Positions 1-64,000 of a stretch of 64,000 bases of DNA are shown here, piece by piece. The first letter of the stretch is position 1, and each line of letters starts with the position of its first letter. The DNA comes from Sorex araneus (lineage: Eukaryota; Chordata; Mammalia; Eulipotyphla; Soricidae): assembly GCF_027595985.1 (NCBI RefSeq), contig NC_073305.1, positions 82,144,474 through 82,208,473 of the forward strand, given 5' to 3'. The notes beneath the pieces were generated by a model. It saw only the letters and a list, made by a program, of their open reading frames with translations, searched no databases and had not been told where the DNA came from. Both the position numbers and the translations under genes were made by a program.

Positions 1-105
1 ACCCAGATTCCATCCTCAACATCACCTAAGGTCCCTGGAGCTCTGATGGGATTAAGCCCTGAGCACTTCTGGGTGGCCCCCAACAAATAAACAAATAAAC
101 AACAG
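1..105 (+). mobile_element. SOR-type SINE, type I, 3' part (cut by window edge)
   Basis: The body after the B box, the GAGCACTTCTGGGTGGCCCC stretch and an (AAATAAAC)-type A-rich tail are visible. The tRNA head lies outside the window or is lost. Confidence 0.6.
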
Positions 106-665
106 CACCAAAAAGTTTGCAAAAGTTCTTCTGTTCCTTTAGTTGGACATTGCATGTAACTACTAATAGCACTATCTAAAAACATTATTTAGCAAGTAAT
201 TCTCTGGCTTATTGTTAAAATCTAAGAAATTTAAATTTCTCAGATTCTGTGCATATAAAATTGTTTTTCTTTGAGAACCTGTAAAAGAAAGTGGAAAATT
301 TTATTGAGTTTCTTTTCAATAACTTCTACATAAATAAGTTCTAAGTGATGTTTTCCATATTAGAAATTTATGAGAAATATTCTTAGGAGCCTTCCTATTT
401 CCCTTAACAATGAAAATTCTCTGTGTGTCAGAGAATTTTAAATAATAAATATTAAATAATAATGAGAGTTTCTTCAACACAAATTTATAGTTAAAATCCA
501 ATTAAAGAAAATTCTGATGAGAAAATACTTTTTAATCTTTACCCATACTTGAAGAAAGACTAAAGTCTAAACCAAAAGTATATTATTATTATTATAATTA
601 TAAGAAATTTATAAGAAGCTCTTAGTGACTTTTTTTTAGCAAAGCTTATCTAGGATAAGTAACAT
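106..665. other. AT-rich unique stretch
   Basis: No gene, RNA gene or recognisable repeat is seen. The 61-codon minus-strand frame here has no family resemblance. Confidence 0.5.
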
Positions 666-680
666 AGATCTTTTAAAGTA

Positions 681-861
681 ATTTTTTTTTTTTTGCTTTT
701 TGGGTCACACCTGGTGGCGATGCACAGGGGTTACTCCTGGCTCTGCACTCAGGAATTACTCTTGGTAGTGCTCAGGGGACCATATGGGATGCTGGGAATC
801 GAACCCGGGTCGGCCACGTGCAAGGCAAACGTCCTACCCGCTGTGCTATTGCTCCAGCTCC
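681..861 (-). mobile_element. SOR-type SINE, type I, with TSD
   Basis: Full-length copy: T-run, GCTTTTTGGGTCACAC, CCATATGGGATGCTGGGAATC, then the inverted B box (GAATCGAACC) and A box. A near-perfect duplication of AGATCTTTTAAAGTA flanks it at 666-680 and 862-875, the right copy lacking one T. Confidence 0.93.
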
Positions 862-875
862 AGATCTTTAAAGTA

Positions 876-1473
876 CTTTAAGAAAAAAATTTTAATCTGT
901 GGTTCAAATAAAACAAGTGAACCATCTACATCTTTAATTTTCAGTACAAATAAAATTTAAAGATGGGGAAGGTGGAGGATAGAGTTAGGGAAGAAAATAA
1001 TGTTTTTATTATTTATATGAAACCCAAGAAAATGATTTTTCCCATTTATAATTACAAACTTAGCAACTTCTTTTAAATAGAAAAAAATGAAACCTTTAAA
1101 ATGTCATAATTTTTGTTAAATTGTTTGAATGCTTTTAGATATTATGTATTCTCCAGATATAGAAAACAAACCACATGAAATATAATTTCTGCTGGTCAAG
1201 ATTATTATTATCATCATTTTATATTGGATCATAAGTGAAGTCTATGGGAACTATCAGGCTAACAGTGAATTTGTCTTCTGAGATATTCTTTCTTTCGAAA
1301 GTCCTTTGTATATATTTGGCATGAGAGGCTACTGAGAATTAACCCATTCAAAGTATGTACTCTATGACAGAGGTACATCAGTCCTTTATTTTTGCTGCTT
1401 TGTTTCAGAACACATATTTTTGAAGTCTAATGGGAAATATCTTTATTGGGTTAAAATACTAGATTGCTCACTT
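876..1473. other. AT-rich unique stretch
   Basis: Nothing recognisable; no codon-like conservation or RNA fold noticed. Confidence 0.45.
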
Positions 1474-1652
1474 TTATTTATTTATTTATTTATTTTTGTT
1501 CTTGGGGTCACACCTGATTGCACTCAGGGTTTACTCCTGGGCTCTGTGTTCAAGGATCCCTTCTAGCAAGGCTCAGGGGACTATCTGTGGAGTCAGGGAT
1601 AGAACCCAGGTGGCCACATGCAAGGCAAATACATAACACTGTACTCTCTATT
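1474..1652 (-). mobile_element. SINE type I, diverged
   Basis: A (TTTA)n tail at 1477-1495 precedes a shortened body (GGTCACACCTGATTGCACTC) and the inverted head. A deletion removes part of the body. Confidence 0.75.
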
Positions 1653-1822
1653 TGGTGGAGTGGGGGCCACACTCAGCATTGTTCAGGAGCTACTCCCAGT
1701 TCTGTGCTCAGAGATCACTCCTGGCAGTGCTGGGTGTGGGAGTAGGACCATATGTGGTGGCAGGATTGGAACCAAAGTCAGTTGTATATAAATATGTGCC
1801 TTACCCCTGTCTTATTATCAGG
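1653..1822 (-). mobile_element. SINE type I, old copy
   Basis: It abuts the previous copy. GGGGCCACACTCAGCATTG and ACTCCTGGCAGTGCTG mark the body; the head is degraded (GTATATAAATATGTGCCTTACC). Confidence 0.65.
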
Positions 1823-1903
1823 GAGAAGCCTTAATCATGTTTAACTTAAAAACCACACACTTCTGGTTTGACCTAACTAAAGATTGAGTCTAAAGCAAAA
1901 CGG

Positions 1904-2090
1904 AGGCTGGAATGATAGCATAGCAGGTAGGGCGTTTGCCTTGCACGTGGCCGACCCGGGTTCAATTCCCAGCATCCCATATGGTCCCCTGAGCACTGCC
2001 AGGGGTAATTCCTGAGTGCAGAGCCAAGGAGTGACCCCTGTGCATTGCCAGGTGTGACCCATAAAACAAACAAACAAACAAACAAAAAGA
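1904..2090 (+). mobile_element. SINE type I, well preserved
   Basis: It runs from GGCTGGAATGATAGCATAGC (A box), through GGGTTCAATTCC (B box) and CATATGGTCCCCTGAGC, to a (CAAA)n tail. Confidence 0.9.
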
Positions 2091-2549
2091 TAGTGTGGCC
2101 TCTTTCTCTTCTTACAGACATACTCTAGAGCTGTTTTATTTTGCAGTTGCACTATTAAGAGATAGCAGAGTCAGACTGCTAGGAGAATGGTATCCCACCC
2201 TATTGGCTCCTCAGGCAATAATATATAAATACACAAATTTAATAAATATATATTCAATAAACATATTTATATTTATCCCCTCTTTCTGATTTACTACTAT
2301 CAAAGGTCTAACTCTCAATCAGTGGGGACAGAATTCAGCCCATAAGACCCCTTCCAATGGCAAGGACCTGGCTGAGCAGATTGGCTTTGGCTGAAATTCA
2401 GAGCTGATGACATCATCCCCACTGATCATTCAAGCCCTTTGTCATGAAACTGTATTTGAAGATAGCAGTTTTATAGAAGTATTCAAGTTGAAATCAGGTC
2501 GTCAGGGTGGGCCCTACACAAATCTGTCTGATACTTATAGAAGGAAAAT
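2091..2549. other. Unique stretch
   Basis: Mixed composition. A TATAAATA-rich patch lies near 2220-2275. No gene supported. Confidence 0.4.
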
Positions 2550-2712
2550 TTGGGGCCAGAGAGAGAAAATATAGGGTTAAGTCTCTTTTCTTTCAAATGG
2601 CCCAGTTCAATCCCTGGCACCACATACGGTTTCCCGAGCACTGTCAGTAGTGATCCTTGGGCACAGAGTCAGGAGTAAACTGAGCAATGCTGAATATGGC
2701 CCCCCCAAAAAG
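2550..2712 (+). mobile_element. SINE type I, old copy
   Basis: GGGGCCAGAGAGAGAAAATA, CAATCCCTGGCACCACATACG and a decayed 3' part ending in CCCCCCAAAAA. Confidence 0.6.
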
Positions 2713-2734
2713 TAAGAAACCAAAGACCCAACTT

Positions 2735-2918
2735 AGGGGCTGGAGCGATATCACAGCGGGTAGGGCATTTGCCTTGCACGTGGCCGACCCAGGTTCGATT
2801 CCCAGCATCCCATATGGTCCCCTGAGCACCACCAGGAGTGATTCCTGAGTGCAGAGCCAGGAGTAACCCCTAAGGATCTGGGTGTGACCCAAAAAGCAAA
2901 AAACAAACAAACAAACCA
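2735..2918 (+). mobile_element. SINE type I, well preserved
   Basis: GGGGCTGGAGCGATATCACAG head, GGTTCGATTCC B box, CATATGG body, and a GACCCAAAAAGC tail followed by (CAAA)n. Confidence 0.92.
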
Positions 2919-2984
2919 AAGAGCCAACCTACTGACACCTTCACTCTCACCTCTGGCCTCCAACACTATAAGAAAATATATTTC

Positions 2985-3150
2985 TGAGTCCAGAGAGATG
3001 GTACAGCAGGTATGGCTTTTGCTTTCCACATGCCTGACCCCAGTTTAATTGGAAAACACCACCAGGAGGGATTCCGCACCCATAGAGGCAGAAGTAAGCA
3101 GTAACCACCGGTGGGTATGACGCAAGCACCCCCCTCTCCCCACCCCAGAA
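2985..3150 (+). mobile_element. SINE type I, old copy
   Basis: TCCAGAGAGATGGTACAGCAG head is recognisable. The B box is damaged (CCAGTTTAATTGG), and the 3' part degrades into C-rich sequence. Confidence 0.55.
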
Positions 3151-3166
3151 ACAAAAAAGAAAATTT

Positions 3167-3410
3167 AGCACAGCAGGTAGGGCGTTTGCCTTGCATGCGG
3201 CCAACCGAGTTCGATTCATTCTTCCCTCTCGGACAGCCCAGCAAGCTACCGAGAGTATCTCGCCCGCACGGCAGAGCCTGGCAAGCTACCCGTGCCATAT
3301 TCAACATGCCAAAAACAGTAACAACAAGTCTCACAATGGAGATGTTACTGGTGCCCGCTCGAGCAAGTCGATGAGCAATGGGATGACAGTAATGCAGTGA
3401 TACATACAGT
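3167..3410 (+). mobile_element. SINE type II (RTE-tailed)
   Basis: The head lacks its first bases. The type II body (CTCTCGGACAGCCCAGCAAG, then the repeated GGCAAGCTACC) leads to GCCAAAAACAGTAACAACAAG and the LINE-derived GGAGATGTTACTGGTGCCCG. It ends GATGACAGTAATGCAGTGAT with no poly(A). Confidence 0.88.
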
Positions 3411-3494
3411 GATTATTTAAGCCACTCCACTTGTGACATTTTTCTATGGCTGACCTAGAAAACTGATATTTTGGACTGAAAGTATCTAAAAGTA

Positions 3495-3650
3495 AAAAAT
3501 TGGGTTTTGCATGCAGAAAGGAGATCTGAATTGGATGCCTACCACTGCATGGTCCTCTGAGTACTGCTGGGAGCAATTCCCACCTCCCAGCTCAGAACAG
3601 GAAGTAGCTCCCAAGCACCTCTGGGTGTGTTCCCACCCCCAAAAAATACA
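3495..3650 (+). mobile_element. SINE type I, old copy
   Basis: CATGGTCCTCTGAGTACTGC and CCAAGCACCTCTGGGTGTG are the surviving landmarks, with a short A-rich tail. Confidence 0.6.
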
Positions 3651-3654
3651 TAAA

Positions 3655-3826
3655 TAGGGGCTAGAACAGTAATACAGATGCCCAGACACAGACATGAGTT
3701 CAATCCCTGGAATCCTATATGGTCCCCTGAGCATCCCAGGAGTAATTCCAGAGTGCAGAGCCAGGAGTAACCCCTGAGCATTGCTGGGTGTGGCCTCAAC
3801 AGATAAATAAATAAATAAATAAATAG
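3655..3826 (+). mobile_element. SINE type I
   Basis: GGGGCTAGAACAGTAATACAG head, TATATGGTCCCCTGAGCATC body and an (AAATA)n tail. Confidence 0.82.
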
Positions 3827-4232
3827 AGCCTGGCATTTGATCAGGCACAATTTGAGTCAACTAAGAGAGGAGTTTTGTGTTTTGATTTTCAAACTCTAGG
3901 GAAAGAGCATTCCTTCTTGAAAAATACTCTTTTTCCTCAACATCGTGTGACAGATGTGAAGCTTGTAAATCCTCTACCCTGTTTATCAAGAATGAGCCAA
4001 TACTAAATGTTGAGCATAACCAGGAGAATTGCGAAAATAGGAGCTGGGTCACTTAATTAAACCAACCTCAAAGCCTGCTTAATCCCTGGGTTTCCAGTTA
4101 TGTGAGCCTATAAATCCCCTCAGTTATTTCAGTACGGCCAGGTTTTAAGTCATTTTTTACAGCCTCTGCTGTATTTGATCTCTAACCCACTGCTTCATTT
4201 ATAGAGGCTGAGGTTTTGCCAAATTTCAGTGA
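3827..4232. other. Unique stretch
   Basis: Nothing recognisable. The 63-codon minus frame at 3861-4052 has no supporting features. Confidence 0.4.
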
Positions 4233-4312
4233 CTTGGCAGAGAGATAGCATCAGGGTTAATGTGCTTGCTTAGCACACAGCTAATCTCCATTTGACCCCC
4301 AGCACCACTGCT
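4233..4312 (+). repeat. SINE head fragment
   Basis: GGCAGAGAGATAGCATCAGG and a degenerate TTGACCCCCAGCACCAC resemble an old tRNA-derived head. The following 4313-4671 is moderately GC-rich and I cannot assign it. Confidence 0.4.
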
Positions 4313-4671
4313 AGATTGACTAAAGATGAGACTTACGGTCCTGCACACCTGGGTTCCTCTGCGGGTTCCTTCATGCTTGAGGCTCATCCGAACGTGTGGA
4401 GAGGGGCCTTGAGCATAGCTGTGGTTGGGTTACGGAGGTCTTTGGCTGTGGGGGCTCTGCTCAGGGCAGGGAGGGAAACTCAACCTACCCCCTCCGAGGG
4501 GCCCCAGTGAAGACAGCCAGGCGCGGGGGCAAGAGACTCTACCATTAACAGTTATATACAAATAAATAGGGCAGCATAGAAGAAATGGATGAAATTACTG
4601 AAACATAAAATCTGCACACACACCTCAATTTATATGACATATATATATATCATATACATCTCTATATATGT

Positions 4672-4926
4672 GGGGCTGGAGCTATAGTGCAGCAGGTAGG
4701 ACATTTGCCTTGCATGTGGCTGACCCAGGTTCGATTCCTCTGCCCCTCTCAGAGAGCCCGGCAAGCTACCAAGAGTATCCCGCCCGCACGGCAGAGCCTG
4801 GCAAGCTACCTGTGGCATATTAGATATGCCAAAAAACAATAACAAGTCTCACAATGGAGATGTTACTGGTGCCCGCTCGAGCAAATCGATGAGCAACGGG
4901 ATGACAGTGACAGCGACAGTTGTACA
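4672..4926 (+). mobile_element. SINE type II, full length
   Basis: Complete from GGGGCTGGAGCTATAGTGCA through GGTTCGATTCCTCTGCCCC and both GGCAAGCTACC repeats to the LINE-derived end (GGTGCCCGCTCGAGCAAATC), finishing in GACAGTGACAGCGACAG. Confidence 0.93.
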
Positions 4927-4941
4927 AGTTAAAAAAAAATG

Positions 4942-5104
4942 GACAGGGAGGCACACCCAGCATTGCTCATGGCTTACTCCAGGCTCTACCCTCAGAGATC
5001 ACTCCTGGTGGGCCCTGGGGACCATATGGGATATCAGGGATCAAACTCAGGTCTGCTGCATACAAGGTAGGTGCCTTATCTGCTGTATCAGCACTCTGGC
5101 CCCT
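4942..5104 (-). mobile_element. SINE type I, old copy
   Basis: GGCACACCCAGCATTGCTCA, GGACCATATGGGATATCAGG and a decayed inverted head ending CACTCTGGCCCC. Confidence 0.75.
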
Positions 5105-5313
5105 CAAGTTGAAAAATATTATTTAAAGAATACATCTTAGGTCAGTTAAAGATAAGTTTTTCTAAATTTGAAACCAATATGAATGATGGTAAATGACAAA
5201 TACTATCAATCAGTGTGCGGAGCATGGAATGCTATCATTTGAGATTGCCAGGTGACAGAGTTGAACAGATATCAGGAGAAGCCTTTTGTAACTATGACAA
5301 TCCAATACTGAAA
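5105..5313. other. Unique left flank of the L1
   Basis: It leads directly into the left TSD of the L1. No feature seen. Confidence 0.4.
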
Positions 5314-5327
5314 GGGATTCTTTTCTT
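5314..5327. repeat. Left target-site duplication of L1
   Basis: GGGATTCTTTTCTT, identical to 11023-11036, marks the 3' (poly-A) side of the minus-strand L1. Confidence 0.9.
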
Positions 5328-5339
5328 TTTTTTTTATTT

Positions 5340-5345
5340 TTTATT
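5340..5345 (-). terminator. L1 polyadenylation signal
   Basis: AATAAA on the minus strand, directly before the A-rich tail that reads as T-rich plus-strand sequence at 5328-5342. Confidence 0.7.
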
Positions 5346-5815
5346 GTGGAAAGTTACAAAGTTACAAAGTTTTCAGGTTTAAATCTCAGTTATACAATGC
5401 TCGAATACCCATCCCTTCATCAGTGCTCATATTCCACCACCAAGAATCCCAGTATAGCTCCACCCCGCCCCCTCACACCCCAAACACCCCCACGCCCCTA
5501 GCCCCCCCACCCTAAGCCCCCCCCCCGCCTGTGTAACTAACAAATTTCACTTTACTTTCACTTTGATTGCATACAATATTTCAACAAAACTCACTATTAT
5601 TGTTTGGAGAGTCTCTCCCCTAAAGTCAGACCTGCTGAAAAGGAAGCATTAGATAATTTGTTTTCCATTGCTGAGGATGAAGAAGTATGAGGTCGAGTGA
5701 CCACACTTAGCGGCCTCTCAGTTTTGGGTTTCTGTAATTTAGTATTTTAGTAACTAAGTCCAGAGAGATATCTGCCAGAAGTTGCATCGTTGCCAACTTG
5801 TACTTCTCAGTTACA
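5346..5815 (-). other. L1 3' UTR with G-run tract
   Basis: About 470 bp from the ORF2 stop to the poly-A signal. The plus strand at 5461-5528 is dense in C-runs of four to ten, so the L1 sense strand has multiple closely spaced G-runs. Such polypurine tracts are a known feature of mammalian L1 3' UTRs. The same 3' UTR recurs in truncated L1 copies elsewhere in the window. Confidence 0.85.
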
Positions 5816-8462
5816 TTATATTCCACATATGAGTGCAATCTTTCTATGTCTGTCTCTTTCTTTCTGACTCATTTCACTCAACATGATACTTTCCATGTTG
5901 ATCCACTTGTATGTAAATTTCATGACTTCATGTTTCCTGACAGCTACATAGTATTCCATTGTGTAAATATACCAGAGTTTCTTTAGCCAATCATCTGTTT
6001 TCGGGCACTCTGGTTTTTTCCATATTGTGGCTATTGTGAACAGAGCGGCAATGAACATGGAAATGCAGATGTCATCTCTACTATACCTTTTTGCCTCTCC
6101 GGGATATATTCCCAGGAGTGGTATTGCTGGGTCAAATGGGAGCTCAATTTCTAACTTTTTGAGAATCGTCCATATTGTTTTCCAAAAGGGCTGAACCAGT
6201 CGGCATTCCCACCAGCAGTGAAGGAGAGTCCTTTTCTCCCCACATCCACGCCAACACCGGTTGCTTTTGTTTTTGGGGATGTGGGCCAGTCTCTGTGGTG
6301 TGAGATGATATCTCATTGTTGTTTTGATCTGCATCTCCCTGATGTTTAGTGATGTTGAACATTTTCTCATGTGCCTCTTAGCCATTCGGATTTCTTCTTT
6401 GGAAAAGTTTCTGTTCATTTCATCAGCCCATTTTTTGATCGGGTTGGCAGTTTTCTTCTTGTGGAGTTCAACCAGTGCATTGTATATCCTTGTTATCAAC
6501 CCTTTATCGGATGGGTACTGAGTAAATATCCTTTCCCATTCTGTAGACTGTCTTTGTATTTTGGTCACTGTTTCTTTTGAGTTGCAGAAGCTTCTTAGTT
6601 TGAGATAGTCCCATTTATTTATCTTTGTTTTCACTAGCTTAGCCAGTGGCGTGTCAGCTTTGAAGATACCTTTGGCTTCAATGTCGTGGAGGGTTTTGCC
6701 GACCTTATCTTCAATGTACCTTAGGGATTCTGGTCTGATGTTGAGGTCTTTAATCCAGTTTGATCTGATTTTTGTACATGGTGATAGATGGAGGTCTAAG
6801 CCCATTTTTTTGCATGTAGCTGTCCAGTTTTGCCAGCACAATTTGTTAAACATGCTTTCCTTGCTCCACTTCACATTTCTTGCTCCCTTATCAAAGACTA
6901 GATGATCATATATTTGGGGGTGTATGTCAGAGTATTCAACCCTGTTCCATTGGTCTGCCGCTCTGCCTTTGTTCCAGTACCATGCTGTTTTGATGACTAC
7001 CGCTTTGTAGTAGAGTTGGAGGTTGGGGAGGTTGATTCCTCCCATTTTCTTTTTCCCAAGGATTGCTTTAGCTATTCGTGGGGGCTTTTTGTTCCATATG
7101 AATTTCAGGAGCGCTTGCTCCATTTCTTTGAAGAATGTCAAGGGTATCCCTATAGGGATCGCATTGAATTTGTATAATGCTTTGGGGAGAATTGCCATTT
7201 TGACAATATTAATTCTTCCAATCCGTGAGCAGGGGATGTCTTTCCATTTCCTCGTGTCCTCTTTTATTTCCTGAAGTAGTGTTTTATAGTTTTCATTATA
7301 CAAGTCCTTTACCTGCTTTGTTAAGCTGATTCCGAGGTATTTGATTTTTTGAGGCGCAATTGTGAATGGGATTGCTTTTCTCAGGTCACTTTCTTCTCTC
7401 TCATTATTTGCATATAGGAAAGCCATGGACTTTTGGGTATTGATTCTATAGCCTGCAACTTTACAGTACGAGTCTATTGTTTCTAGGAGTTTCTTGGTAG
7501 AGGTTTTAGGGTTCTCTAAGTATAGTATCATATCATCTGCGAATAGTGAGAGCTTGATTTCTTCCTTTCCTACCTGAATGCCCTTAATGTCTTTTTCTTG
7601 CCTAATCGCTATTGGAAGTACTTCCAGTACTATATTGAACAGAAGTGGAGAGAGTGGGCATCCTTGTCTTGTCCCTGTTCTCAGAGGGAAGGCTCTTAGT
7701 TTTTCCCCATTGAGGACAATGCTTGCCATAGGCTTGTGATAAATGGCTTTGACTATATTGAGGAAGGTCCCTTCTATACCCATTTTGGCAAGTGTTTTCA
7801 TCATAAACGGATGCTGGATCTTGTCAAATGCTTTCTCTGCATCTATTGATATGATTATATGATTTTTATCTTTTCTTTTGTTGATATGGTGGATTATGTT
7901 GATTGATTTCCGGATGTTAAACCATCCTTGCATCCCCGGGATGAATCCCACTTGGTCGTGGTGTATGATCTTTTTGATGAGTTGTTGAATTCTATTTGCT
8001 AATAATTTGTTGAGAATTTTTGCATCTGTGTTCATCGGGGATATTGGCCTGTAGTTTTCTTTTTTTGTGGTGTCTTTGTTTGCTTTTGGTATTAGGGAGA
8101 TATGCGCCTCATAGAAACTGTTAGGGAGGGTTTCTGTTTCTTCAATTTCCTGGAAGAGCTTGAGAAGGACTGGCAAAAGGTCCTCTTTAAATGTTTGGAA
8201 GAACTCACTAGTGAATCCGTCTGGACCTGGGCTTTTGTTTTTGGGGAGACTTTTGATTACCATTTCAATTTCCTTGATGTTAATTGGACTATTCAGGTAC
8301 TCCAGGTCTTCTTGGTTCAGCCTTGGGAGATTATAGGAGTCGAGGAATTTATCCATTTCTTCTAGATTCTCTTGTTTCGTGGCATAGAGATTTTCAAAGT
8401 AGTCTCTGATGATCTTTTGAATTTCATTGGTTTCTGTTGTGATGTCCCCCTTTTCATTTCTG
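5816..8462 (-). pseudogene. L1 ORF2, reverse transcriptase and C-terminal module
   Basis: ORF2p copies L1 RNA into DNA at the nicked target. Counting from the first Met of this open segment (8356), 846 residues are uninterrupted. KSPGPDGF lies at 41-48, motif A (DAEKAFD) at 172-178, [14 protein letters not shown] at 228-241 and the catalytic FADD at 272-275. The C-terminal C-x3-C-x7-H-x4-C cluster (CWRGC...HCWWEC) lies near 701-718. All catalytic landmarks are intact. The frame stays open upstream of 8356 but is separated from the endonuclease frame by a frameshift near 8456-8470. At residues 104-108 the text reads PISPM where mammalian L1 usually has PISLM. Confidence 0.93.
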
Positions 8463-9632
8463 ATTCAGCTTATAAGGGTTCTCTCTCTCTTTCTTTGTGA
8501 GTCTTGCTAGTGGTTTATCAATCTTGTTTATTTTCTCGAAGAACCAGCTCTTGGTTTCATTGATCTTCCGGATTGTCTTTTGGGTTTCCATGTCATTAAT
8601 TTCTGCTCTAAGTTTTATTATCTCTTTCCTTCTGCTTGGTTTTGGCTCCTTTTGTTGGTCCTTTTCTAAGGTCTTGAGCTGTGAAGTCAAGTTATTTATG
8701 TGGGCCCTTTCTTCCTTCCTGAGATATGCTTGCAGAGCTATAAATTTTCCCCTTAAAACGGCTTTAGCTGCGTCCCACAGGTTCTGGTAGCTCGTGTCTT
8801 CATTCTCATTTGTTTCTAGGTACCTTTTGATTTCTTCCTTGATTTCCTTCCTGACCCACTCATTGTTCAATATCGAGCTATTCAATTTCCAGGTGTTTGA
8901 TTTGGTTTTCTGCATCTGTCCACAGTTAAGTTTTATCTTCAGTGCATCATGGTCTGAAAAGATAGCTGGTACAATGTCTATCTTGTTGATTCTGTTGAGG
9001 TATGTTGTGTGGCCCAGCGCATGGTCTATTCTGGAAAATGTTCCATGTGCACTGGAAAAGAATGTGTATTCCTTTTCTTGGGGATATAAAGCCCTGTATA
9101 GATCTATTAGCCCTCTCTCTTCTATTTCTTCCTTCAAAGCCAGTATTTCATTGGTGAGTTTTAATCTTCTAGATCTGTCCAGAGGAGACAGTGCGGTGTT
9201 GAAGTCTCCAACTACTATTGTGTTGCTCGAGATGTCCTTCTCGAGGTCTCTTAGCAGCTGTTGTAGGTATTTAGCTGGTCCCTCATTGGGTGCATAGACA
9301 TTTAGGAGTGTGATTTCTTCCTGATGTACACATCCCTTGATTAATAAAAAGTGGCCTTCACTATCCCTTCTAATCTTTTTCAACCTGAATTCTATGTTGT
9401 CCGATACTAGTAAAGCCACCCCGGCTTTCTTGAGGGAGTTGTTTGCTTGCAGGATTGTTTTCCATCCTTTGACTTTGAGTCTGTGTTTGTTCTGGCTATT
9501 CAGATGTGTTTCTTGCAGGCAACAGAATGTTGGGTTGAGTCTCTGAATCCATTTTGCCAGTCTGTGTCTCTTAATTGGGGAATTCAGACCATTGACATTA
9601 AGGGAGATTATTGTTATGGGATTTTGTGCCGT
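8454..9632 (-). pseudogene. L1 ORF2, AP-like endonuclease module
   Basis: The N-terminal endonuclease nicks target DNA at T-rich sites. The frame is open from about 9632. It contains NVNGLN (metal/DNA-binding Asn), QETHL (catalytic Glu), [20 protein letters not shown] and the terminal SDH triad, so every canonical catalytic residue I can check is present. The first in-frame Met is at 9419, inside the domain, which argues that the true start lay upstream. At 9632-9630 the codon before AQNPITI is ACG. The frame ends at 8454 after KLNQK by frameshift, just before the RT module. Confidence 0.9.
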
Positions 9633-9675
9633 CTTTGTGCAAGGGTTTGTTGTGCTTGTAGGGGTTGTTCTTGTC

Positions 9676-10605
9676 TTACAATAGCCCCTTTAGTGCTTCT
9701 TTTAGGTTTGGTTTTGAGTCTATGAAGTTCCTGAGCTGTTGTTTATCCCCAAAGTAGTGTATGATTCCTTCTAGTTTGAATGAGAGTTTAGCCGGATAAA
9801 GTATTCTTGGTGAAGCGTTGATTTCATTGAGTTTTTTCACTATATCCCACCATTGCCTTCGAGCTTGGAGGGTTTCCTCTGATAGATCTGCTGTGAGCCT
9901 AAGGGGTGCTCCTTTGTATGCAATTTCCTTCTTGGACCTTGCTGTTTGGAGTATTGTGTCTCTCTGGAAGATGTCCATCATTGTAACTATGATATGTCTT
10001 GGGGTTTTTCTGTTAGGATCTCTTTTAGCTGGCACTCTTCGGGCGCCTTGAATCTGGATGCCTGCATTGTCTAGCTGTGGGAAGTTTTCCGCAATGATTT
10101 GTTTGACTGTGTCTTTTTCGTTGGGGTTGGTTCCCTGTGGTTCTGGTAGTCCAATGATTCTAATGTTGTTCCTCTTGAATTCATCCCCTAGGACTCTGAT
10201 TCTGGCTAGAGCTATTTTGAGGTCTCTTGCCATGGTTTGATGTTACCTGTAGGCCTCTCGCAGCTCATCTTCAAGCATACTGATTCTGTCTTCGGCTGCA
10301 GTCATCCTATTGTTGAGGGAAGCCAGAGAGTTTTTGATTTCATGTGCGGAATCCTTCATTTCTTTTTGAAGGTTTTTTATTTCTGCTCTCATTTCTTCCC
10401 GTATTTTGTCGGCTGTCTGTTGTATTGTTTCCGCCAGGTCTTCCTTGAAGTTGTCCATCTTTGCATTGAGTTCATTGAACATGTTGAGGATTTCAAGTCT
10501 GAATTCTTTCTCAGAGAGGTCAAGTTTGTAGGAAGCACCCATTGAGGTTTCCGGACTCCTTTGATCGTCCTCTCGTTGCAATGGGGATTTTCGCTGTTTC
10601 TTCAT
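9676..10605 (-). pseudogene. L1 ORF1 (RNA-binding chaperone), one internal stop
   Basis: ORF1p trimerises and coats L1 RNA. The 310-codon frame begins at ATG 10605 and ends at TAA 9676. The first 120 codons hold a basic N-terminus and a long heptad-rich coiled coil. The C-terminal part holds an RRM (NNIRIIGLPE as its first strand) and a C-terminal domain (RRVPAKRDPNRKTPRHI). A TAA at 10245-10243 splits the frame. Both halves are in the same frame with only CAT CAA ACC between the stop and the next ATG (10233), so a single substitution explains the break. The length is close to other mammalian ORF1 proteins. Confidence 0.92.
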
Positions 10606-11022
10606 GTTGTTTGTGGTGATATGAAAGAGGGCCCTTGATGATGAGTGTCCCTGTTTCCTTTTGTTGCGAAAAAGGATTGTGGATAGGCTCAGTTAATAGT
10701 GGTTGGCTTTTTACTTGCCGGTTGTAGAACCTGGTCTCCTACTGAGATGTTTCCTTCAGTTCTTATGTGAAGTCTTGTGTTTTATTGTCCTACTGCTTGC
10801 GAATAGCTAGGATGTTAGTCTTGGATAGGATGTGGAGGAAACTACTTGCCGCCGCGTGAGCTTTGGCCGCTGGCAATGAGGCCACGCCCACTTTTCTTAG
10901 GCCACGCCCCCTGGTGATTAGGCCACGCCCCTTTCCCACAACCCGACAACGGTCAACGTGCTGGGGGTGGCGTGCCGGCCACTCGGCCGGCAGTCCGGAG
11001 GGGAGGGAAGCCCGGGGTGCTC
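10606..11022 (-). promoter_or_regulatory. L1 5' UTR / internal promoter
   Basis: About 417 bp, with GC-rich sequence in its first 160 bp. AGGCCACGCCC occurs three times on the plus strand, at 10879-10889, 10899-10909 and 10920-10930, at 20-21 bp spacing. On the sense strand these read GGGCGTGGCCT, a GC/CACCC-box type site for SP/KLF factors. An internal promoter here is expected for L1; factor binding is inferred. Confidence 0.75.
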
Positions 11023-11036
11023 GGGATTCTTTTCTT
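11023..11036. repeat. Right target-site duplication of L1
   Basis: GGGATTCTTTTCTT, a perfect match to 5314-5327. It defines the 5' end of the L1 at 11022 and so supports a full-length insertion. Confidence 0.9.
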
Positions 11037-11256
11037 CTGGAATCAGGAGAAACAATAAGTATTCCAGTTCATCAAAATTTCTATCTGGTCTTCCTTCATG
11101 TAGGCATCTCACTTTCTTGTCACCATTCTGTATGCTGTGGGTCAAATAATCCTCAAACCAATCTGTGTTGGCGTATCCCTACTTTGTCTTCTGAAGTTTC
11201 CAGAGTTTACTGTGGGAGATACTGTTGATTAGTAAAACAAAAGTTAAAAAACCTGC

Positions 11257-12056
11257 ACAAGAGTGGGAGCTATAGCATAGCAGATAGGGTGCTGCCTTGC
11301 ACGAGGCCAGTTGGGTTCAACCCCTGGCACCACATATGGTACCCTGACCCCTGCCAAAAGAGTGATCCTACATCTACACAATGGAATACTATGCAGCTGT
11401 TAGAAGAGATGAAATCATGAAATTCGCATATAAGTGGATGGACATGGAGAGTACCATGCTATGTGAAATTAGTCAGAAGGAGAAGGACAGACATAGAATA
11501 GACTGCACTCATTTGTGGAATATAAAGTAGCATAATATGAGACTAACAATTATGAACATTAGAGATAAGGGCCAGAAGGATCATTCCATGATTTAGAAGC
11601 CGGCCCCACGTGCTGAGGGAAAAGGCAGTTGGGACGGAGAAGGAACCACTAAGTAAGTGATGGGTGGAGGCATCACCCAGGTTGGGAGATGTGTGCTGAA
11701 AAGAGATCAAGAACCAAACACCATGACCTCTTAGTATCTGCATTGCAAATCATAATGCCCTAAATTAGAAAAAGTAAGAAGGACTGTACCTGCCACAGAG
11801 GCAGAGAGTTGGGTGGGGTGGGAGTGGCGGGTAGGACACGGGGAACAATGGTGGTAGAAAATGTGCACTGGTGGAGGGATGGGTGCTTGAGAGTTGTTTG
11901 ACTGAAACATAATTATGCAAGTTTGTAACTGTATCTCATGGCGATCCAATATAACTTCTTAAAAATCAAAACAAAAGAGTGATCCCTGAGCACAGAGCTA
12001 GGAGTAACCCTTGAGTACTGCTGGGTATGGCCCCCTCACTCAAAAAAAAAAAAAAA
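11257..12056 (+). mobile_element. SINE type I split by an L1
   Basis: The first half (11257-11368: GGGAGCTATAGCATAGCAG to AGAGTGATCC) and second half (from 11973: GAGTGATCCCTGAGCACAG to the A-tail) are one old SINE. The L1 at 11369-11972 inserted into it. Confidence 0.88.
11369..11972 (+). mobile_element. 5'-truncated L1 3' end, with TSD
   Basis: It starts within the ORF2 C-terminus (ACAATGGAATACTATGCAGC) and ends in the shrew L1 3' UTR. The 13-bp TSD AAAAGAGTGATCC lies at 11356-11368 and 11973-11985, giving an insert of 604 bp. Being inside a SINE, it is younger than that SINE. Confidence 0.92.
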
Positions 12057-12106
12057 GAAAATGAAAAAGAAAAACCTGTACAATTATGTGCTAGGAAAAC
12101 CTAAGA

Positions 12107-12300
12107 TGGGGTTGGAGTGATAGCACAGGAGGTAGGGTGTTTGCTTTGCACGCAGCTGGCCCGGGTTCGATTCCCAGCATCGCATATGGTCCCCTGAGCA
12201 TCACCAGGAGCAATTCCTGAGTGCATGAGCCAGGAGTAACCCCTGTGCATCGCCAGGTGTGACACAAAAATCAAAATAATAAAAAGAAAAGAAAAAAAGA
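12107..12300 (+). mobile_element. SINE type I, with TSD
   Basis: GGGGTTGGAGTGATAGCACAG to an A-rich tail with AAAAGAAAAG. TSD AAAACCTAAGA lies at 12096-12106 and 12301-12311. Confidence 0.93.
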
Positions 12301-12311
12301 AAAACCTAAGA

Positions 12312-12664
12312 AAGTTTGTTTGCTTTTAAGTGAAACTAGAATAATCAAAATATTACTGGTTATTTTTATCTCAAGATTAGTTACTGTTGTTTTTGTTTTC
12401 ATTGTTTATTTTTTCAGGCTTAAATTATTTTTGTTGTTTTTTTAAATTATATAAAACTGTTTGCAGTTTAATTTGCTTACTTTCTTAAAGGATAATTGGC
12501 ATTGTATCTCAATGTTGTAATTCCTCATTATAGTCAGGAACTTGAAATGGGAAACTAATCATTTTGTTAGTGTGCCCACACTTTTCTAGGAATTGATGCC
12601 TAACAATTGGAATGAATATTTTAGAAAATGCACCAGAATTTCAGGGTTTATGTTTATTATGTTT
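12312..12664. other. AT-rich unique stretch
   Basis: No gene or repeat recognised. Confidence 0.4.
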
Positions 12665-12830
12665 ATGTGGGGCCACCACACCCTGCCATGTTCGCTGCTT
12701 ACTGCTTACTGCTGGCTCTGCACTCAGGGATCACTCCAGGCAGGCCCCAGGGACCATATGTGGTTCTGGGGATAGAACCCAGGTCAGTTGCTTGCAAGCA
12801 AGCGTCTTTCCTGTGACCCTGGAATTTCAG
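12665..12830 (-). mobile_element. SINE type I
   Basis: GGGGCCACCACACCCTGCCA, CACTCAGGGATCACTCC and GGACCATATGTGGTTCTGGG. A short local duplication (CTGCTTACTGCTTACTGCT) interrupts the body. Confidence 0.8.
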
Positions 12831-12914
12831 TAATGTTTAAAAGCAAACTATTTATTTAATAATTAGTGTGCCATTTGTGTGGGGTGAAGCTTCCCCACAC
12901 AAAATGTGTTCTAT

Positions 12915-13239
12915 TGAGAGTTTCATGCTGAGTGAAATGAGTTAAAGGGAGAAGAACAGACATAGAATGATTGCACTCATTTTCAGGACATGAAAAAACA
13001 TAGTATGAGACTAATATCCAAAGACAGTAGAAAAAAGGACGAGGAGGATTGGTCCATGGTTGGCAGCTTGCCACAAGTGGGGGCAAGGAGGGGGGGCTGT
13101 TAGGACAGAGAAGGCACCACTATTACAATGATAGTTGGAAATGACCACTCTGGACAAGAACTGAATGCTGGAAGAAGGTAAAGGGTATATGCATGATACC
13201 CTTTGAGTAACTATATTGCAAACTTGCAAACCACAACAC

Positions 13240-13322
<83 letters not shown>

Positions 13323-13495
13323 GTCTGCCATAGAGGCAGGCTGGTGGTGGGGTGGCAGGTGGGAAACTGGAGACACTGATGGTGGGAAATGTGCAAAGGT
13401 AAAGGGATGGATGTTTGGAACATTGTATGTCTGAAACCCAATCACAAACCACGCTGTAGCTGTATCTCACAGTGACTCAGTAAAAAAAAAAAGGG
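12915..13495 (+). mobile_element. 5'-truncated L1 3' end
   Basis: GAGAGTTTCATGCTGAGTGA (ORF2 C-terminus) through the 3' UTR to a poly-A tail at 13481-13492. A (GA)n tract has expanded inside it. Confidence 0.88.
13241..13320 (+). repeat. (GA)n microsatellite
   Basis: About 80 bp of GA dinucleotides with one A interruption near 13284, inside the L1 3' UTR. It creates spurious Arg-Glu and Ser-Leu reading frames. Confidence 0.95.
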
Positions 13496-13611
13496 GGGGG
13501 GATGCAAAGATGAGTCTATCACTAAGCTTACATCCTCAGCCCAAAGAATTTTTCATTTCTTCCCACCCGCCCCAACAGGACTACATAACATTATCATCAA
13601 AGAAATTTTTA

Positions 13612-13858
13612 ATGATGTGATAGCACAGCGGATAGGGTGGTTGCCTTGCACGTGGCCGACCCGGGTTCAATTCCTCCGTCCCCTCAGAGAGCTTGACAAA
13701 CTACTGACAATATCCTGCCCCCATGGCAGAGCCTGGCAAGCTACCCGTGTCATATTCTATATGCCAAAAACAGTAACAAGTCTCACAATGGAGACATTCC
13801 TGGTGCCCGCTTGAGCAAATCGATGAATGACTGGATGACAGTGCTACAGTGCTACCAC
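13612..13858 (+). mobile_element. SINE type II
   Basis: TGATGTGATAGCACAGCGGA head, CTCCGTCCCCTCAGAGAGC body and LINE-derived TTCCTGGTGCCCGCTTGAGC. It ends in GTGCTACAGTGCTACC, a variant of the tail repeat. Confidence 0.9.
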
Positions 13859-13907
13859 TTAAATTGGAAAACCAAGTCATAAACAAAACATTAAAACCAA
13901 AATTCCA

Positions 13908-14094
13908 GGGTCTGGAGCACAGTGAGCAGGGCCTTTGCCTGCACGCGGCCAACCTGGGTTTGATTCCCAGCATCCCATATGGTCCCCTGAGCACTGCCAG
14001 GCATAATTCCTGAGTGCATGAGCCAGGAGTAACTCCTGTGCAATGCTGGGTGTGACCCCAAAAGCAAAATCAAACAAAACCAAAAAAAAAACAT
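13908..14094 (+). mobile_element. SINE type I, with TSD
   Basis: GGTCTGGAGCACAGTGAGCA to a CAAA-rich tail. TSD CAAAATTCCA lies at 13898-13907 and 14095-14104. Confidence 0.9.
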
Positions 14095-14145
14095 CAAAAT
14101 TCCAACACAACATCTACCCTGAACCTAAAAATTACTGAAGGCAAT

Positions 14146-14333
14146 TTTTTGGGCTTTTTTGTGGGGGTCACACACAGTGATGATCAGTGTTTACTACTGG
14201 CTCTGCACTCAGGAATTACTCCTGGCGGTGCTTGGGGGGTGAGGTTGGGGGAACAATATGGGATGCCAGGGATCTAACCTGGGTCAGCCACATCAAGGCA
14301 AACATCCAACCTGCTCTACTTCTTCTCCCATCC
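14146..14333 (-). mobile_element. SINE type I
   Basis: GGGGGTCACACACAGTGATG, CACTCAGGAATTACTCCTGG and an inverted head ending ACTTCTTCTCCC. Confidence 0.85.
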
Positions 14334-15436
14334 CTTGAAGGTTCTTTTTATGTTATGCAAACTGTCTTTGCAATGTCTTCTCAATATAAAATCCCAAATA
14401 CCCAGAACCCTGACTGGGAAACTTGAAAAGAGTAGGTTGATTTTATATTTCAACATGTTTCATCTTCTCTGTCCTCATATCAGAAACAAAAGAATTTGTT
14501 TTAAAAGATGCTGACAACTTGATCAAAGACAAAAAGGGAACTTTATTTTGATCTCATTCAACAGGTTTCTCTGTCCCTGACTTAATTTTCTTTCCCTATT
14601 TTGTGTGTCAAACATCTTCACATAAATCATGCACAGATATTTAAAGACAAGGATGATTTTTAAACAATGTGTCTTGCTTTTCACATGTAGTTAGCTGGGA
14701 CCAATGAGTGTGCCATTCAGCAGTTGATCTGTCATGTTTTCTTTCCCTCATACTTAGTGTTCACATAACAACGAGGCAAACTTATTCAGGAAGCCACATT
14801 TATTAATCACAAATATGAAGGGAGAAAACTACCTGAACTTTGCTGTACTAAGAATGATAGTCATTGGATCACTTCCGTATTTAATTACAAGATAAACCAC
14901 GCTCAGTTTCAGGCTCTCAAGACTTTGACAGGGTGCCATGTCTGCATATTTCTATTTGTTTTGCAAGTCAAAGGTCAAAGGTTTCCTGTTCACCACTCTC
15001 TGTTCCAATCACTGAGAGCTAAGAAGTTCAAGATTAGAACAGTGTCAAACGGCAACTTGGCACCCAAATAGAGACCATTAAAATCCTTCAAAGTGCACAT
15101 AAACTTTCCCATAGATCCTACAAAATTGTCCTCCAAGTGCAATTTCCATTCAGGTTTATTTAAAAGACAAAACCAAACAAAAGTTCTTCATCTTGGCTTC
15201 CCTGCAGGCTGCAGATCAGGGGGTGTGGTGACTGTCAGATGCAGTCTTCTGACTCACAGACCCATGACACTTCCTCCTGGTGCACAGACAGGTGGATACA
15301 AACGGGCTCTGTTCCCCGGCTAGAGCTTCCCACTCCTCGGAGGAAAATGACTATTTGCATTTTCTCCACCAAGGCTTGTTGATTTGGGGTTATTTTGAAA
15401 GAGAAAAGAGGGCAAACATTAAGATCAAATAATTTG
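14334..15436. other. About 1.1 kb of repeat-free sequence
   Basis: One of the longest repeat-free stretches upstream of the CpG island, with no supported gene. It contains three nuclear-receptor-like half-sites at 14965-14984 (see findings). It could be a conserved element; that needs an alignment. Confidence 0.4.
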
Positions 15437-15515
15437 TGTAGAGCTGGGAGTAACCTCGGAGCATAGCCAGGTGTGACTCAAAAAAAACCAACCAAACAAA
15501 TAATAATAAATTAAT
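15437..15515 (+). repeat. SINE type I 3' fragment
   Basis: GGGAGTAACCTCGGAGCATA, CCAGGTGTGACTC and an A-rich tail. The head is absent. Confidence 0.6.
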
Positions 15516-15683
15516 TAATTTTTTTAAAAAGTTATGTGATATCAACTGCCAAGTGAATGAGATGCCTTTACCTGAGGTTTAGATCTGAGTTCTCACCCTC
15601 CCTGTAAGGATAGGTTCTGGAAATCCATCTCTAGAGGTTCTGCATCATTGATCCAACAATCCATTTTTAGTGGAATGTAGAAG

Positions 15684-15864
15684 TGATTTTATTTTTTTTT
15701 GTGGGGGGGTCACACCCAGCGATGCACAGGGGTTACTCCTGGCTCTGCACTCAGGAATTACTCCTGGTGGTGCTCAGAGGACCATATGAGATGCTGGGAA
15801 TCGAACCGGGGTTAGCTGCATGCAAGGCAAACGCCCTAGCCACTGTGCTATCGCTCTAGCCCCT
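15684..15864 (-). mobile_element. SINE type I, well preserved
   Basis: T-tail, GGTCACACCCAGCGATGCAC, CCATATGAGATGCTGGGAATC and an intact inverted head (GTGCTATCGCTCTAGCCCC). Confidence 0.92.
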
Positions 15865-15893
15865 TACTTTTTGTTTTGTAACTTTATATACTG

Positions 15894-15906
15894 TTTGTGT
15901 ATGTGT

Positions 15907-15938
<32 letters not shown>
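15894..15938 (+). repeat. (TG)n microsatellite
   Basis: Tract of TG with ATG interruptions, pure near 15914-15938. Confidence 0.9.
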
Positions 15939-15939
15939 A

Positions 15940-16045
15940 TTTGGGGACTACATCATATAGTAATTGGGATCACTCCAGGGGCTATGTGATATTGAGGATG
16001 GAACCAGGGCCTCCTGCATGCAAAGCATGTGCTCAGCCCATTTAA

Positions 16046-16048
<3 letters not shown>
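15940..16048 (-). repeat. SINE type I fragment, old
   Basis: GGGATCACTCCAGGGGCTAT and GGCCTCCTGCATGCAAAGCA survive. Confidence 0.5.

Positions 16049-16092
<44 letters not shown>
16049..16092 (+). repeat. (TC)n microsatellite
   Basis: About 43 bp of uninterrupted TC. Confidence 0.95.
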
Positions 16093-16095
<3 letters not shown>

Positions 16096-16119
16096 CCCGC
16101 CCCCCATTGTTTAATTTTC

Positions 16120-16305
16120 CCCCCATATGCATTGCTTTATTTAGGTTTTGTCTAGTCCTGGAGGTGCACAGGGATTGTTTCTGGTCTTGCACTCAGGGGT
16201 CATTCATGGCAAGGCTCAAGGGCCCATATGTGGTGTTGGGGAACAATCCAGCTCAGTCGCATGCAAGGCAAACACCACCTATTGCACTATAAAGCTCAGG
16301 CTCCA
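16120..16305 (-). mobile_element. SINE type I, diverged
   Basis: GGAGGTGCACAGGGATTG, GGGCCCATATGTGGTGTTGG and CATGCAAGGCAAACACC. Confidence 0.7.
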
Positions 16306-16349
16306 TAGTGTCATTAATTTTCAAAATTAATTTTAAAATAATTTGTCTG

Positions 16350-16545
16350 AAGGACCAGACAGATACTACAGAGGTTAAGGCACGTGCCTTACAGCCCATT
16401 GACCCCATTTCAAATCCCTGACACCACAGATGGTCCATCACAGACACCACTGAGCACTGCCAGGGGCCACCCCTGAGCACAGATCCAGAAAGAGCCCCTA
16501 AGCACCACCAAGTGCCGAGTGAGGCTCAAAAACAAAAAAGAAAAA
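16350..16545 (+). mobile_element. SINE type I, diverged
   Basis: GGACCAGACAGATACTACAG head, CAAATCCCTGACACCACAG and an A-rich tail. Confidence 0.7.
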
Positions 16546-16631
16546 AGAAGGTTGGTCTTCATGTAGTGTTTCCTATACATAGCTGCTTGCTTGTGAGGAT
16601 CATTTTTCTAGGTACCCAAAATATCCACCTA

Positions 16632-16742
16632 GGAGGGAAGTGGACACTGGTGAAGGGATTGGCACTGGAACATTGTATACCTGAAATTCAATTGTGAATA
16701 CTTCATAATTCATGGTGATTCAATAAATTTTAAGAACAACAA
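16632..16742 (+). mobile_element. Very short L1 3' end
   Basis: GTGGACACTGGTGAAGGGAT to ATTCATGGTGATTCAATAAA matches the last ~110 bp of the other L1 3' UTRs here. Confidence 0.75.
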
Positions 16743-17179
16743 CCAAAAATAGTCCATTTAATATCAAACAGACATTTAGTTATCTTTTTCAATAATAGGA
16801 CTGATATTCTAAACCCCCTGATTAAAAAATAATTTAAAAGTCTGGCTTTACTGTGGTACAAATTTAAGCAAGTCCTAAGCCTTTTCAAGCCTTGGGTTCA
16901 TCAACCATGATGTCTTCAATACAATACTTATTTCTTGAGGTTAAGTGAAAACTAGATGATGTGATCTAAGTAAGCCATTTTTATATCCCCTGTGTTCAGT
17001 GATGGTTTGAAATTATTATCCACTCTAACTCTCATTCCCATCCTGAAATAGGGAATAATCTATGGTACATTGAATTCCTTTCTTTATGCCATCTGTTCAT
17101 GTAAACACGAGGTTCTTTTATTCTACAAATGTAGAAATATTAATATAGTTCCTGAGCAGAATAATACACTTTATTTTTG
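16743..17179. other. AT-rich unique stretch
   Basis: Nothing recognised. Confidence 0.4.
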
Positions 17180-17336
17180 TGTTGTTTATATTTTAGGGAC
17201 ATACCAGGCAGTGCTCAGGGGCTACTCCTGGCTCAGTGTTTGGGGATTGTACCTGGAGGTTCTTGAGTTGATGCTGGGGGTTGAATGCAGGCCTCCAGCA
17301 AGCACACTTAGCCCTTGAGTTATCTCTCAGTTCCCA
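17180..17336 (-). mobile_element. SINE type I, old
   Basis: ACATACCAGGCAGTGCTCAG, GGGGCTACTCCTGGCTCAGT and a decayed inverted head ending TTATCTCTCAGTTCCC. Confidence 0.65.
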
Positions 17337-17475
17337 GAATATTTCATTCTGTTCTTGTTTTGACTACTCCTGGCAGTGTGAGGGGCCAGGGGACATGCAT
17401 TGCTGGAATAAAACCTGGGTGTTCTGCATTCGAGTCACATACTTTTAGCTTGTTAAGCTGTTTCTTTGGCCCCAA
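17337..17475 (-). mobile_element. SINE type I fragment, old
   Basis: Tandem with the previous copy: GACTACTCCTGGCAGTGTGA, AAACCTGGGTGTTCTGCATT and CTTTGGCCCC. Confidence 0.5.
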
Positions 17476-17916
17476 AACATCCCACTTTGACCAAAAGGCA
17501 AATAAGGAGTTTTAATACAGGTTTCTTTGTCGGCAGTGAACGTTCTCTGATTCTTTTATTTTGTTTTTACTCATCACCTACCATTTGAATACCCATCTTT
17601 CTACTTTGGCCTTTATTTATATATAACCACAACTTTCATGGTTTCACAAATCTCAAATAACTTTTCTGTGAGTGCTAATTTTAGACAGGACACAAATGAA
17701 TTTGAGGTAAGCATGAGTGATGTTACTGACGGGAGTTTTTCATTCCTGCTGGCTACATAGACAATCTAGAGGCTGAAATGAAACAACAAAAAAACAGTTT
17801 ATACCATCATCATATGAGGCTTGTGCTTAGGGTTCAATAGTTTTATGATATGCTTTACCTCATTGAACAAGGTTATTACAATTCTTTAGCATTTTCCTGT
17901 CAGTGCTAGAGAGTCT
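17476..17916. other. Unique stretch
   Basis: Nothing recognised. Confidence 0.4.
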
Positions 17917-18085
17917 TAGCGTGTCTTGTTCGTGGACCAGAAACATTAGCACTGCCTGCAAACTTGTTAGAAATCTAAATTGTCAGTTTCTTCCTCCCCA
18001 ACTGATAAATCTGAATTTGAATACCATCATCATGTGGTTTGAGTACACAGTACAGTTTGAGAATCTTTGACCTATGCAACATATA
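17917..18085 (+). repeat. MER5A-like DNA transposon relic (hAT-Charlie)
   Basis: GTGGACCAGAAACATTAGCA, ACTTGTTAGAAATCTAAATT, ACTGATAAATCTGAATTTG and CAGTTTGAGAATCTTTGACC follow the MER5 consensus order as I recall it. This ancient non-autonomous element is shared across placental mammals. Confidence 0.75.
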
Positions 18086-18618
18086 AGTATTTAACATGCC
18101 AGTTGACTATAGGATTACAGGATGTCTTTTAGTTTGTGATTAAAAGACCACAGCATTCAGACACTGTCTTTTTTATATGTATATAAAGACACTCATATAT
18201 AGATATAATTTTAAAGTACCTATATATTGTTAATAATAGTAATATATATTGCAATCCAGGGCCTCACACATTCAAGGTATGCACTAGATTTACAGGAAAA
18301 TAAGCAACAATTAAGTTTTTACTTCATCATACTTATTTCAAGATATTTTGAAGTCTTTATTCCTCTTTGAGCATCTTAATCATGTGCAAAAGCTATAAAA
18401 TGTTCCCCAGATAGACAAGATATCAAGTTTTTAAAGGAAGTGAAGGGATCAACTTTGCTCCTACTTCTTAAAAGATGACAAAGAGAGTAGTTAATGGGAT
18501 GCTCTTTGTCATTCTGTTTATCACTCATCTGAGACCTACAGGCAACTGTGAAATTTTTGCTCAATATATAAAGCTTCTTATCATTTTATTAAGATATTAT
18601 TATATTTGTACCTATGAT
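18086..18618. other. AT-rich unique stretch
   Basis: No gene. A short SINE-like scrap (GGCCTCACACATTCAAGG) sits near 18260. Confidence 0.4.
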
Positions 18619-18872
18619 AGGGCTGGAGCGATAGCACAGTGGTATGGTGTTTGCCTTGCACGCAGCTGACCTGGGTTCGATTCCTCCGCCCCTCTCGCAG
18701 AGCCTGGCAAGCTACCGAGAGTATCTCCCCCACACGGCAGAGCCTGACAAGGTCCCCGTGGCGTATTCAATATGCCAAAAACAGTAACAAGTCTCACAAT
18801 GACGACGTTACTGGTGCCCACTCAAAGCAAATCAATGAGCAACAGGATGACAGTGATAGTGACAGTACCTAT
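18619..18872 (+). mobile_element. SINE type II
   Basis: Full-length head (GGGCTGGAGCGATAGCACAG), type II body and LINE-derived end, tail GTGATAGTGACAGTACC. It faces an inverted copy 25 bp away. Confidence 0.92.
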
Positions 18873-18897
18873 GATGGACTGCTACTTAATAACTCAT

Positions 18898-19147
18898 CAC
18901 TGTATCACTGTATCACTGTCATCCCATTGTTCATTGATTTGCTCTAGCGGGCACCAGTAATGTCTCCATTGTGAGACTTGTTACTGTTTTTGGCATATCG
19001 AATATGCCACAGGTAGCTTGCCCGGCTCTGCCATGCGGGTGAGATACTCCTGGTAGCTTACCCGGCTCTCCAAGAGGGATGGAAGAATTGAACCCCGAGT
19101 CGGCCACTTGCAGGCAAACGCCCTACCTACTGTGCTATCACTTTGAC
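18898..19147 (-). mobile_element. SINE type II, inverted partner
   Basis: It begins with inverted tail repeats (CACTGTATCACTGTATCACT) and runs to GTGCTATCACTTTGAC. With 18619-18872 it forms an inverted repeat with roughly 250-bp arms. Confidence 0.92.
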
Positions 19148-19204
19148 AGTGCTACACCATTAAATACCATGACAAAATTTCTCAAATTTGTGTCTTTCAT
19201 ATTT

Positions 19205-19365
19205 CTTTCCTTTTTTTTTTTTTCGGTGTGGGGCAGGGCAGACTCAGTCTGTTCATGTGATCTCTGGCTGTACTCAAGGAACCTTGGATATGGTGCCAAG
19301 GATTGAACTGTGGTCTGCTTCATGCAAAGCAGGTGCCTTACCTGCTGTAGTACTTTTCCAACCTC
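19205..19365 (-). mobile_element. SINE type I, diverged
   Basis: T-run tail, GATCTCTGGCTGTACTCAAG and CATGCAAAGCAGGTGCCTTA. Confidence 0.65.
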
Positions 19366-19392
19366 ATTTTTATTTCTTAAAGAGTCTACAGG

Positions 19393-19565
19393 GGGAGCTG
19401 GAGTGATAGCTCAGTGGGTAGGGTGTTTGCCTTGTGCACAGCCGACCAGGGTTCGATTCCCAGCAGCCTATGTGGTCCCCCAAGTACCGCCAGGACTAAT
19501 TACTGAGTGCATGAGCCAGGAGTAACCCCTTAGCATTGCCAGGTGTGACCTAAAAGGAAAAAAAA
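19393..19565 (+). mobile_element. SINE type I, with TSD
   Basis: GGGAGCTGGAGTGATAGCTC to GACCTAAAAGGAAAAA. TSD AGTCTACAGG lies at 19383-19392 and 19566-19575. Confidence 0.92.
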
Positions 19566-19575
19566 AGTCTACAGG

Positions 19576-20189
19576 ATTCAGACAGATTAGTTCATTATCC
19601 TTGTTCTGTTTGATTGACACCGGCTACCCTGACTGAAATTTTGTATTATATCACAAAATATATATATGTATATACATATTAAATTCTCAAGAGTTTAGGT
19701 TATCCTGTATTACAGTGAAAAGTAGTTAAGTGAAATTTGCTAGGGTATTTCTGATCCTTTTTTAGCTACTCCTACTTCTCAGATGCCCAGAGCTATCTCC
19801 ATTTTACTCCCTCTGAAAATATGCTGTCAAAAAATTTGCTGATAAATTCACACTCCCACAAGGCTGACAAATTTTGTGGTATTAAATCATTGAATAATGC
19901 TCATTGAATAAGAGAAACAAATCTCAGACACTTTGGGCAGCCAAAGTATTGAGAGTAAATTAAGTTGCATTTTAATAGGCTGGGAAAACGATGCTACATT
20001 TCGAATTGCAAGTCTGATTCACCTACTCGTAAGTCCAGTCTAACTGCAAACGTTTCCAATATTTCTTAAGGTGACTAAGCATATCAACAGTGTCGATGTC
20101 AGCATGGAAGAAGATACTGGAAAACTGTACTCTCTTTGTCTTCAACTCTCCCGGAAACTTTATGTGGTGGTTTGTTTTGTTTTGTTTTG
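19576..20189. other. Unique stretch
   Basis: A TATATATGTATATACAT patch near 19660. No gene. Confidence 0.4.
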
Positions 20190-20268
20190 TTTTGCAGTGC
20201 TAAGGCTTGAACGCAGGGCCTGACACATGCAAGCCAGGTACTTTGCTGCTGAGTTCCACCCCTCTCCT
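20190..20268 (-). repeat. Old tRNA-SINE fragment
   Basis: GTGCTAAGGCTTGAACGCAG and CACATGCAAGCCAGGTAC, after a (TTTTG)n tail-like tract. Confidence 0.45.
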
Positions 20269-20363
20269 GGAAACTTTTACATTAATGAAGAATTATTTCT
20301 CAGATTTCTAGGTGAAGTGAAACTAATTGACAATAGTAGGCTAGCTGACAATAAATTATAATC

Positions 20364-20790
20364 TAGGGGCTGGAGAGATAGCATAGAGATAAAACACAGG
20401 GTTTAAGGCACTTGCAAGGACTGGAACGATAGCACAGCAGGTAGGGCATTTGCTTTGCACGAGGCTGACCCGGGTTCGATTCCTCCGTCCCTCTCAGAAA
20501 GCCCCGAAAGTTACCAAGAGTATCTCGTCCGCACGGCAGAGCCTGGCAAGCTACCCATGGAGTATTTGATATGCCAAAAACAGTAACAACAAAGTCTCAC
20601 AATGGAAACGTGCCTAGTACCCGTTTGAGCAAATCGATGAACAATGGGATGACAGTGCGACAGTGCTACAGTGCCCTTCATACTGGCCAATCACAGTTGG
20701 CCCCACACTGCATATGGTCCCCCAGCAACACCAAGAGTGACATCTGAGCATAGAGCCGTGAGTATAGCCAGGTGTTCCCCAAAACCTATA
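20364..20790 (+). mobile_element. SINE type I split by a type II SINE
   Basis: Head half at 20364-20417 (GGGGCTGGAGAGATAGCATA). The remainder resumes near 20673 (CATATGGTCCCCCAGCAACA to CCAGGTGTTCCCCAAAACC). Confidence 0.75.
20418..20672 (+). mobile_element. SINE type II nested in type I
   Basis: GGACTGGAACGATAGCACAG to GACAGTGCGACAGTGCTACA. The LINE-derived end is mutated (GGAAACGTGCCTAGTACCCG). Confidence 0.88.
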
Positions 20791-20913
20791 TCTTTTCACA
20801 AAAACAAAGTTGAATTTAACTTTAAATAGGAACTCACACTAGAGACCCTGAGACCCTCTACATCACAGGAAAAAACCGGGGTGAGAAACAATTATCAGAG
20901 GTGGTTGTTCTTC

Positions 20914-21081
20914 TGGGGCTGGAAGGATAGTACAGTGGGTAGGGCACTGGCCTTGAGCATGGCCAACCTGGGTTCGATTCCCAGCACCCCATATGGTCCC
21001 TGATCATCACCATGAGTAATTCCTGAGTGAAGACCATGGCTGGGGGTGATTAAAACAAAACAAACAAACAAACATAAAACA
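20914..21081 (+). mobile_element. SINE type I, with TSD
   Basis: TGGGGCTGGAAGGATAGTAC to a (CAAA)n tail. TSD GTGGTTRTTCTTC lies at 20901-20913 and 21082-21094 (one mismatch). Confidence 0.92.
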
Positions 21082-21094
21082 GTGGTTATTCTTC

Positions 21095-21274
21095 AGAAAA
21101 GTAGAGATTGTTTCCACAGGTCAGAGCAACTGACATGTTTTAAAGGTTTCTCAGAAAATCTAGAATTGAGACTATCAATCAGGAGTGGGAAGGTTCATAA
21201 AACAAGAACTGAAAGAGGCATTTAGGTGTTATTAGAAAGGGGGAAAGGAGATTTCTTTTGACTTTTTTGCCATT
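21095..21274. other. Unique spacer
   Basis: No feature seen. Confidence 0.35.
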
Positions 21275-21600
21275 GCTTGTGTGGGGGACTTTGTGCTCAA
21301 GGGCCATTCCATTATTTATTTATTTATTTATTTATTTGCTTTTTGCGTCACACCCAGCGATGCACCGGGGTTACTCCTGGCTCATGCACTCAGCAATTAC
21401 TCCTGGTGGTGCTCAGGGAACCATATGGGACGCTGGGAATCGAGCCCAGGTCAGCTGTGTGCAAGGCAAATGCTCTACCCACTGTGCTATCACTCTAGCC
21501 CTGCCCTTCCATTTTTGGGTTGGGAGATGCCCTGGTGGTGCTGGGGTCCACCTTGGCCTCCCACTGCAAAGCACATCGGGCCATCTCTCTAGGTCTACCT
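21275..21600 (-). repeat. Old SINE type I hosting a younger one
   Basis: Flanks of the insertion at 21314-21502 (GTGTGGGGGACTTTGTGCTC and GGTGGTGCTGGGGTCCACC to GGGCCATCTCTCTAGGTC) read as one decayed minus-strand SINE. Confidence 0.55.
21314..21502 (-). mobile_element. SINE type I, young-looking
   Basis: (TTTA)n tail, GCGTCACACCCAGCGATGCA and an intact inverted head. Near-TSD GCCATTCCATT / GCCCTTCCATT lies at 21303-21313 and 21503-21513. Confidence 0.9.
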
Positions 21601-21614
21601 TAAATATTCTCATT

Positions 21615-21792
21615 TGTTTGGTTTTGTTGTTGTTGTTGTGCCACACCAGGCAGAGCTCACAACTTACTCCTGGCTCTGAGCGGTCACTTTTGGCAGGACT
21701 GAGGGGACCATATATGGTGCTGTGAATCAAACTCAAGGCAGCTGCATGCAAGGCAAGTACCCGACCTGCTATACTAGCTGTCCGGCCTACTA
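21615..21792 (-). mobile_element. SINE type I
   Basis: (TTG)n tail, GTGCCACACCAGGCAGAGCT, GGACCATATATGGTGCTGTG and CTATACTAGCTGTCCGGCC. Confidence 0.8.
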
Positions 21793-21907
21793 TCTTCACA
21801 TTTTTAAAGAGACTAATGAGAAAGGAGGATTTGATTTATTCTATCAGATATGATGAGGGCAGAGTGCCACCTGGTAAGATAAGGAACTCTGTAAATTATG
21901 TACTTTC

Positions 21908-22058
21908 ATTTTTATTTTTTAGGGGAAGGGGTCCACACCAAGTCGTGTTCAGGGATTGCTCCCAATTCAGGGCTCAGGGCATCATAGACAATGCTGGGGA
22001 TTGAACTCAGGCCTCCTGCATTCAGAGAATGTACTCCAGCACCTCTCCATCCTGACTT
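21908..22058 (-). mobile_element. SINE type I, old
   Basis: GGGGTCCACACCAAGTCGTG, GGGGATTGAACTCAGGCCTC and CCTCTCCATCCTGAC. Confidence 0.65.
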
Positions 22059-22125
22059 CTATATTTCTATCATGGAATGATAAGAATGATGTACCTTAAA
22101 TAAATCAAAGTAATTAGAACTTACA

Positions 22126-22310
22126 GAGACTGGAGCAATATACGGTGAAATAGGGCCTTTGCCTTGCACATGGCCATTCCAGGTTCAATCCCCCATATCC
22201 AATATGGTCCCCTGTTACACTGCCAGTAGTAATTAATGAATGCAGAGCCAGGAGTAATGCCCAAGCACCTCCAGGTGTGGCCCAATGACCAGAGGGAAAA
22301 AAAGTAATCA
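22126..22310 (+). mobile_element. SINE type I, diverged
   Basis: AGAGACTGGAGCAATATACG head, CAATATGGTCCCCTGTTAC and CCAGGTGTGGCCCAATG. Confidence 0.75.
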
Positions 22311-22342
22311 GATTTTATAGATTTGCATAGCATTCTCAAGTG

Positions 22343-22569
22343 GTAGGGTATTTGCCTTGCACACGGCCAATCCGGGTTCAATTCCTCCACCCTTCTTGGA
22401 GAGCCTGGCAAGCTACCAAGAGTATCTCGCCTGCATGGCAGAGCCTGGCAAGCTACCTGTGGAGTATTCAATATGCCAAAAACAGTATCAAGTCTCATGA
22501 TAGAGTTCTTCCTGGTGCCTGTTCAAGCAAATAGATGAGCAAGGGGATGACAGTGACACTGACAGTGAC
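22343..22569 (+). mobile_element. 5'-truncated SINE type II with perfect TSD
   Basis: It starts at GTAGGGTATTTGCC, so the start of the head including most of the A box is missing. It ends GACAGTGACACTGACAGTGA without poly(A). The perfect 14-bp TSD AGCATTCTCAAGTG lies at 22329-22342 and 22570-22583. Confidence 0.93.
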
Positions 22570-22764
22570 AGCATTCTCAAGTGTCTCATCTGTTACATAA
22601 TTTCCTTTTCTAGCATATCTGGATCAAATTTTTCTTCACATTGGCAAATTAAAAACACGTTTATTAATTCTTTCACTGGGATCATTTTGGTTACGAATTA
22701 TTTGTTTTAATACTCCATATGCAAATTTTTGAAAAAATTTTCCTTAAAATTTCCTCGTACATGG

Positions 22765-22920
22765 GGCCAGGGAGGGGCCACAGGGTTGGAGATTATGTAT
22801 GTGGGAGCCCTGGATGCAAGGTCCAGCACCATATGATCCCCCAGGCACTGCTGGGAGCAAGCACCAAACACCAGGTGAGAGTAGTCCCTGAGCATCACTG
22901 CATGTTATCCCAAAAGAAAA
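22765..22920 (+). mobile_element. SINE type I, old
   Basis: GGGGCCAGGGAGGGGCCACA, AGCACCATATGATCCCCCAG and CCCTGAGCATCACTGCATG. Confidence 0.55.
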
Positions 22921-22967
22921 GCAAAGATTCTCATACATACATATGTGTGTGTATATATACATATGTA

Positions 22968-23205
22968 TCACTGTATCACTGTCACCCCATTGTTAATCCA
23001 TTTGCTAGAGCAGATGCCAGTAACATCTCCATTCATCCCTGTTGCATGCTAGCATAGTGTAGCCCGATGGCATATTGGGGGCTCTTTCAGGGTCAGGGAG
23101 ATGAGGACCGTCATTTGTTACTTTTTTTTTGGCATATCGTATATGCCACGGATAGCTTGCCAGGCTCTGCTGTGCATGCAGTATACTGTCTGAGAGGGAC
23201 ATGGA
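22968..23205 (-). mobile_element. SINE type III (longer LINE-derived 3' part)
   Basis: It starts with inverted tail (GTATCACTGTATCACTGTCA). Before the type II body it carries an inverted extra segment (GTGTAGCCCGATGGC, GGGGGCTCTTTCAGGGTCAG). This matches the plus-strand copy at 38190-38394. Confidence 0.82.
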
Positions 23206-23500
23206 AAATACTGTGTACATATGTATATGTGTATATATATAATACATATATGTATGTATATGTGTGTCTGTTTATATACTTTATAGTCATAGTCTTTTTG
23301 TCAGATGATTTTTATTTTTTTTACTTAGTATGGATGACAGTACAAACTAACTTTTATCACATTATCTGTGAGTAAAAGAAAATTACATGCTATTGCCATA
23401 ACTGATTTAGTTATGTTTAACTGATTTAGTGTATATAACCTCTAAAATAGAGATACCTTCACTACTCTGGACACTGAATCAAATGGTGACTGTTCCCTTT
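23206..23500. other. AT-rich stretch with TATG-type simple repeat
   Basis: ATGTATATGTGTATATATAA near 23220-23265. Otherwise nothing recognised. Confidence 0.45.
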
Positions 23501-23504
23501 TGTA

Positions 23505-23660
23505 GTCTTACTCTGTGTCAGGCAGTGTCCTACAACTCAAAGACTATCAATTCATTTGATCACCCCGATCACACTGTTGGATATGTAATGTCACAAATGA
23601 GGAAACTGAGCTATGTCCAAGATCACATGTAATAAGTAACTTAAGTATCACAGAGAGTGC
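23505..23660 (-). repeat. MIR relic
   Basis: CTCTGTGTCAGGCAGTGTCC and ATGAGGAAACTGAGCTATGT are in the order of the inverted MIR consensus as I recall it. Confidence 0.7.
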
Positions 23661-23799
23661 CAATAAGTCTCTCCCCTGATTCCCTGTCTTTTGTCTCCTC
23701 TAACAAAGAGTAATGCCCAAACCCCTCCTGAATCACTTCATTATATCTACTCTATCTCATAATGCCACACACTTCTAAAATAATTCTATTGTTGTTTTT

Positions 23800-23880
23800 G
23801 ACATGAGTGTCAAACCCAAGGCCTCACACATGCAAAACATATGCTTTACCTGTGGGTTACATTCCCAACTCCAACTCATT
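23800..23880 (-). repeat. Old short tRNA-SINE fragment
   Basis: GGCCTCACACATGCAAAACA and GGGTTACATTCCCAACTCC. Confidence 0.45.
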
Positions 23881-23928
23881 TCATTTTCCATCTATTTATT
23901 AAAGTTAACATTCTCCAATGCTATGTCC

Positions 23929-24172
23929 TGGAGCAATAGCACGGCGGGTAGGGCGTTTGCCTTGCATGCGGCCGACCCAGGTTCCATTCCTCTGTCCCTC
24001 CCGGAGAGCCCAGCAAGCTACTGAGAATATCCCGCCCACACGACAGAGCCTGGTAAGCTATCCATGGCATATTCAATAGGCCAAAACCAGTTATAACAAG
24101 TCTCACAATGGAGAAGTTACTGGTGCCCGCTCGAGCAAATCAATGAACAATGGGACGAAACTGCTACAGTGC
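23929..24172 (+). mobile_element. SINE type II
   Basis: TCCTGGAGCAATAGCACGGC head, CTCTGTCCCTCCCGGAGAGC body and TACTGGTGCCCGCTCGAGCA. The tail GACGAAACTGCTACAGTGCT is altered. Confidence 0.9.
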
Positions 24173-24327
24173 TAACGTTCTCTGGTACATTTATTTAGAC
24201 CAGTTATTTGGAAAAACAGAAATATGATTTAAACTAGTTCAGACCAAAGGGTATTAAATCAAGTATGAATTTTGGATTAATGTAGTCATTGTTTCATGAG
24301 CTTTCACATTTTAAGCAATATTTTGCT

Positions 24328-24532
24328 TTTGTTGTTCTTCTGCTTCTTGGGCCACACCTGGCAGTGCTCAGAGGCTACTCCCAGTTCAGTGCTTGGTAGG
24401 GTGGGGGGTGGGGTCACTTTCATAGGTGCTGTAGGTTTGGGCATGGTGGCACAAGCAGGTAGTGGGGATCGAACTTAGGTCTTCCACATGCAGAACTCAT
24501 GCTCAGCCTGTCGAGGTATCTTTCTGGCCAGA
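24328..24532 (-). mobile_element. SINE type I with internal G-rich expansion
   Basis: GGGCCACACCTGGCAGTGCT, then an extra ~45-bp G-rich insert (GGTAGGGTGGGGGGTGGGGT), then GGGGATCGAACTTAGGTCTT. Confidence 0.7.
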
Positions 24533-24629
24533 TTTTGCTATTTAAAAAACAAAACAGAACATTATTTTTAATCTAGGGAGCAAGATTTATAATACTGCTA
24601 ATAAGAAAGTTTCAGGCATATTATACACC

Positions 24630-25020
24630 CCCCAGATAAAAGGCAGCTGAGATAGAGAAGGGAACACCAAGTAAAGTGTGGTGGGAGGACCCGCTTGAGA
24701 TGGGAGAGGCGGGCTGAAAGGAGACTATAGATTGAACATGATGGCCACTCAGTACCTCTATTGCACACCACAACACCCAAAATGAGAGAGAGAGAGAACA
24801 AAAGGGAATGTCCTGCCACAGAGGCATGATGGGGTGGGGAGGGATGGGGAGGGGGGAGGGGCGGGGTGGGGAGGTGGGTGGGATACTGGGATCATCAATG
24901 GGGGAGAATGGGCACTGGTGGAGGGATGGGTTCTCGAGCATCGTATGACCGAAATACAGCATGAAAGTTTATGTCTGTAACTGTACCTCATGGTGATTCA
25001 CTAATAAAAAATTTAAAAAT
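24630..25020 (+). mobile_element. 5'-truncated L1 3' UTR
   Basis: GGCAGCTGAGATAGAGAAGG to CTCATGGTGATTCACTAATAAA. It is truncated at nearly the same point as the minus-strand copy at 35149-35506. Confidence 0.85.
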
Positions 25021-25186
25021 ACAAAGTAAAAACAAAAAAAAAATATGCCCCCCCCGCCCCCTGCAGTAGTAATGTCTCAATGTCCCCTTCCCTGGCAGAC
25101 TCAGTCCTATAATTCAACTCTCAGGTTCTGTTACCACTGACCTACTGTGACTCCACTATGTTTCTTTATAGTGTGAAGGATTTTTG

Positions 25187-25372
25187 TTTTTTTTTTTTTT
25201 TTTTTTTTGCTTTTTGGGTCACACCCAGCGATGCTCAGGGGTTACTCCTGGCTCTGCACTCAGGAATTACTCCTGGCGGTACTCGGGGGACCATATGGGA
25301 TGCCGGGGACCGAACCCGGGTCGGGCGCGTGCAAGGCAAACGCCCTACCCGCTGTGCTATCGCTCCGGCCCC
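25187..25372 (-). mobile_element. Youngest-looking SINE type I
   Basis: It is CpG-rich throughout the head (CGAACCCGGGTCGGGCGCG, CTATCGCTCCGGCCCC) with a long T-run. TSD AGTGTGAAGGATTTTTG (17 bp, perfect) lies at 25170-25186 and 25373-25389. Confidence 0.96.
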
Positions 25373-25554
25373 AGTGTGAAGGATTTTTGATACTGAGATT
25401 TTTATATTGTGTGAGAGATTATTCATTTTATGTAGTCCATTTATTTTTTTGCAATTTTTTTCCCCTTGCCAATGGAGTTGAATCTCTAACCACATGGCTG
25501 ATAATGAGGCACTGGAGCTTGTCACCGGTACATTCTTCTCTTTATGTTATAACT

Positions 25555-25649
25555 TCAGGTCTACTATAGATATATTTAATTCACTTTTGAGTTCATTTTT
25601 GTGCATAATGGTCAGTGATTCTCTCTCTCTCTCTTTCTCTCTCTCTGTT
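25555..25649 (-). repeat. Old L1 fragment with (CT)n
   Basis: CTTCAGGTCTACTATAGATA and TTTTGTGCATAATGGTCAGT resemble inverted L1 ORF2. The CT tract at 25620-25647 follows. A near copy occurs at 27605-27741. Confidence 0.6.
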
Positions 25650-25679
25650 CAGTTTTCCAAACATCATTTCTTTTGTTTG

Positions 25680-25853
25680 TTTTTCTGCGTACCACCCTGC
25701 GGTGCTCAGGAGTTTCCAGGGCTTTCTCCCAACTCTACACTCAGGAATCACTTCTGGAGGGCTCAGAGGACCATATGGGATGCTGGGAATTGAACCCCGG
25801 TCAGCTGCATGCATGGCAAGCACTTTACCCGCTTTGCTATCACTCTGGCCCTC
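25680..25853 (-). mobile_element. SINE type I
   Basis: CTGCGTACCACCCTGCGGTG, GGACCATATGGGATGCTGGG and CTTTGCTATCACTCTGGCCC. Confidence 0.87.
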
Positions 25854-26457
25854 CCACCATTATATGTTGATGATTTTCACCATTTTCCCAACACCGTTTC
25901 CTCTATCCATGCTACAGTTCCTTGATTTCTTCCCTAGTTTTGGTTCCTTTGTTTAAACTAGATGTTCATATAAGTGTAGATTTATTTCTGGGCTCCCTTC
26001 TATTCCACTGCTCTCTGACTGTTTTTGTTCCAATACTAGATTGTCTTAATTGCTATTGATTTGTAATGTAGATTGAAGTCAGGGAACTTGATGCTCCATT
26101 TTTCTTCCTTTCTCCCAGAATTGCTTTGGTACTATAAATATTTTAGAATTGTTTGTTCAATTTCCTGGGGAAATGCCACTGGTAATTTGACAGGACTGGA
26201 GTTGACTCCATAGATTATTTTAGGTAAGATCGACATTTTAATATTTTTCTAATTCCTGAAAGCAGGAGGGCTTCCCACTGATTTGTCTTCTTCTATTTCT
26301 TTTAGTTTTCAGGTCCTTCACTTACTTTGCTGGGGGGATTCACAGGCTTTTTTGATTTTCAGTTGAAATTATAAGTGGACCGTTTTAATTCTCTCCATTT
26401 TTTAACATGGATTTTTGAATCTCTTCAGATGTGATAGGTCTCTGATTTTTGTTTTAT

Positions 26458-26605
26458 GGGGGGAGGGAGCATCACCCTTGGTGGTACTTGGAAGTTACCC
26501 CCAGTTTGGTGCTCAGAGATCATTCCCAGTAGTGCTTGGGGGACCAGTGAGAAGAAGGCTCATTCCAGTGTCTCCTACACGTAGCCCTTAGATTGCTCCC
26601 TGGGC
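26458..26605 (-). mobile_element. SINE type I, diverged
   Basis: GGAGCATCACCCTTGGTGGT, GCTCAGAGATCATTCCCAGT and GTGCTTGGGGGACCAG. The head is degraded. Confidence 0.6.
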
Positions 26606-26694
26606 ACTGTCCTGAAGTTTTGTATTCTTCTACTCATTGTTTCTAGTATTTGGGGGGGGGTCTTCAATGTATACTATTATTTTACCCCCAAATA

Positions 26695-26850
26695 ATAACA
26701 AACGAATGAACGGTTTGAGGCTTTTCATGTTCCTGGAATGAGCAGACACCATTGGGCTACACTAGCAGCGACAGGGACAAATGGAGACATTACTGGCGCA
26801 CCCTCGAGCAAATCGATGAACAACGCGGGATGACAAGTGATACAAATGAT
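26695..26850 (+). mobile_element. Truncated RTE-like LINE 3' end, with TSD
   Basis: Within 156 bp the plus strand encodes, in shifted pieces, [20 protein letters not shown] and WRHYWRTLEQIDEQ, which is the C-terminus of an RTE-like LINE protein. It ends GATGACAAGTGATACAAATG (stop plus short tail repeat, no poly-A). The perfect 11-bp TSD ACCCCCAAATA lies at 26684-26694 and 26851-26861. It inserted into an old L1. Confidence 0.85.
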
Positions 26851-27283
26851 ACCCCCAAATAGCATTAATTTTACTTCTCCCTTCTCCGACTTGGATTTCT
26901 TTAAAAAAATTTTTTTTTCTAGTCTACTTGCCCCATTTCTCTTCCAAAGTCTTTAAGCAGCAGGGGTGAGGGGGGACTTGCTTGCCTTATTTCCAGATCT
27001 TACTGAAAAAGCTTTGAGTTTCCTGTCATGGAATATGATGTTAACTTAAGTTTTGTTTGCCATGACCTTTATTATGTTGAAATATGTTCCTTCTAAGCTA
27101 CGTTCCAACTCGTGAAATGCTCTGCTGAGGATTTTGCATCTATGTTCACCAGTGTCATCAGCCAGTAGTTTTTTTGGTGGGGGGGTGGGTTTGGTTCAAT
27201 TTTTTTTTTTTTGTATAACTACTTCCTGGTTTAGGATGTAAGTGAGTTGGGTCCCACAGAATGTGCTTAAGACTGTACCATTC

Positions 27284-27453
27284 CAGGGGGTCAGAGCAGT
27301 GGATAGAGCACTTGTCTTGCCTGCGGTTGACTCAGCTTTGATCCTCCGCACCATATGAGGTCCCCTGAGCCAGGAATGGTTCCTGAGCACAGAGCCAGGA
27401 ATAGGCCCGGAGCATCACTGGGGTGTGGCCCCAAAACAAACCAAAACAAAACT
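27284..27453 (+). mobile_element. SINE type I
   Basis: GGGGGTCAGAGCAGTGGATA head, CACCATATGAGGTCCCCTGA and GTGTGGCCCCAAAACAAACC. Confidence 0.8.
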
Positions 27454-27489
27454 GCTCCATTCCTCAAACTTTGCTTTTTCTCTCTCTCT

Positions 27490-27600
27490 CTTTTATGGGG
27501 GGTGGTGGGGGAGAGATTGGGCCTAACATGACCTACTCCTGGCTCTGTAATCAGGGCTTTCCCCTGGTTCTCAGGAGACCCCTGAGAAGTTTGGTATCCT
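27490..27600 (-). repeat. SINE type I fragment
   Basis: CATGACCTACTCCTGGCTCT and CTGGTTCTCAGGAGACC; the head is missing. Confidence 0.5.
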
Positions 27601-27604
27601 TCTA

Positions 27605-27710
27605 CTCATTTTTATGTTATAGCTTCAGGTCTACTATAGATGTATTTAATCCACTTTTGAGCTAATGAGTTAATTTGAGTTAGAGTTAATTTTGTGCATA
27701 ATGGTTAGTG

Positions 27711-27741
<31 letters not shown>
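27605..27741 (-). repeat. Second copy of old L1 piece plus (CT)n
   Basis: CTTCAGGTCTACTATAGATG, TTTTGTGCATAATGGTTAGT and a CT tract at 27713-27741. It is parallel to 25555-25649 but contains an extra short GAGTTAATTTGAGTTAGAG stretch. Confidence 0.65.
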
Positions 27742-27743
<2 letters not shown>

Positions 27744-27808
27744 GTGCAAATCTAAGGTGGCTGCATACAAGGCAAGCTCTTTACCTGCTGCACTCTCTCC
27801 AGTCCTTA
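27742..27808 (-). repeat. SINE type I head fragment
   Basis: GGTGGCTGCATACAAGGCAA and CTGCACTCTCTCCAGTCC. Confidence 0.5.
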
Positions 27809-27859
27809 CCTTTAGTATTTTTAAGGGAGTAAGTCACAATTATAATTTTTTAGGTTTCA

Positions 27860-28015
27860 ATTTTTGTTGTTGTTTTTTTTAGGTCACACGCCACAGTGCT
27901 CAGGGCTGACTCCTGGCACTTTTCTCAGGGATCACTCCTGGTGTAGTTAGGAAACCACATACAGTGCCAGGGATCGAACCCTAGTCAGCCGCACACAAGG
28001 CAAGAGGCTTACCCC
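27860..28015 (-). mobile_element. SINE type I
   Basis: GGTCACACGCCACAGTGCTC, GCCAGGGATCGAACCCTAGT and GCACACAAGGCAAGAGGCTT. A C/CA-rich simple tract follows to 28050. Confidence 0.8.
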
Positions 28016-28078
28016 CCCCCACACACACACCCTCACCCTCCCCCCCACCCGTGTTTAGTTTCCAACTGTTAAGAGGTT

Positions 28079-28272
28079 GGGGCTGGAGCAATAGCACAGA
28101 GGGTAGGGAGTTTGCATTGTACTTGGCCAACCCGAGTTCGATTCCCAGAATCCCATATGGTCCCCTAGCATGGCCAGGAGTAATTTCTGAGCACAAAGCT
28201 ACAAGTAAGCCCTGTGCATCACCAGGTGTGACCCCAAAAAAGCAGGGAAAAAAAAAAGAGAGAGAGACAAAG
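28079..28272 (+). mobile_element. SINE type I, with TSD
   Basis: GGGGCTGGAGCAATAGCACA to an A-rich GAGAGAGAGACAAAG tail. TSD TGTTAAGAGGTT lies at 28067-28078 and 28273-28284. Confidence 0.92.
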
Positions 28273-28444
28273 TGTTAAGAGGTTTAGCTTTTCAGATTTC
28301 ACCGGTAGGGACCTAATTAGCATCACAAAAGCTGTCATACTACAACAGGGTCAGATATAAAATTTAGTTTTGGAAAATAAGGGAGATCTCACAGTCTAAA
28401 ATCAGAATAAATCAAACTATTGCTGGAATAAACTTTTTGTTTCA

Positions 28445-28602
28445 TTTTGTTCTATTTTTTGGTGTTCAGGATGCCCTACTAGCTCTGCACGTAGGGATCA
28501 CTCCTGGTAGGGCTCAGGGCACCTTATATGGTATTGGGGACTGAACCAGGTCGGGTACATGCAAGGTAAGCACCTACCTGCTCTACTATCTCTCCAGCCC
28601 TG
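28445..28602 (-). mobile_element. SINE type I
   Basis: GCTCTGCACGTAGGGATCAC, GGGGACTGAACCAGGTCGGG and CTACTATCTCTCCAGCCC. Confidence 0.8.
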
Positions 28603-29050
28603 AGCATGAATTTTCTAATTTATCTTCCCCTCCCCTGTCCACCCCTCACATTCATTTACTCCCCCACTCCCTGATAAGGACATCTGAGAGGCTCAAAGTA
28701 CAAAGCTATATTCGATATTCATTATATTCTACATTCACTATATTCTATATTCACTCTTACATTCAAAAAACTTCAAAATCAGGTCGAGCAAGTAAATCTG
28801 AGGTGAGGCTTTGAGCTTCTCCTACAAATCACAACGCAGAGGTGAACCTCCCGGAAACATTATCATTCTATTTCATATTTGATGCCAACCACTACATTTT
28901 CCCGCAAAGTGGCCTCAAAAAAGACTTTACTGACAAAGCAAAACTTTTGCCTCGGGCATTTCAGGCACAGAAAAGCCACCAGGCACTGCCCCGCCCAGTC
29001 CCACAGAGGAGTCCCTCCCCCTGCCTTTAGAAGAGTCCCAAGGGGCCCTG
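28603..29050. other. Unique stretch
   Basis: A short imperfect tandem of CTATATTC/ATTCACTATATT lies at 28708-28765. The rest, including GC-rich 28950-29040, is unassigned. Confidence 0.4.
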
Positions 29051-29051
29051 A

Positions 29052-29275
29052 TACAGCTCAAGTGGCAGGATACGTGCCTAGCATGTTCCAGGGCCTGGGT
29101 TCCAACCCCCACTTCGCACACCCCCTACTCCCTGGCATGGCCGGCCGCTGTCCTGGTGGTTCCTGAGCACCACATAGCTGAGTTGGAGCGCCACGCTGAC
29201 AGATGAGCACTGCTGGGCTGAACGGTTCAGGGAGTGGCCTCAGGGTCCTCCTAAGCACAGCTTGGTGCAGTTCCT
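29052..29275 (+). repeat. Very old SINE-like element
   Basis: CAAGTGGCAGGATACGTGCC and GGGCCTGGGTTCCAACCCCC resemble a tRNA head. The 3' half differs from type I. Confidence 0.4.
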
Positions 29276-29277
29276 TA

Positions 29278-30010
29278 TCATGAAATTTGCTTATATGTGG
29301 ATGAACATGGAGAGTCTCATGCTGAGTAAAATGAGTCAGAGGGAAGAGGGACAGACACAGAATGATTGCACTCATTTGCAGGATCTGAAAAAACAGGCTG
29401 AGAGAAATACCCAGACTGTAGAAACGAGGGTCAGTGGGTAGAACGCTTGCCTTGCACACGGCCAACCAGGCTCTATTTCCAGCATCTCATATGGTCCCTG
29501 AGCACCGCCAGGAGTAATTCCTGAGTGCAAAGCCAGGAGTAAGCCCTGTGCTTTACCAGATGTGACCCCAAAAGGAAAAAAAAAAAGGCTGTAGAAATGA
29601 GGGCCAGAAGAACTGGTCTATGGTTGGAAGCTGCCACAAGTGGTGGTGGAGGTGGTGAGGGCAGTTAGACAGAGAAGGGACCACTATGACAGATCGTTGG
29701 AAATGGTCCCTCTGGACAAGAACTGAGTGCTGAAAGGAGGTAAGGGGACAAACATGGTAACCTTTTAGTACCTATATTGTGAACCATAATGCCCAAAAGG
29801 AGAGAGAGAAAGTGGGGGTAGGGTAAGGAGGGAGAGAAGTTTTGGCCAGAAGCAGGTTGGGAGGAGGGGACTGTGGCAAGAGGGAAACTGGGACACTGGT
29901 GGTGGGAAATCCACACTGGTGAAGGAATGGGTGTTGGAACATTGTATGGCTGAAATCCAGTCATGAACAATTTTGTAACACTGTCTCAGGGTGATTCAAC
30001 TAAAAAAAAT
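29278..30010 (+). mobile_element. 5'-truncated L1 3' end, hosting a SINE
   Basis: TCATGAAATTTGCTTATATG (ORF2 C-terminus) to GGGTGATTCAACTAAAAAAA, interrupted by the SINE at 29431-29588. Confidence 0.85.
29431..29588 (+). mobile_element. SINE type I inside an L1, 5'-truncated, with TSD
   Basis: The head begins at TCAGTGGGTAGAACGC. TSD CTGTAGAAAYGAGGG lies at 29416-29430 and 29589-29603 (one mismatch). Confidence 0.88.
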
Positions 30011-30327
30011 AGTAAATGGAAAAGAACTGAGTCATGTGGAGGCCTGGATTGCTCCCGTCCAGGTAGGCTCTATTCCTGCTTACGACTTCCCTCTAAACGG
30101 CGGAGATCACATCTGACTGAGTGTCTGTCCCTTGGTGAAGTCAGGTTTCTGGTCACGGGTCAGATCACTGCTTGTAGTCATACTTCCTCCACACACAGAG
30201 AATTTTCCAGGGCCTCCTGGGATCCCACAGATTTCTACAGGCACGTGACTGGGAGAAATCAGAGAGCTGAGAATTGTCTTCCGGGTGCTAGTCATTAATT
30301 AACTTTTGAAGGAAACTTTTACAGTGC

Positions 30328-30376
<49 letters not shown>

Positions 30377-30383
30377 TGTGTGT

Positions 30384-30431
<48 letters not shown>

Positions 30432-31190
30432 CTGTTTTAAGCTTTTCCACTCAAATTTTTGCACCCCTTTTCCTGATCAATGGCCCAGTTCCAGAGGGGA
30501 GTGACTATCAGTCAGTCACTACATGAACCTAGACAGCCTATCTGCTGTACAACAGGTGTCCGCAGTTAACTAAACATTGCTGAGAAGTCATATCTCGTGT
30601 TATCTTTAGATGAAAGGGTGGGGGGAGCAGTGGGCAGAAGGAAACCTTTAGACGTGATGGTATAATTTCTTATTTGAATTGTGGTGAAAGTAACACAAGT
30701 GCTCCTTATGTCCAGATGCGCCAAATTGGAAAAGGTCAGAAGGTTTCTTTCTTTTGTTTGCAAATTCTATCTCCACTGCTGCAGTAGGGTGAGAAGAGAA
30801 AAGCTTACTCAGAAATCTTTCCACAGCCACTGGATCAGCTTACCTGCTCCAGGGGGTCGCAGGGGCTGAATGAAGGGTCTCCAATGACTCCTTTAGCCTC
30901 TGGGAACCCTGAGGCCAGTTCAGTGACATAAGCCCAGAAAGAGTAACAACTCGACTGCTGAGGGTGCGGTATTCCACATTTCTCACAAAGCCTCATAAGG
31001 TCACCATTTCTGGTAAAATCATGAAGATTGATGCTCTTTATATCACTATGATTGACCTTCAGATCACTAGGTCATTGGTAGATGGTTTAAGCCGTCTCAG
31101 GGAGAGCAGGTTTAGGTGTGTTTGATGACTGTTAAGTGCAAGGTCCAGTTGACCCGTGCTCTCCGAAACTTCAGTTCCTCTAGTCAGAAA
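30011..31190. other. Unique stretch, about 1.2 kb
   Basis: Balanced composition, no SINE and no supported exon; only the simple repeat at 30326-30430 is recognised. The 111-codon plus frame at 29963-30298 starts inside the L1 tail and is not credible. Confidence 0.4.
30326..30430 (+). repeat. Compound (TG)n(GA)n microsatellite
   Basis: About 57 bp of TG, then about 45 bp of GA. Confidence 0.95.
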
Positions 31191-31194
31191 TGTC

Positions 31195-31420
31195 ACTCAA
31201 GTGGTAGAGCACTAGCCTAGTCAGCCTGAGCCCGAATTAAGGTCACAGTACAGGCTGGACACGCTCCTTCCCAACCCAGCACCACGACTCATGCCCTGGG
31301 GATCCTCTCCCCAGTACCTCTAGGCTTAAGAGCCAGGCCCCCACCGGGGCTCAGTGAACATCGCTGAGTGAACATCAGAATCACGAATCACTGAGGATAG
31401 CCACGATTAAAAAAAAAAAA
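31195..31420 (+). repeat. Old long tRNA-SINE-like element
   Basis: GTGGTAGAGCACTAGCC (head-like), CCAGCACCACGACTCATGCC and an A-run at 31409-31421. Confidence 0.4.
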
Positions 31421-31934
31421 ATTTAGTTCCTCATTTCAGCAATTTGCTCAATCTCTACTATTTGAAAGATCTTCAACTATTTACTGAAATGTTGCATAAA
31501 TTATCTCCTCGCCTTCTATAGCCAAAATACCACTTCCTTTGGTTTCCCCATTTCTGTCCCTTTTTCTTTAAATAACTCCTTTTTATATTGCCAGACTGGC
31601 TATGATGTTTAATTAACTTCTCGCACATCCCCCTTTTTCCCCAGTTCAGTGGATTTCATTTGTGCAAAACTATGCTGTGGACTATTTCCTTTTGGAAACA
31701 CGTCTGTAGTTCTTGCAAGTGTCAACAGTGGATTTATGATTTTCTGTTTAGAGGGTGTGGTCTAAAAGACTAGTTTCACCCAAGTAACAAACAGAGATTT
31801 ATTACAAAATTCAATCCTTGTGTTTTTATTAGCTAACAAGTCAAACTAAGAATGGACAGTATCAAATGAGAACAAAATATGAGGAAAAATAGATAGATCT
31901 ATATCTATCAATCAATCAACTGATTGATCAATCT
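31421..31934. other. AT-rich unique stretch
   Basis: It ends in ATCTATCAATCAATCAACTG, a small imperfect inverted repeat. No gene. Confidence 0.4.
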
Positions 31935-31935
31935 A

Positions 31936-32110
31936 AGGGCTGGAGCTACAGTAGGGCAGATATGGTACTTGCCTTACATGTGGCTAACCTGGGTTCCATC
32001 CTGGGCATCTCATATGGTCCCCCAAAACTGCCAGGAGTGATTCCTGAGTGCAGAGCAAGGAGTAACTTCTAAACATTGCTGGCTGTGGTAGCCCCATCAA
32101 AAAAAGTAAA
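31936..32110 (+). mobile_element. SINE type I
   Basis: GGGCTGGAGCTACAGTAGGG, CTCATATGGTCCCCCAAAAC and an A-rich tail. Confidence 0.85.
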
Positions 32111-32133
32111 AAAAATAAAGAAAAAGAAAAAAA

Positions 32134-32372
32134 TAGGAGCGATAGCACATCGATCAGGTAGGGTGTTTGCCTTGCATGTGGCCAACCCAGGTTCGATTCC
32201 TCCATCCCTCTCGGAGAGTCCAGCAAGTACAGAGAGTTTCTCGTCCACACAGCAGAGCCTGGCAAGCTACCTGTGACGTATATACTATGCCAAAAACAGT
32301 AACAACAAGTCTCACGATGGAGACGTTACTGGTGCCCACTTGAGCAAATTGATGAGCAATGGGATGACAGTG
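32134..32372 (+). mobile_element. SINE type II
   Basis: GGAGCGATAGCACATCGATC head, GCCAAAAACAGTAACAACAA, GTTACTGGTGCCCACTTGAG and terminal GATGACAGTGATAT. Confidence 0.9.
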
Positions 32373-32408
32373 ATATATATGTATATGATATATATGTATA
32401 CATATATA

Positions 32409-32592
32409 TTGACTGGGGAGATAGTACAGTGGATGGGGTGTTTGCCTTAGATGTGGCCAAGCTAGGTTTGACCCCTGGCACCCCATTTGGTCCCTGATGA
32501 CTAGCAGGAATGATCACTGAAACCAGAGCCGGGGCAGAAGTAATCCCTGAGCACCAGTGGACAAGGCTCAAAAATGAACAAACAAAAATATA
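32409..32592 (+). mobile_element. SINE type I
   Basis: GACTGGGGAGATAGTACAGT head, CACCCCATTTGGTCCCTGAT and a CAAACAAAAA tail. Confidence 0.8.
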
Positions 32593-32664
32593 TACATGTA
32601 ACAATAAAGATTGTTTTGCCCATAAGTGCTAATAAATAATACAAAGAATATGAAATTAAATTCA

Positions 32665-32985
32665 GGGGCATGGTGATGACTGAGTGGCTGAAAGTTCTAG
32701 CATGAAGCCATGAGCTGGCTCAGGAGTACTGCTCACACATGCCAAGAGCACTTCCTGAAGTCTCTGCTGTCTGGAACCCCCCACAACACAAGAATGTGTG
32801 ACAGCCAGAACACAGGTAGGAATGTGCCAGCGTCAAAACGGAAGTGTGTGTGTCCCCTAGCAAGCAACACAACTAGATGATGCAGAGCACTCCAGCCGGA
32901 AGTGAGACCCTTCCCGTGCATATGCTCCCCGAAACACCCCGTGGTGAGCATCACAAGTGTTTGTGACCCTCAGGTTATGGCAACC
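32665..32985 (+). repeat. Unassigned old SINE-like element
   Basis: A degenerate head (GATGACTGAGTGGCTGAAAG) is followed by ~250 bp sharing short phrases with 57312-57610 (GGAAGTGTG, AGCAAG, TGAGCATCAC). It may be an older SINE family. Confidence 0.3.
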
Positions 32986-34289
32986 GTAAAGGAAAGGGAA
33001 AGTAAATATTAAAATGATTGATACAGTGAAATATTGCAGTAAAATAATTAAATTCTACTAATTATCAATTACTTTACTTAACTGTATCTTGCCTCAACTG
33101 GATCAGAGAGAAAACCTTTACTTCATTAGGGATTAATTTACGGGTTAGCCTGGTCTGGGGGTCAGCTAGCTACTGTATTAGAATCACTGGAGATTTTTCT
33201 GATTTTCTTTTCATTTACTTAGCTTTGTCTTGCCCTATATGACTTTTAAAATTACTTAATTGTAAACAATGAACCCATATACAAAGTGCCCATTTTAGTA
33301 GTGACAAAAGATATCCAATGAAAATTGAGTCCCTTCCATTCACTTCCCCAACCACTCAATTCTCTTTCCCAGCTGCACCCATTACACAAATTTCTTGTGA
33401 TTTCCTTTGAGAAATATTATGTATGTTTCTAGTAGATATCTTGGTTAATTGTTTATATCCATTCTCAAGCTCCTTCTAGTATTTTCTTATTCTCTGTGTT
33501 GCAGAAGCTAGAAGCTAAAAATATCTTCCAGTTTCTATTATAACCAAATTTCCTGATGTGTCTTAGGTTCCTCTATTCAGACACACTCGTATGACTCGTA
33601 TGATTTTGAAAGTGAGCTAAGTGAGAAGAGAAGCATCTGTTTGCTGAAATAGGTCGTGGCAAATGCTTCTGAACAGTGTTGTGCTGAATTTCCAATTTAG
33701 CAGAGACAGCTTTCTCATTGTAGTAGATGTAAAGCGACTTCTGCAGACAATAGCGTTACCCAACACAGTCTAGATTCCATAGATATATACCTGATTATAT
33801 CAGCATTGTTAGCTTTCTGGCCTGCATTGTTTTCTTTGAGGGTTTTTTTTTTTTTGCAGGAGGAAGGGGAGGTGGGATGTAGGTAACATTAATTTGTCCT
33901 TTCTGCCTTGCCACAGGGAGCTTAGGTTTATTGGGTTACTCCCATCACAGTGCTCCCATCACTCTGTGTTTATTTGTAACCTCTTTCTTTGTACTCTGTT
34001 AACTTGTAAGTATTGCTTTTCTCTTCTCCTTAAGGCCTTTGCATAGTTAATTCAGAGAAATGTCCTTTTTTGTATAGACACAGGAAGATAGCTAATGTTA
34101 TGCTTTTGTACTTTGGGAGTTAATTGACTTCGAATGATATTCACTCCCAAGCTTCAGTTCTCTCAACTTAATCTTCAGTTGCCTTACTTCCTAGCACCCC
34201 AAAATCAAGGTCCCGATGAGGGATTGGATGGACCCAGGGCAAGCTGTGAGCTACCCTGGCATCGAAATGGGCCAGGCCAAAGTGTCATA
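32986..34289. other. Unique stretch, about 1.3 kb
   Basis: No SINE and no supported exon. AT-rich with a T-run at 33842-33855. Confidence 0.4.
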
Positions 34290-34543
34290 ATAGCACTGCT
34301 GTTGCACTGTTGTTCCATTCTTCATCAATTCGCTTGAGTGGGCACCAGTAAAGTCTTCATTGTGAGCCTTGTTGTTACTGTTTTTGGCATATTGAATACA
34401 CCCCGAGTAGCTTGACAGGCTCTGCCATGCAGGCAGGATACTCTCAGTAGCTTGCCAGGCTCTCCGAGAGGTACGGAGGAATCGAACCTGGGTCGGCCAT
34501 GTGCAAGGCAAATGCCCTACATGCTGTGCTATTGCTCCAGCCC
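34290..34543 (-). mobile_element. SINE type II
   Basis: Inverted order: TTCGCTTGAGTGGGCACCAG, GTTACTGTTTTTGGCATATT, two GTAGCTTG repeats, GGAATCGAACCTGGGTCGGC and GCTATTGCTCCAGCCC. Confidence 0.92.
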
Positions 34544-34554
34544 AACATCACAAG

Positions 34555-35050
34555 GTGTTTCCCAAAAACATAAACAAAAAGAGTGTTATACACTCTTGTG
34601 TTTATCTCAGCATTTTTCACAATAGCCGAGCTAAGGCCTGGAAACAATGCCTGTCCACAGATGTGTGTGGATAAAGAAGTTGGGATATTTTTATATAAGA
34701 AAATACTATTCAGGTATTAAAAATTGGTAGCATACTGCCATTGGCAACAATATGAATGAACTCAAAGGATGTTATGCAAAGTGAAATAAGTCAGATAGAA
34801 AAATACAAATACCAATTAATTCCACTTATCTGTAGCACATAAAAAATGAATGGACTTAATTGTTTAGATTATAAAACAATATTAGTGGTAACCAGAAGGG
34901 GAGAGGGAAAAGGGTGGGTAAATCGGGTGAAAGATGTCAAATGTATAGTGAAGAATAAAGTTAGACTTTTAGTAAACATATTGTAATATATAAAGATTCC
35001 AATTTATAATGATGCACAAAATAAATCTGTTTATTGTAAACCAATATTAT
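34555..35050 (+). mobile_element. Old L1 3' end (different subfamily)
   Basis: CATTTTTCACAATAGCCGAG, AACAATATGAATGAACTCAA, AAGTGAAATAAGTCAGATAG and GGTAACCAGAAGGGGAGAGG are ORF2 C-terminus and 3' UTR of an older mammalian L1. It is distinct from the shrew 3' UTR seen in the young copies. Confidence 0.8.
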
Positions 35051-35148
35051 TTCATTCAAAATTTTTAAAGAATGTTTAATAATTCCATGCAGTCTCAAAT
35101 TTATGGAGACATTAATTAGCCAATTCTGTAAAAGGAAAGAGGCTTGAA

Positions 35149-35506
35149 TTTTTTTTAAATTTTTTATTAGAGAATTACTGTGATATACAGTTACAAACTT
35201 ATGAACTTTTGTGTTTGCATTTCACTCATACAGTGATCATTTACCCATCCCTCCACCAGTACCCATTCACCTCCACCAATGATCCCAGTATCCCTCTCAC
35301 CACCCCACCCCATGCCCCACCACCCCACCCTGCCTCTGTGGCACGGTATTCCCGTTTGTTCTCTCTCCTTTTGGGTGTTGTAGTTTGCAATAGAGGTATT
35401 GGGTGGCCATCATGTTCGGTCTATAGTCCACTTTCAGCACGCATCTTCCAACCTGGATGGGTCCTCCCAATTTCCTCTACTTGGTGTTCCCTTCTCTATC
35501 TGAGCT
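35149..35506 (-). mobile_element. 5'-truncated L1 3' UTR, with TSD
   Basis: 358 bp of the shrew-type 3' UTR. TSD GAGGCTTGAA lies at 35139-35148 and 35507-35516. Confidence 0.88.
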
Positions 35507-35516
35507 GAGGCTTGAA

Positions 35517-36451
35517 AATTTGATGGCAATATTACGACAGCATCCAATTTGGGCAAGGGCAGTGTAATACATTGTTGTCAACTCACTGACTACTGACAAA
35601 TACATGATTTACCATCACTAAATAGGCATAAAATGAATGCATGAGAAATTATAACGCCAAACTTTAAATCAACTTAAGTTAATTCAGAAGAGTAGTCTTT
35701 AATAGAAAGTTCTGTTTTATTTGTTTATGCCAAAATTGCGATCTATAGTAGTGGTGTCCAGCTCTGATGATTAGTTCTGGCAAAGATTGATTTTAATACT
35801 CATACAACTGGAATTTAGTTAAAAATATGTGCTTTGTGTACTTTTAGTGTTCAGTGAGGCTTGGGAACCACCTAGTGAATATGTTACAGGTCCTGGCTAA
35901 ACTGGCATTAGAAAGATAAATATCTACAAAGAGTTACACAAGAGAATTTATTAACTTTGTTACCTGGCCTAGAGCTTTTTTTTGATATTGACTCATTCTT
36001 TCTTGCAGGGGCAAGGCCTTTTTGTAATTCTAAACATTTAAAGCTATTTATATTCTGAGGGTGAGTAATTAGTGTGAAGGGAAGGAATTTAAAACATTAT
36101 GAAATAGTGATCTACAAATAGGAATAAAAGATTAGAGGTTCAGAAATTGATCACGTGTATGCAGAATTAAGTATATTACAAAGCTACCATTTCAAAGTTG
36201 TAGAAGAAATATGGATTTCTTGTTCTCAAACTAGTTACTGAAGAAAAACCTCTTAAATTTCAGTCTAGTTTATCCATGCCAAATTCAGAAAAATGGAAAA
36301 CAAACTTGAATTTCAGTATACCCCCTTTCCCCAAATTAAATTACCTTAAATGTAAAGAAGAAAAAAATTACAGCATGATAAAAGTTTGTGAAAATTAGCA
36401 GTCTATACACTTATGACTCTATACTTTTGTGATTATGTATGTAGGAATAAA
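35517..36451. other. AT-rich unique stretch
   Basis: No gene or repeat recognised. Confidence 0.4.
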
Positions 36452-36627
36452 AATTTATTTTATTTTATTTTTAGTTTTGGGGCCATACCTGGTAGTACTC
36501 AGGGCTTGCTCCTGGCTCAGGAATCACTTCTGTGGGTTTGGATCACTTCTGGGGTCTCAGGAATTGAACTCGGATCAGCTATATGCAAGGTAAGCACCCT
36601 ACCCATTGCACTATTGTTTTGGCCCTG
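36452..36627 (-). mobile_element. SINE type I, internally rearranged
   Basis: (TTTTA)n tail and GGGGCCATACCTGGTAGTAC. Part of the body is duplicated (GGATCACTTCTG twice). Confidence 0.78.
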
Positions 36628-36811
36628 TATATAATTTTTTTGAATTAGGTAAAATTAAATATTGCTTTTTCTAACATAATTTTTGAGAAGAAAAGGACTT
36701 TCAACTGTAACATTAAACCTAAAAGTCACTACAGAAGAGATAGTTAAGTTAAACTTCATGCAACTTTAAGGCTTCTGGATGGCATCTCAAAAAACAAAGA
36801 AACAAACAAAA
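36628..36811. other. Unique spacer
   Basis: Nothing recognised. Confidence 0.35.
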
Positions 36812-36912
36812 AAAGGGTGATGTAACTCAGTGGTAGAATACTTCCCTTGCATGTGTGGAAATAAGTTTGATCTCTAACATGAAAAAAAAGATAAATAAAT
36901 AAATTAAGAATA
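36812..36912 (+). mobile_element. Short tRNA-head-only SINE (ID-like)
   Basis: GGGTGATGTAACTCAGTGGT (A box) and AAGTTTGATCTCTAACATG (B box region) lead directly to an A-rich tail, with no type I or II body. It resembles simple tRNA-derived SINEs. Confidence 0.55.
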
Positions 36913-37032
36913 AATAATTTTAAACAGTGAAAGATTGACATCAACTTGAAAAAATATGCTTGTAAAGCTTTAGAAAATATCTATCTCTCTAAATATCAGA
37001 CAGAGGAGCTGGAGAGACAAGGTGTTTTCCTT

Positions 37033-37193
37033 GGGGCTGGAGAGATAGTACAATGGGTAGGGCACCGCCTTTCACGCAGCTGATCCCAGTTTAATCTCCA
37101 GCACCCTATGTGGTCCTCTGAGCCTGCCAGGAGTGATCCCTCAGCATAGAGCTAGAAGTAATTCTGAGCACCACTAGGTATGGCTCCAAAATA

Positions 37194-37240
<47 letters not shown>

Positions 37241-37241
37241 A
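37033..37241 (+). mobile_element. SINE type I nested
   Basis: GGGGCTGGAGAGATAGTACA to GGCTCCAAAATATAAATAAA, with a long (AAAT)n tail at 37190-37241. Confidence 0.88.
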
Positions 37242-37257
37242 TATGCTTGCCTTGAAT

Positions 37258-37330
37258 CGATAAGCCAAAAACAGTAACAAGTCTCACAATGGTGCCCGCT
37301 CAAGTAAGTCAATGAACAACGGGACAACAG
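37258..37330 (+). mobile_element. 73-bp tail-only type II SINE with perfect TSD
   Basis: It contains only the 3' part (GCCAAAAACAGTAACAAGTC, GGTGCCCGCTCAAG, terminal GGGACAACAG) with no tRNA head and no poly(A). The perfect 14-bp TSD TGCTTGCCTTGAAT lies at 37244-37257 and 37331-37344. Confidence 0.92.
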
Positions 37331-37475
37331 TGCTTGCCTTGAATGTAGCTGACTGGGATTTAATCACGGCATCATGTATGGTCCATTGAGCACCACCAGG
37401 AGTGATCCCCAAACACAGTCAGAAGTTAGTCAGTCCCTTAACCCAGCAGGATGTGGCCTCCTCCATCAAAAAATA

Positions 37476-38127
37476 AACAAACAACAAAACATAACAGATG
37501 GAGGAAGAATCTAACATAGAAATGGTTTCATTGGTGATGGAAATGAGAAAATAGAGACTGGTGAGAACTCCAGTCATTTATCAAAAGTAAGTGGCATCTT
37601 AGCTCCTAAACTGCCGGGGTGCAGGGTGGAGTTAGCTGGTGGATGTAGGGAATATGTAGAATTCCCTAAGTTCAGGATCAACTAGCTGAAATCAAAACCT
37701 GACAGGTTTTGATTGTAGTAGAGGCAGAAGCTAGAGGCAGGTGGTAGATACTGGAGATGCTGCTAGAGTGAGAGGATAAGGATGGGGTTGGGCATGTCCA
37801 ACTTATCTCTTCCCTTTGTACTGGTTTCCAGTGCTGTTGTAATGAATTCCCTGGCTTAAAACTGTACAAATCTATAATTTTACCATTTGTTTGTTCAGAA
37901 GTCTGAATCAGGCCTCACTGGGAGAAGATGTCAGCAGGATCACATTTCTTTCTGGAGCTCTGGAAGAGAACTTGTTTTCCCCAGCCTCTACTAACTTCTG
38001 TGTCTCCTTACTTTACATTGCTTTACCATGTCTCCTTACTGCTTCAAAGTCAGCAATGTTGCTCATTTCTTCCCCAATGCAGCCTTTACTTCCCCAATAT
38101 CTGACTCCTTCTCCTACTTTTATTCTT
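37476..38127. other. Unique stretch
   Basis: No gene supported. Confidence 0.4.
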
Positions 38128-38520
38128 TTGTTTTTGGGAGCACTTCTGGCAGTGCTCAGGGAACAATTTCAGGTTATATGTTCAAAAGCCTGGCTAAGCC
38201 TGGCAAGTTACATTTGGCATACTCGATATGCCAAAAACAGTAACAACGATGGTCCTCATTTTTCTGACCCTGAAAGAGCCCCCAATACGCCATCGGGCTA
38301 CACTAGCATACGACAGGGACAAATGGAGACGTTACTGGTGCCTGCTCGAGTAAATCGATGAACAACGGGATGACAGTGATACAGAGATACAGTGATGTTC
38401 AGAAGCCATATCTGGCGGTGACCTGGCCATACTTGGCACCAGGATTTAAACCATTGTCAAGGCCGCAGCTGTACATAAGGCCAGTTCCTGACATTGGTAC
38501 TATTACTCCAGCACCTACCC
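38128..38520 (-). repeat. Old SINE type I hosting a type III SINE
   Basis: 38128-38170 (GGGAGCACTTCTGGCAGTGC) and 38395-38520 (GGATTTAAACCATTGTC, TACTCCAGCACC) look like parts of one decayed minus-strand SINE. Confidence 0.5.
38190..38394 (+). mobile_element. SINE type III
   Basis: No head. It starts in the type II body (GCCTGGCAAGTTACATTTGG), passes GCCAAAAACAGTAACAACGA and then TCTGACCCTGAAAGAGCCCC. It then carries the longer LINE-derived part (CGGGCTACACTAGC, GACAGGGACAAATGGAGACG), which reads RATLAYDRDKWRRYW. Tail GTGATACAGAGATACAGTGA. Confidence 0.85.
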
Positions 38521-38639
38521 CCACTTTTAATAACCCTTGTGGAGAGCTAGAGCAATAGAAAGACAACACATGCATTTACAAGGACAAATGTATCTGGAGA
38601 GAGAGGTGGGACTCTTGAAACCCAGCTTTTACCTGGCTG
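38521..38639. other. Unique spacer
   Basis: No feature seen. Confidence 0.3.
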
Positions 38640-38655
38640 CTCAGATGTAGATTTT

Positions 38656-38806
38656 ATTTTTCTTTTTGGGTCACACCCGGCGATGGCTCTGCATTCAGGA
38701 ATTACTCCTGGTGGTGCTCAGGGGACCATATGGGATGCTGGGATTCAAACCCAGATTGGCCATGTGTGAGGCAAATGCTCTACCTGCTGTGCTATCACTC
38801 TAACCC
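38656..38806 (-). mobile_element. SINE type I with internal deletion, with TSD
   Basis: GGGTCACACCCGGCGATGGC joins directly to CTCTGCATTCAGG, about 20 bp short of the usual body. TSD CTCAGATGTAGATTTT lies at 38640-38655 and 38807-38822. Confidence 0.92.
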
Positions 38807-39029
38807 CTCAGATGTAGATTTTTAAGTAGTTACAGCTGTTCCACGTTTCTCTCATACTATCAGCATTCCACCAGTTATCCCTTCTCACACCACAATTCAC
38901 AGGAAAATCGATGCCCTTCTAATATATTTAAAAGTATTCTGAATAGTGCCATGTCATGAATAAGGACACTTGGTTACTGCCAGATTGCAAAATAAGCACA
39001 AAATATGACAATAGTCCCAATAGGCTCTA

Positions 39030-39165
39030 CAATTATATGTCTCATTATATCTAGACATGTAGTACTACATCATCTAGGTTTGTGTAATTATAATGAATCT
39101 GTGATGTTCACACAATGACAAAATCACCTAATGCACTTCTCATTGCAAACACCTGTTATATCACT
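39030..39165. repeat. Tigger/MER2-like DNA transposon relic
   Basis: GTACTACATCATCTAGGTTT, GTGTAATTATAATGAATCTG and GATGTTCACACAATGACAAA, followed by ATCACCTAATGCACTTCTCA, match the inner part and one terminus of MER2-type Tigger elements as I recall them. Confidence 0.7.
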
Positions 39166-39704
39166 GTTCTGCCGGATTATTCTTACTATTTAAGATATTT
39201 CTCAGAAAAATTTGATATGCAAAAATTTAAAGTCATTACTCAGGGATTTAACAGGGATTGTCATAGCTAAGAAAGCAAAGGGACCACTTGGTCAGCATAT
39301 ATCCTAGGCAAACACATCTTGGCTAATCATCTCCAGGAAGAGTTTGCCATGAAGTGTGGTGAGTCACTCATTTATCAGACAGTGCTCATAAGAAGAATCT
39401 GAACTAATCCTTCATTTAGCAGACTGAAGACACAAAGAAATAATTGTGTAGTATCTTTGTACTGGTAAATTTAGTGCTTTATTATTGTGAACCTCCAACA
39501 GATTAATAGCTGCCAACTATGCAAAGGTAAATAAGACACAATCGAAGTCTTCACTGTCATTCACGCTCATAATGGGAAATAAAAGCTGTCTTCTATTAGC
39601 TATGCTACCAAAGAAAATATAACGAATGTCCAGGGAAAAGTTATACACATAGTACTTATGAGGAAGGAGGGCACCACGAAAGAGATGAGTCATGTTGGTG
39701 ATGG
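39166..39704. other. Unique stretch
   Basis: No gene or repeat recognised. Confidence 0.4.
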
Positions 39705-39717
39705 CATGTGAAAAGTA

Positions 39718-39961
39718 GCACTGCAGCACTGTTGTCCCGTTGTTCATCGATTTGCTCTAGCAGGTACCAGTAATGTCTCCATTGTGAGATTTGTTACTGT
39801 TTTTGACATATCGAATACGCCAGAGGTATCTTGCCAGGCTCTGCCGTGCGGGCAGGATACTCTCAGTAGCTTGCTGGGCTTTCCAAGAGGGACGGAGGAA
39901 TCGAACCCGGGTCGACTGTGTGCAAGGCAAACACCCTACCTGCTGTGCTATCGCTTCAGCC
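39718..39961 (-). mobile_element. SINE type II, with perfect TSD
   Basis: Inverted, full length (tail GCACTGCAGCACTGTTGTCC; head GTGCTATCGCTTCAGCC). TSD CATGTGAAAAGTA lies at 39705-39717 and 39962-39974. A full-length type II copy also lacks poly(A). Confidence 0.95.
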
Positions 39962-40014
39962 CATGTGAAAAGTAAGAGTGATAATTTATACTGTGTACTT
40001 GCAAAGTGTGACTT

Positions 40015-40130
40015 TGTCCTTTGTTCTATGAGGTTAGGAATTGCGTCTTCATCGCTTCTCTATACCCATCTGTACAGCTGTCTTGTACAGCACCTGGCAC
40101 AAGAGTAGGTCTTCAGGAATACTTGAGGAA
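40015..40130 (+). repeat. L2 3' end relic
   Basis: CTATGAGGTTAGGAATTGCG, ACAGCACCTGGCACAAGAGT and CAGGAATACTTGAGGAATGG follow the L2 3' consensus as I recall it. Confidence 0.7.
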
Positions 40131-40205
40131 TGGAAAGAAAATAGGATGAAGTACTCACTGTGTGCCAGGCCCTTTCCTAGTTGATCTGTATAACAAACTA
40201 CTGAA
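40131..40205 (-). repeat. MIR relic
   Basis: GTACTCACTGTGTGCCAGGC is the typical inverted MIR 3' region. Confidence 0.55.
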
Positions 40206-40227
40206 AGAAGATGATTATAAAGCTCTG

Positions 40228-40398
40228 TTTCCTGGTTCCAGAACCATAGTACAGCAGGACATGACTATGCACATGACTAACTCAGTTTCAATCCCCGGCA
40301 TTCCAATGATCTCCTGAGTCCCATCAGGAGTGATCCCTGAGCACAGAGTCAAAAGTAAGCAAACAGATGTGAACCAAAAATGCAATAAATAAATAAAG
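40228..40398 (+). mobile_element. SINE type I, diverged
   Basis: AACCATAGTACAGCAGGACA head, GGAGTGATCCCTGAGCACAG and an (AAAT)n tail. Confidence 0.7.
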
Positions 40399-40549
40399 AT
40401 ATGTCCTCTCACCTCTCCTTTATTTCTATTTTGTTTGGCTTACAAATTGCTTTTTTCAAATTGAGGTATCAATTTTCTCTTTAGAAAAAAAAAAGAAATC
40501 ATGTTTAAGGAGCAAAGTGACTTGAGGTATGTGGGACAATCAGCTATGG

Positions 40550-40722
40550 AGCTAGCTGAGTTCACACATGGGCTCTGCCACTTAGTTACATAATCCCTGG
40601 TGAGTTAATTATTGGTCTCAGTTTTCTGTTCTTTAAAACGGGAATGACAATATTATTACTCATAGCATTTTAATGAGTTTCAAATCAGATGAGTTCTAGG
40701 AAGTGTGCAGGTCAGTACCCGA
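40550..40722 (+). repeat. MIR relic
   Basis: GGGCTCTGCCACTTAGTTAC, CTCAGTTTTCTGTTCTTTAA, ACGGGAATGACAATATTATT and TCATAGCATTTTAATGAG. Confidence 0.85.
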
Positions 40723-40825
40723 ACTTAAAGTGGTGAGATTCTGTTATGTACTGTTGATGTTTTCAAATAATATCAAACAGAAAATATTTCATATTATTTT
40801 AAGAAGTACATAGAAACTATGTGGT

Positions 40826-41022
40826 GTTTTGGAGGTGTGAGTGAGGTTTGGGTCACATCCAGCTGTGCTCAGTGGCTATTCCTGACTCAGTGCTCAGTTC
40901 CCCTGGAGGTGCTCTACACACTACATACAGTGCCAGGGACAGAACAAATTGGCAGCAAGTTAGGCCAGTGGCAAGCTAAGCAGCAACAGAAGTACCACAT
41001 AGAGTTACTATTTCTCTAGTTC
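40826..41022 (-). mobile_element. SINE type I, diverged
   Basis: TTGGGTCACATCCAGCTGTG and ACAGTGCCAGGGACAGAACA. The head is decayed. Confidence 0.7.
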
Positions 41023-41034
41023 TTTGTGATACTT

Positions 41035-41205
41035 TTGCTGTTTGGGGGGCTACTCCCAGAGCTACTTGGGAGTTTCTCCCAGCTCTGTGTTCAGGGCTCA
41101 CTCTATGGCATTTCTAGGGAAACGATGTAGTGCTGAGAACTGAACTCAAAGCTCCTGCATACAAAGCATGTGTTTCAGCCCATTGAGCTCTTTCCGGGTC
41201 CCCAA
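41035..41205 (-). mobile_element. SINE type I, old
   Basis: GGGGGGCTACTCCCAGAGCT, TGTGTTCAGGGCTCACTC and GCATACAAAGCATGTG. Confidence 0.65.
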
Positions 41206-41812
41206 CAGAAATACTAGGAATGTGTGAAAAACTTTATTATCTTAAAATAGTCCCAGGTCATTTCCTGAAAAAAAACTTTGGTAGAGAGGAAGTTTTGGAG
41301 ATCACAGAAGCTCTATACATAGGATCTGGTAGATTTGCAAACTGGATTGAGAATCAGAGGAGAATAGTAAAAGTTAGGAGGGATAGAGTATAAGATAGAG
41401 AAAAAGGGTCGGGAAGAATGAAAAACATATGAAGGGTCTAGCTTGAGAAATAAAGGGTGAAGAAAAGAAAGTCCACATATAAAATGAGTCACATTCAGAG
41501 ATACGATTTTTTAAAATTTTTATTTATTTGCAAGCACAATGTTACTCTGCCATTTACATTTCAACATATTATATGAAGTTTTAAAAATGGAAAAACTTGG
41601 GGAAAAAGTAAGGTGACATTTAAGACTGTCAATTAAAAATACTTTTGATCAAAAGAAAATCTTTAATCAATTTTCACAAGATTTTCATTTTATTTTAAAA
41701 TGGAAAACCAAAAAGGTTAGAATAGACAGACAACATGTAGACTTTTAGTAAAGTTACTTTTTAAGGGTCTATCTCAGTAATTCAATAAAAAATTATATGT
41801 ATAAAAATTACA
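41206..41812. other. AT-rich unique stretch
   Basis: No gene recognised. Confidence 0.4.
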
Positions 41813-41848
41813 AATACACACACACACACACACGCACTCACACACACG
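41813..41848 (+). repeat. (CA)n microsatellite
   Basis: About 36 bp with two interruptions, directly before a SINE fragment. Confidence 0.9.
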
Positions 41849-42070
41849 GAAGAGCCTGGCAAGCTCTCCGTGGTATATTCAACATGCTAAATACAGTAAC
41901 AATAACAGGTCTCAGTCCCCTAAACCTGAAAAGAGCCTCCAGTCATTGGGAAAAACGAGTAAGGAGAGGCTACTAAAATCTCAGGGCTGGGATGAATGGA
42001 GACATTATTGGTGCCCACTCGAGTAAATCGATAAACAACGGGATGACAGTGACTGTGACAGTGACAGTGA
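41849..42070 (+). mobile_element. SINE type III variant (with 'GGGAAAGATGAG' segment)
   Basis: No head; starts GGAAGAGCCTGGCAAGCTCT. Between AGTAACAATAACAGGTCTCA and GGAGACATTATTGGTGCCCA it has an extra segment (CCCCTAAACCTGAAAAGAGC, GAGTAAGGAGAGGCTACTAA, ATCTCAGGGCTGGGATGAA). The same segment occurs at 44490-44582. Confidence 0.82.
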
Positions 42071-42380
42071 TGAAGAAAAATCAATGTGCACCACCTATTC
42101 ATACTGAATATGCTATTTTGATTTTTTTAGAAAATAAATTGTTATCTTACCAAAATGGAGGAAGGTAGGATAAATTCCTGACACTTAAGAAGGGAAACAT
42201 GGCAAACAGGATAGGAAACAAAATCTGGAAAGAAAAGTCAAGGATAGGAATGTCGAGGAAAAAGACTAAAACAAAAAATTATTTTACAAAGCAGGAAAAA
42301 GGAACAGTTATAGAGTGAATAATTACTATTTCAATATATTTAGCATATACCTATTGAAGTATACCTAAGCTTACAAAGAT
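42071..42380. other. AT-rich unique stretch
   Basis: Nothing recognised. Confidence 0.4.
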
Positions 42381-42395
42381 GTGCATCAAATTTTA

Positions 42396-42594
42396 TTTTA
42401 TTTTATTTTATTTATTTATTTTTTTTTTTGCTTTTTGGGTCACACCCAGCAATGCACAGGGGTCACTCCTGGCTCATGCACTCAGGAATCACCCCTGGCG
42501 GTGCTCAGGGGACCATATGGGATGCTGGGATTTGAACCCGGGTCGGCCGCGTGCAAGGCAAACGCTCTACCCGCTGTGCTATCACTCCAGCCCC
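42396..42594 (-). mobile_element. SINE type I, young, with TSD
   Basis: T-rich tail, GGGTCACACCCAGCAATGCA and CCCGGGTCGGCCGCGTGCAA. TSD GTGCATCAAATTTTA lies at 42381-42395 and 42595-42609. Confidence 0.95.
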
Positions 42595-42785
42595 GTGCAT
42601 CAAATTTTAGATTCCCCTGTCTTTCAAGAAAGCTATGTAGTGAAATTAAAATGAGTTAAGACAAAACCGTTGTCACTACTCATGAATATCAAGCACCTTT
42701 TTTGATGTTTTGGTGCTACAATTTATTTTTTAATTTTAGCAGAGTAATAAATTTATCAACAAAACACTTAAAATTAAACTGTCTT

Positions 42786-42962
42786 AGGGCTGGAGCGATA
42801 GCACAGTGGGGAGGGCATTTGCCTTGCAACTGGCCGACCCGGGTTTGATTCCCAGCATCCCATATGGTTCCCCGAGCACTGCCAGGAGAAATTCTGAGTT
42901 CAGAGCCAGGAGAAACCCCTGTGCATCGCTGGGTGTGACCCAAAAAGCAAAAAAAAAAAAAA
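42786..42962 (+). mobile_element. SINE type I, young, with TSD
   Basis: AGGGCTGGAGCGATAGCACA to a GCAAAAAA tail. TSD AAATTAAACTGTCTT lies at 42771-42785 and 42963-42977. Confidence 0.95.
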
Positions 42963-42986
42963 AAATTAAACTGTCTTGTAGATGAA

Positions 42987-43166
42987 TTTTTTTTTTTTTT
43001 TTGCTTTTTGGGTCACACCCGGCAATGCACAGGGGTCACTCCTGGCTCTGCACTCATGAATCACCCCTGGCGGTGCTCAGGGGACCATATGGGATGGTGG
43101 GATTCGAACCCGGGTCGGCCGCGTGCAAGGCAAACGCCCTACCCGCTGTGCTATCGCTCCAGCCCC
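42987..43166 (-). mobile_element. SINE type I, young, inverted beside the previous
   Basis: T-run, GGTCACACCCGGCAATGCAC and CGAACCCGGGTCGGCCGCG. TSD CTTGTAGATGAA lies at 42975-42986 and 43167-43178. Its left TSD overlaps the right TSD of the preceding SINE by three bases. Confidence 0.95.
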
Positions 43167-43178
43167 CTTGTAGATGAA

Positions 43179-44299
43179 ATTTTTGGCTTCAACATGTAAC
43201 AGTAATGATAATAACATAACCCTATTTCTATGTTATAAAATATATGGCTATTATGTGAACTGTAAATGGCAGAGTGTCATTGTGCTTGCAAGTGTTAAGT
43301 GATTATCATGCCTTTGATTCCATGTTATAGTATAAATCCATTGTTATTCCAGAAGTGTTTAAATATATCATGAGACCAAAATGTGCACTATTTCATTTTA
43401 CTAACTCGATGGCTTAGATGGAGAACCTGAGAGAGTTTGAAAATAGTAAAATTATTTGCCTTGTGTTGTAATCCAAAACTAGACAGACAGAAGGCACTTT
43501 TATAAGAGCATGCCTCATCATTTTATAAAATTATACCTTAGCTTGCTTTCAGTTTATTTTGATCTCTTGCTATGTTTTTGTGTTTGCTTTTTTTTTTATT
43601 TTGCAAGTTGCTTAAATATGCATTTGAAAATAATCTCTCTAGGCCAATATGATTGAATTGTACTAATTAGAATTTTTGTAGGGGAGAGGAATGAGGTAGC
43701 ACATACTCTGAGCAGTGTTTGACCCATCAGTTTACAGCATATATTTCAGCATCTTTGTTTTATTTATGTTTACAAACAAAATGAGATTTGTGTGTTTAAA
43801 ATCAAGGTTTTTCATGTTATAGAACGAACATTAGAACCATCGTATTATTATGGTTTATCATATTTTATGAAAAAAATTTTTAAATGGGACTCAATGGAAC
43901 TCGGAAGCAGAGATCCTCTGCTTGCTATCTGTGACCCAGGGATCACACTTATAAGCCAAATCCTGCCACACCCTGCCTCCTCATTGTCCGCCCTCCAGAT
44001 CTCAATGGCTGCTCCTCCCGATGGGAGGGAGTATAAAATGAGGCCCCCATAGTCATGCCACCAGACTCTGAGCCAGGCTATTTTTACTCAGGGCACCCCA
44101 GAGGGGGACAGGTAAGAACCCTCCCCACCCCAAGGGACTCAGCCCCCGCAGCTGACCTCCACTACCCAACTCTACTCCACGGTCCAGGCTGCTTTCACAT
44201 TATAAAGACACTTAATAGCCATTTTCCATAATTACCACACCATATTTGATGGAGTTAAGACAGTAGGCAACAAATCATAGACAGTAATATATATATATG
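43179..44299. other. About 1.1 kb without SINEs
   Basis: AT-rich to 43890, then a GC-richer block (43890-44180) with a TATA box and splice donor (separate entry). A weak MIR-like phrase (GATGGAGAACCTGAGAGAG) occurs near 43410. Confidence 0.45.
44032..44117 (+). promoter_or_regulatory. Candidate TATA promoter and first exon with splice donor
   Basis: TATAAAA at 44032-44038 lies in GC-richer unique sequence. A start about 25-30 bp downstream would give an exon of roughly 50 bases ending at the strong donor GACAG|GTAAGA (GT at 44112-44113). No ATG-led coding frame of note lies in that exon, so it would be a noncoding first exon or an LTR-type promoter. Seen: the two motifs and their spacing. 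Inferred: any transcription. Confidence 0.35.
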
Positions 44300-44645
44300 T
44301 TACTGTTACCTCTCAGAAAGCCCAGCAAGCTACCAAGAGTATCCCGCCCACATGGGCAGAGCCTGGCAAGCTACATACCACACACATACCTCTCAGAGAG
44401 CCCAGCAAGCTACCAAGAGTATCCTGCCCACATGGGCAGAGCCTGGCAAGTTACCCGTGGCATATTCAATATGCCAAAAACAGTAACAATAGGTCTCATT
44501 CCCCTGACCCTGAAGAGCCTCCAATCGTTGGGAAAGATGAGTAAGGAGAGGCTGCTAAAATCTCAGGGCTGGGAGGAACAGAGACGTTTACTGGTGCCCG
44601 CTTGAGTAAACTGATGAACATCAAGATGACAGTGACAGTGATTTT
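44300..44645 (+). mobile_element. SINE type III variant with duplicated body
   Basis: The block starting ACCTCTCAGAAAGCCCAGCA is present twice (about 44306-44373 and 44387-44455). Then follow GCCAAAAACAGTAACAATAG, the ~85-bp extra segment shared with 41849-42070, and GTGCCCGCTTGAGTAAACTG. Tail GATGACAGTGACAGTG. Confidence 0.82.
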
Positions 44646-44647
44646 CT

Positions 44648-44868
<221 letters not shown>

Positions 44869-45033
44869 GTTTTCCGGTCACACACGGTGATGTTCAGGGG
44901 TTACTTCTGACTCTGCACACAGGAATTACTCCTGGCAGTGCTCAGGGGACTATATGGGATGCTGGGAATCGAACCCAGGTCAGCTGCGTGCAAGACAAAT
45001 GCCCTACCTGCTGTGCTGTTGCTTTAGCCCCCA
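44869..45033 (-). mobile_element. SINE type I
   Basis: CGGTCACACACGGTGATGTT, GGAATCGAACCCAGGTCAGC and GCTGTTGCTTTAGCCCCC. The usual T-tail is replaced by the tetranucleotide repeat. Confidence 0.88.
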
Positions 45034-45134
45034 GCGATATGATTGTTGAAAGAGGAGAATGAAGTCTACACTGAACAATCAATTCTGCAAAAAATAATGC
45101 AGGTGATCGAAAATGACTCTGTCTCCCTAGTTTT

Positions 45135-45280
45135 ATTTTTGTTTTTGCCGCACCCAGTGTGGCACAGGACTAAGTCCTGGCTCTGCACTCAGGGGACCTT
45201 ATGCAGTGCTAGAGATCAAATCCAGGTCAGCCAAGTGCAAGGCAAATACCCTACCAACTATCCTGTCACTCTAGCCCCGT
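45135..45280 (-). mobile_element. SINE type I with internal deletion
   Basis: GCCGCACCCAGTGTGGCACA. GCTCTGCACTCAGGGGACC shows the middle of the body is lost; the head ends GTCACTCTAGCCCC. Confidence 0.82.
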
Positions 45281-46214
45281 GGTTTCCCAGGTTTTAAACT
45301 AGAGGTATTATAACTCTCAGGAATAAGACCTTTGAAGTGACCTATTTTACTTGAGTTTACCTTTGGATATTTTCAAAGCTAAGAGAAAAGGCAACTGCTG
45401 GGTAGGAAAGGAAATACGGGCTATGAGATCATTTGTTTATGAGTCACACAGAACAGGGCTGTTGTGGGAGCGGTGAGATGTAGCCTGGAAACTTGGTAGA
45501 ATGGAAAGTAAATTCTCAAGCATATATAGGAACGACTGTGAGCTGCTTTCACTTTTGCAGGTATTTAATTCTAGGCATCCAAGTATCTGAGCAGGTAGCA
45601 GCAAGAGGTCCATGTCAGGGTGGGATAGAACCCACATTGTGGTTAGTGCAGTGAAGCAGGGATCTTAAAAGAACATTTTTTTACTTGCTTCAGAAGCAAT
45701 TTAGACTTCCTGATGAGAAGCGTAGGAAATAACTATTTGATGAGTGCCTTGTAATGCGTAGTCAGGCAGACGAAGGCACAGTAATGTTCACAGGAATATG
45801 ATATAGATGAAACCCGTTGAGAATTAGGTCCTCGGGGATTAACTCTGATTCCTTTTGATTTTCCCCTCCAAAGGCTTTCAACTATATACCTGCCTGTCTT
45901 GTTAGCTGTCTGAATACTTGATGGGCAACTGCACTGTTCCAGCCCCCCCAATTCCTCTTAAATGCCTGTTTTTCTGTCTCTATAGCTGATAGGTGTCAAT
46001 CTATAATTGGTAATCAGTGAATATTTGTGGAGTTGAGTGAATAGGCACTTTTGAGAGGAAATTCTTTATATAACACTGTGTATATAATTGGGTGGCAAAA
46101 TACTTGAAAAAAGCAGATGCATTATTTGGGATTACTTGAAATGTGTTGATCCTTCAAAAAAGACTAGCTTTAACAGTTTGAAAACAGTGTTTCTTGAAAG
46201 AGACCTTTATTGGT
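45281..46214. other. Unique stretch
   Basis: A possible L2/MIR tail phrase (AATCAGTGAATATTTGTGG) at 46011-46030. No gene. Confidence 0.4.
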
Positions 46215-46378
46215 TTGTATTTTGGAGCCACACCTGGCAGTACTCAGGACCTACTCCTGGCTCTGTGCTCAGGGATCACTCTTGGCAGTATTCAGGGGAC
46301 CATGTGCAGGGGATTATATATGGTGCCAGGGATCAAAACCACAGATGTCAGTCACATGCAAGAAAAAAGTTCTTCCTG
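46215..46378 (-). mobile_element. SINE type I
   Basis: GGAGCCACACCTGGCAGTAC and GCTCAGGGATCACTCTTGGC, with a small duplication (GGGGACCATG / GGGGATTATA). Confidence 0.75.
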
Positions 46379-46479
46379 TAAGACTCAAGACTTTCTGAGG
46401 GCTTGAGACGTCCACATATCCAGTTCTTTAACACAACTATGTGAATAAAGTGAAAATAATACTGTTCAAAAGGATTTTT

Positions 46480-46652
46480 TCCCCTTATGGGCCACATTCG
46501 TGGTGTTCAGGGTTTACCCCTGGCCCTGTGCTCAGGCATCACTCCTGGTGGTGCAGGGATGGGCGTATATGGGGTGCAGGGATCTAACCCGGGTTTGCTG
46601 TGTGCAAGACAAGCACCCTACTCTCTGTATTCTATTACTTCTCCTGACCCAA
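46480..46652 (-). mobile_element. SINE type I
   Basis: ATGGGCCACATTCGTGGTGT, GGATCTAACCCGGGTTTGCT and ATTACTTCTCCTGACCC. Confidence 0.78.
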
Positions 46653-46726
46653 AACAAGGTATTTTCTGTTTGCACAGTGGTGAGTCATTTGGACAGACTT
46701 GTCTTTTTTAAAACATTAAAATTGTA

Positions 46727-46940
46727 GGACTGGAGTGATAGTATAGCGGGTAGGGAGTTTGCCTTGCACACGGCTGAACCGGGTTTGATCCCAGCATCTC
46801 ATATGATCCCCTGAGCACCTCCAGGGGTAATTCCTGAGTGCAGAGCCAGGAGTGACCACTGTGCATCACTGGGTGTGACCCAAAAAGCAAAATACAAAAC
46901 AAAACAAAAAACCAACCCCCCCAAAACAAAACAAAAAAAA
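46727..46940 (+). mobile_element. SINE type I
   Basis: AGGACTGGAGTGATAGTATA head, CTCATATGATCCCCTGAGCA, GACCCAAAAAGC and a CAAAA-rich tail. Confidence 0.9.
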
Positions 46941-47917
46941 GATTCTAATGTGCAATAATGAAAAGTGTTTAGCGGGCACTATGTTTGAGCATCTCCCCCA
47001 AATTGTTAGCAGAACAGAAGGATTCTGCTATAAGTTACTGGGTCACCGATTTAAGCAGAAAGATTTTTCAGCTTCAATGACCTCATAGTATAGGCACTAT
47101 GACTGAGATTATGATTTCCTGCAACTGTTTGGGAAAGAATGATTTTTAAGCTTCAGGTTATCTATTGATGTAATTTGTGCTTCAGAACAGATAGCCAAGT
47201 CAAAATAAGATAAGAAGAAAATTCAAAACAAGATAACAAGGAAAGTGGCAGGAAGTCTAGCATCATGGACTAAAAATAAAGAAACAAAAGGAAATTCATT
47301 GCTCAAAAGAAGTGAGCAACAGAAATGTTTTAAAAATAACATAATTTTCAATATTTTGTTTTTCTTAAGCAAAACTTAATTTTTTGATTATTATTTAGTT
47401 TTTTAAATTTATTATTATTCAGATTATTCTAATCTGAATTATTTCTAGTAATCCAGATTTTAAAAATTTCAATATTTAGTTTTTCTTAAGCAAAACTAAA
47501 TTTTTTAATTATTATTCAGTTTTCTTAATTTATTATTATTCAGATTATTCTAATCTGGATTAGAAATAATTTTTACTAAAGAACTTAGTGATTTCAATAT
47601 AGATATTTTCTGATGGACTGTTTAGCATGAATTGTATTGCTCTGAAAATGATGTATTTCTTTCAAAGATTGTCCCCTACTTTGAATTCAGCAAAAAAATG
47701 GGGGTCGGTGGTCAGAGTGTAATTAGACATTTTGTAGGGATTACAAAGAAATGTGAAGATAGATGGATAGAAAAGAAACTATATTAACAAAAGTATGAAA
47801 GGCAAAAAAGAATTTCTTCTTAACAGAAATTGAGTCTTTATCTAAATACACAATAAATAATAGGTTATCTTCTGTGTGTGTTTGGGTGGGGGAGACTGGG
47901 TATGTGGAAGTGGGGGT
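46941..47917. other. AT-rich unique stretch with a tandem duplication
   Basis: Contains the repeat pair at 47346-47561. Otherwise nothing recognised. Confidence 0.45.
47346..47561 (+). repeat. Two ~96-bp direct repeats, offset 121 bp
   Basis: TTTCAATATT, TTTTTCTTAAGCAAAACT, TTTATTATTATTCAGATTAT and TCTAATCTG occur in both 47346-47441 and 47467-47561 with few differences. Each holds the short palindrome CAGATTATTCTAATCTG. Confidence 0.85.
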
Positions 47918-48086
47918 GTGATAGGGGTTTGGGCCAAACCCAGAGATGCTCAGGGTTTAACTCCTGGTTTGGCACTAGGAAATTATTCCTGGTGCTCTGG
48001 GGAATATATGAAATGTTGGGGATGGAATCTAGGTTGGCTGTGTGCAAAGCAAGTGCTCTACCCACTATACTATCTTTCTGACCCCT
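47918..48086 (-). mobile_element. SINE type I, diverged
   Basis: TTTGGGCCAAACCCAGAGAT, GGGGATGGAATCTAGGTTGG and ATACTATCTTTCTGACCCC. Confidence 0.75.
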
Positions 48087-48139
48087 ATCTTCTCTAAAAA
48101 ATTATACTCCAACTAATATTTGTTCTTGAGGAATGCAAT

Positions 48140-48952
48140 TTTTTAAAAAAAAATTTATTGAATCACCGTGAGATAGATACAAGCTTTCATGTTTGGGTTA
48201 CAATCACACAATGATCAAACACCCATCCCTCCACCAGTGCACATTCCTCACCACCATTATCCCCGATATAGCCCCCCTTTGCCACTCTCCGCCTGCCTCC
48301 AATATTCCCCATACTCTCTCTCTACTTGTGGGCATTATGGCTTGAAACACAGACACTGAGAGGTGATCATGTTTGGTTCATTATCTACTTTCGGCATGCA
48401 TCTCCCATCCCAACTCGTTCCTCTAGCCATCATTTTCTTAGTGATCCCGTCTCTATTCCATCTGCCTTCTCCCTTCCACCCATGAAGCAGTCTTCCAGCT
48501 ATGGGGCAATCCTCCTGGCCCTTGTATATACTGTCCTTGGGTGTCAGCCTCAAGTGATGTTATTCTATACTCCACAAATGAGTGCAGTCCTCCTATATCT
48601 GTCCCTCACTTTCTGACTCATTTCACTTAGCATGATACTTTCCAGTCTATCCATTTATAAGCAAATTTCATGACTTTATCTCTCCGAACAGCTGCATAGT
48701 ATTCCATTGTGTAGATGTACCAAAGTTTCCTTAACCGGTCATCTGTTCTAGGGCACTTGGGTTGTTTCCAGACTTTGGCTATTGTGAACAGTGCTACAAT
48801 GAACATATAGGTATAGATGTCATTTCTACTGTGCTTTTTTTTGCATCCTCAGGATATATTCCCAGAAGTGGTATTGTGGGGTCATATGGAAAGTCAATTT
48901 CTAGTTTTTGGAGGACTGTCCATATTGTTTTCCACAAAGGCTGGACCAGTCG
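48140..48952 (-). mobile_element. 5'-truncated L1, with imperfect TSD
   Basis: 3' UTR plus the ORF2 C-terminus (compare 5816-6200 of the young L1): ATTCCATTGTGTAGATGTAC, GATATATTCCCAGAAGTGGT and GGCTGGACCAGTCGG. TSD GAGGAATGYAAT lies at 48128-48139 and 48953-48964 (one mismatch). Confidence 0.9.
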
Positions 48953-48965
48953 GAGGAATGTAATG

Positions 48966-49360
48966 TTTTGAACTAAGTGTCAGCAAAATATAGTTCCATA
49001 TTTTGAAGATCTCTATACTTGAGGAGACTTATAAAACTGTTCCATGGAGAAATTTCATTTGCTTTAGTAATCAATCTGAAGCTCAAAACATAATTCTGTA
49101 CACAATTTTCTAGGCTCAGAAACAGTTTCTAGATTTCATTGCATGGGACTTCCTTTGCAGTTGCCTTTGAAACGCAACATTAATTTTAGAATTGTGTTGG
49201 TTAGTTTTCTCAACTTTTCTTATGATTCTATTTCCTGATCCTTACATTTTCTTTTATAATTCAACATTATCTCAATGGCCTATTGTCCTCTAAACATGCA
49301 AAATAGTTTTGCTCATTTTAATTTTTCCCCCCCCCGCTCATTTTAATTTTTAAACTTCAG
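48966..49360. other. Unique stretch
   Basis: No feature seen. Confidence 0.35.
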
Positions 49361-49367
49361 TAAGACA

Positions 49368-49609
49368 TGGTCACTGTCATCCCGTTGCTCATCGATTGGT
49401 TTGAGCGGGTACCAGTAACGTCTCTCATTGTGAGACTTATTGTTACTGTTTCTGGCATATCCAATGCACCACGGGTAGCTTGCCAGGCTCTGCTGTGCGG
49501 GCACGATACTCTCGGTAGCTTGCCGGGCTCTCCGAGAGGGGCGGAGGAATTGAACTTGGGTCAGCCACGTGAAAGGCAAACGCCCTACCTCTGTGCTATC
49601 GCTCCAGCC
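49368..49609 (-). mobile_element. SINE type II
   Basis: Full-length inverted copy (CACTGTCATCCCGTTGCTCA to GTGCTATCGCTCCAGCCC). Probable TSD AAGRCATGGT on both sides. Confidence 0.92.
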
Positions 49610-49705
49610 CAAGGCATGGTGTATTATAGAAATAATATAACTCCTAGGACTTTAGGGTAGAACTGATTGCAAATATTTTATCTTGTTAGATAATGTGATT
49701 TAACT

Positions 49706-49876
49706 TTTTTTTTCTTGTTGGGTCACACATGGCGATGCACAGAGGTTCCTCCTGGCTTTGCACTCAGAAATTACTTCTGGTGGTGCTCAGGGGACCATAT
49801 AGGATGCTTGGAATTGAGCTCGTGTCAGCCTCGTGCAAGGCAAACATCGTACCCGCTGTACTATCACTCCAGTCCC
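49706..49876 (-). mobile_element. SINE type I
   Basis: GGGTCACACATGGCGATGCA, GGACCATATAGGATGCTTGG and CTATCACTCCAGTCCC. Likely TSD GTGATTTAWCTTT. Confidence 0.88.
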
Positions 49877-51399
49877 GTGATTTATCTTTTGGATTTAAAA
49901 ACTACTTGTGGTTTCTACTTCCTTATTCATTTATCTATTGAAACCTTGACTTAACTTTTGTTACATATCTTTTAAATACCTTCTATATATATATATATAT
50001 ATATAATACTGAAACTACGCTCTCAATGGTAATCCAGGTATCTTTTTCCCATTCTCTTGTTTTCTTTAATGTCTCTTTACTTTTAATCTAAAGAGAGTGA
50101 CCTTTCTTCCTTAAATGTCTAGGGTCCTAGAGACCTAGGACTGCATTCTCTTCCAACATATTGTACTTTCATCTTCTTCCCTGAATCCTTTTCTGCTTCC
50201 CATCAGCTTCATCATTCCAAATTTTAAATCTTTTTTTAGGGGCTGCAAGGACCACAGAGATTTCTTCAAGGCTCAGGGATGGTTAGTTTGAATAGATACC
50301 TTGACTTCTTGTACTCTCCCTGACTGCAATTATTGCTTTCCTTCACATTCGTTTAGTTTATACCTTCTCTCTGAAACTTGCCACACCCATAGTAAGTTAT
50401 TTCTTTTAAAACAACTTACTTAAGCATTTGACCTTTACTGTCTTTAATAAACTGTATGTTCATGTCTCATTTTCCCATAGACAGCAAATATGAGAGGTCT
50501 CTACTTCAACTCTCTTCCCCACCCCCTTTTTTGTTCATAGGGCATAATTTTCAGTGTTTGCTGACTGAAAAAAAGAGCAATGCATTTGCAAAGCTTCAGT
50601 ACAACATAACAGGTTCATCTTGTATAGACCCGCACATTAAAAGTTCTCTTTTTCTCTATTTTTAGCATGATTATGACCAACCACGACTTATGAAAGTACC
50701 AAGCCCAGCTTTTTAGAAGTAATAAAAGGACTAAAAGAGGACAAAAGAGGCCAATAGAGGGTCGCAGGAATGTATATTTAAGATTGCTATTATTGCCATA
50801 TAGTGAGCTTTGCAAAGAAAGATTTCTTCCTTTTTTCAGTTTCTTCCTCAAAAAGTTGAAATTCAGCCAGATTAGTTTATCCAAAGCCCCACAGAAATTA
50901 AGTGGCTGTGCTGACGACTTTCACATATCCAGGTGGAACTAGATCCAAAGGGCAAGGCAGTTTTGGTGTTGGATAATTTGAGAATCAAATGACATAATTT
51001 TTCTAAAAAGCACAGACACAGTAGCTGTCATTCAACACGTATTATTTCTACACAATCCGTCCAGGAATTGGGTCTACAGGAGGAGAGTTAGCTGAATTAA
51101 CTTGACTTGTTTTGAACTTGAAGAAGGGCTCACGTCCGATTCCGAAGCTATGCCTCACCCCCATTTGTTTTTCCAGATTGAGGCTAGAAAAATATCCCTG
51201 GTAATATTTCAAATAAGGATTATTTCTGAGTGAATTAAAGGGATTTATACGCCTATGATTTATAAAGTTTTTAGCCGACCGATTAAAGGAGCCAAATCGT
51301 GCATTACTGCAAAGTAAAATTTATTTTGTGTCCCCCCTCCACCCCCATAAAAGAAGAAATGCTTCTGATTCATAAGGAACTTTTGCAAGGAGCTGCGGG
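49877..51399. other. About 1.5 kb of SINE-free upstream sequence
   Basis: (TA)n at 49985-50006. The last 300 bp before the CpG island (TTTATAAAGTTTTTAGCCG, GATTAAAGGAGCCAAATCG) are candidates for conserved upstream regulatory sequence. No coding evidence. Confidence 0.45.
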
Positions 51400-51667
51400 C
51401 TGAGATTCGCTCTCCCTCTCGTGTCCTTTTCTATCAGGCGCCCCCAGAGTTTGCAGTTTTGCAGAGATCAACCAGGCAGCACGGCCGCAGAAAGTAGGGC
51501 AACCGCAGCTCACACCGCCGCCAATCGCAAAAACCCTTTGTGTCCGTCGGAGGCCACCAAGCTGCCAACAAGGCCCAGCCCAGCTGTGCTGAACCGCGGC
51601 GGCGAGGACTAGCCGCATCCGTCCCCGGCACCTGGACTGGGGCAGGCTGGGTAACACCCCCCGGCTG

Positions 51668-51675
51668 TGACGTCA
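51668..51675. promoter_or_regulatory. CRE, TGACGTCA
   Basis: Full palindromic CREB/ATF site in the upstream half of the CpG island, about 560 bp before the candidate start codon. Confidence 0.75.
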
Positions 51676-51774
51676 CCGCACCTGGCACTATGGGGGGGAT
51701 GGGGCGGCGGGTGTGTGTGTTGGGGGGGAGGTCGGGTAGCCGGAGGCGGGGACGGGGCGGGGCAAAAGAAGGGC

Positions 51775-51784
51775 TCTCGCGAGA
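51775..51784. promoter_or_regulatory. TCTCGCGAGA core-promoter motif
   Basis: Perfect 10-bp palindrome, a motif known to be enriched in TATA-less CpG-island promoters of broadly expressed mammalian genes. It lies between a GC box and the inverted CCAAT. Confidence 0.8.
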
Positions 51785-52085
51785 TTTGCCTCCAAACCCG
51801 ACGCTGCTCCCCGCACCTTCCCAGCCCGCGTCCGAGTCTCCATCGCTGCCTGGGGCGTCGCGTTCTAGAAGGCGGGCGCCGGGGGAGAGACGAGGGGCGG
51901 GCTCCGGGGCTCGGCCGGCGCTCCCGATTGGAGCCAGCGCCCGCGACCTAAGCCGCAGGCCCCGCCCCTCTGCTGGGCTGACGGGGACTGAGACGAAGCC
52001 GCCGGGTGGGCGGGCGCGAGCAGCCGCCGCCGCCTCTTCTTCGGCGACCGCGCCGCCGGCACTGACCCGGGATCGCCGCGGGCGG

Positions 52086-52112
52086 ATGGAGGCGCCCAGT
52101 CGCCCCGCCTGA
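52086..52112 (+). other. Upstream ORF in the probable 5' UTR
   Basis: ATG GAG GCG ... GCC TGA encodes the 8-residue MEAPSRPA. Its start context (gcggATGg) has G at -3 and +4, so it should be recognised. It ends 121 bp before the main ATG, so reinitiation is possible. It counts only if transcription starts upstream of 52086. Confidence 0.5.
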
Positions 52113-52233
52113 GCTCAGGAGGGGCCGGAGCGGCAGCGCGAGGAGTAGCAGCTGCAGGAGCAGCAGCAGCGGCAGCGGCGGGACGAGGACGGGCGGCTGG
52201 TGTCGGGCTTCCCTCGCCGCGGGAGCCCCCAGC

Positions 52234-52237
52234 ATGG
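52234..52237 (+). CDS. First coding exon, four coding bases (ATGG)
   Basis: AGCATGG is an optimal start context (A at -3, G at +4). It is followed at once by GTGAGC, a near-consensus splice donor, so exon 1 would carry only the Met codon and the first G of codon 2 (Gly, Ala, Val, Asp or Glu). The GCAGCAGCAGC-rich sequence before it looks like a 5' UTR. If translation read on, it would give a 158-residue Arg/Gly/Pro-rich frame ending at 52710 with no family features; I treat that as intronic. The following intron runs past the window end (at least 11.7 kb). The gene cannot be identified from this exon. Confidence 0.65.
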
Positions 52238-52760
52238 GTGAGCGACTCGGGGGCGCTTCCCGCCGTCCGCGCCCACGCCGGGGAGGCGTTGCCTCTCGGC
52301 GGCCTTTCGCGCCGCGCCCCCTCGCCCTGCCGTTCCCCCTGGCGGCCTGCCGCGCGGAGGGGTGGGTGGGCTCCAGCCCGCGCCCTCCTACCTGCCGCGC
52401 CTGCCTGCCGGCGGGGCAGATGCGGGGTGGGGGTGGGGGCCCGGGATTTTCCCTCGATCCCCAGCCTACCCCCTCCCCCCCGCGGCGTGGGGACGCCAAA
52501 CTCGCGCGAACTCAACAAAGTAGCGTTTTCCCAAACTTTTTTTTTTTTTTTTTAATCTGGCAGCGCGCTCTGCGGGGTTCGGAGCCCCCCGCGCCCCGCC
52601 GAAAGTGTGCCGGGAGCTCGGCGGTGGACTCGTGTGCACCGGGGCGGGCGGTGGGGAAGCTTTGGGCGAGGAAATCTCTCCCCGACGGCGGGGAACAGTT
52701 TCCTGTTTAGGGCTAGACTTCCTTACTCCGGGAGAACAGTCCCAGGCCTCTCCGTGCGTG

Positions 52761-54247
52761 TGTTGGGGACTGCGTGCCCCCGAGTTTTCGTGTGGGGCTC
52801 CGCGAGGCAGAATGAGTTCGCAGCCTGGCTTGAAAGGGAGTTTTGTTGAGTACTGCAACAGTTCTTCTGATAATCAAGTTCGGTGTGGTCTAGGCATTGT
52901 CGCCCTAAATCATCTTAAAATAAAAAAAAGTACTCGGAGAGAGTCCTGTCGCCAGAAAAAATTAGACAAGTGAAAAAAAAAGAGGTGGTTGGGGGTCGGA
53001 GGGGGGCTGGGGGGGCGGGCCACCGTTAGGCGTAAGCATGTTCTCTAGGGTAGTCGCAGTTTGGGCTTTGTAGAGTAAATCGGGAGGGAACTGATACTGC
53101 TTGATAGCAACATGCTACTAGCCGGACTTAATAATTTATGAAAACTAACATGATTTGGAAGCAGGACAAATACACAGCTCTGCTGATGTGGCACCGTCAG
53201 CCCACTTGCTGCATTGTGGGGAGTGTGCTTCAGCCGCCCTTGTGTATTTTCTTCAGTTTTCCTACTTTGATGTTTTCCCGATCTCCCATTTGCTTTCAAG
53301 TAACTTCTGTGCAACGTCTACGCACAACTCATAAGTAGGAAAGTGTTCTCTGGAACTCTAGAATGAGTTCATTTCTGATTGGTTAACTGGTAATCGAAGG
53401 CTTATAGCTTTAAGCACCAGGTTGCAAAACTGCCATGACTGCTTTGGATGAAAATCATAGTAAAACAAAACACCGTCTTTTTCCTGTTAGGTAGCATCAG
53501 AATTTGGACACCTGTGGTTTGGATCATCATGAGGTGTACACCTGTGTACACTTTCTGATGATCCATTGTCATTATTTCTAACCGTTTATCGCTCTAATGT
53601 CATGAACATCTGTTGGGTTGTATGTAAACCTGCTGTTGATCAGTTTCCTTTGTGTTTTGAAGTTGTCTAAATAAGTGCTTTCCCTCACGGCTTTGTCGTT
53701 GGTTGTGATTGTCTCTGTGTTCAGTGCCGCACTTTACCTTTCCTCTCCAAGAGGGTGGAAATCGTTTACATTTGTACATCTTAAGTGAGATCCGCTTGAG
53801 AAAAATAAGTATCAATCCTTGGGATGTGAGACTGTCTACTTGAATTCCCAGAGGCCTTGTACCTTGCTATGCTCAGACCAGGTGATTTGCCAGATTACTT
53901 TTGTGGAATGTTTTTTCACACTCAAGTTGAAATCACAGGGTTGAAGATCTGTTACTTGGGGGCAGATTGTAGTTGACTTTTGGAAAGTATTTGCCAGACA
54001 CTTAAGCAGGAACGTATACTTTAAATTTATTGGTTAGGCGATAATTCAGGCCAGAGGTTTTGGATGGGAGTTTACTCCTTGTATACAACTCCTCCGCTTA
54101 GTTTTATTACTAGAAGTCTTAGATTTGTAACCACAACTTAAAATATTTACCTAATACTTCGTCTAGTTTGTGACCAAAAAAAAAGTGTCTTTATTTTTTT
54201 TCCTTTGAAATAACTTTGGATACCTAGTTAATAATGGTTTGGACATT
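52761..54247. other. Repeat-free proximal intron
   Basis: About 1.5 kb without SINEs, with a G-rich patch at 52990-53020 and a nested inverted repeat at 53520-53565. Confidence 0.5.
53520..53565. repeat. Nested inverted repeat
   Basis: Arms TGGATCATCA (53520-53529) and TGATGATCCA (53556-53565), perfect. The loop contains AGGTGTACACCT (53532-53543), itself a perfect palindrome. Confidence 0.85.
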
Positions 54248-54435
54248 TAGGTGGTACAGTTTAGAAGTTCAGATCCTGGATTTTCTCCCTATCAGCTATG
54301 TGACTAAGTTATTTAAGTTCTCTGTACTTTGTCTTTTTTCTTTGTAAATGGGATTTAAAGTCAACCCCAGTGATTGTTAGGATTGAAGAATAAGTTTATA
54401 CTTGTAAAATGTTTAGAACAATGCCCAGCTGATTG
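54248..54435 (+). repeat. MIR relic
   Basis: CAGCTATGTGACTAAGTTAT, TTTGTAAATGGGATTTAAAG, GGATTGAAGAATAAGTTTAT and TTTAGAACAATGCCCAG follow MIR order. Confidence 0.85.
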
Positions 54436-54934
54436 CAGTTTTCCAATGGTTGTTTTCAAAAGATTTCCAAATTCTTGCACTAACTTGAGAACAATTCTCA
54501 ATGTTTTGACTTTTGTTAAAAGCAGGATATTGTATTGAAGTGCAGTGGAATGAAGTAATTTTTTTTAACTAATGTAGAAATAAAATTTTATATATAATAT
54601 TCTCACAAAAATTGTGTGGGAAGAAACTTTCATTGTTGGGTTTACTATGAGAGAGTCTAGCAATAGGATATTTATGTAGTTCAGGAAAAACTTTAAGAGG
54701 AATGAGTACTAGAGAGCTATTTAAATTTTATGGTAAAAACCTTTTTTTAGTTTCAACATTTGTTATATATGGAGGAATGCTTGTTACAGATTTGAGGTAT
54801 TTTCTGTGAAAAGTGTGTGTGGAGAACTTTGAGAGAAAGGCAATGCATTTTTACAGTAGAAATTGAGCAAATGGCACAAAACCCTTACTCTAAGTGAATT
54901 TTTATTTTGAGAAAGTGAATTTTGAAGTGGTTTA
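54436..54934. other. AT-rich intronic stretch
   Basis: Nothing recognised. Confidence 0.4.
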
Positions 54935-55040
54935 AGTGGTGTTTAGGAGTCACTGGTAGTATTGGGGATCAAACCTGAGCCTTCTGAATGCCAACATGCA
55001 AAGCATGCACTCATCTTTTTGAGCCATATCTTTGGTCTAA
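54935..55040 (-). repeat. SINE type I fragment, old
   Basis: GGGGATCAAACCTGAGCCTT and CATGCAAAGCATGCACTC. Confidence 0.5.
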
Positions 55041-55622
55041 AGTAAGTGAGTTTTAAGGACTAAATTCTCTTAACTGGAGATAAATTATAAAACTTTTACT
55101 CTGTATAAACACATACTGAGATGGTCTTAATGGACAGAAATATGCACTTGGTTTTGGTTTAGAGATAATGTGACTTCATTTAAGTGATTTTTAAAAGTTA
55201 TTTTGTAGCTCAATTTATAGAAAAATCTGAATTTAGGTTGTAGGTGCAATAGAAATTTCCTCCTAATGGTTCACTTCTCAATCTCAGGAATTATTTCACT
55301 TGAACTAATCCAGAGCATGAAGAAATAATATAAAATTTTGTTTCAAAGTTGGATGACTAACATGTAATAACCACTTGTATTTCTTAACTATAAGTATTTA
55401 CGACCAGATTTCTCTAAGCGTTTCAAACTTTGAAGAGTGATAATTCATAAAATCACATTACCAGTGAAATTTACACTCATTATTTCATATTTTCTTGTGG
55501 AAACCAGCTGTTTGCCATCTCTTTCTAAATGAGGGGCTTGCAATATAAGCGTCACAATAAAAATATCTAAATTTTATGGTGTTTAGAATAAAAATCTTGA
55601 AGTCCTTTTAGATTTATCTGTA
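55041..55622. other. AT-rich intronic stretch
   Basis: Nothing recognised. Confidence 0.4.
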
Positions 55623-55625
55623 TTT

Positions 55626-55791
55626 TTTCTTTTTGGGTCACACCTGGCAATGCACAGGGGTTACCTCCTGGTTTTGCACTCAGGAATTACTCCTGGCAAT
55701 GCTCAGGGGACCATATGGGATGCTGGGAATCGAACCTACGTCAGCCGCATGCAAGGCAAACACCCTACCCGTTGTGCTATTGCTCCAGCCC
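55626..55791 (-). mobile_element. SINE type I
   Basis: GGGTCACACCTGGCAATGCA, CCATATGGGATGCTGGGAAT and GTGCTATTGCTCCAGCCCC. Confidence 0.92.
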
Positions 55792-55792
55792 C

Positions 55793-56931
55793 TGTGTCTG
55801 TCTTTTTGGATGCTTTTCACCCACTATGAAATATCAGTAAATGTATTTTAAGTGTAGTAAGTGATGATTTTCTAATGAATGTAAATAAGTGGTATCTTGT
55901 CCTTGTCAAGCTCTCCAGGACAGGCAGAGATAAAGGTGCGATCATTCTTGATTTGGTTGAGGGTTGAACAGCTACAAATCTGCTTTCTAGGTAAACTGGT
56001 GATGCAGGTTGTGAAAGATCTGAACATTTGCAGTATGTGTTCAGGAAAAAAGATAAGTTTGAAACAATATATGATTGAAATTTAGACAAATGGGATAGTT
56101 ATGACTGAACCATGACTTTTGTATGGTTGTAGAATTTGATAGCTAACTACTATGCAGATGTACCTCAACTAGCACAGGGGCTAGACTATGACACTCTTCT
56201 ATAGAGGAAATTCGATTGGAGGCTCACTACTGTCAGCACGGGGCACCTGTGTACCAGAAATTTGTGTAGACTAATGGAGCAGAATGTCTTGGCTAAGGGA
56301 GGAAAGATGTTTGCTAAAGTTCAGACTGATACTTTTGGTGGATAGGGACGTAAATGGATCTGGTATGTATTGGAAAACCTGACCTTAGGGGAAAATCAGA
56401 TAGGACTGATTTTTTACGAGATATTCAGGATAGGATTTGTTCTGAACAGAACTGAGCTTGGTTATTGGAATTATTTAGGATGAGGAAATAGCAATATTGA
56501 CAGAATGTGGAATTTCTAAGCTATAACATTCATGTATTTTTTGCCTTGGAGATTCTATTAGTAGTCTACACTAGTAACTGGACATGTGTGATTAATACCA
56601 GTGGTCCTGGATAACTGGGGTAAAAGGAGATCCCCTACCTAAATGCTCCCTTGCCATATCCTAGGACCCTTTCACTTTATTTTGTTAGGGGGTTTGATGT
56701 GCTTTCTTTCACAGAAAATACTGAATATATTACAAAAGTTTCAGCATATTGTTGTTTCAGAAATCAGCACAGTCCCTATGAATGTTAAATACATAATTCT
56801 CTCTCTGTTACAGAGTGGTAGTGGGATATGTTCCAAAAGTCCTATGAACTGCATAGTACTGAATTGTAAATGTTCTGGGTATTTTTTCCTCTCTATACAT
56901 TCATCCCTTTGTTGCAGTTTAATTTATAGTG
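55793..56931. other. Unique intronic stretch, about 1.1 kb
   Basis: No repeat or exon recognised. The 103-codon frame at 56643-56954 ends within the SINE that follows and has no domain resemblance. Confidence 0.4.
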
Positions 56932-57010
56932 GCTGTGATGTAGTTTATTGGTAGAGTACATGCCATGCATGTATGAAACTCTGGTTTGATCTCCAGCACC
57001 ACACTAAAAA
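56932..57010 (+). mobile_element. Short tRNA-head-only SINE (ID-like)
   Basis: GGCTGTGATGTAGTTTATTG, GGTTTGATCTCCAGCACCAC, then an A-tail. Same body-less architecture as 36812-36912. Confidence 0.6.
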
Positions 57011-57067
57011 AAATTCATACTGAGACAGAATGAAAGATTGACAGTGAAACAGGACAATCATAATAAT

Positions 57068-57300
57068 ATGTAGCATTGCACTGCACTGTCATCCAGTTGT
57101 TCATCGATTTGCTCGAGTGGGCATCAGTAATGTCTCCGTTGTGAGACTTGTTACTGTTTTTGGAATATCAAATACGCCACAGGTAGCTTGCCAGGCTCTG
57201 CTGTTCGAGCAGTATAATCTTGGTAGCTTGCCGGGCTCTCCGAGAGGGACGGAGGAATCGAACCCAGGTTGGCCATGTGCAAGGCAAATGTCTACCTGGT
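57068..57300 (-). mobile_element. SINE type II, 5' end truncated
   Basis: Inverted tail (TAGCATTGCACTGCACTGTC), GATTTGCTCGAGTGGGCATC and GGAATCGAACCCAGGTTGGC. It ends at GCAAATGTCTACCTG, so the outermost head is missing. Confidence 0.88.
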
Positions 57301-57311
57301 CTCTTCAAATA

Positions 57312-57610
57312 AAGGGCCTGGTGGAACAGTGTAATGACTTAGAGCACCTGCCTTGCAAGTATATGGCTTGGTTTCAAAATCTTGTCCCTGGGCACTTAGG
57401 GTAATTCAGGAAGGTCTGCCGTTTCAGCCTGGCAGCTTTGTTGTCTGTGATCTCTGGTGCACCGTAGCCAGGTGTGTATAAGCACCTCCAAAAGGGATGT
57501 GACTGCTTGCAAGCACTGTGCAAAACTCAGGGTGAGGAAGTGTGACCTCTAACAAGCGTGACATGAGCATCACAGTGACTCCTGGCAAGCACTAGGAGCA
57601 GTAAAAATTA
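57312..57610 (+). repeat. Unassigned old SINE-like element
   Basis: Head-like GGGCCTGGTGGAACAGTGTA and GCACCTGCCTTGCAAGTATA, then ~200 bp with phrases shared with 32665-32985. Confidence 0.35.
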
Positions 57611-57674
57611 AGGGAAGAGGATGTTGCCGGAGTGGGGATAACAGAGAGCATGATTTCTTTAAAGAAAACATCTT

Positions 57675-57850
57675 AGGTACTGAAGCCATAGTACAGAAGG
57701 TAGGATGTTTGCTTTGCATGCTGCCAACCTAGGTCTGATTCCCCCACACCCCATATTACCTCCAAGCCTGCCAGGAGTGGTCCCTGAGTGCAGAGCCAGG
57801 AGTAAGCCCTCAGTGCAGCTGTGTGAAACACAAAACAAGAAGAAAACACT
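57675..57850 (+). mobile_element. SINE type I
   Basis: CTGAAGCCATAGTACAGAAG head, GGTCCCTGAGTGCAGAGCCA and an A-rich tail. Confidence 0.8.
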
Positions 57851-58501
57851 TCGATACTAATATTTTCAGGCTATGGCTAACCATAGATAATAATGACCTT
57901 CTATCACAGTTAAAACTGCCAGTATAAGAATAAAATGAGCTAATAAGGCACAAGAAAATGGAAAATATATGGAAACTTGGACAACTTTGCTTAGAAATTC
58001 ACTTAGATGCACATTATTACAAACAGGGTTCTACATTTAGAGGTTATACCAGCCATGAATGCCATTTAGTTGAATCCTTGTACGTGCAATCCTTACACAG
58101 TGAGGACTTTGGATTAGAGTTGACTCCCCAACATAGGTCAGTGATCTGCTGTATTTGTTTCACTGAAATGGTGTTAGACTAGCTATTAGGAGAACTTTTT
58201 TTTTTTTGGACATTGTACCTGCCCCCAGTGTTTTTTTGGTTTATTAAATTAGATCGATGTTATCTGTACTTCTATACTTTTTTACTTATAACCTTGTTTC
58301 TATCCCCAGTTCAGATCTGCATTTTCCTGTAGGTTCTTAAATGTTTTCCTTGTTGGACTAGTTAAAAACATTGATTTATTATAGGCTTCTAATGGGGACT
58401 TAAGGGGGCTTAGTGTCATATCTCAGTGTGCATAATACAAAAGTACTATAATCACTACCAAAGTTTGGGTGCGGTCCTACTTACCAAAAAGAAAAAAAAT
58501 A
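57851..58501. other. AT-rich intronic stretch
   Basis: Nothing recognised. Confidence 0.4.
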
Positions 58502-58514
58502 AGGAAAACCATTC

Positions 58515-58688
58515 CTTTTTTTTTTTTTGCTGGATCACACCCGGCGATGCTCAGGGGTTACTCCTGGCTCTGCACTCAGGAATCACCCCTGGCGGTGCTC
58601 AGGGGACCATATGGGATGCTGGGATTCGAACCCGGGTCGGCCGCGTGCAAGGCAAACACCCTACCTGCTGTGCTATTCCTCCAGCCCC
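58515..58688 (-). mobile_element. SINE type I, young, with TSD
   Basis: T-run, GGATCACACCCGGCGATGCT and CGAACCCGGGTCGGCCGCG. TSD AGGAAAACCATTC lies at 58502-58514 and 58689-58701. Confidence 0.95.
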
Positions 58689-58997
58689 AGGAAAACCATT
58701 CTTACTCCCTTTTTGTTCTGGTCAAAATCCTATTGACACTTAAGGACTAGTTTTGTTTTTTGATCTAATTTTTTTTAGTGGTAGAGTAGTATTCCATTGA
58801 ATATATATACCACAGGATCTTTATCTGTCATTTATTGATGGGTGTTGGGGGTTGCGATTGATTCCTAGTTTTGACTTGTAAATAATACTGTTATGAACAT
58901 ACTGGTGCCAAGTATTCTTTCAAATTAAGTCTGTTCATGTCTTTTGAATATATGCTGGGAGTCATATTTGCAGAGTTATTTTGAGTTTACGTTTTGG

Positions 58998-59160
58998 AGG
59001 AGGTGGAGTTTGGCCCATATCTGAGAGTGCTCAGGAAGCTACTCCTAGCTTGATGTTTGGAGGTTGTTCCCAGTGGTGCTTTGGCAGACATTTTGAATTT
59101 GGGGATTGAAACAGGCTCTCCTGCATGCAAAGTATGTGCTACAGCCCAGTGAATTCTCTA
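58998..59160 (-). mobile_element. SINE type I, diverged
   Basis: TTTGGCCCATATCTGAGAGT, GAAGCTACTCCTAGCTTGAT and GCATGCAAAGTATGTG. Confidence 0.65.
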
Positions 59161-59174
59161 GTCTTTCATCATTT

Positions 59175-59335
59175 TTTTGGTTTGTTGTTGGACCAGTAAT
59201 GATGTTTAGTGCTTACTTCTAGTATTGTGTTCAGGATCACTTCTGTAGGTGATCAGGAGAACTTACGGGATTCCAGGCCAGGGACCTGGCCAGGTTGTAT
59301 GTGTGCAGGGCAAATGCCCTACCTGCTATCTCCGT
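59175..59335 (-). mobile_element. SINE type I, diverged
   Basis: GTGTTCAGGATCACTTCTGT and GTGTGCAGGGCAAATGCCCT. Confidence 0.65.
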
Positions 59336-59607
59336 CTAATTTTCAAAAAGGAATGTCCATACTCTTTTCCATATACACTGAATAAATTAAAATTCCAGCA
59401 TTGTATCAGAGTTTCTTTTCTCTACATTTTTTGCTAACAACTTGTTTCCAGTATTTTTTTGATAGTCATTCTCAGTAGTATGAGGTGGTCTTAGTGAGAT
59501 TTTGATTTGTATTTTCATAATAATAATTGATGCTGAATTTTTTTTCATTTGTTTGTGGGCCATCTCTGTCTTTGTTGGAAAACTCTCTTTAGTGTTTTGC
59601 ACCATTC

Positions 59608-60080
59608 TTCTTGTACTAACGTCTGCCTCAGAGACCTGGGCCCCATGAAAACAGGATGAGAATCTATTAGGGTCTCCCAAAGAGGAATGGAAAGAGCTGT
59701 GATTGGAGTATCATGTTTCACTCAAGTGAGAGAAGGAATCCTTCCATCCTCCATCTAGGATTGGTGCCTCCTTTGCCAAGACCTTGAAAATCAGGTGGGC
59801 TGGACACATAATGCAATTTGGAGACTACCGTTGGACTAGAGCCATTACCGAGTGGATTCTACGGGATGTCAAAAGAATGCCTGGCCGACCACCTACGAGA
59901 TGGTCAGACTTCTGTCAAGACCCTGAACGAACGGCTTGAACGAACGGTTTGACGCTCTTTGTGTTCCTGGAGCGAGCAGACACCATTGGGCTACACTAGC
60001 ACTCGACAGGGATGAATGGAGACGTTACTAGTGCCCGCTTGAGCAAATCGAGCAGTGGGATGACAAGTGATACAAGTGTT
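59608..60080 (+). mobile_element. RTE-like LINE fragment (C-terminal ORF and 3' end)
   Basis: In pieces joined by frameshifts, the plus strand encodes the C-terminal part of a non-L1 reverse-transcriptase protein: [87 protein letters not shown] and EQWDDK followed by the stop. The WAGH, RW and GRPPTRW signatures are typical of the C-terminus of RTE-clade elements. The 3' UTR is only a short GTGATACAAGTG-type tail without poly(A). It lies inside old L1 block A; I could not define its TSD. Confidence 0.85.
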
Positions 60081-60267
60081 TGGATTGTTCTTTTTGTTGA
60101 ATTGTGTGGGTATATAATTAATATATAATTTGGATATTAACTCCCTTTGCAGGTGTATGATGTACAGATAGCATATTTCTTCTAATTGCTGTGCTGCCAT
60201 TTATTGGTGGTTTGGTAGTTACTTCTTTTACTGTGCAGAAATTTAAATCTCATGTAATTCTATTTGG

Positions 60268-60440
60268 TTGGGTGTGGTGGTGGTGGTGCTACACCACCCA
60301 TTAGTGCTTAAGTCTCTATGCTTAAGGCTCATTGCTCTGTGCTCAGGATTGATGCCTGGTGGTGCTAGTGGACCATATATCTTGCCAGGGGTCAGCCCCA
60401 TGTAAGACAAGTGCTGCAATCCTTGTTCCCCCGTTCTGTC
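60268..60440 (-). mobile_element. SINE type I, diverged
   Basis: (GGT)n-like tail, GGTGCTACACCACCCATTAG, GTGCTCAGGATTGATGCCTG and GACCATATATCTTGCC. Confidence 0.65.
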
Positions 60441-61214
60441 TCTGTTCCCCCCTCTTCCTCCCTTCCCATCTTGTTTTGTTTCCGTTGCCACTGGAGTTGA
60501 GATGTCAAGTATATCCTCAGTGCCTTGAGGCTGAACTCTTTAGAGAACACTATTATAGCTTGAATTTCTTTCGCTGTGCAGAAACTTCCTTAATTTGAAT
60601 AGTTGCATTTGTTTATTTTGTTTTTTCCCCCATTACTGTATTTCAATATATTTTGGTTTCAGGGCTAATTTCCAAGTCTTTATTTTTAACTTTTTTAATT
60701 GATTGAGATTATGTGATTTACAATACTGTTAATGATGGTTTAAAGTGTACACAAGTCCAGTACCCCACCCATCACCAGTGTTCCAGCCTCCTTTCTCCAA
60801 GGTCCCTAGTGCACTTCCTTCTCCCCCAGAAACAAAAAACCAAAACAAAAACCAAACAACTCTGAGTTATGGATCAGTTCTCTCATTGTGTTGTCTTTGG
60901 CCCTTTGTTGCTACTTGTGGGGTATTTAAGTCCCGCATATGAGAGTGGTCATTTTTTTACATAAATCTTTCTTTCTAACTGAGTTTGCTCAGCTTGAGAT
61001 CCTTCAGGTTTATTCATGTTGTGACACATTGCTTCATTTTGTTCTTCCTTAGAGCTGCATAGTATTCTGTAATGTATATTTGGGTTATTTTCGTATCTTG
61101 GCTATTGATTGGCTGCAGTGATTATAGGTGTGCACATCTTTTGAATTCATGTTTTTGACTTTGGGGGGGTGTTGATGCCAAGAAGGGATTATAACGGAGG
61201 TCTCTTTGTACTAT

Positions 61215-61375
61215 TCTTTTTGGGGGGGGGTGCCACACCAGGCGATGGTTAGGGTTAACTCCTCACTTTGCGCTCAGGAATTACTTCTGGTAGTGCTTTG
61301 GGGTACTGGAGATTGAACCTGGCTTGCTATGTGCAAAACAAGCATGCTACCCGCTATACTATCTCTTTATTCCTC
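61215..61375 (-). mobile_element. SINE type I
   Basis: GTGCCACACCAGGCGATGGT, GCGCTCAGGAATTACTTCTG and GGAGATTGAACCTGGCTTGC. Confidence 0.85.
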
Positions 61376-62134
61376 TGTCCCTTCTTTGTTTGAGAGCTCC
61401 ATATTGCTTGTCATAGAGGCTGAACCAGAAGACATTCCCACCAGCATTGCAGAAGGATGTCTTTCCACCACTACTCTGCCATTTACAGACTTTGATATTT
61501 GCCATTCTCAGTGATATGATGGGTTTCTCATTGTTTTGATTGGCATTTCCCTTATATGTGAGCACTGTTTTTTATGTTTATTGGTCAACCGTATGTTTTC
61601 TTTGGAAAAGTATTCATCTCCTCTCTCTGTTTTTGGATGGGGTCACTGGATTTTTTCCTTGTTCTTTTTAGTGAGTGCTTCATAGATATTGCCCTTTATC
61701 TGATGTGTTGTGTGCAGATAGTATCTCACATGCAGTAGGCTGTCTGTTATAGCTTGAATTTCTTTTTCTATGTAGAAACTTCTTAATTTGAATAATTCCA
61801 TTTGTTTATTTTGTTTTTGTGGTCATTGCATATGTTGTCATATCCTTGAAGACACCTCTGGTCAGTTTATTGGAGAGATCTGATGTTTTCTGCAGGTTTA
61901 TTCTATTGATCCTGGTCTAATCTTGAGGTCTTTAATGAATGAATCTTTGGATTCATTTTGAGTTTACTCTTGTGAATAGTGTAAAGTATGGTTCTAATTT
62001 TGTTTTCTTAACGTGTCTCTAGCTAGGTTTTCCAACACCTTTTGTTGACGAGATTTTCTTTGCTCCACTTCATATATTAGCTCCTTTGTTGTAGATTAAC
62101 TGTTCATAAATTAAGCTTAATTCAAACTCAGTTC

Positions 62135-62272
62135 AGGTGCTGGAGCGTAGTACAATGGGTAGGGCACTTGCCTTGCATGTAGCTGCACCCCCATATGTTC
62201 CCTCAAGCCTGCCAGGACTGATTCCTGAGCACCGCTAGGTGTGGCTCCAAAACAAAATAAACAAAGTAAAAG
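62135..62272 (+). mobile_element. SINE type I with head/body deletion
   Basis: GGTGCTGGAGCGTAGTACAA runs into GTAGCTGCACCCCCATATG, so the B box is deleted. The tail is CAAAACAAAATAAACAAAG. Confidence 0.82.
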
Positions 62273-62605
62273 ATTCTCAATTATCATCCATTGTTCTGTA
62301 GATCTATATTTAGTCCAGTATCATGCAGTTTTCATTATTATAGCATTGTATAGTTTGAAGTTGGGAAATGCAGTGCCTCCCATCTTTATTTTTAGGAAAA
62401 AAAGGATTGCTCTGGCTAATCAGGAAGTTTCATAGTTCCATACACATTTTAGTAGAGTTTGTTCCAAGACTTTGAAAAACATCATTGGAATTTAAATGGA
62501 TATTGCTTTGAATCAATATTTCACTTGTATAATATTTTGGGTAGAGTGGTCATTTTGACAATATTGATTCTTCATTTCATGAATAGCATCTTTTCATTTA
62601 TTATT

Positions 62606-62797
62606 ATTTATTTTTATTTTTTTATTTTTTTGCTTTTTGGGTCACACCCAGCGATGCTCAGGGATTACCCCTGGCTTTGCACTCAGGAATTACTCCTGGC
62701 GGTGCTTGGGGGACCATATGGGATGGCGAGGATCGAACCTGGGTCGGCCGCGTGCAAGGCAAACGCCCTACCTGCTGTGCTATCGCTCCGGCCCCCA
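62606..62797 (-). mobile_element. SINE type I, young
   Basis: T-rich tail, GGTCACACCCAGCGATGCTC, CTGGGTCGGCCGCGTGCAAG and GCTATCGCTCCGGCCCCC. CATTTAT on both sides suggests a short TSD. Confidence 0.93.
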
Positions 62798-63160
62798 TTT
62801 ATATTTTTTTACCCAGTGATTTATAGTTTTCACTGTATAAGTCTTTCACCTCTGTTAATTCCTAGTATTTGATGTTTTAGGGTATTATTTTGGAAGGGAT
62901 AGTCTTTTATTTTTTCTAATTTGTTATTTACATGCAGAAATGCCATAGATTTTGTATTAATTTTGTAACCTACGTTACTATACTGGTTTATTATTTCTAA
63001 GAGTGTTTTGGTGGAGTCTAGGGTTTTCACAGTATAGTATCATGTCCTCTGCAAATAATGATAATTTAACTAATTTGTTTCCAGTTTGGATATCTTTGAT
63101 ATTAATTAATGCTCATAGTTTCAGTCCATTCTGACTTTTGTGTATTTAATGATCTAGGGT

Positions 63161-64000
63161 TTGTTTTTTTTAAATTTTTTTTTTTTTGGCATGTGTCAGT
63201 CCAGTGTCTCCATTATCACATTTTGAAGAGGTTTTTCTTTCTCCATATGATCTTGGAGTGTTTCTCCTAGGTATTTATTACTTCTAGCCTTCGCATTAGT
63301 CAGTGCACTTGTTTTTTGTTCTGTTACTCTGCCTTAATTACTTCTTATGATAACATTTAAAGTGGGGACATTTAAAGTCTTCTTTTTTTTTTATATATGT
63401 TTGGGATCTTGGCATCTTTGGACTAAATATGGCATTATTTCTCTTGGTTTTGTTCTGGAAATCTCAAATACCTGTGTTTTTTACAGTTACTGTTTTTTAG
63501 TCAACAAAGCATATTTTACTAATTGCACTTAAAAGTTTCTAAATGGAGAAGAAACTAATATATATATATATATATGTGTGTGTATTCTCCTTTTCCCATT
63601 TTTATACTTTTTACCTTAAAAACTCAAGGAGTACGGAAAAGGCTTAGGCATTTTTATTTGAGATTGAAAAATCACAATTGTGATTTGTAAATTTCAGGTA
63701 GAAAATCTAAAGTGTTTTCCCTCTCTTCCCTGGGAGACACAGGAGTGTAAAGGTTGGTGATTATCTGTGGGCCACACCCACCAGGTAAAAGCCAGGTTCT
63801 TTATGGGAAGAAAAGAGGAAGTTGGTTAGTGTTTGCAGCATTTCTGGATAACCTCAAACAATTGTTTGCCTGGTGTTTTTTTTTTTTTTTTTTTAAACAA
63901 TTGGTTTTGTCCAGCTCAAAGACCTTTGGGCCAGTTTAAGCAGACAGGTAATTTCTCCATAATGGCTTTTAGAGTCAGTTTTTCTCATTATAAAGAGTGC
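63161..64000. other. AT-rich intronic stretch
   Basis: (TA)n with a TG run at 63559-63583 and a T-run at 63877-63893. No exon or repeat recognised. Confidence 0.4.

Follow-up and report, generated by a model that had tools for sequence, protein, structure and literature searches.

The locus at positions 37244-38394 of the DNA studied here, a stretch of 64,000 nucleotides from the shrew Sorex araneus (the window; C4:82144474-82208473 of the assembly), raises the question of whether a single tRNA-derived SINE head has been coupled to two different LINE machineries. A preliminary description of the window had proposed that type I and type II SINEs share one head and then diverge, with type I ending in an A-rich tail and types II and III ending in a piece of an RTE-like LINE. 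We examined this proposal in the window and in an 80-kb sample made up of eight arbitrarily chosen 10-kb stretches, together 144 kb of a 2.41-Gb assembly with 65 contigs, and at further loci of the genome. The results give us high confidence that type II is a genuine family of SINEs in which the tRNA head of type I is joined to a shortened RTE LINE, consisting of a piece of its 5'UTR and its 3' end. The family has a three-part structure with a matching head, lacks poly(A) and carries target-site duplications (TSDs) in part of its copies, and both parts of the tail come from one RTE. The proposal holds in its essentials, and the case for it is stronger than it was put, because nearly the whole non-head part matches one nematode-like RTE.

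A shared tRNA head with two kinds of tail

Consensus sequences built from 14 type I and 11 type II window copies bear out the proposed common head and subsequent divergence. Both families begin with a tRNA-Ala-like head of about 63 nt and split directly after GGTTCGATTCC. Agreement of the heads runs to ...GACCCGGGTTCGATTCC, with divergence beyond, and up to ...CCGACCCGGGTTCGATTCC the two consensus sequences differ at two sites only, both of the CpG-decay kind. The head contains what we take to be the A and B boxes of a pol III promoter; ARAGORN assigned six SINE heads in the window to tRNA-Ala and one to tRNA-Leu, and Rfam gave one tRNA match in the window. A shrew SINE, SOR, was reportedly described by Borodulina and Kramerov in 2001. 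The type I consensus includes the shrew SINE primer GATTCCCAGCATCCCATATG, which is printed in the available text of PMC8608897.

The tails separate the two families. As proposed, the tail of type I is A-rich, with a 20-nt stretch containing at least 14 A in 19 of the 20 listed window copies. Poly(A) tails in type II, which the preliminary description had named as evidence against its own proposal, are not seen: such a stretch occurs in none of the 13 listed window copies. Units of the ACAGTG type are present in all 13 type II and in none of the 20 type I copies on these lists, which omit the type I copy at 20917-21033 and partial copies of types II, III and IV. Within 37244-38394 itself the RTE tail is present, but the shared head is not, since both RTE-tailed copies there are 5'-truncated; the head is visible in type II copies outside this interval, for example at 4674, 18621 and 39961. 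The window copies and LINE fragments are listed below.

37257-37332, plus strand: type II, 5'-truncated and headless, with the end of the RTE 5'UTR and the RTE 3' end; 75% to type II 144-232, 86% to the 3' part of type III
38190-38394, plus strand: type III, 5'-truncated and headless, with an RTE 5'UTR fragment and the 3' end (38287-38390); weak TSD ATGTTCA, 7 nt (13 with one mismatch)
22964-23190, minus strand: type III, RTE 5'UTR and 3' end; 83% to long consensus 1108-1326
26695-26855, plus strand: 5'-truncated RTE LINE 3' end, TSD TACCCCCAAATA, tail GATGACAAGTGATACA
59600-60081, plus strand: RTE LINE fragment, C-terminal region and 3' end (partner LINE); 73% to the L048 copy, with strongylid protein matches
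43887-44642, plus strand: headless composite ('type IV') of leader (long consensus 44-483), tandem RTE 5'UTR pieces and 3' end
41848-42064, plus strand: type IV-like, longer 5'UTR piece and 3' end; 80% to the type IV model
4674-4920, plus strand: full-length type II with head, RTE 5'UTR and 3' end; 91.9% to consensus
18621-18868, plus strand: full-length type II, TSD GTACCTATGAT; ARAGORN tRNA-Ala at 18624-18694
39715-39961, minus strand: full-length type II, TSD TACTTTTCACATG
18898-19142, minus strand: type II
3166-3408, plus strand: type II
13618-13855, plus strand: type II
20421-20673, plus strand: type II
22339-22566, plus strand: type II, head 5'-truncated
23928-24174, plus strand: type II; ARAGORN tRNA-Ala at 23929-24002
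34299-34542, minus strand: type II
49371-49609, minus strand: type II
57067-57298, minus strand: type II
42788-42963, plus strand: type I, poly(A) tail, TSD AAAATTAAACTGTCTT
25188-25370, minus strand: type I, TSD CAAAAATCCTTCACACT
1903-2088, plus strand: type I; ARAGORN tRNA-Ala at 1908-1980

Two of the type II copies lie in opposite orientation 29 bases apart (18621-19142).

The type II consensus consists of the head (positions 1-62), RTE 5'UTR (about 62-170), a few bases, and the RTE 3' end (about 177-245), so that the RTE share comprises about 108 nt of LINE 5'UTR and about 68 nt of LINE 3' end. Positions 62-169 match the sequence upstream of the RTE ORF at 84-94% in five of the eight loci read there (L059 93.5%, L058 90.7%, L057 89.8%, L061 86.1%, L054 84.3%); the match is weaker or partial in the other three, with 77.3% in L055 and only shorter stretches in L060 and L056. 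The arrangement is also seen in an old near-full-length RTE copy found in the 80-kb sample (L048, minus strand, about 9485-6281), where the SINE body immediately precedes the RTE ORF (86% over 86 nt, E 1e-23), while the SINE tail is found at the RTE 3' end (81% over 94 nt). A type I SINE sits inside this copy, and the RTE48 matches at 1653-1821 are that SINE and not RTE. When a 781-nt query spanning 5'UTR and ORF was compared with the genome, all 40 scored matches began at query position 28 or before; these are the best-scoring 40 of 8333 candidates, the query's own place included, and they indicate that the RTE 5'UTR precedes the ORF in many places.

The preliminary description had also held that the peptide at the end of type II is the C-terminal end of the RTE, and had suggested aligning the SINE tail to RTE 3' ends. 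Both points hold: the 3' part of type II translates as WRRYWCPLEQIDEQRDD, and the tail aligns with RTE 3' ends in the window, in L048 and in all four further genomic loci fetched (84-87% over 93-106 nt). The proposed 3'-end sharing in the style of Bov-tA and BovB likewise stands, but it accounts for only part of the element, the body too being RTE 5'UTR, which had been missed. On these alignments nearly the entire non-head part of type II derives from one RTE LINE.

One detail counts against a simple donor story. The terminal repeat unit is ACAGTGAT (or ACAGTGCTAC) in the SINEs and of the ACAAGTGAT type in all nine LINE 3' ends with a recognisable tail (two in the window, and L048, L049, L050, L051, L052, L062 and L063); two more RTE loci, L064 and L065, showed none. 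The exact donor, a LINE variant with the SINE-type tail, was not found among the nine LINE tails compared. SINE and LINE tails differ consistently by one base, the window LINE tails lying at 26820-26850 and 60058-60075.

Headless derivatives and the VAV3 composite

At its 3' end the type III copy 38190-38394 aligns with both RTE fragments of the window, at 26746-26852 (86%, E 3e-28) and at 59980-60074 (83%, E 3e-22), and it also matches type II copies. Types III and IV keep a longer piece of the 5'UTR, and type III also longer 3' pieces, as had been described for type III; the head, however, is seldom present. With the type III copy as query, the best 40 of 5206 genomic candidates were scored (87-100%, the query itself included), and only two of them have the tRNA head. 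Sixteen begin inside the shared body. The other 22 run on in the 5' direction but have no head: eight extend in RTE 5'UTR sequence lying 5' of the SINE junction, seven into a VAV3 exon and seven beyond it. On this count the idea that type III is, as a rule, a tRNA-headed SINE with a longer stretch of LINE was rejected, and many type III loci belong to headless RTE derivatives. For the second type III copy, previously placed at 22968-23205, the RTE 3' end is confirmed, but the copy lies on the minus strand. A TATC/TGTC microsatellite (window 44603-44913) overlaps the end of the composite at 43887-44642, which is headless, and continues behind it.

The exon carried by the longer derivatives reads as Vav-3. 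In a PDB sequence search it matched the Vav-3 structure 2d86 (E 1.7e-37), which refined the CAMSAP_CH/CH matches of an early Pfam scan. The best genomic match is the VAV3 gene itself (C8:57892325-57892531, 94%, no stops; locus L053, G000:C8:57890800-57894300). The other 149 scored matches, the best of 2749 candidates, show 52-86% identity; few were inspected. Most are presumably composites, and the first exons of VAV1 and VAV2 may also be among the 149. Composites in which the VAV3 5'UTR and exon 1 are followed by RTE 5'UTR and RTE 3' end occur at L005, L006, L017, L020, L030 and other loci.

Positions 683-945 of the long consensus match the shrew VAV3 exon 1 locus at 88.6%. The two part after CCCAG (the next GT being common to both), where the gene continues GTAAGG and the element GTGCTGCC. 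In the RTE loci L054 and L056 the sequence CCAACAG is followed by GTGCTGCC, and in L055 by GTGGTTGCC; the stretch joined to CCAACAG is absent from the other five of the eight RTE loci. Capture of genomic VAV3 together with intron 1 was ruled out, as the element departs from the gene at the splice donor. The simplest reading is that VAV3 exon 1 was spliced to an acceptor in the RTE 5'UTR.

In the longest copies a leader of about 680 nt lies upstream of the VAV3 exon. The leader (long consensus 1-483) or parts of it are found with and without the exon, as at window 43887-44260, L047:5136-5500 and L051:2438-2918, and parts of it also precede other RTE sequence (L057, L058, L059, L061, L051). A first exon spliced to a composite retroelement is known from SVA_F1 (MAST2) and from pt_SVA_D6 of the chimpanzee SVAs (STK40), both described in the available text of PMC6139936 as exon capture by splicing. 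The shrew composite differs from these in being RTE-tailed and in the leader that precedes its exon in the longest copies. It would be an instance, beyond the SVAs of primates, in which splicing joined a first exon to a retroelement and retrotransposition then dispersed it.

Insertion sites and mobilisation

TSDs of at least 9 nt were detected in 29 of 56 type I copies (2.3% in a swapped-flank control) and in 5 of 17 type II copies (control 1.8%), and TSDs of at least 8 nt in 12 of 40 type III copies (control 3.7%). Three type III and two type II positives are off-boundary or repetitive, the type III count of 12 including L018, L034 and L040. A clear TSD was not found in the remaining 28 type III (below 8 nt) and 12 type II copies (below 9 nt).

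The preliminary description had suggested comparing the two classes by TSD length and by insertion-site motif. Length failed as a discriminator, with means of 12.4 nt in type I and 11.2 nt in RTE-tailed copies (p = 0.25). The motifs do differ: TSDs begin with three purines in 16 of 28 type I copies and in 1 of 12 RTE-tailed copies (Fisher p = 0.005), where the 28 type I copies are the 29 above with one locus that appears there twice (window and L001) counted once, and their first bases are uncertain, as duplications can merge with A-runs. The 12 RTE-tailed TSDs (three type II, nine type III) leave out the type II copies L008 and L015, whose TSDs lie 17 and 12 nt from the head, and the type III copies L034 and L040, which are off-boundary or repetitive. 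Upstream of the nick, at -7 to -14, the frequency of T is 0.51 in RTE-tailed copies (n = 13), 0.27 in type I (n = 28) and 0.31 on average in the window. These 13 contexts (nine type III, three type II, one RTE) comprise positions that are not independent; wherever the tail overlaps the TSD the nick was placed manually at T|A, which makes T at -1 and A at +1 uninformative, the context at 26695 is shifted by one base, and that of L003 has one mistyped base outside the range used. According to the available text of PMC13295347, RTE-clade LINEs and their SINEs have as their signature a run of thymines about 10 nt upstream, which the T enrichment seen here resembles.

The A-rich tail (19/20) and L1-type target sites (16/28 purine starts) of type I suggest an L1-dependent SINE. 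It is conceivable, though very unlikely in our judgement, that type II is moved by L1 as well, with its RTE sequence as passive baggage captured once. The head identical to that of a poly(A)-tailed SINE and the overlapping TSD lengths would fit such a course, but they have to be set against the A-rich tails in none and the tail repeats in all of the 13 listed type II copies, against the rarity of three-purine starts among RTE-tailed TSDs (1/12), and against the headless RTE derivatives, which share the same tail, have multiplied too and begin at many different points. The likeliest course is mobilisation of types II, III and IV by the RTE enzyme and of type I by L1. The RTE reverse transcriptase would recognise the shared 3' end and copy the RNAs of types II, III and IV, L1 would copy type I by way of its A-tail, and the joins may have formed while the RNA was reverse transcribed, through a template switch or an internal deletion. 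One tRNA head served by what are apparently two LINE enzymes in one genome would allow target choice, truncation and age to be compared while the promoter is constant.

Origin of the LINE, related elements and abundance

The 91-aa C-terminus of the RTE matched 148 proteins, the top one from Heligmosomoides polygyrus (78%). Among the 120 of these that were listed, the named sources are strongylid nematodes with the exception of one Sorex araneus protein; the genera are Heligmosomoides, Haemonchus, Nippostrongylus, Necator, Ancylostoma and Angiostrongylus, all of which we take to be strongylids. That S. araneus protein is FBXO36 isoform X3 (P0022), which carries RTE sequence in its C-terminal part, most likely either an exonised piece of the LINE or an artefact of annotation. 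With the EN region of L048 as query 378 proteins matched, the best of the 120 listed coming from Sorex fumeus (69%) and the remainder including strongylids and S. araneus. In the L048 read-through Pfam gave no endonuclease domain, and RVT_1 matches only below the curated cut-off; the assignment as EN is putative and follows from homologues listed with PF03372. An S. fumeus ORF (P0121) matches Ancylostoma ceylanicum at 74% over 436 aa. The same kind of RTE is seen in this second Sorex in four proteins named S. fumeus (P0121, P0125, P0126, P0225), which on the strength of the protein names only extends the published host list of RTE1_Sar.

By the alignments made here, the likeness to worms is shown for the 3' part of type II and not for the body. 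Alignments of the sequence upstream of the ORF exceeded their shuffle maxima for P0122 (154 against 45), P0123 (142 against 50) and the Necator protein P0131 (78 against 49), with scores of 57 against 50 for Necator P0142 and 48 against 49 for Necator P0132. The first three alignments span the start of the ORF together with just some 14 residues retained by type III, and the type II body reading was not found in any of these five proteins.

The available text of Dunemann and Wasmuth 2019 (PMC6542046) reports a transfer of the element RTE1_Sar between strongylids and S. araneus, and places the shrew element closest to those of Heligmosomoides and Nippostrongylus. The RTE found here and RTE1_Sar are both strongylid-like, a comparison by description rather than sequence and based on the listed matches. 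We infer that they are the same LINE, acquired from nematodes. That the RTE is an ancient mammalian element, passed on by vertical descent but lost in other lineages, and owes its nematode likeness to slow evolution or sampling, is less credible still than mobilisation of type II by L1. PMC6542046, as far as its available text goes, leaves the direction of transfer unproven and the position of the clade weakly supported, which leaves some room for vertical descent; yet its tree nests the shrew element within nematode ones, with none in hedgehog, mole or solenodon reads, the listed matches reach 78% amino acid identity to a nematode and 74% over 436 aa, and no named mammal other than Sorex appears among them (120 of 148 and 120 of 378). 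Least credible of all is that types II and III share with the RTE an older independent repeat that had inserted into the latter. RTE copies do vary in their 5' leader (pieces in L057, L058, L059 and L061), and the type II body was not recovered from nematode proteins, but the 3' part continues the reading frame of a conserved RTE C-terminus that nematode proteins also have, and in 40 scored places (the best 40 of 8333) the body precedes the RTE ORF.

We regard it as reasonably probable that a worm-derived LINE seeded a tRNA-headed SINE of the shrew, headless derivatives and a VAV3 composite at hundreds or thousands of places, amounting to several percent of the genome, with both LINE-derived parts being worm sequence. 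The LINE in question would be the nematode-derived RTE1_Sar. The word SINE does not occur in the main text of PMC6542046.

The plan of such an element is known. Bov-tA, which has a tRNA head, and Bov-A2, which is headless and carries the BovB 5' end, share one LINE 3' end; the first resembles type II and the second types III and IV, whereas the LINE is a different one and the shrew set includes an exon-capturing composite. Bov-tA, Bov-A2, AfroSINEs and Ped-2 are tabulated as SINE/LINE pairs in PMC3747384, in whose available text the words shrew and Sorex are absent. Ped-2 of the springhare has an ID SINE head on a BovB tail, like the shrew element a re-used head with an RTE-clade tail, but the LINE is BovB rather than a strongylid-like RTE, and a 5'UTR part is absent from the Ped-2 entry of that table. 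A bipartite tail is the plan of Bov-tA and of the AviRTE SINEs (ManaSINE1, GymnSINE and others); in the AviRTE SINEs, as in type II, a promoter head is followed by pieces of RTE 5'UTR and 3'UTR. The available text of PMC4844689 links AviRTE to horizontal transfer involving birds and nematodes. The RTE, the heads and the hosts (birds) are different there, and the shrew head also serves a poly(A)-tailed family. Among open-access papers on shrew or RTE SINEs and on VAV3 capture we recognised no earlier description of type II or the composite with VAV3, though either may be listed in subscription papers or in Repbase/Dfam. What makes the set noteworthy is its scale, its donor and a sister element that captured an exon.

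Counting full-length copies, the 144 kb contain 20 of type II and 46 of type I; type II sequence makes up 3.8% of the bases. Scaled to the genome, type II would number about 330,000 copies from the 144 kb, or about 270,000 from the nine full-length copies of the 80-kb sample alone, with a sampling error of about one third, and we put the family at roughly 300,000 copies. The ends of a newcomer LINE in some 300,000 SINE copies would make this a transposon transfer between worm and mammal with a large downstream effect. Identity to the consensus is 91.9% for type I and 89.2% for type II with the window consensus, and 86.3% and 87.8%, respectively, in the 144 kb; the divergence of the two families is similar, so neither is clearly younger.
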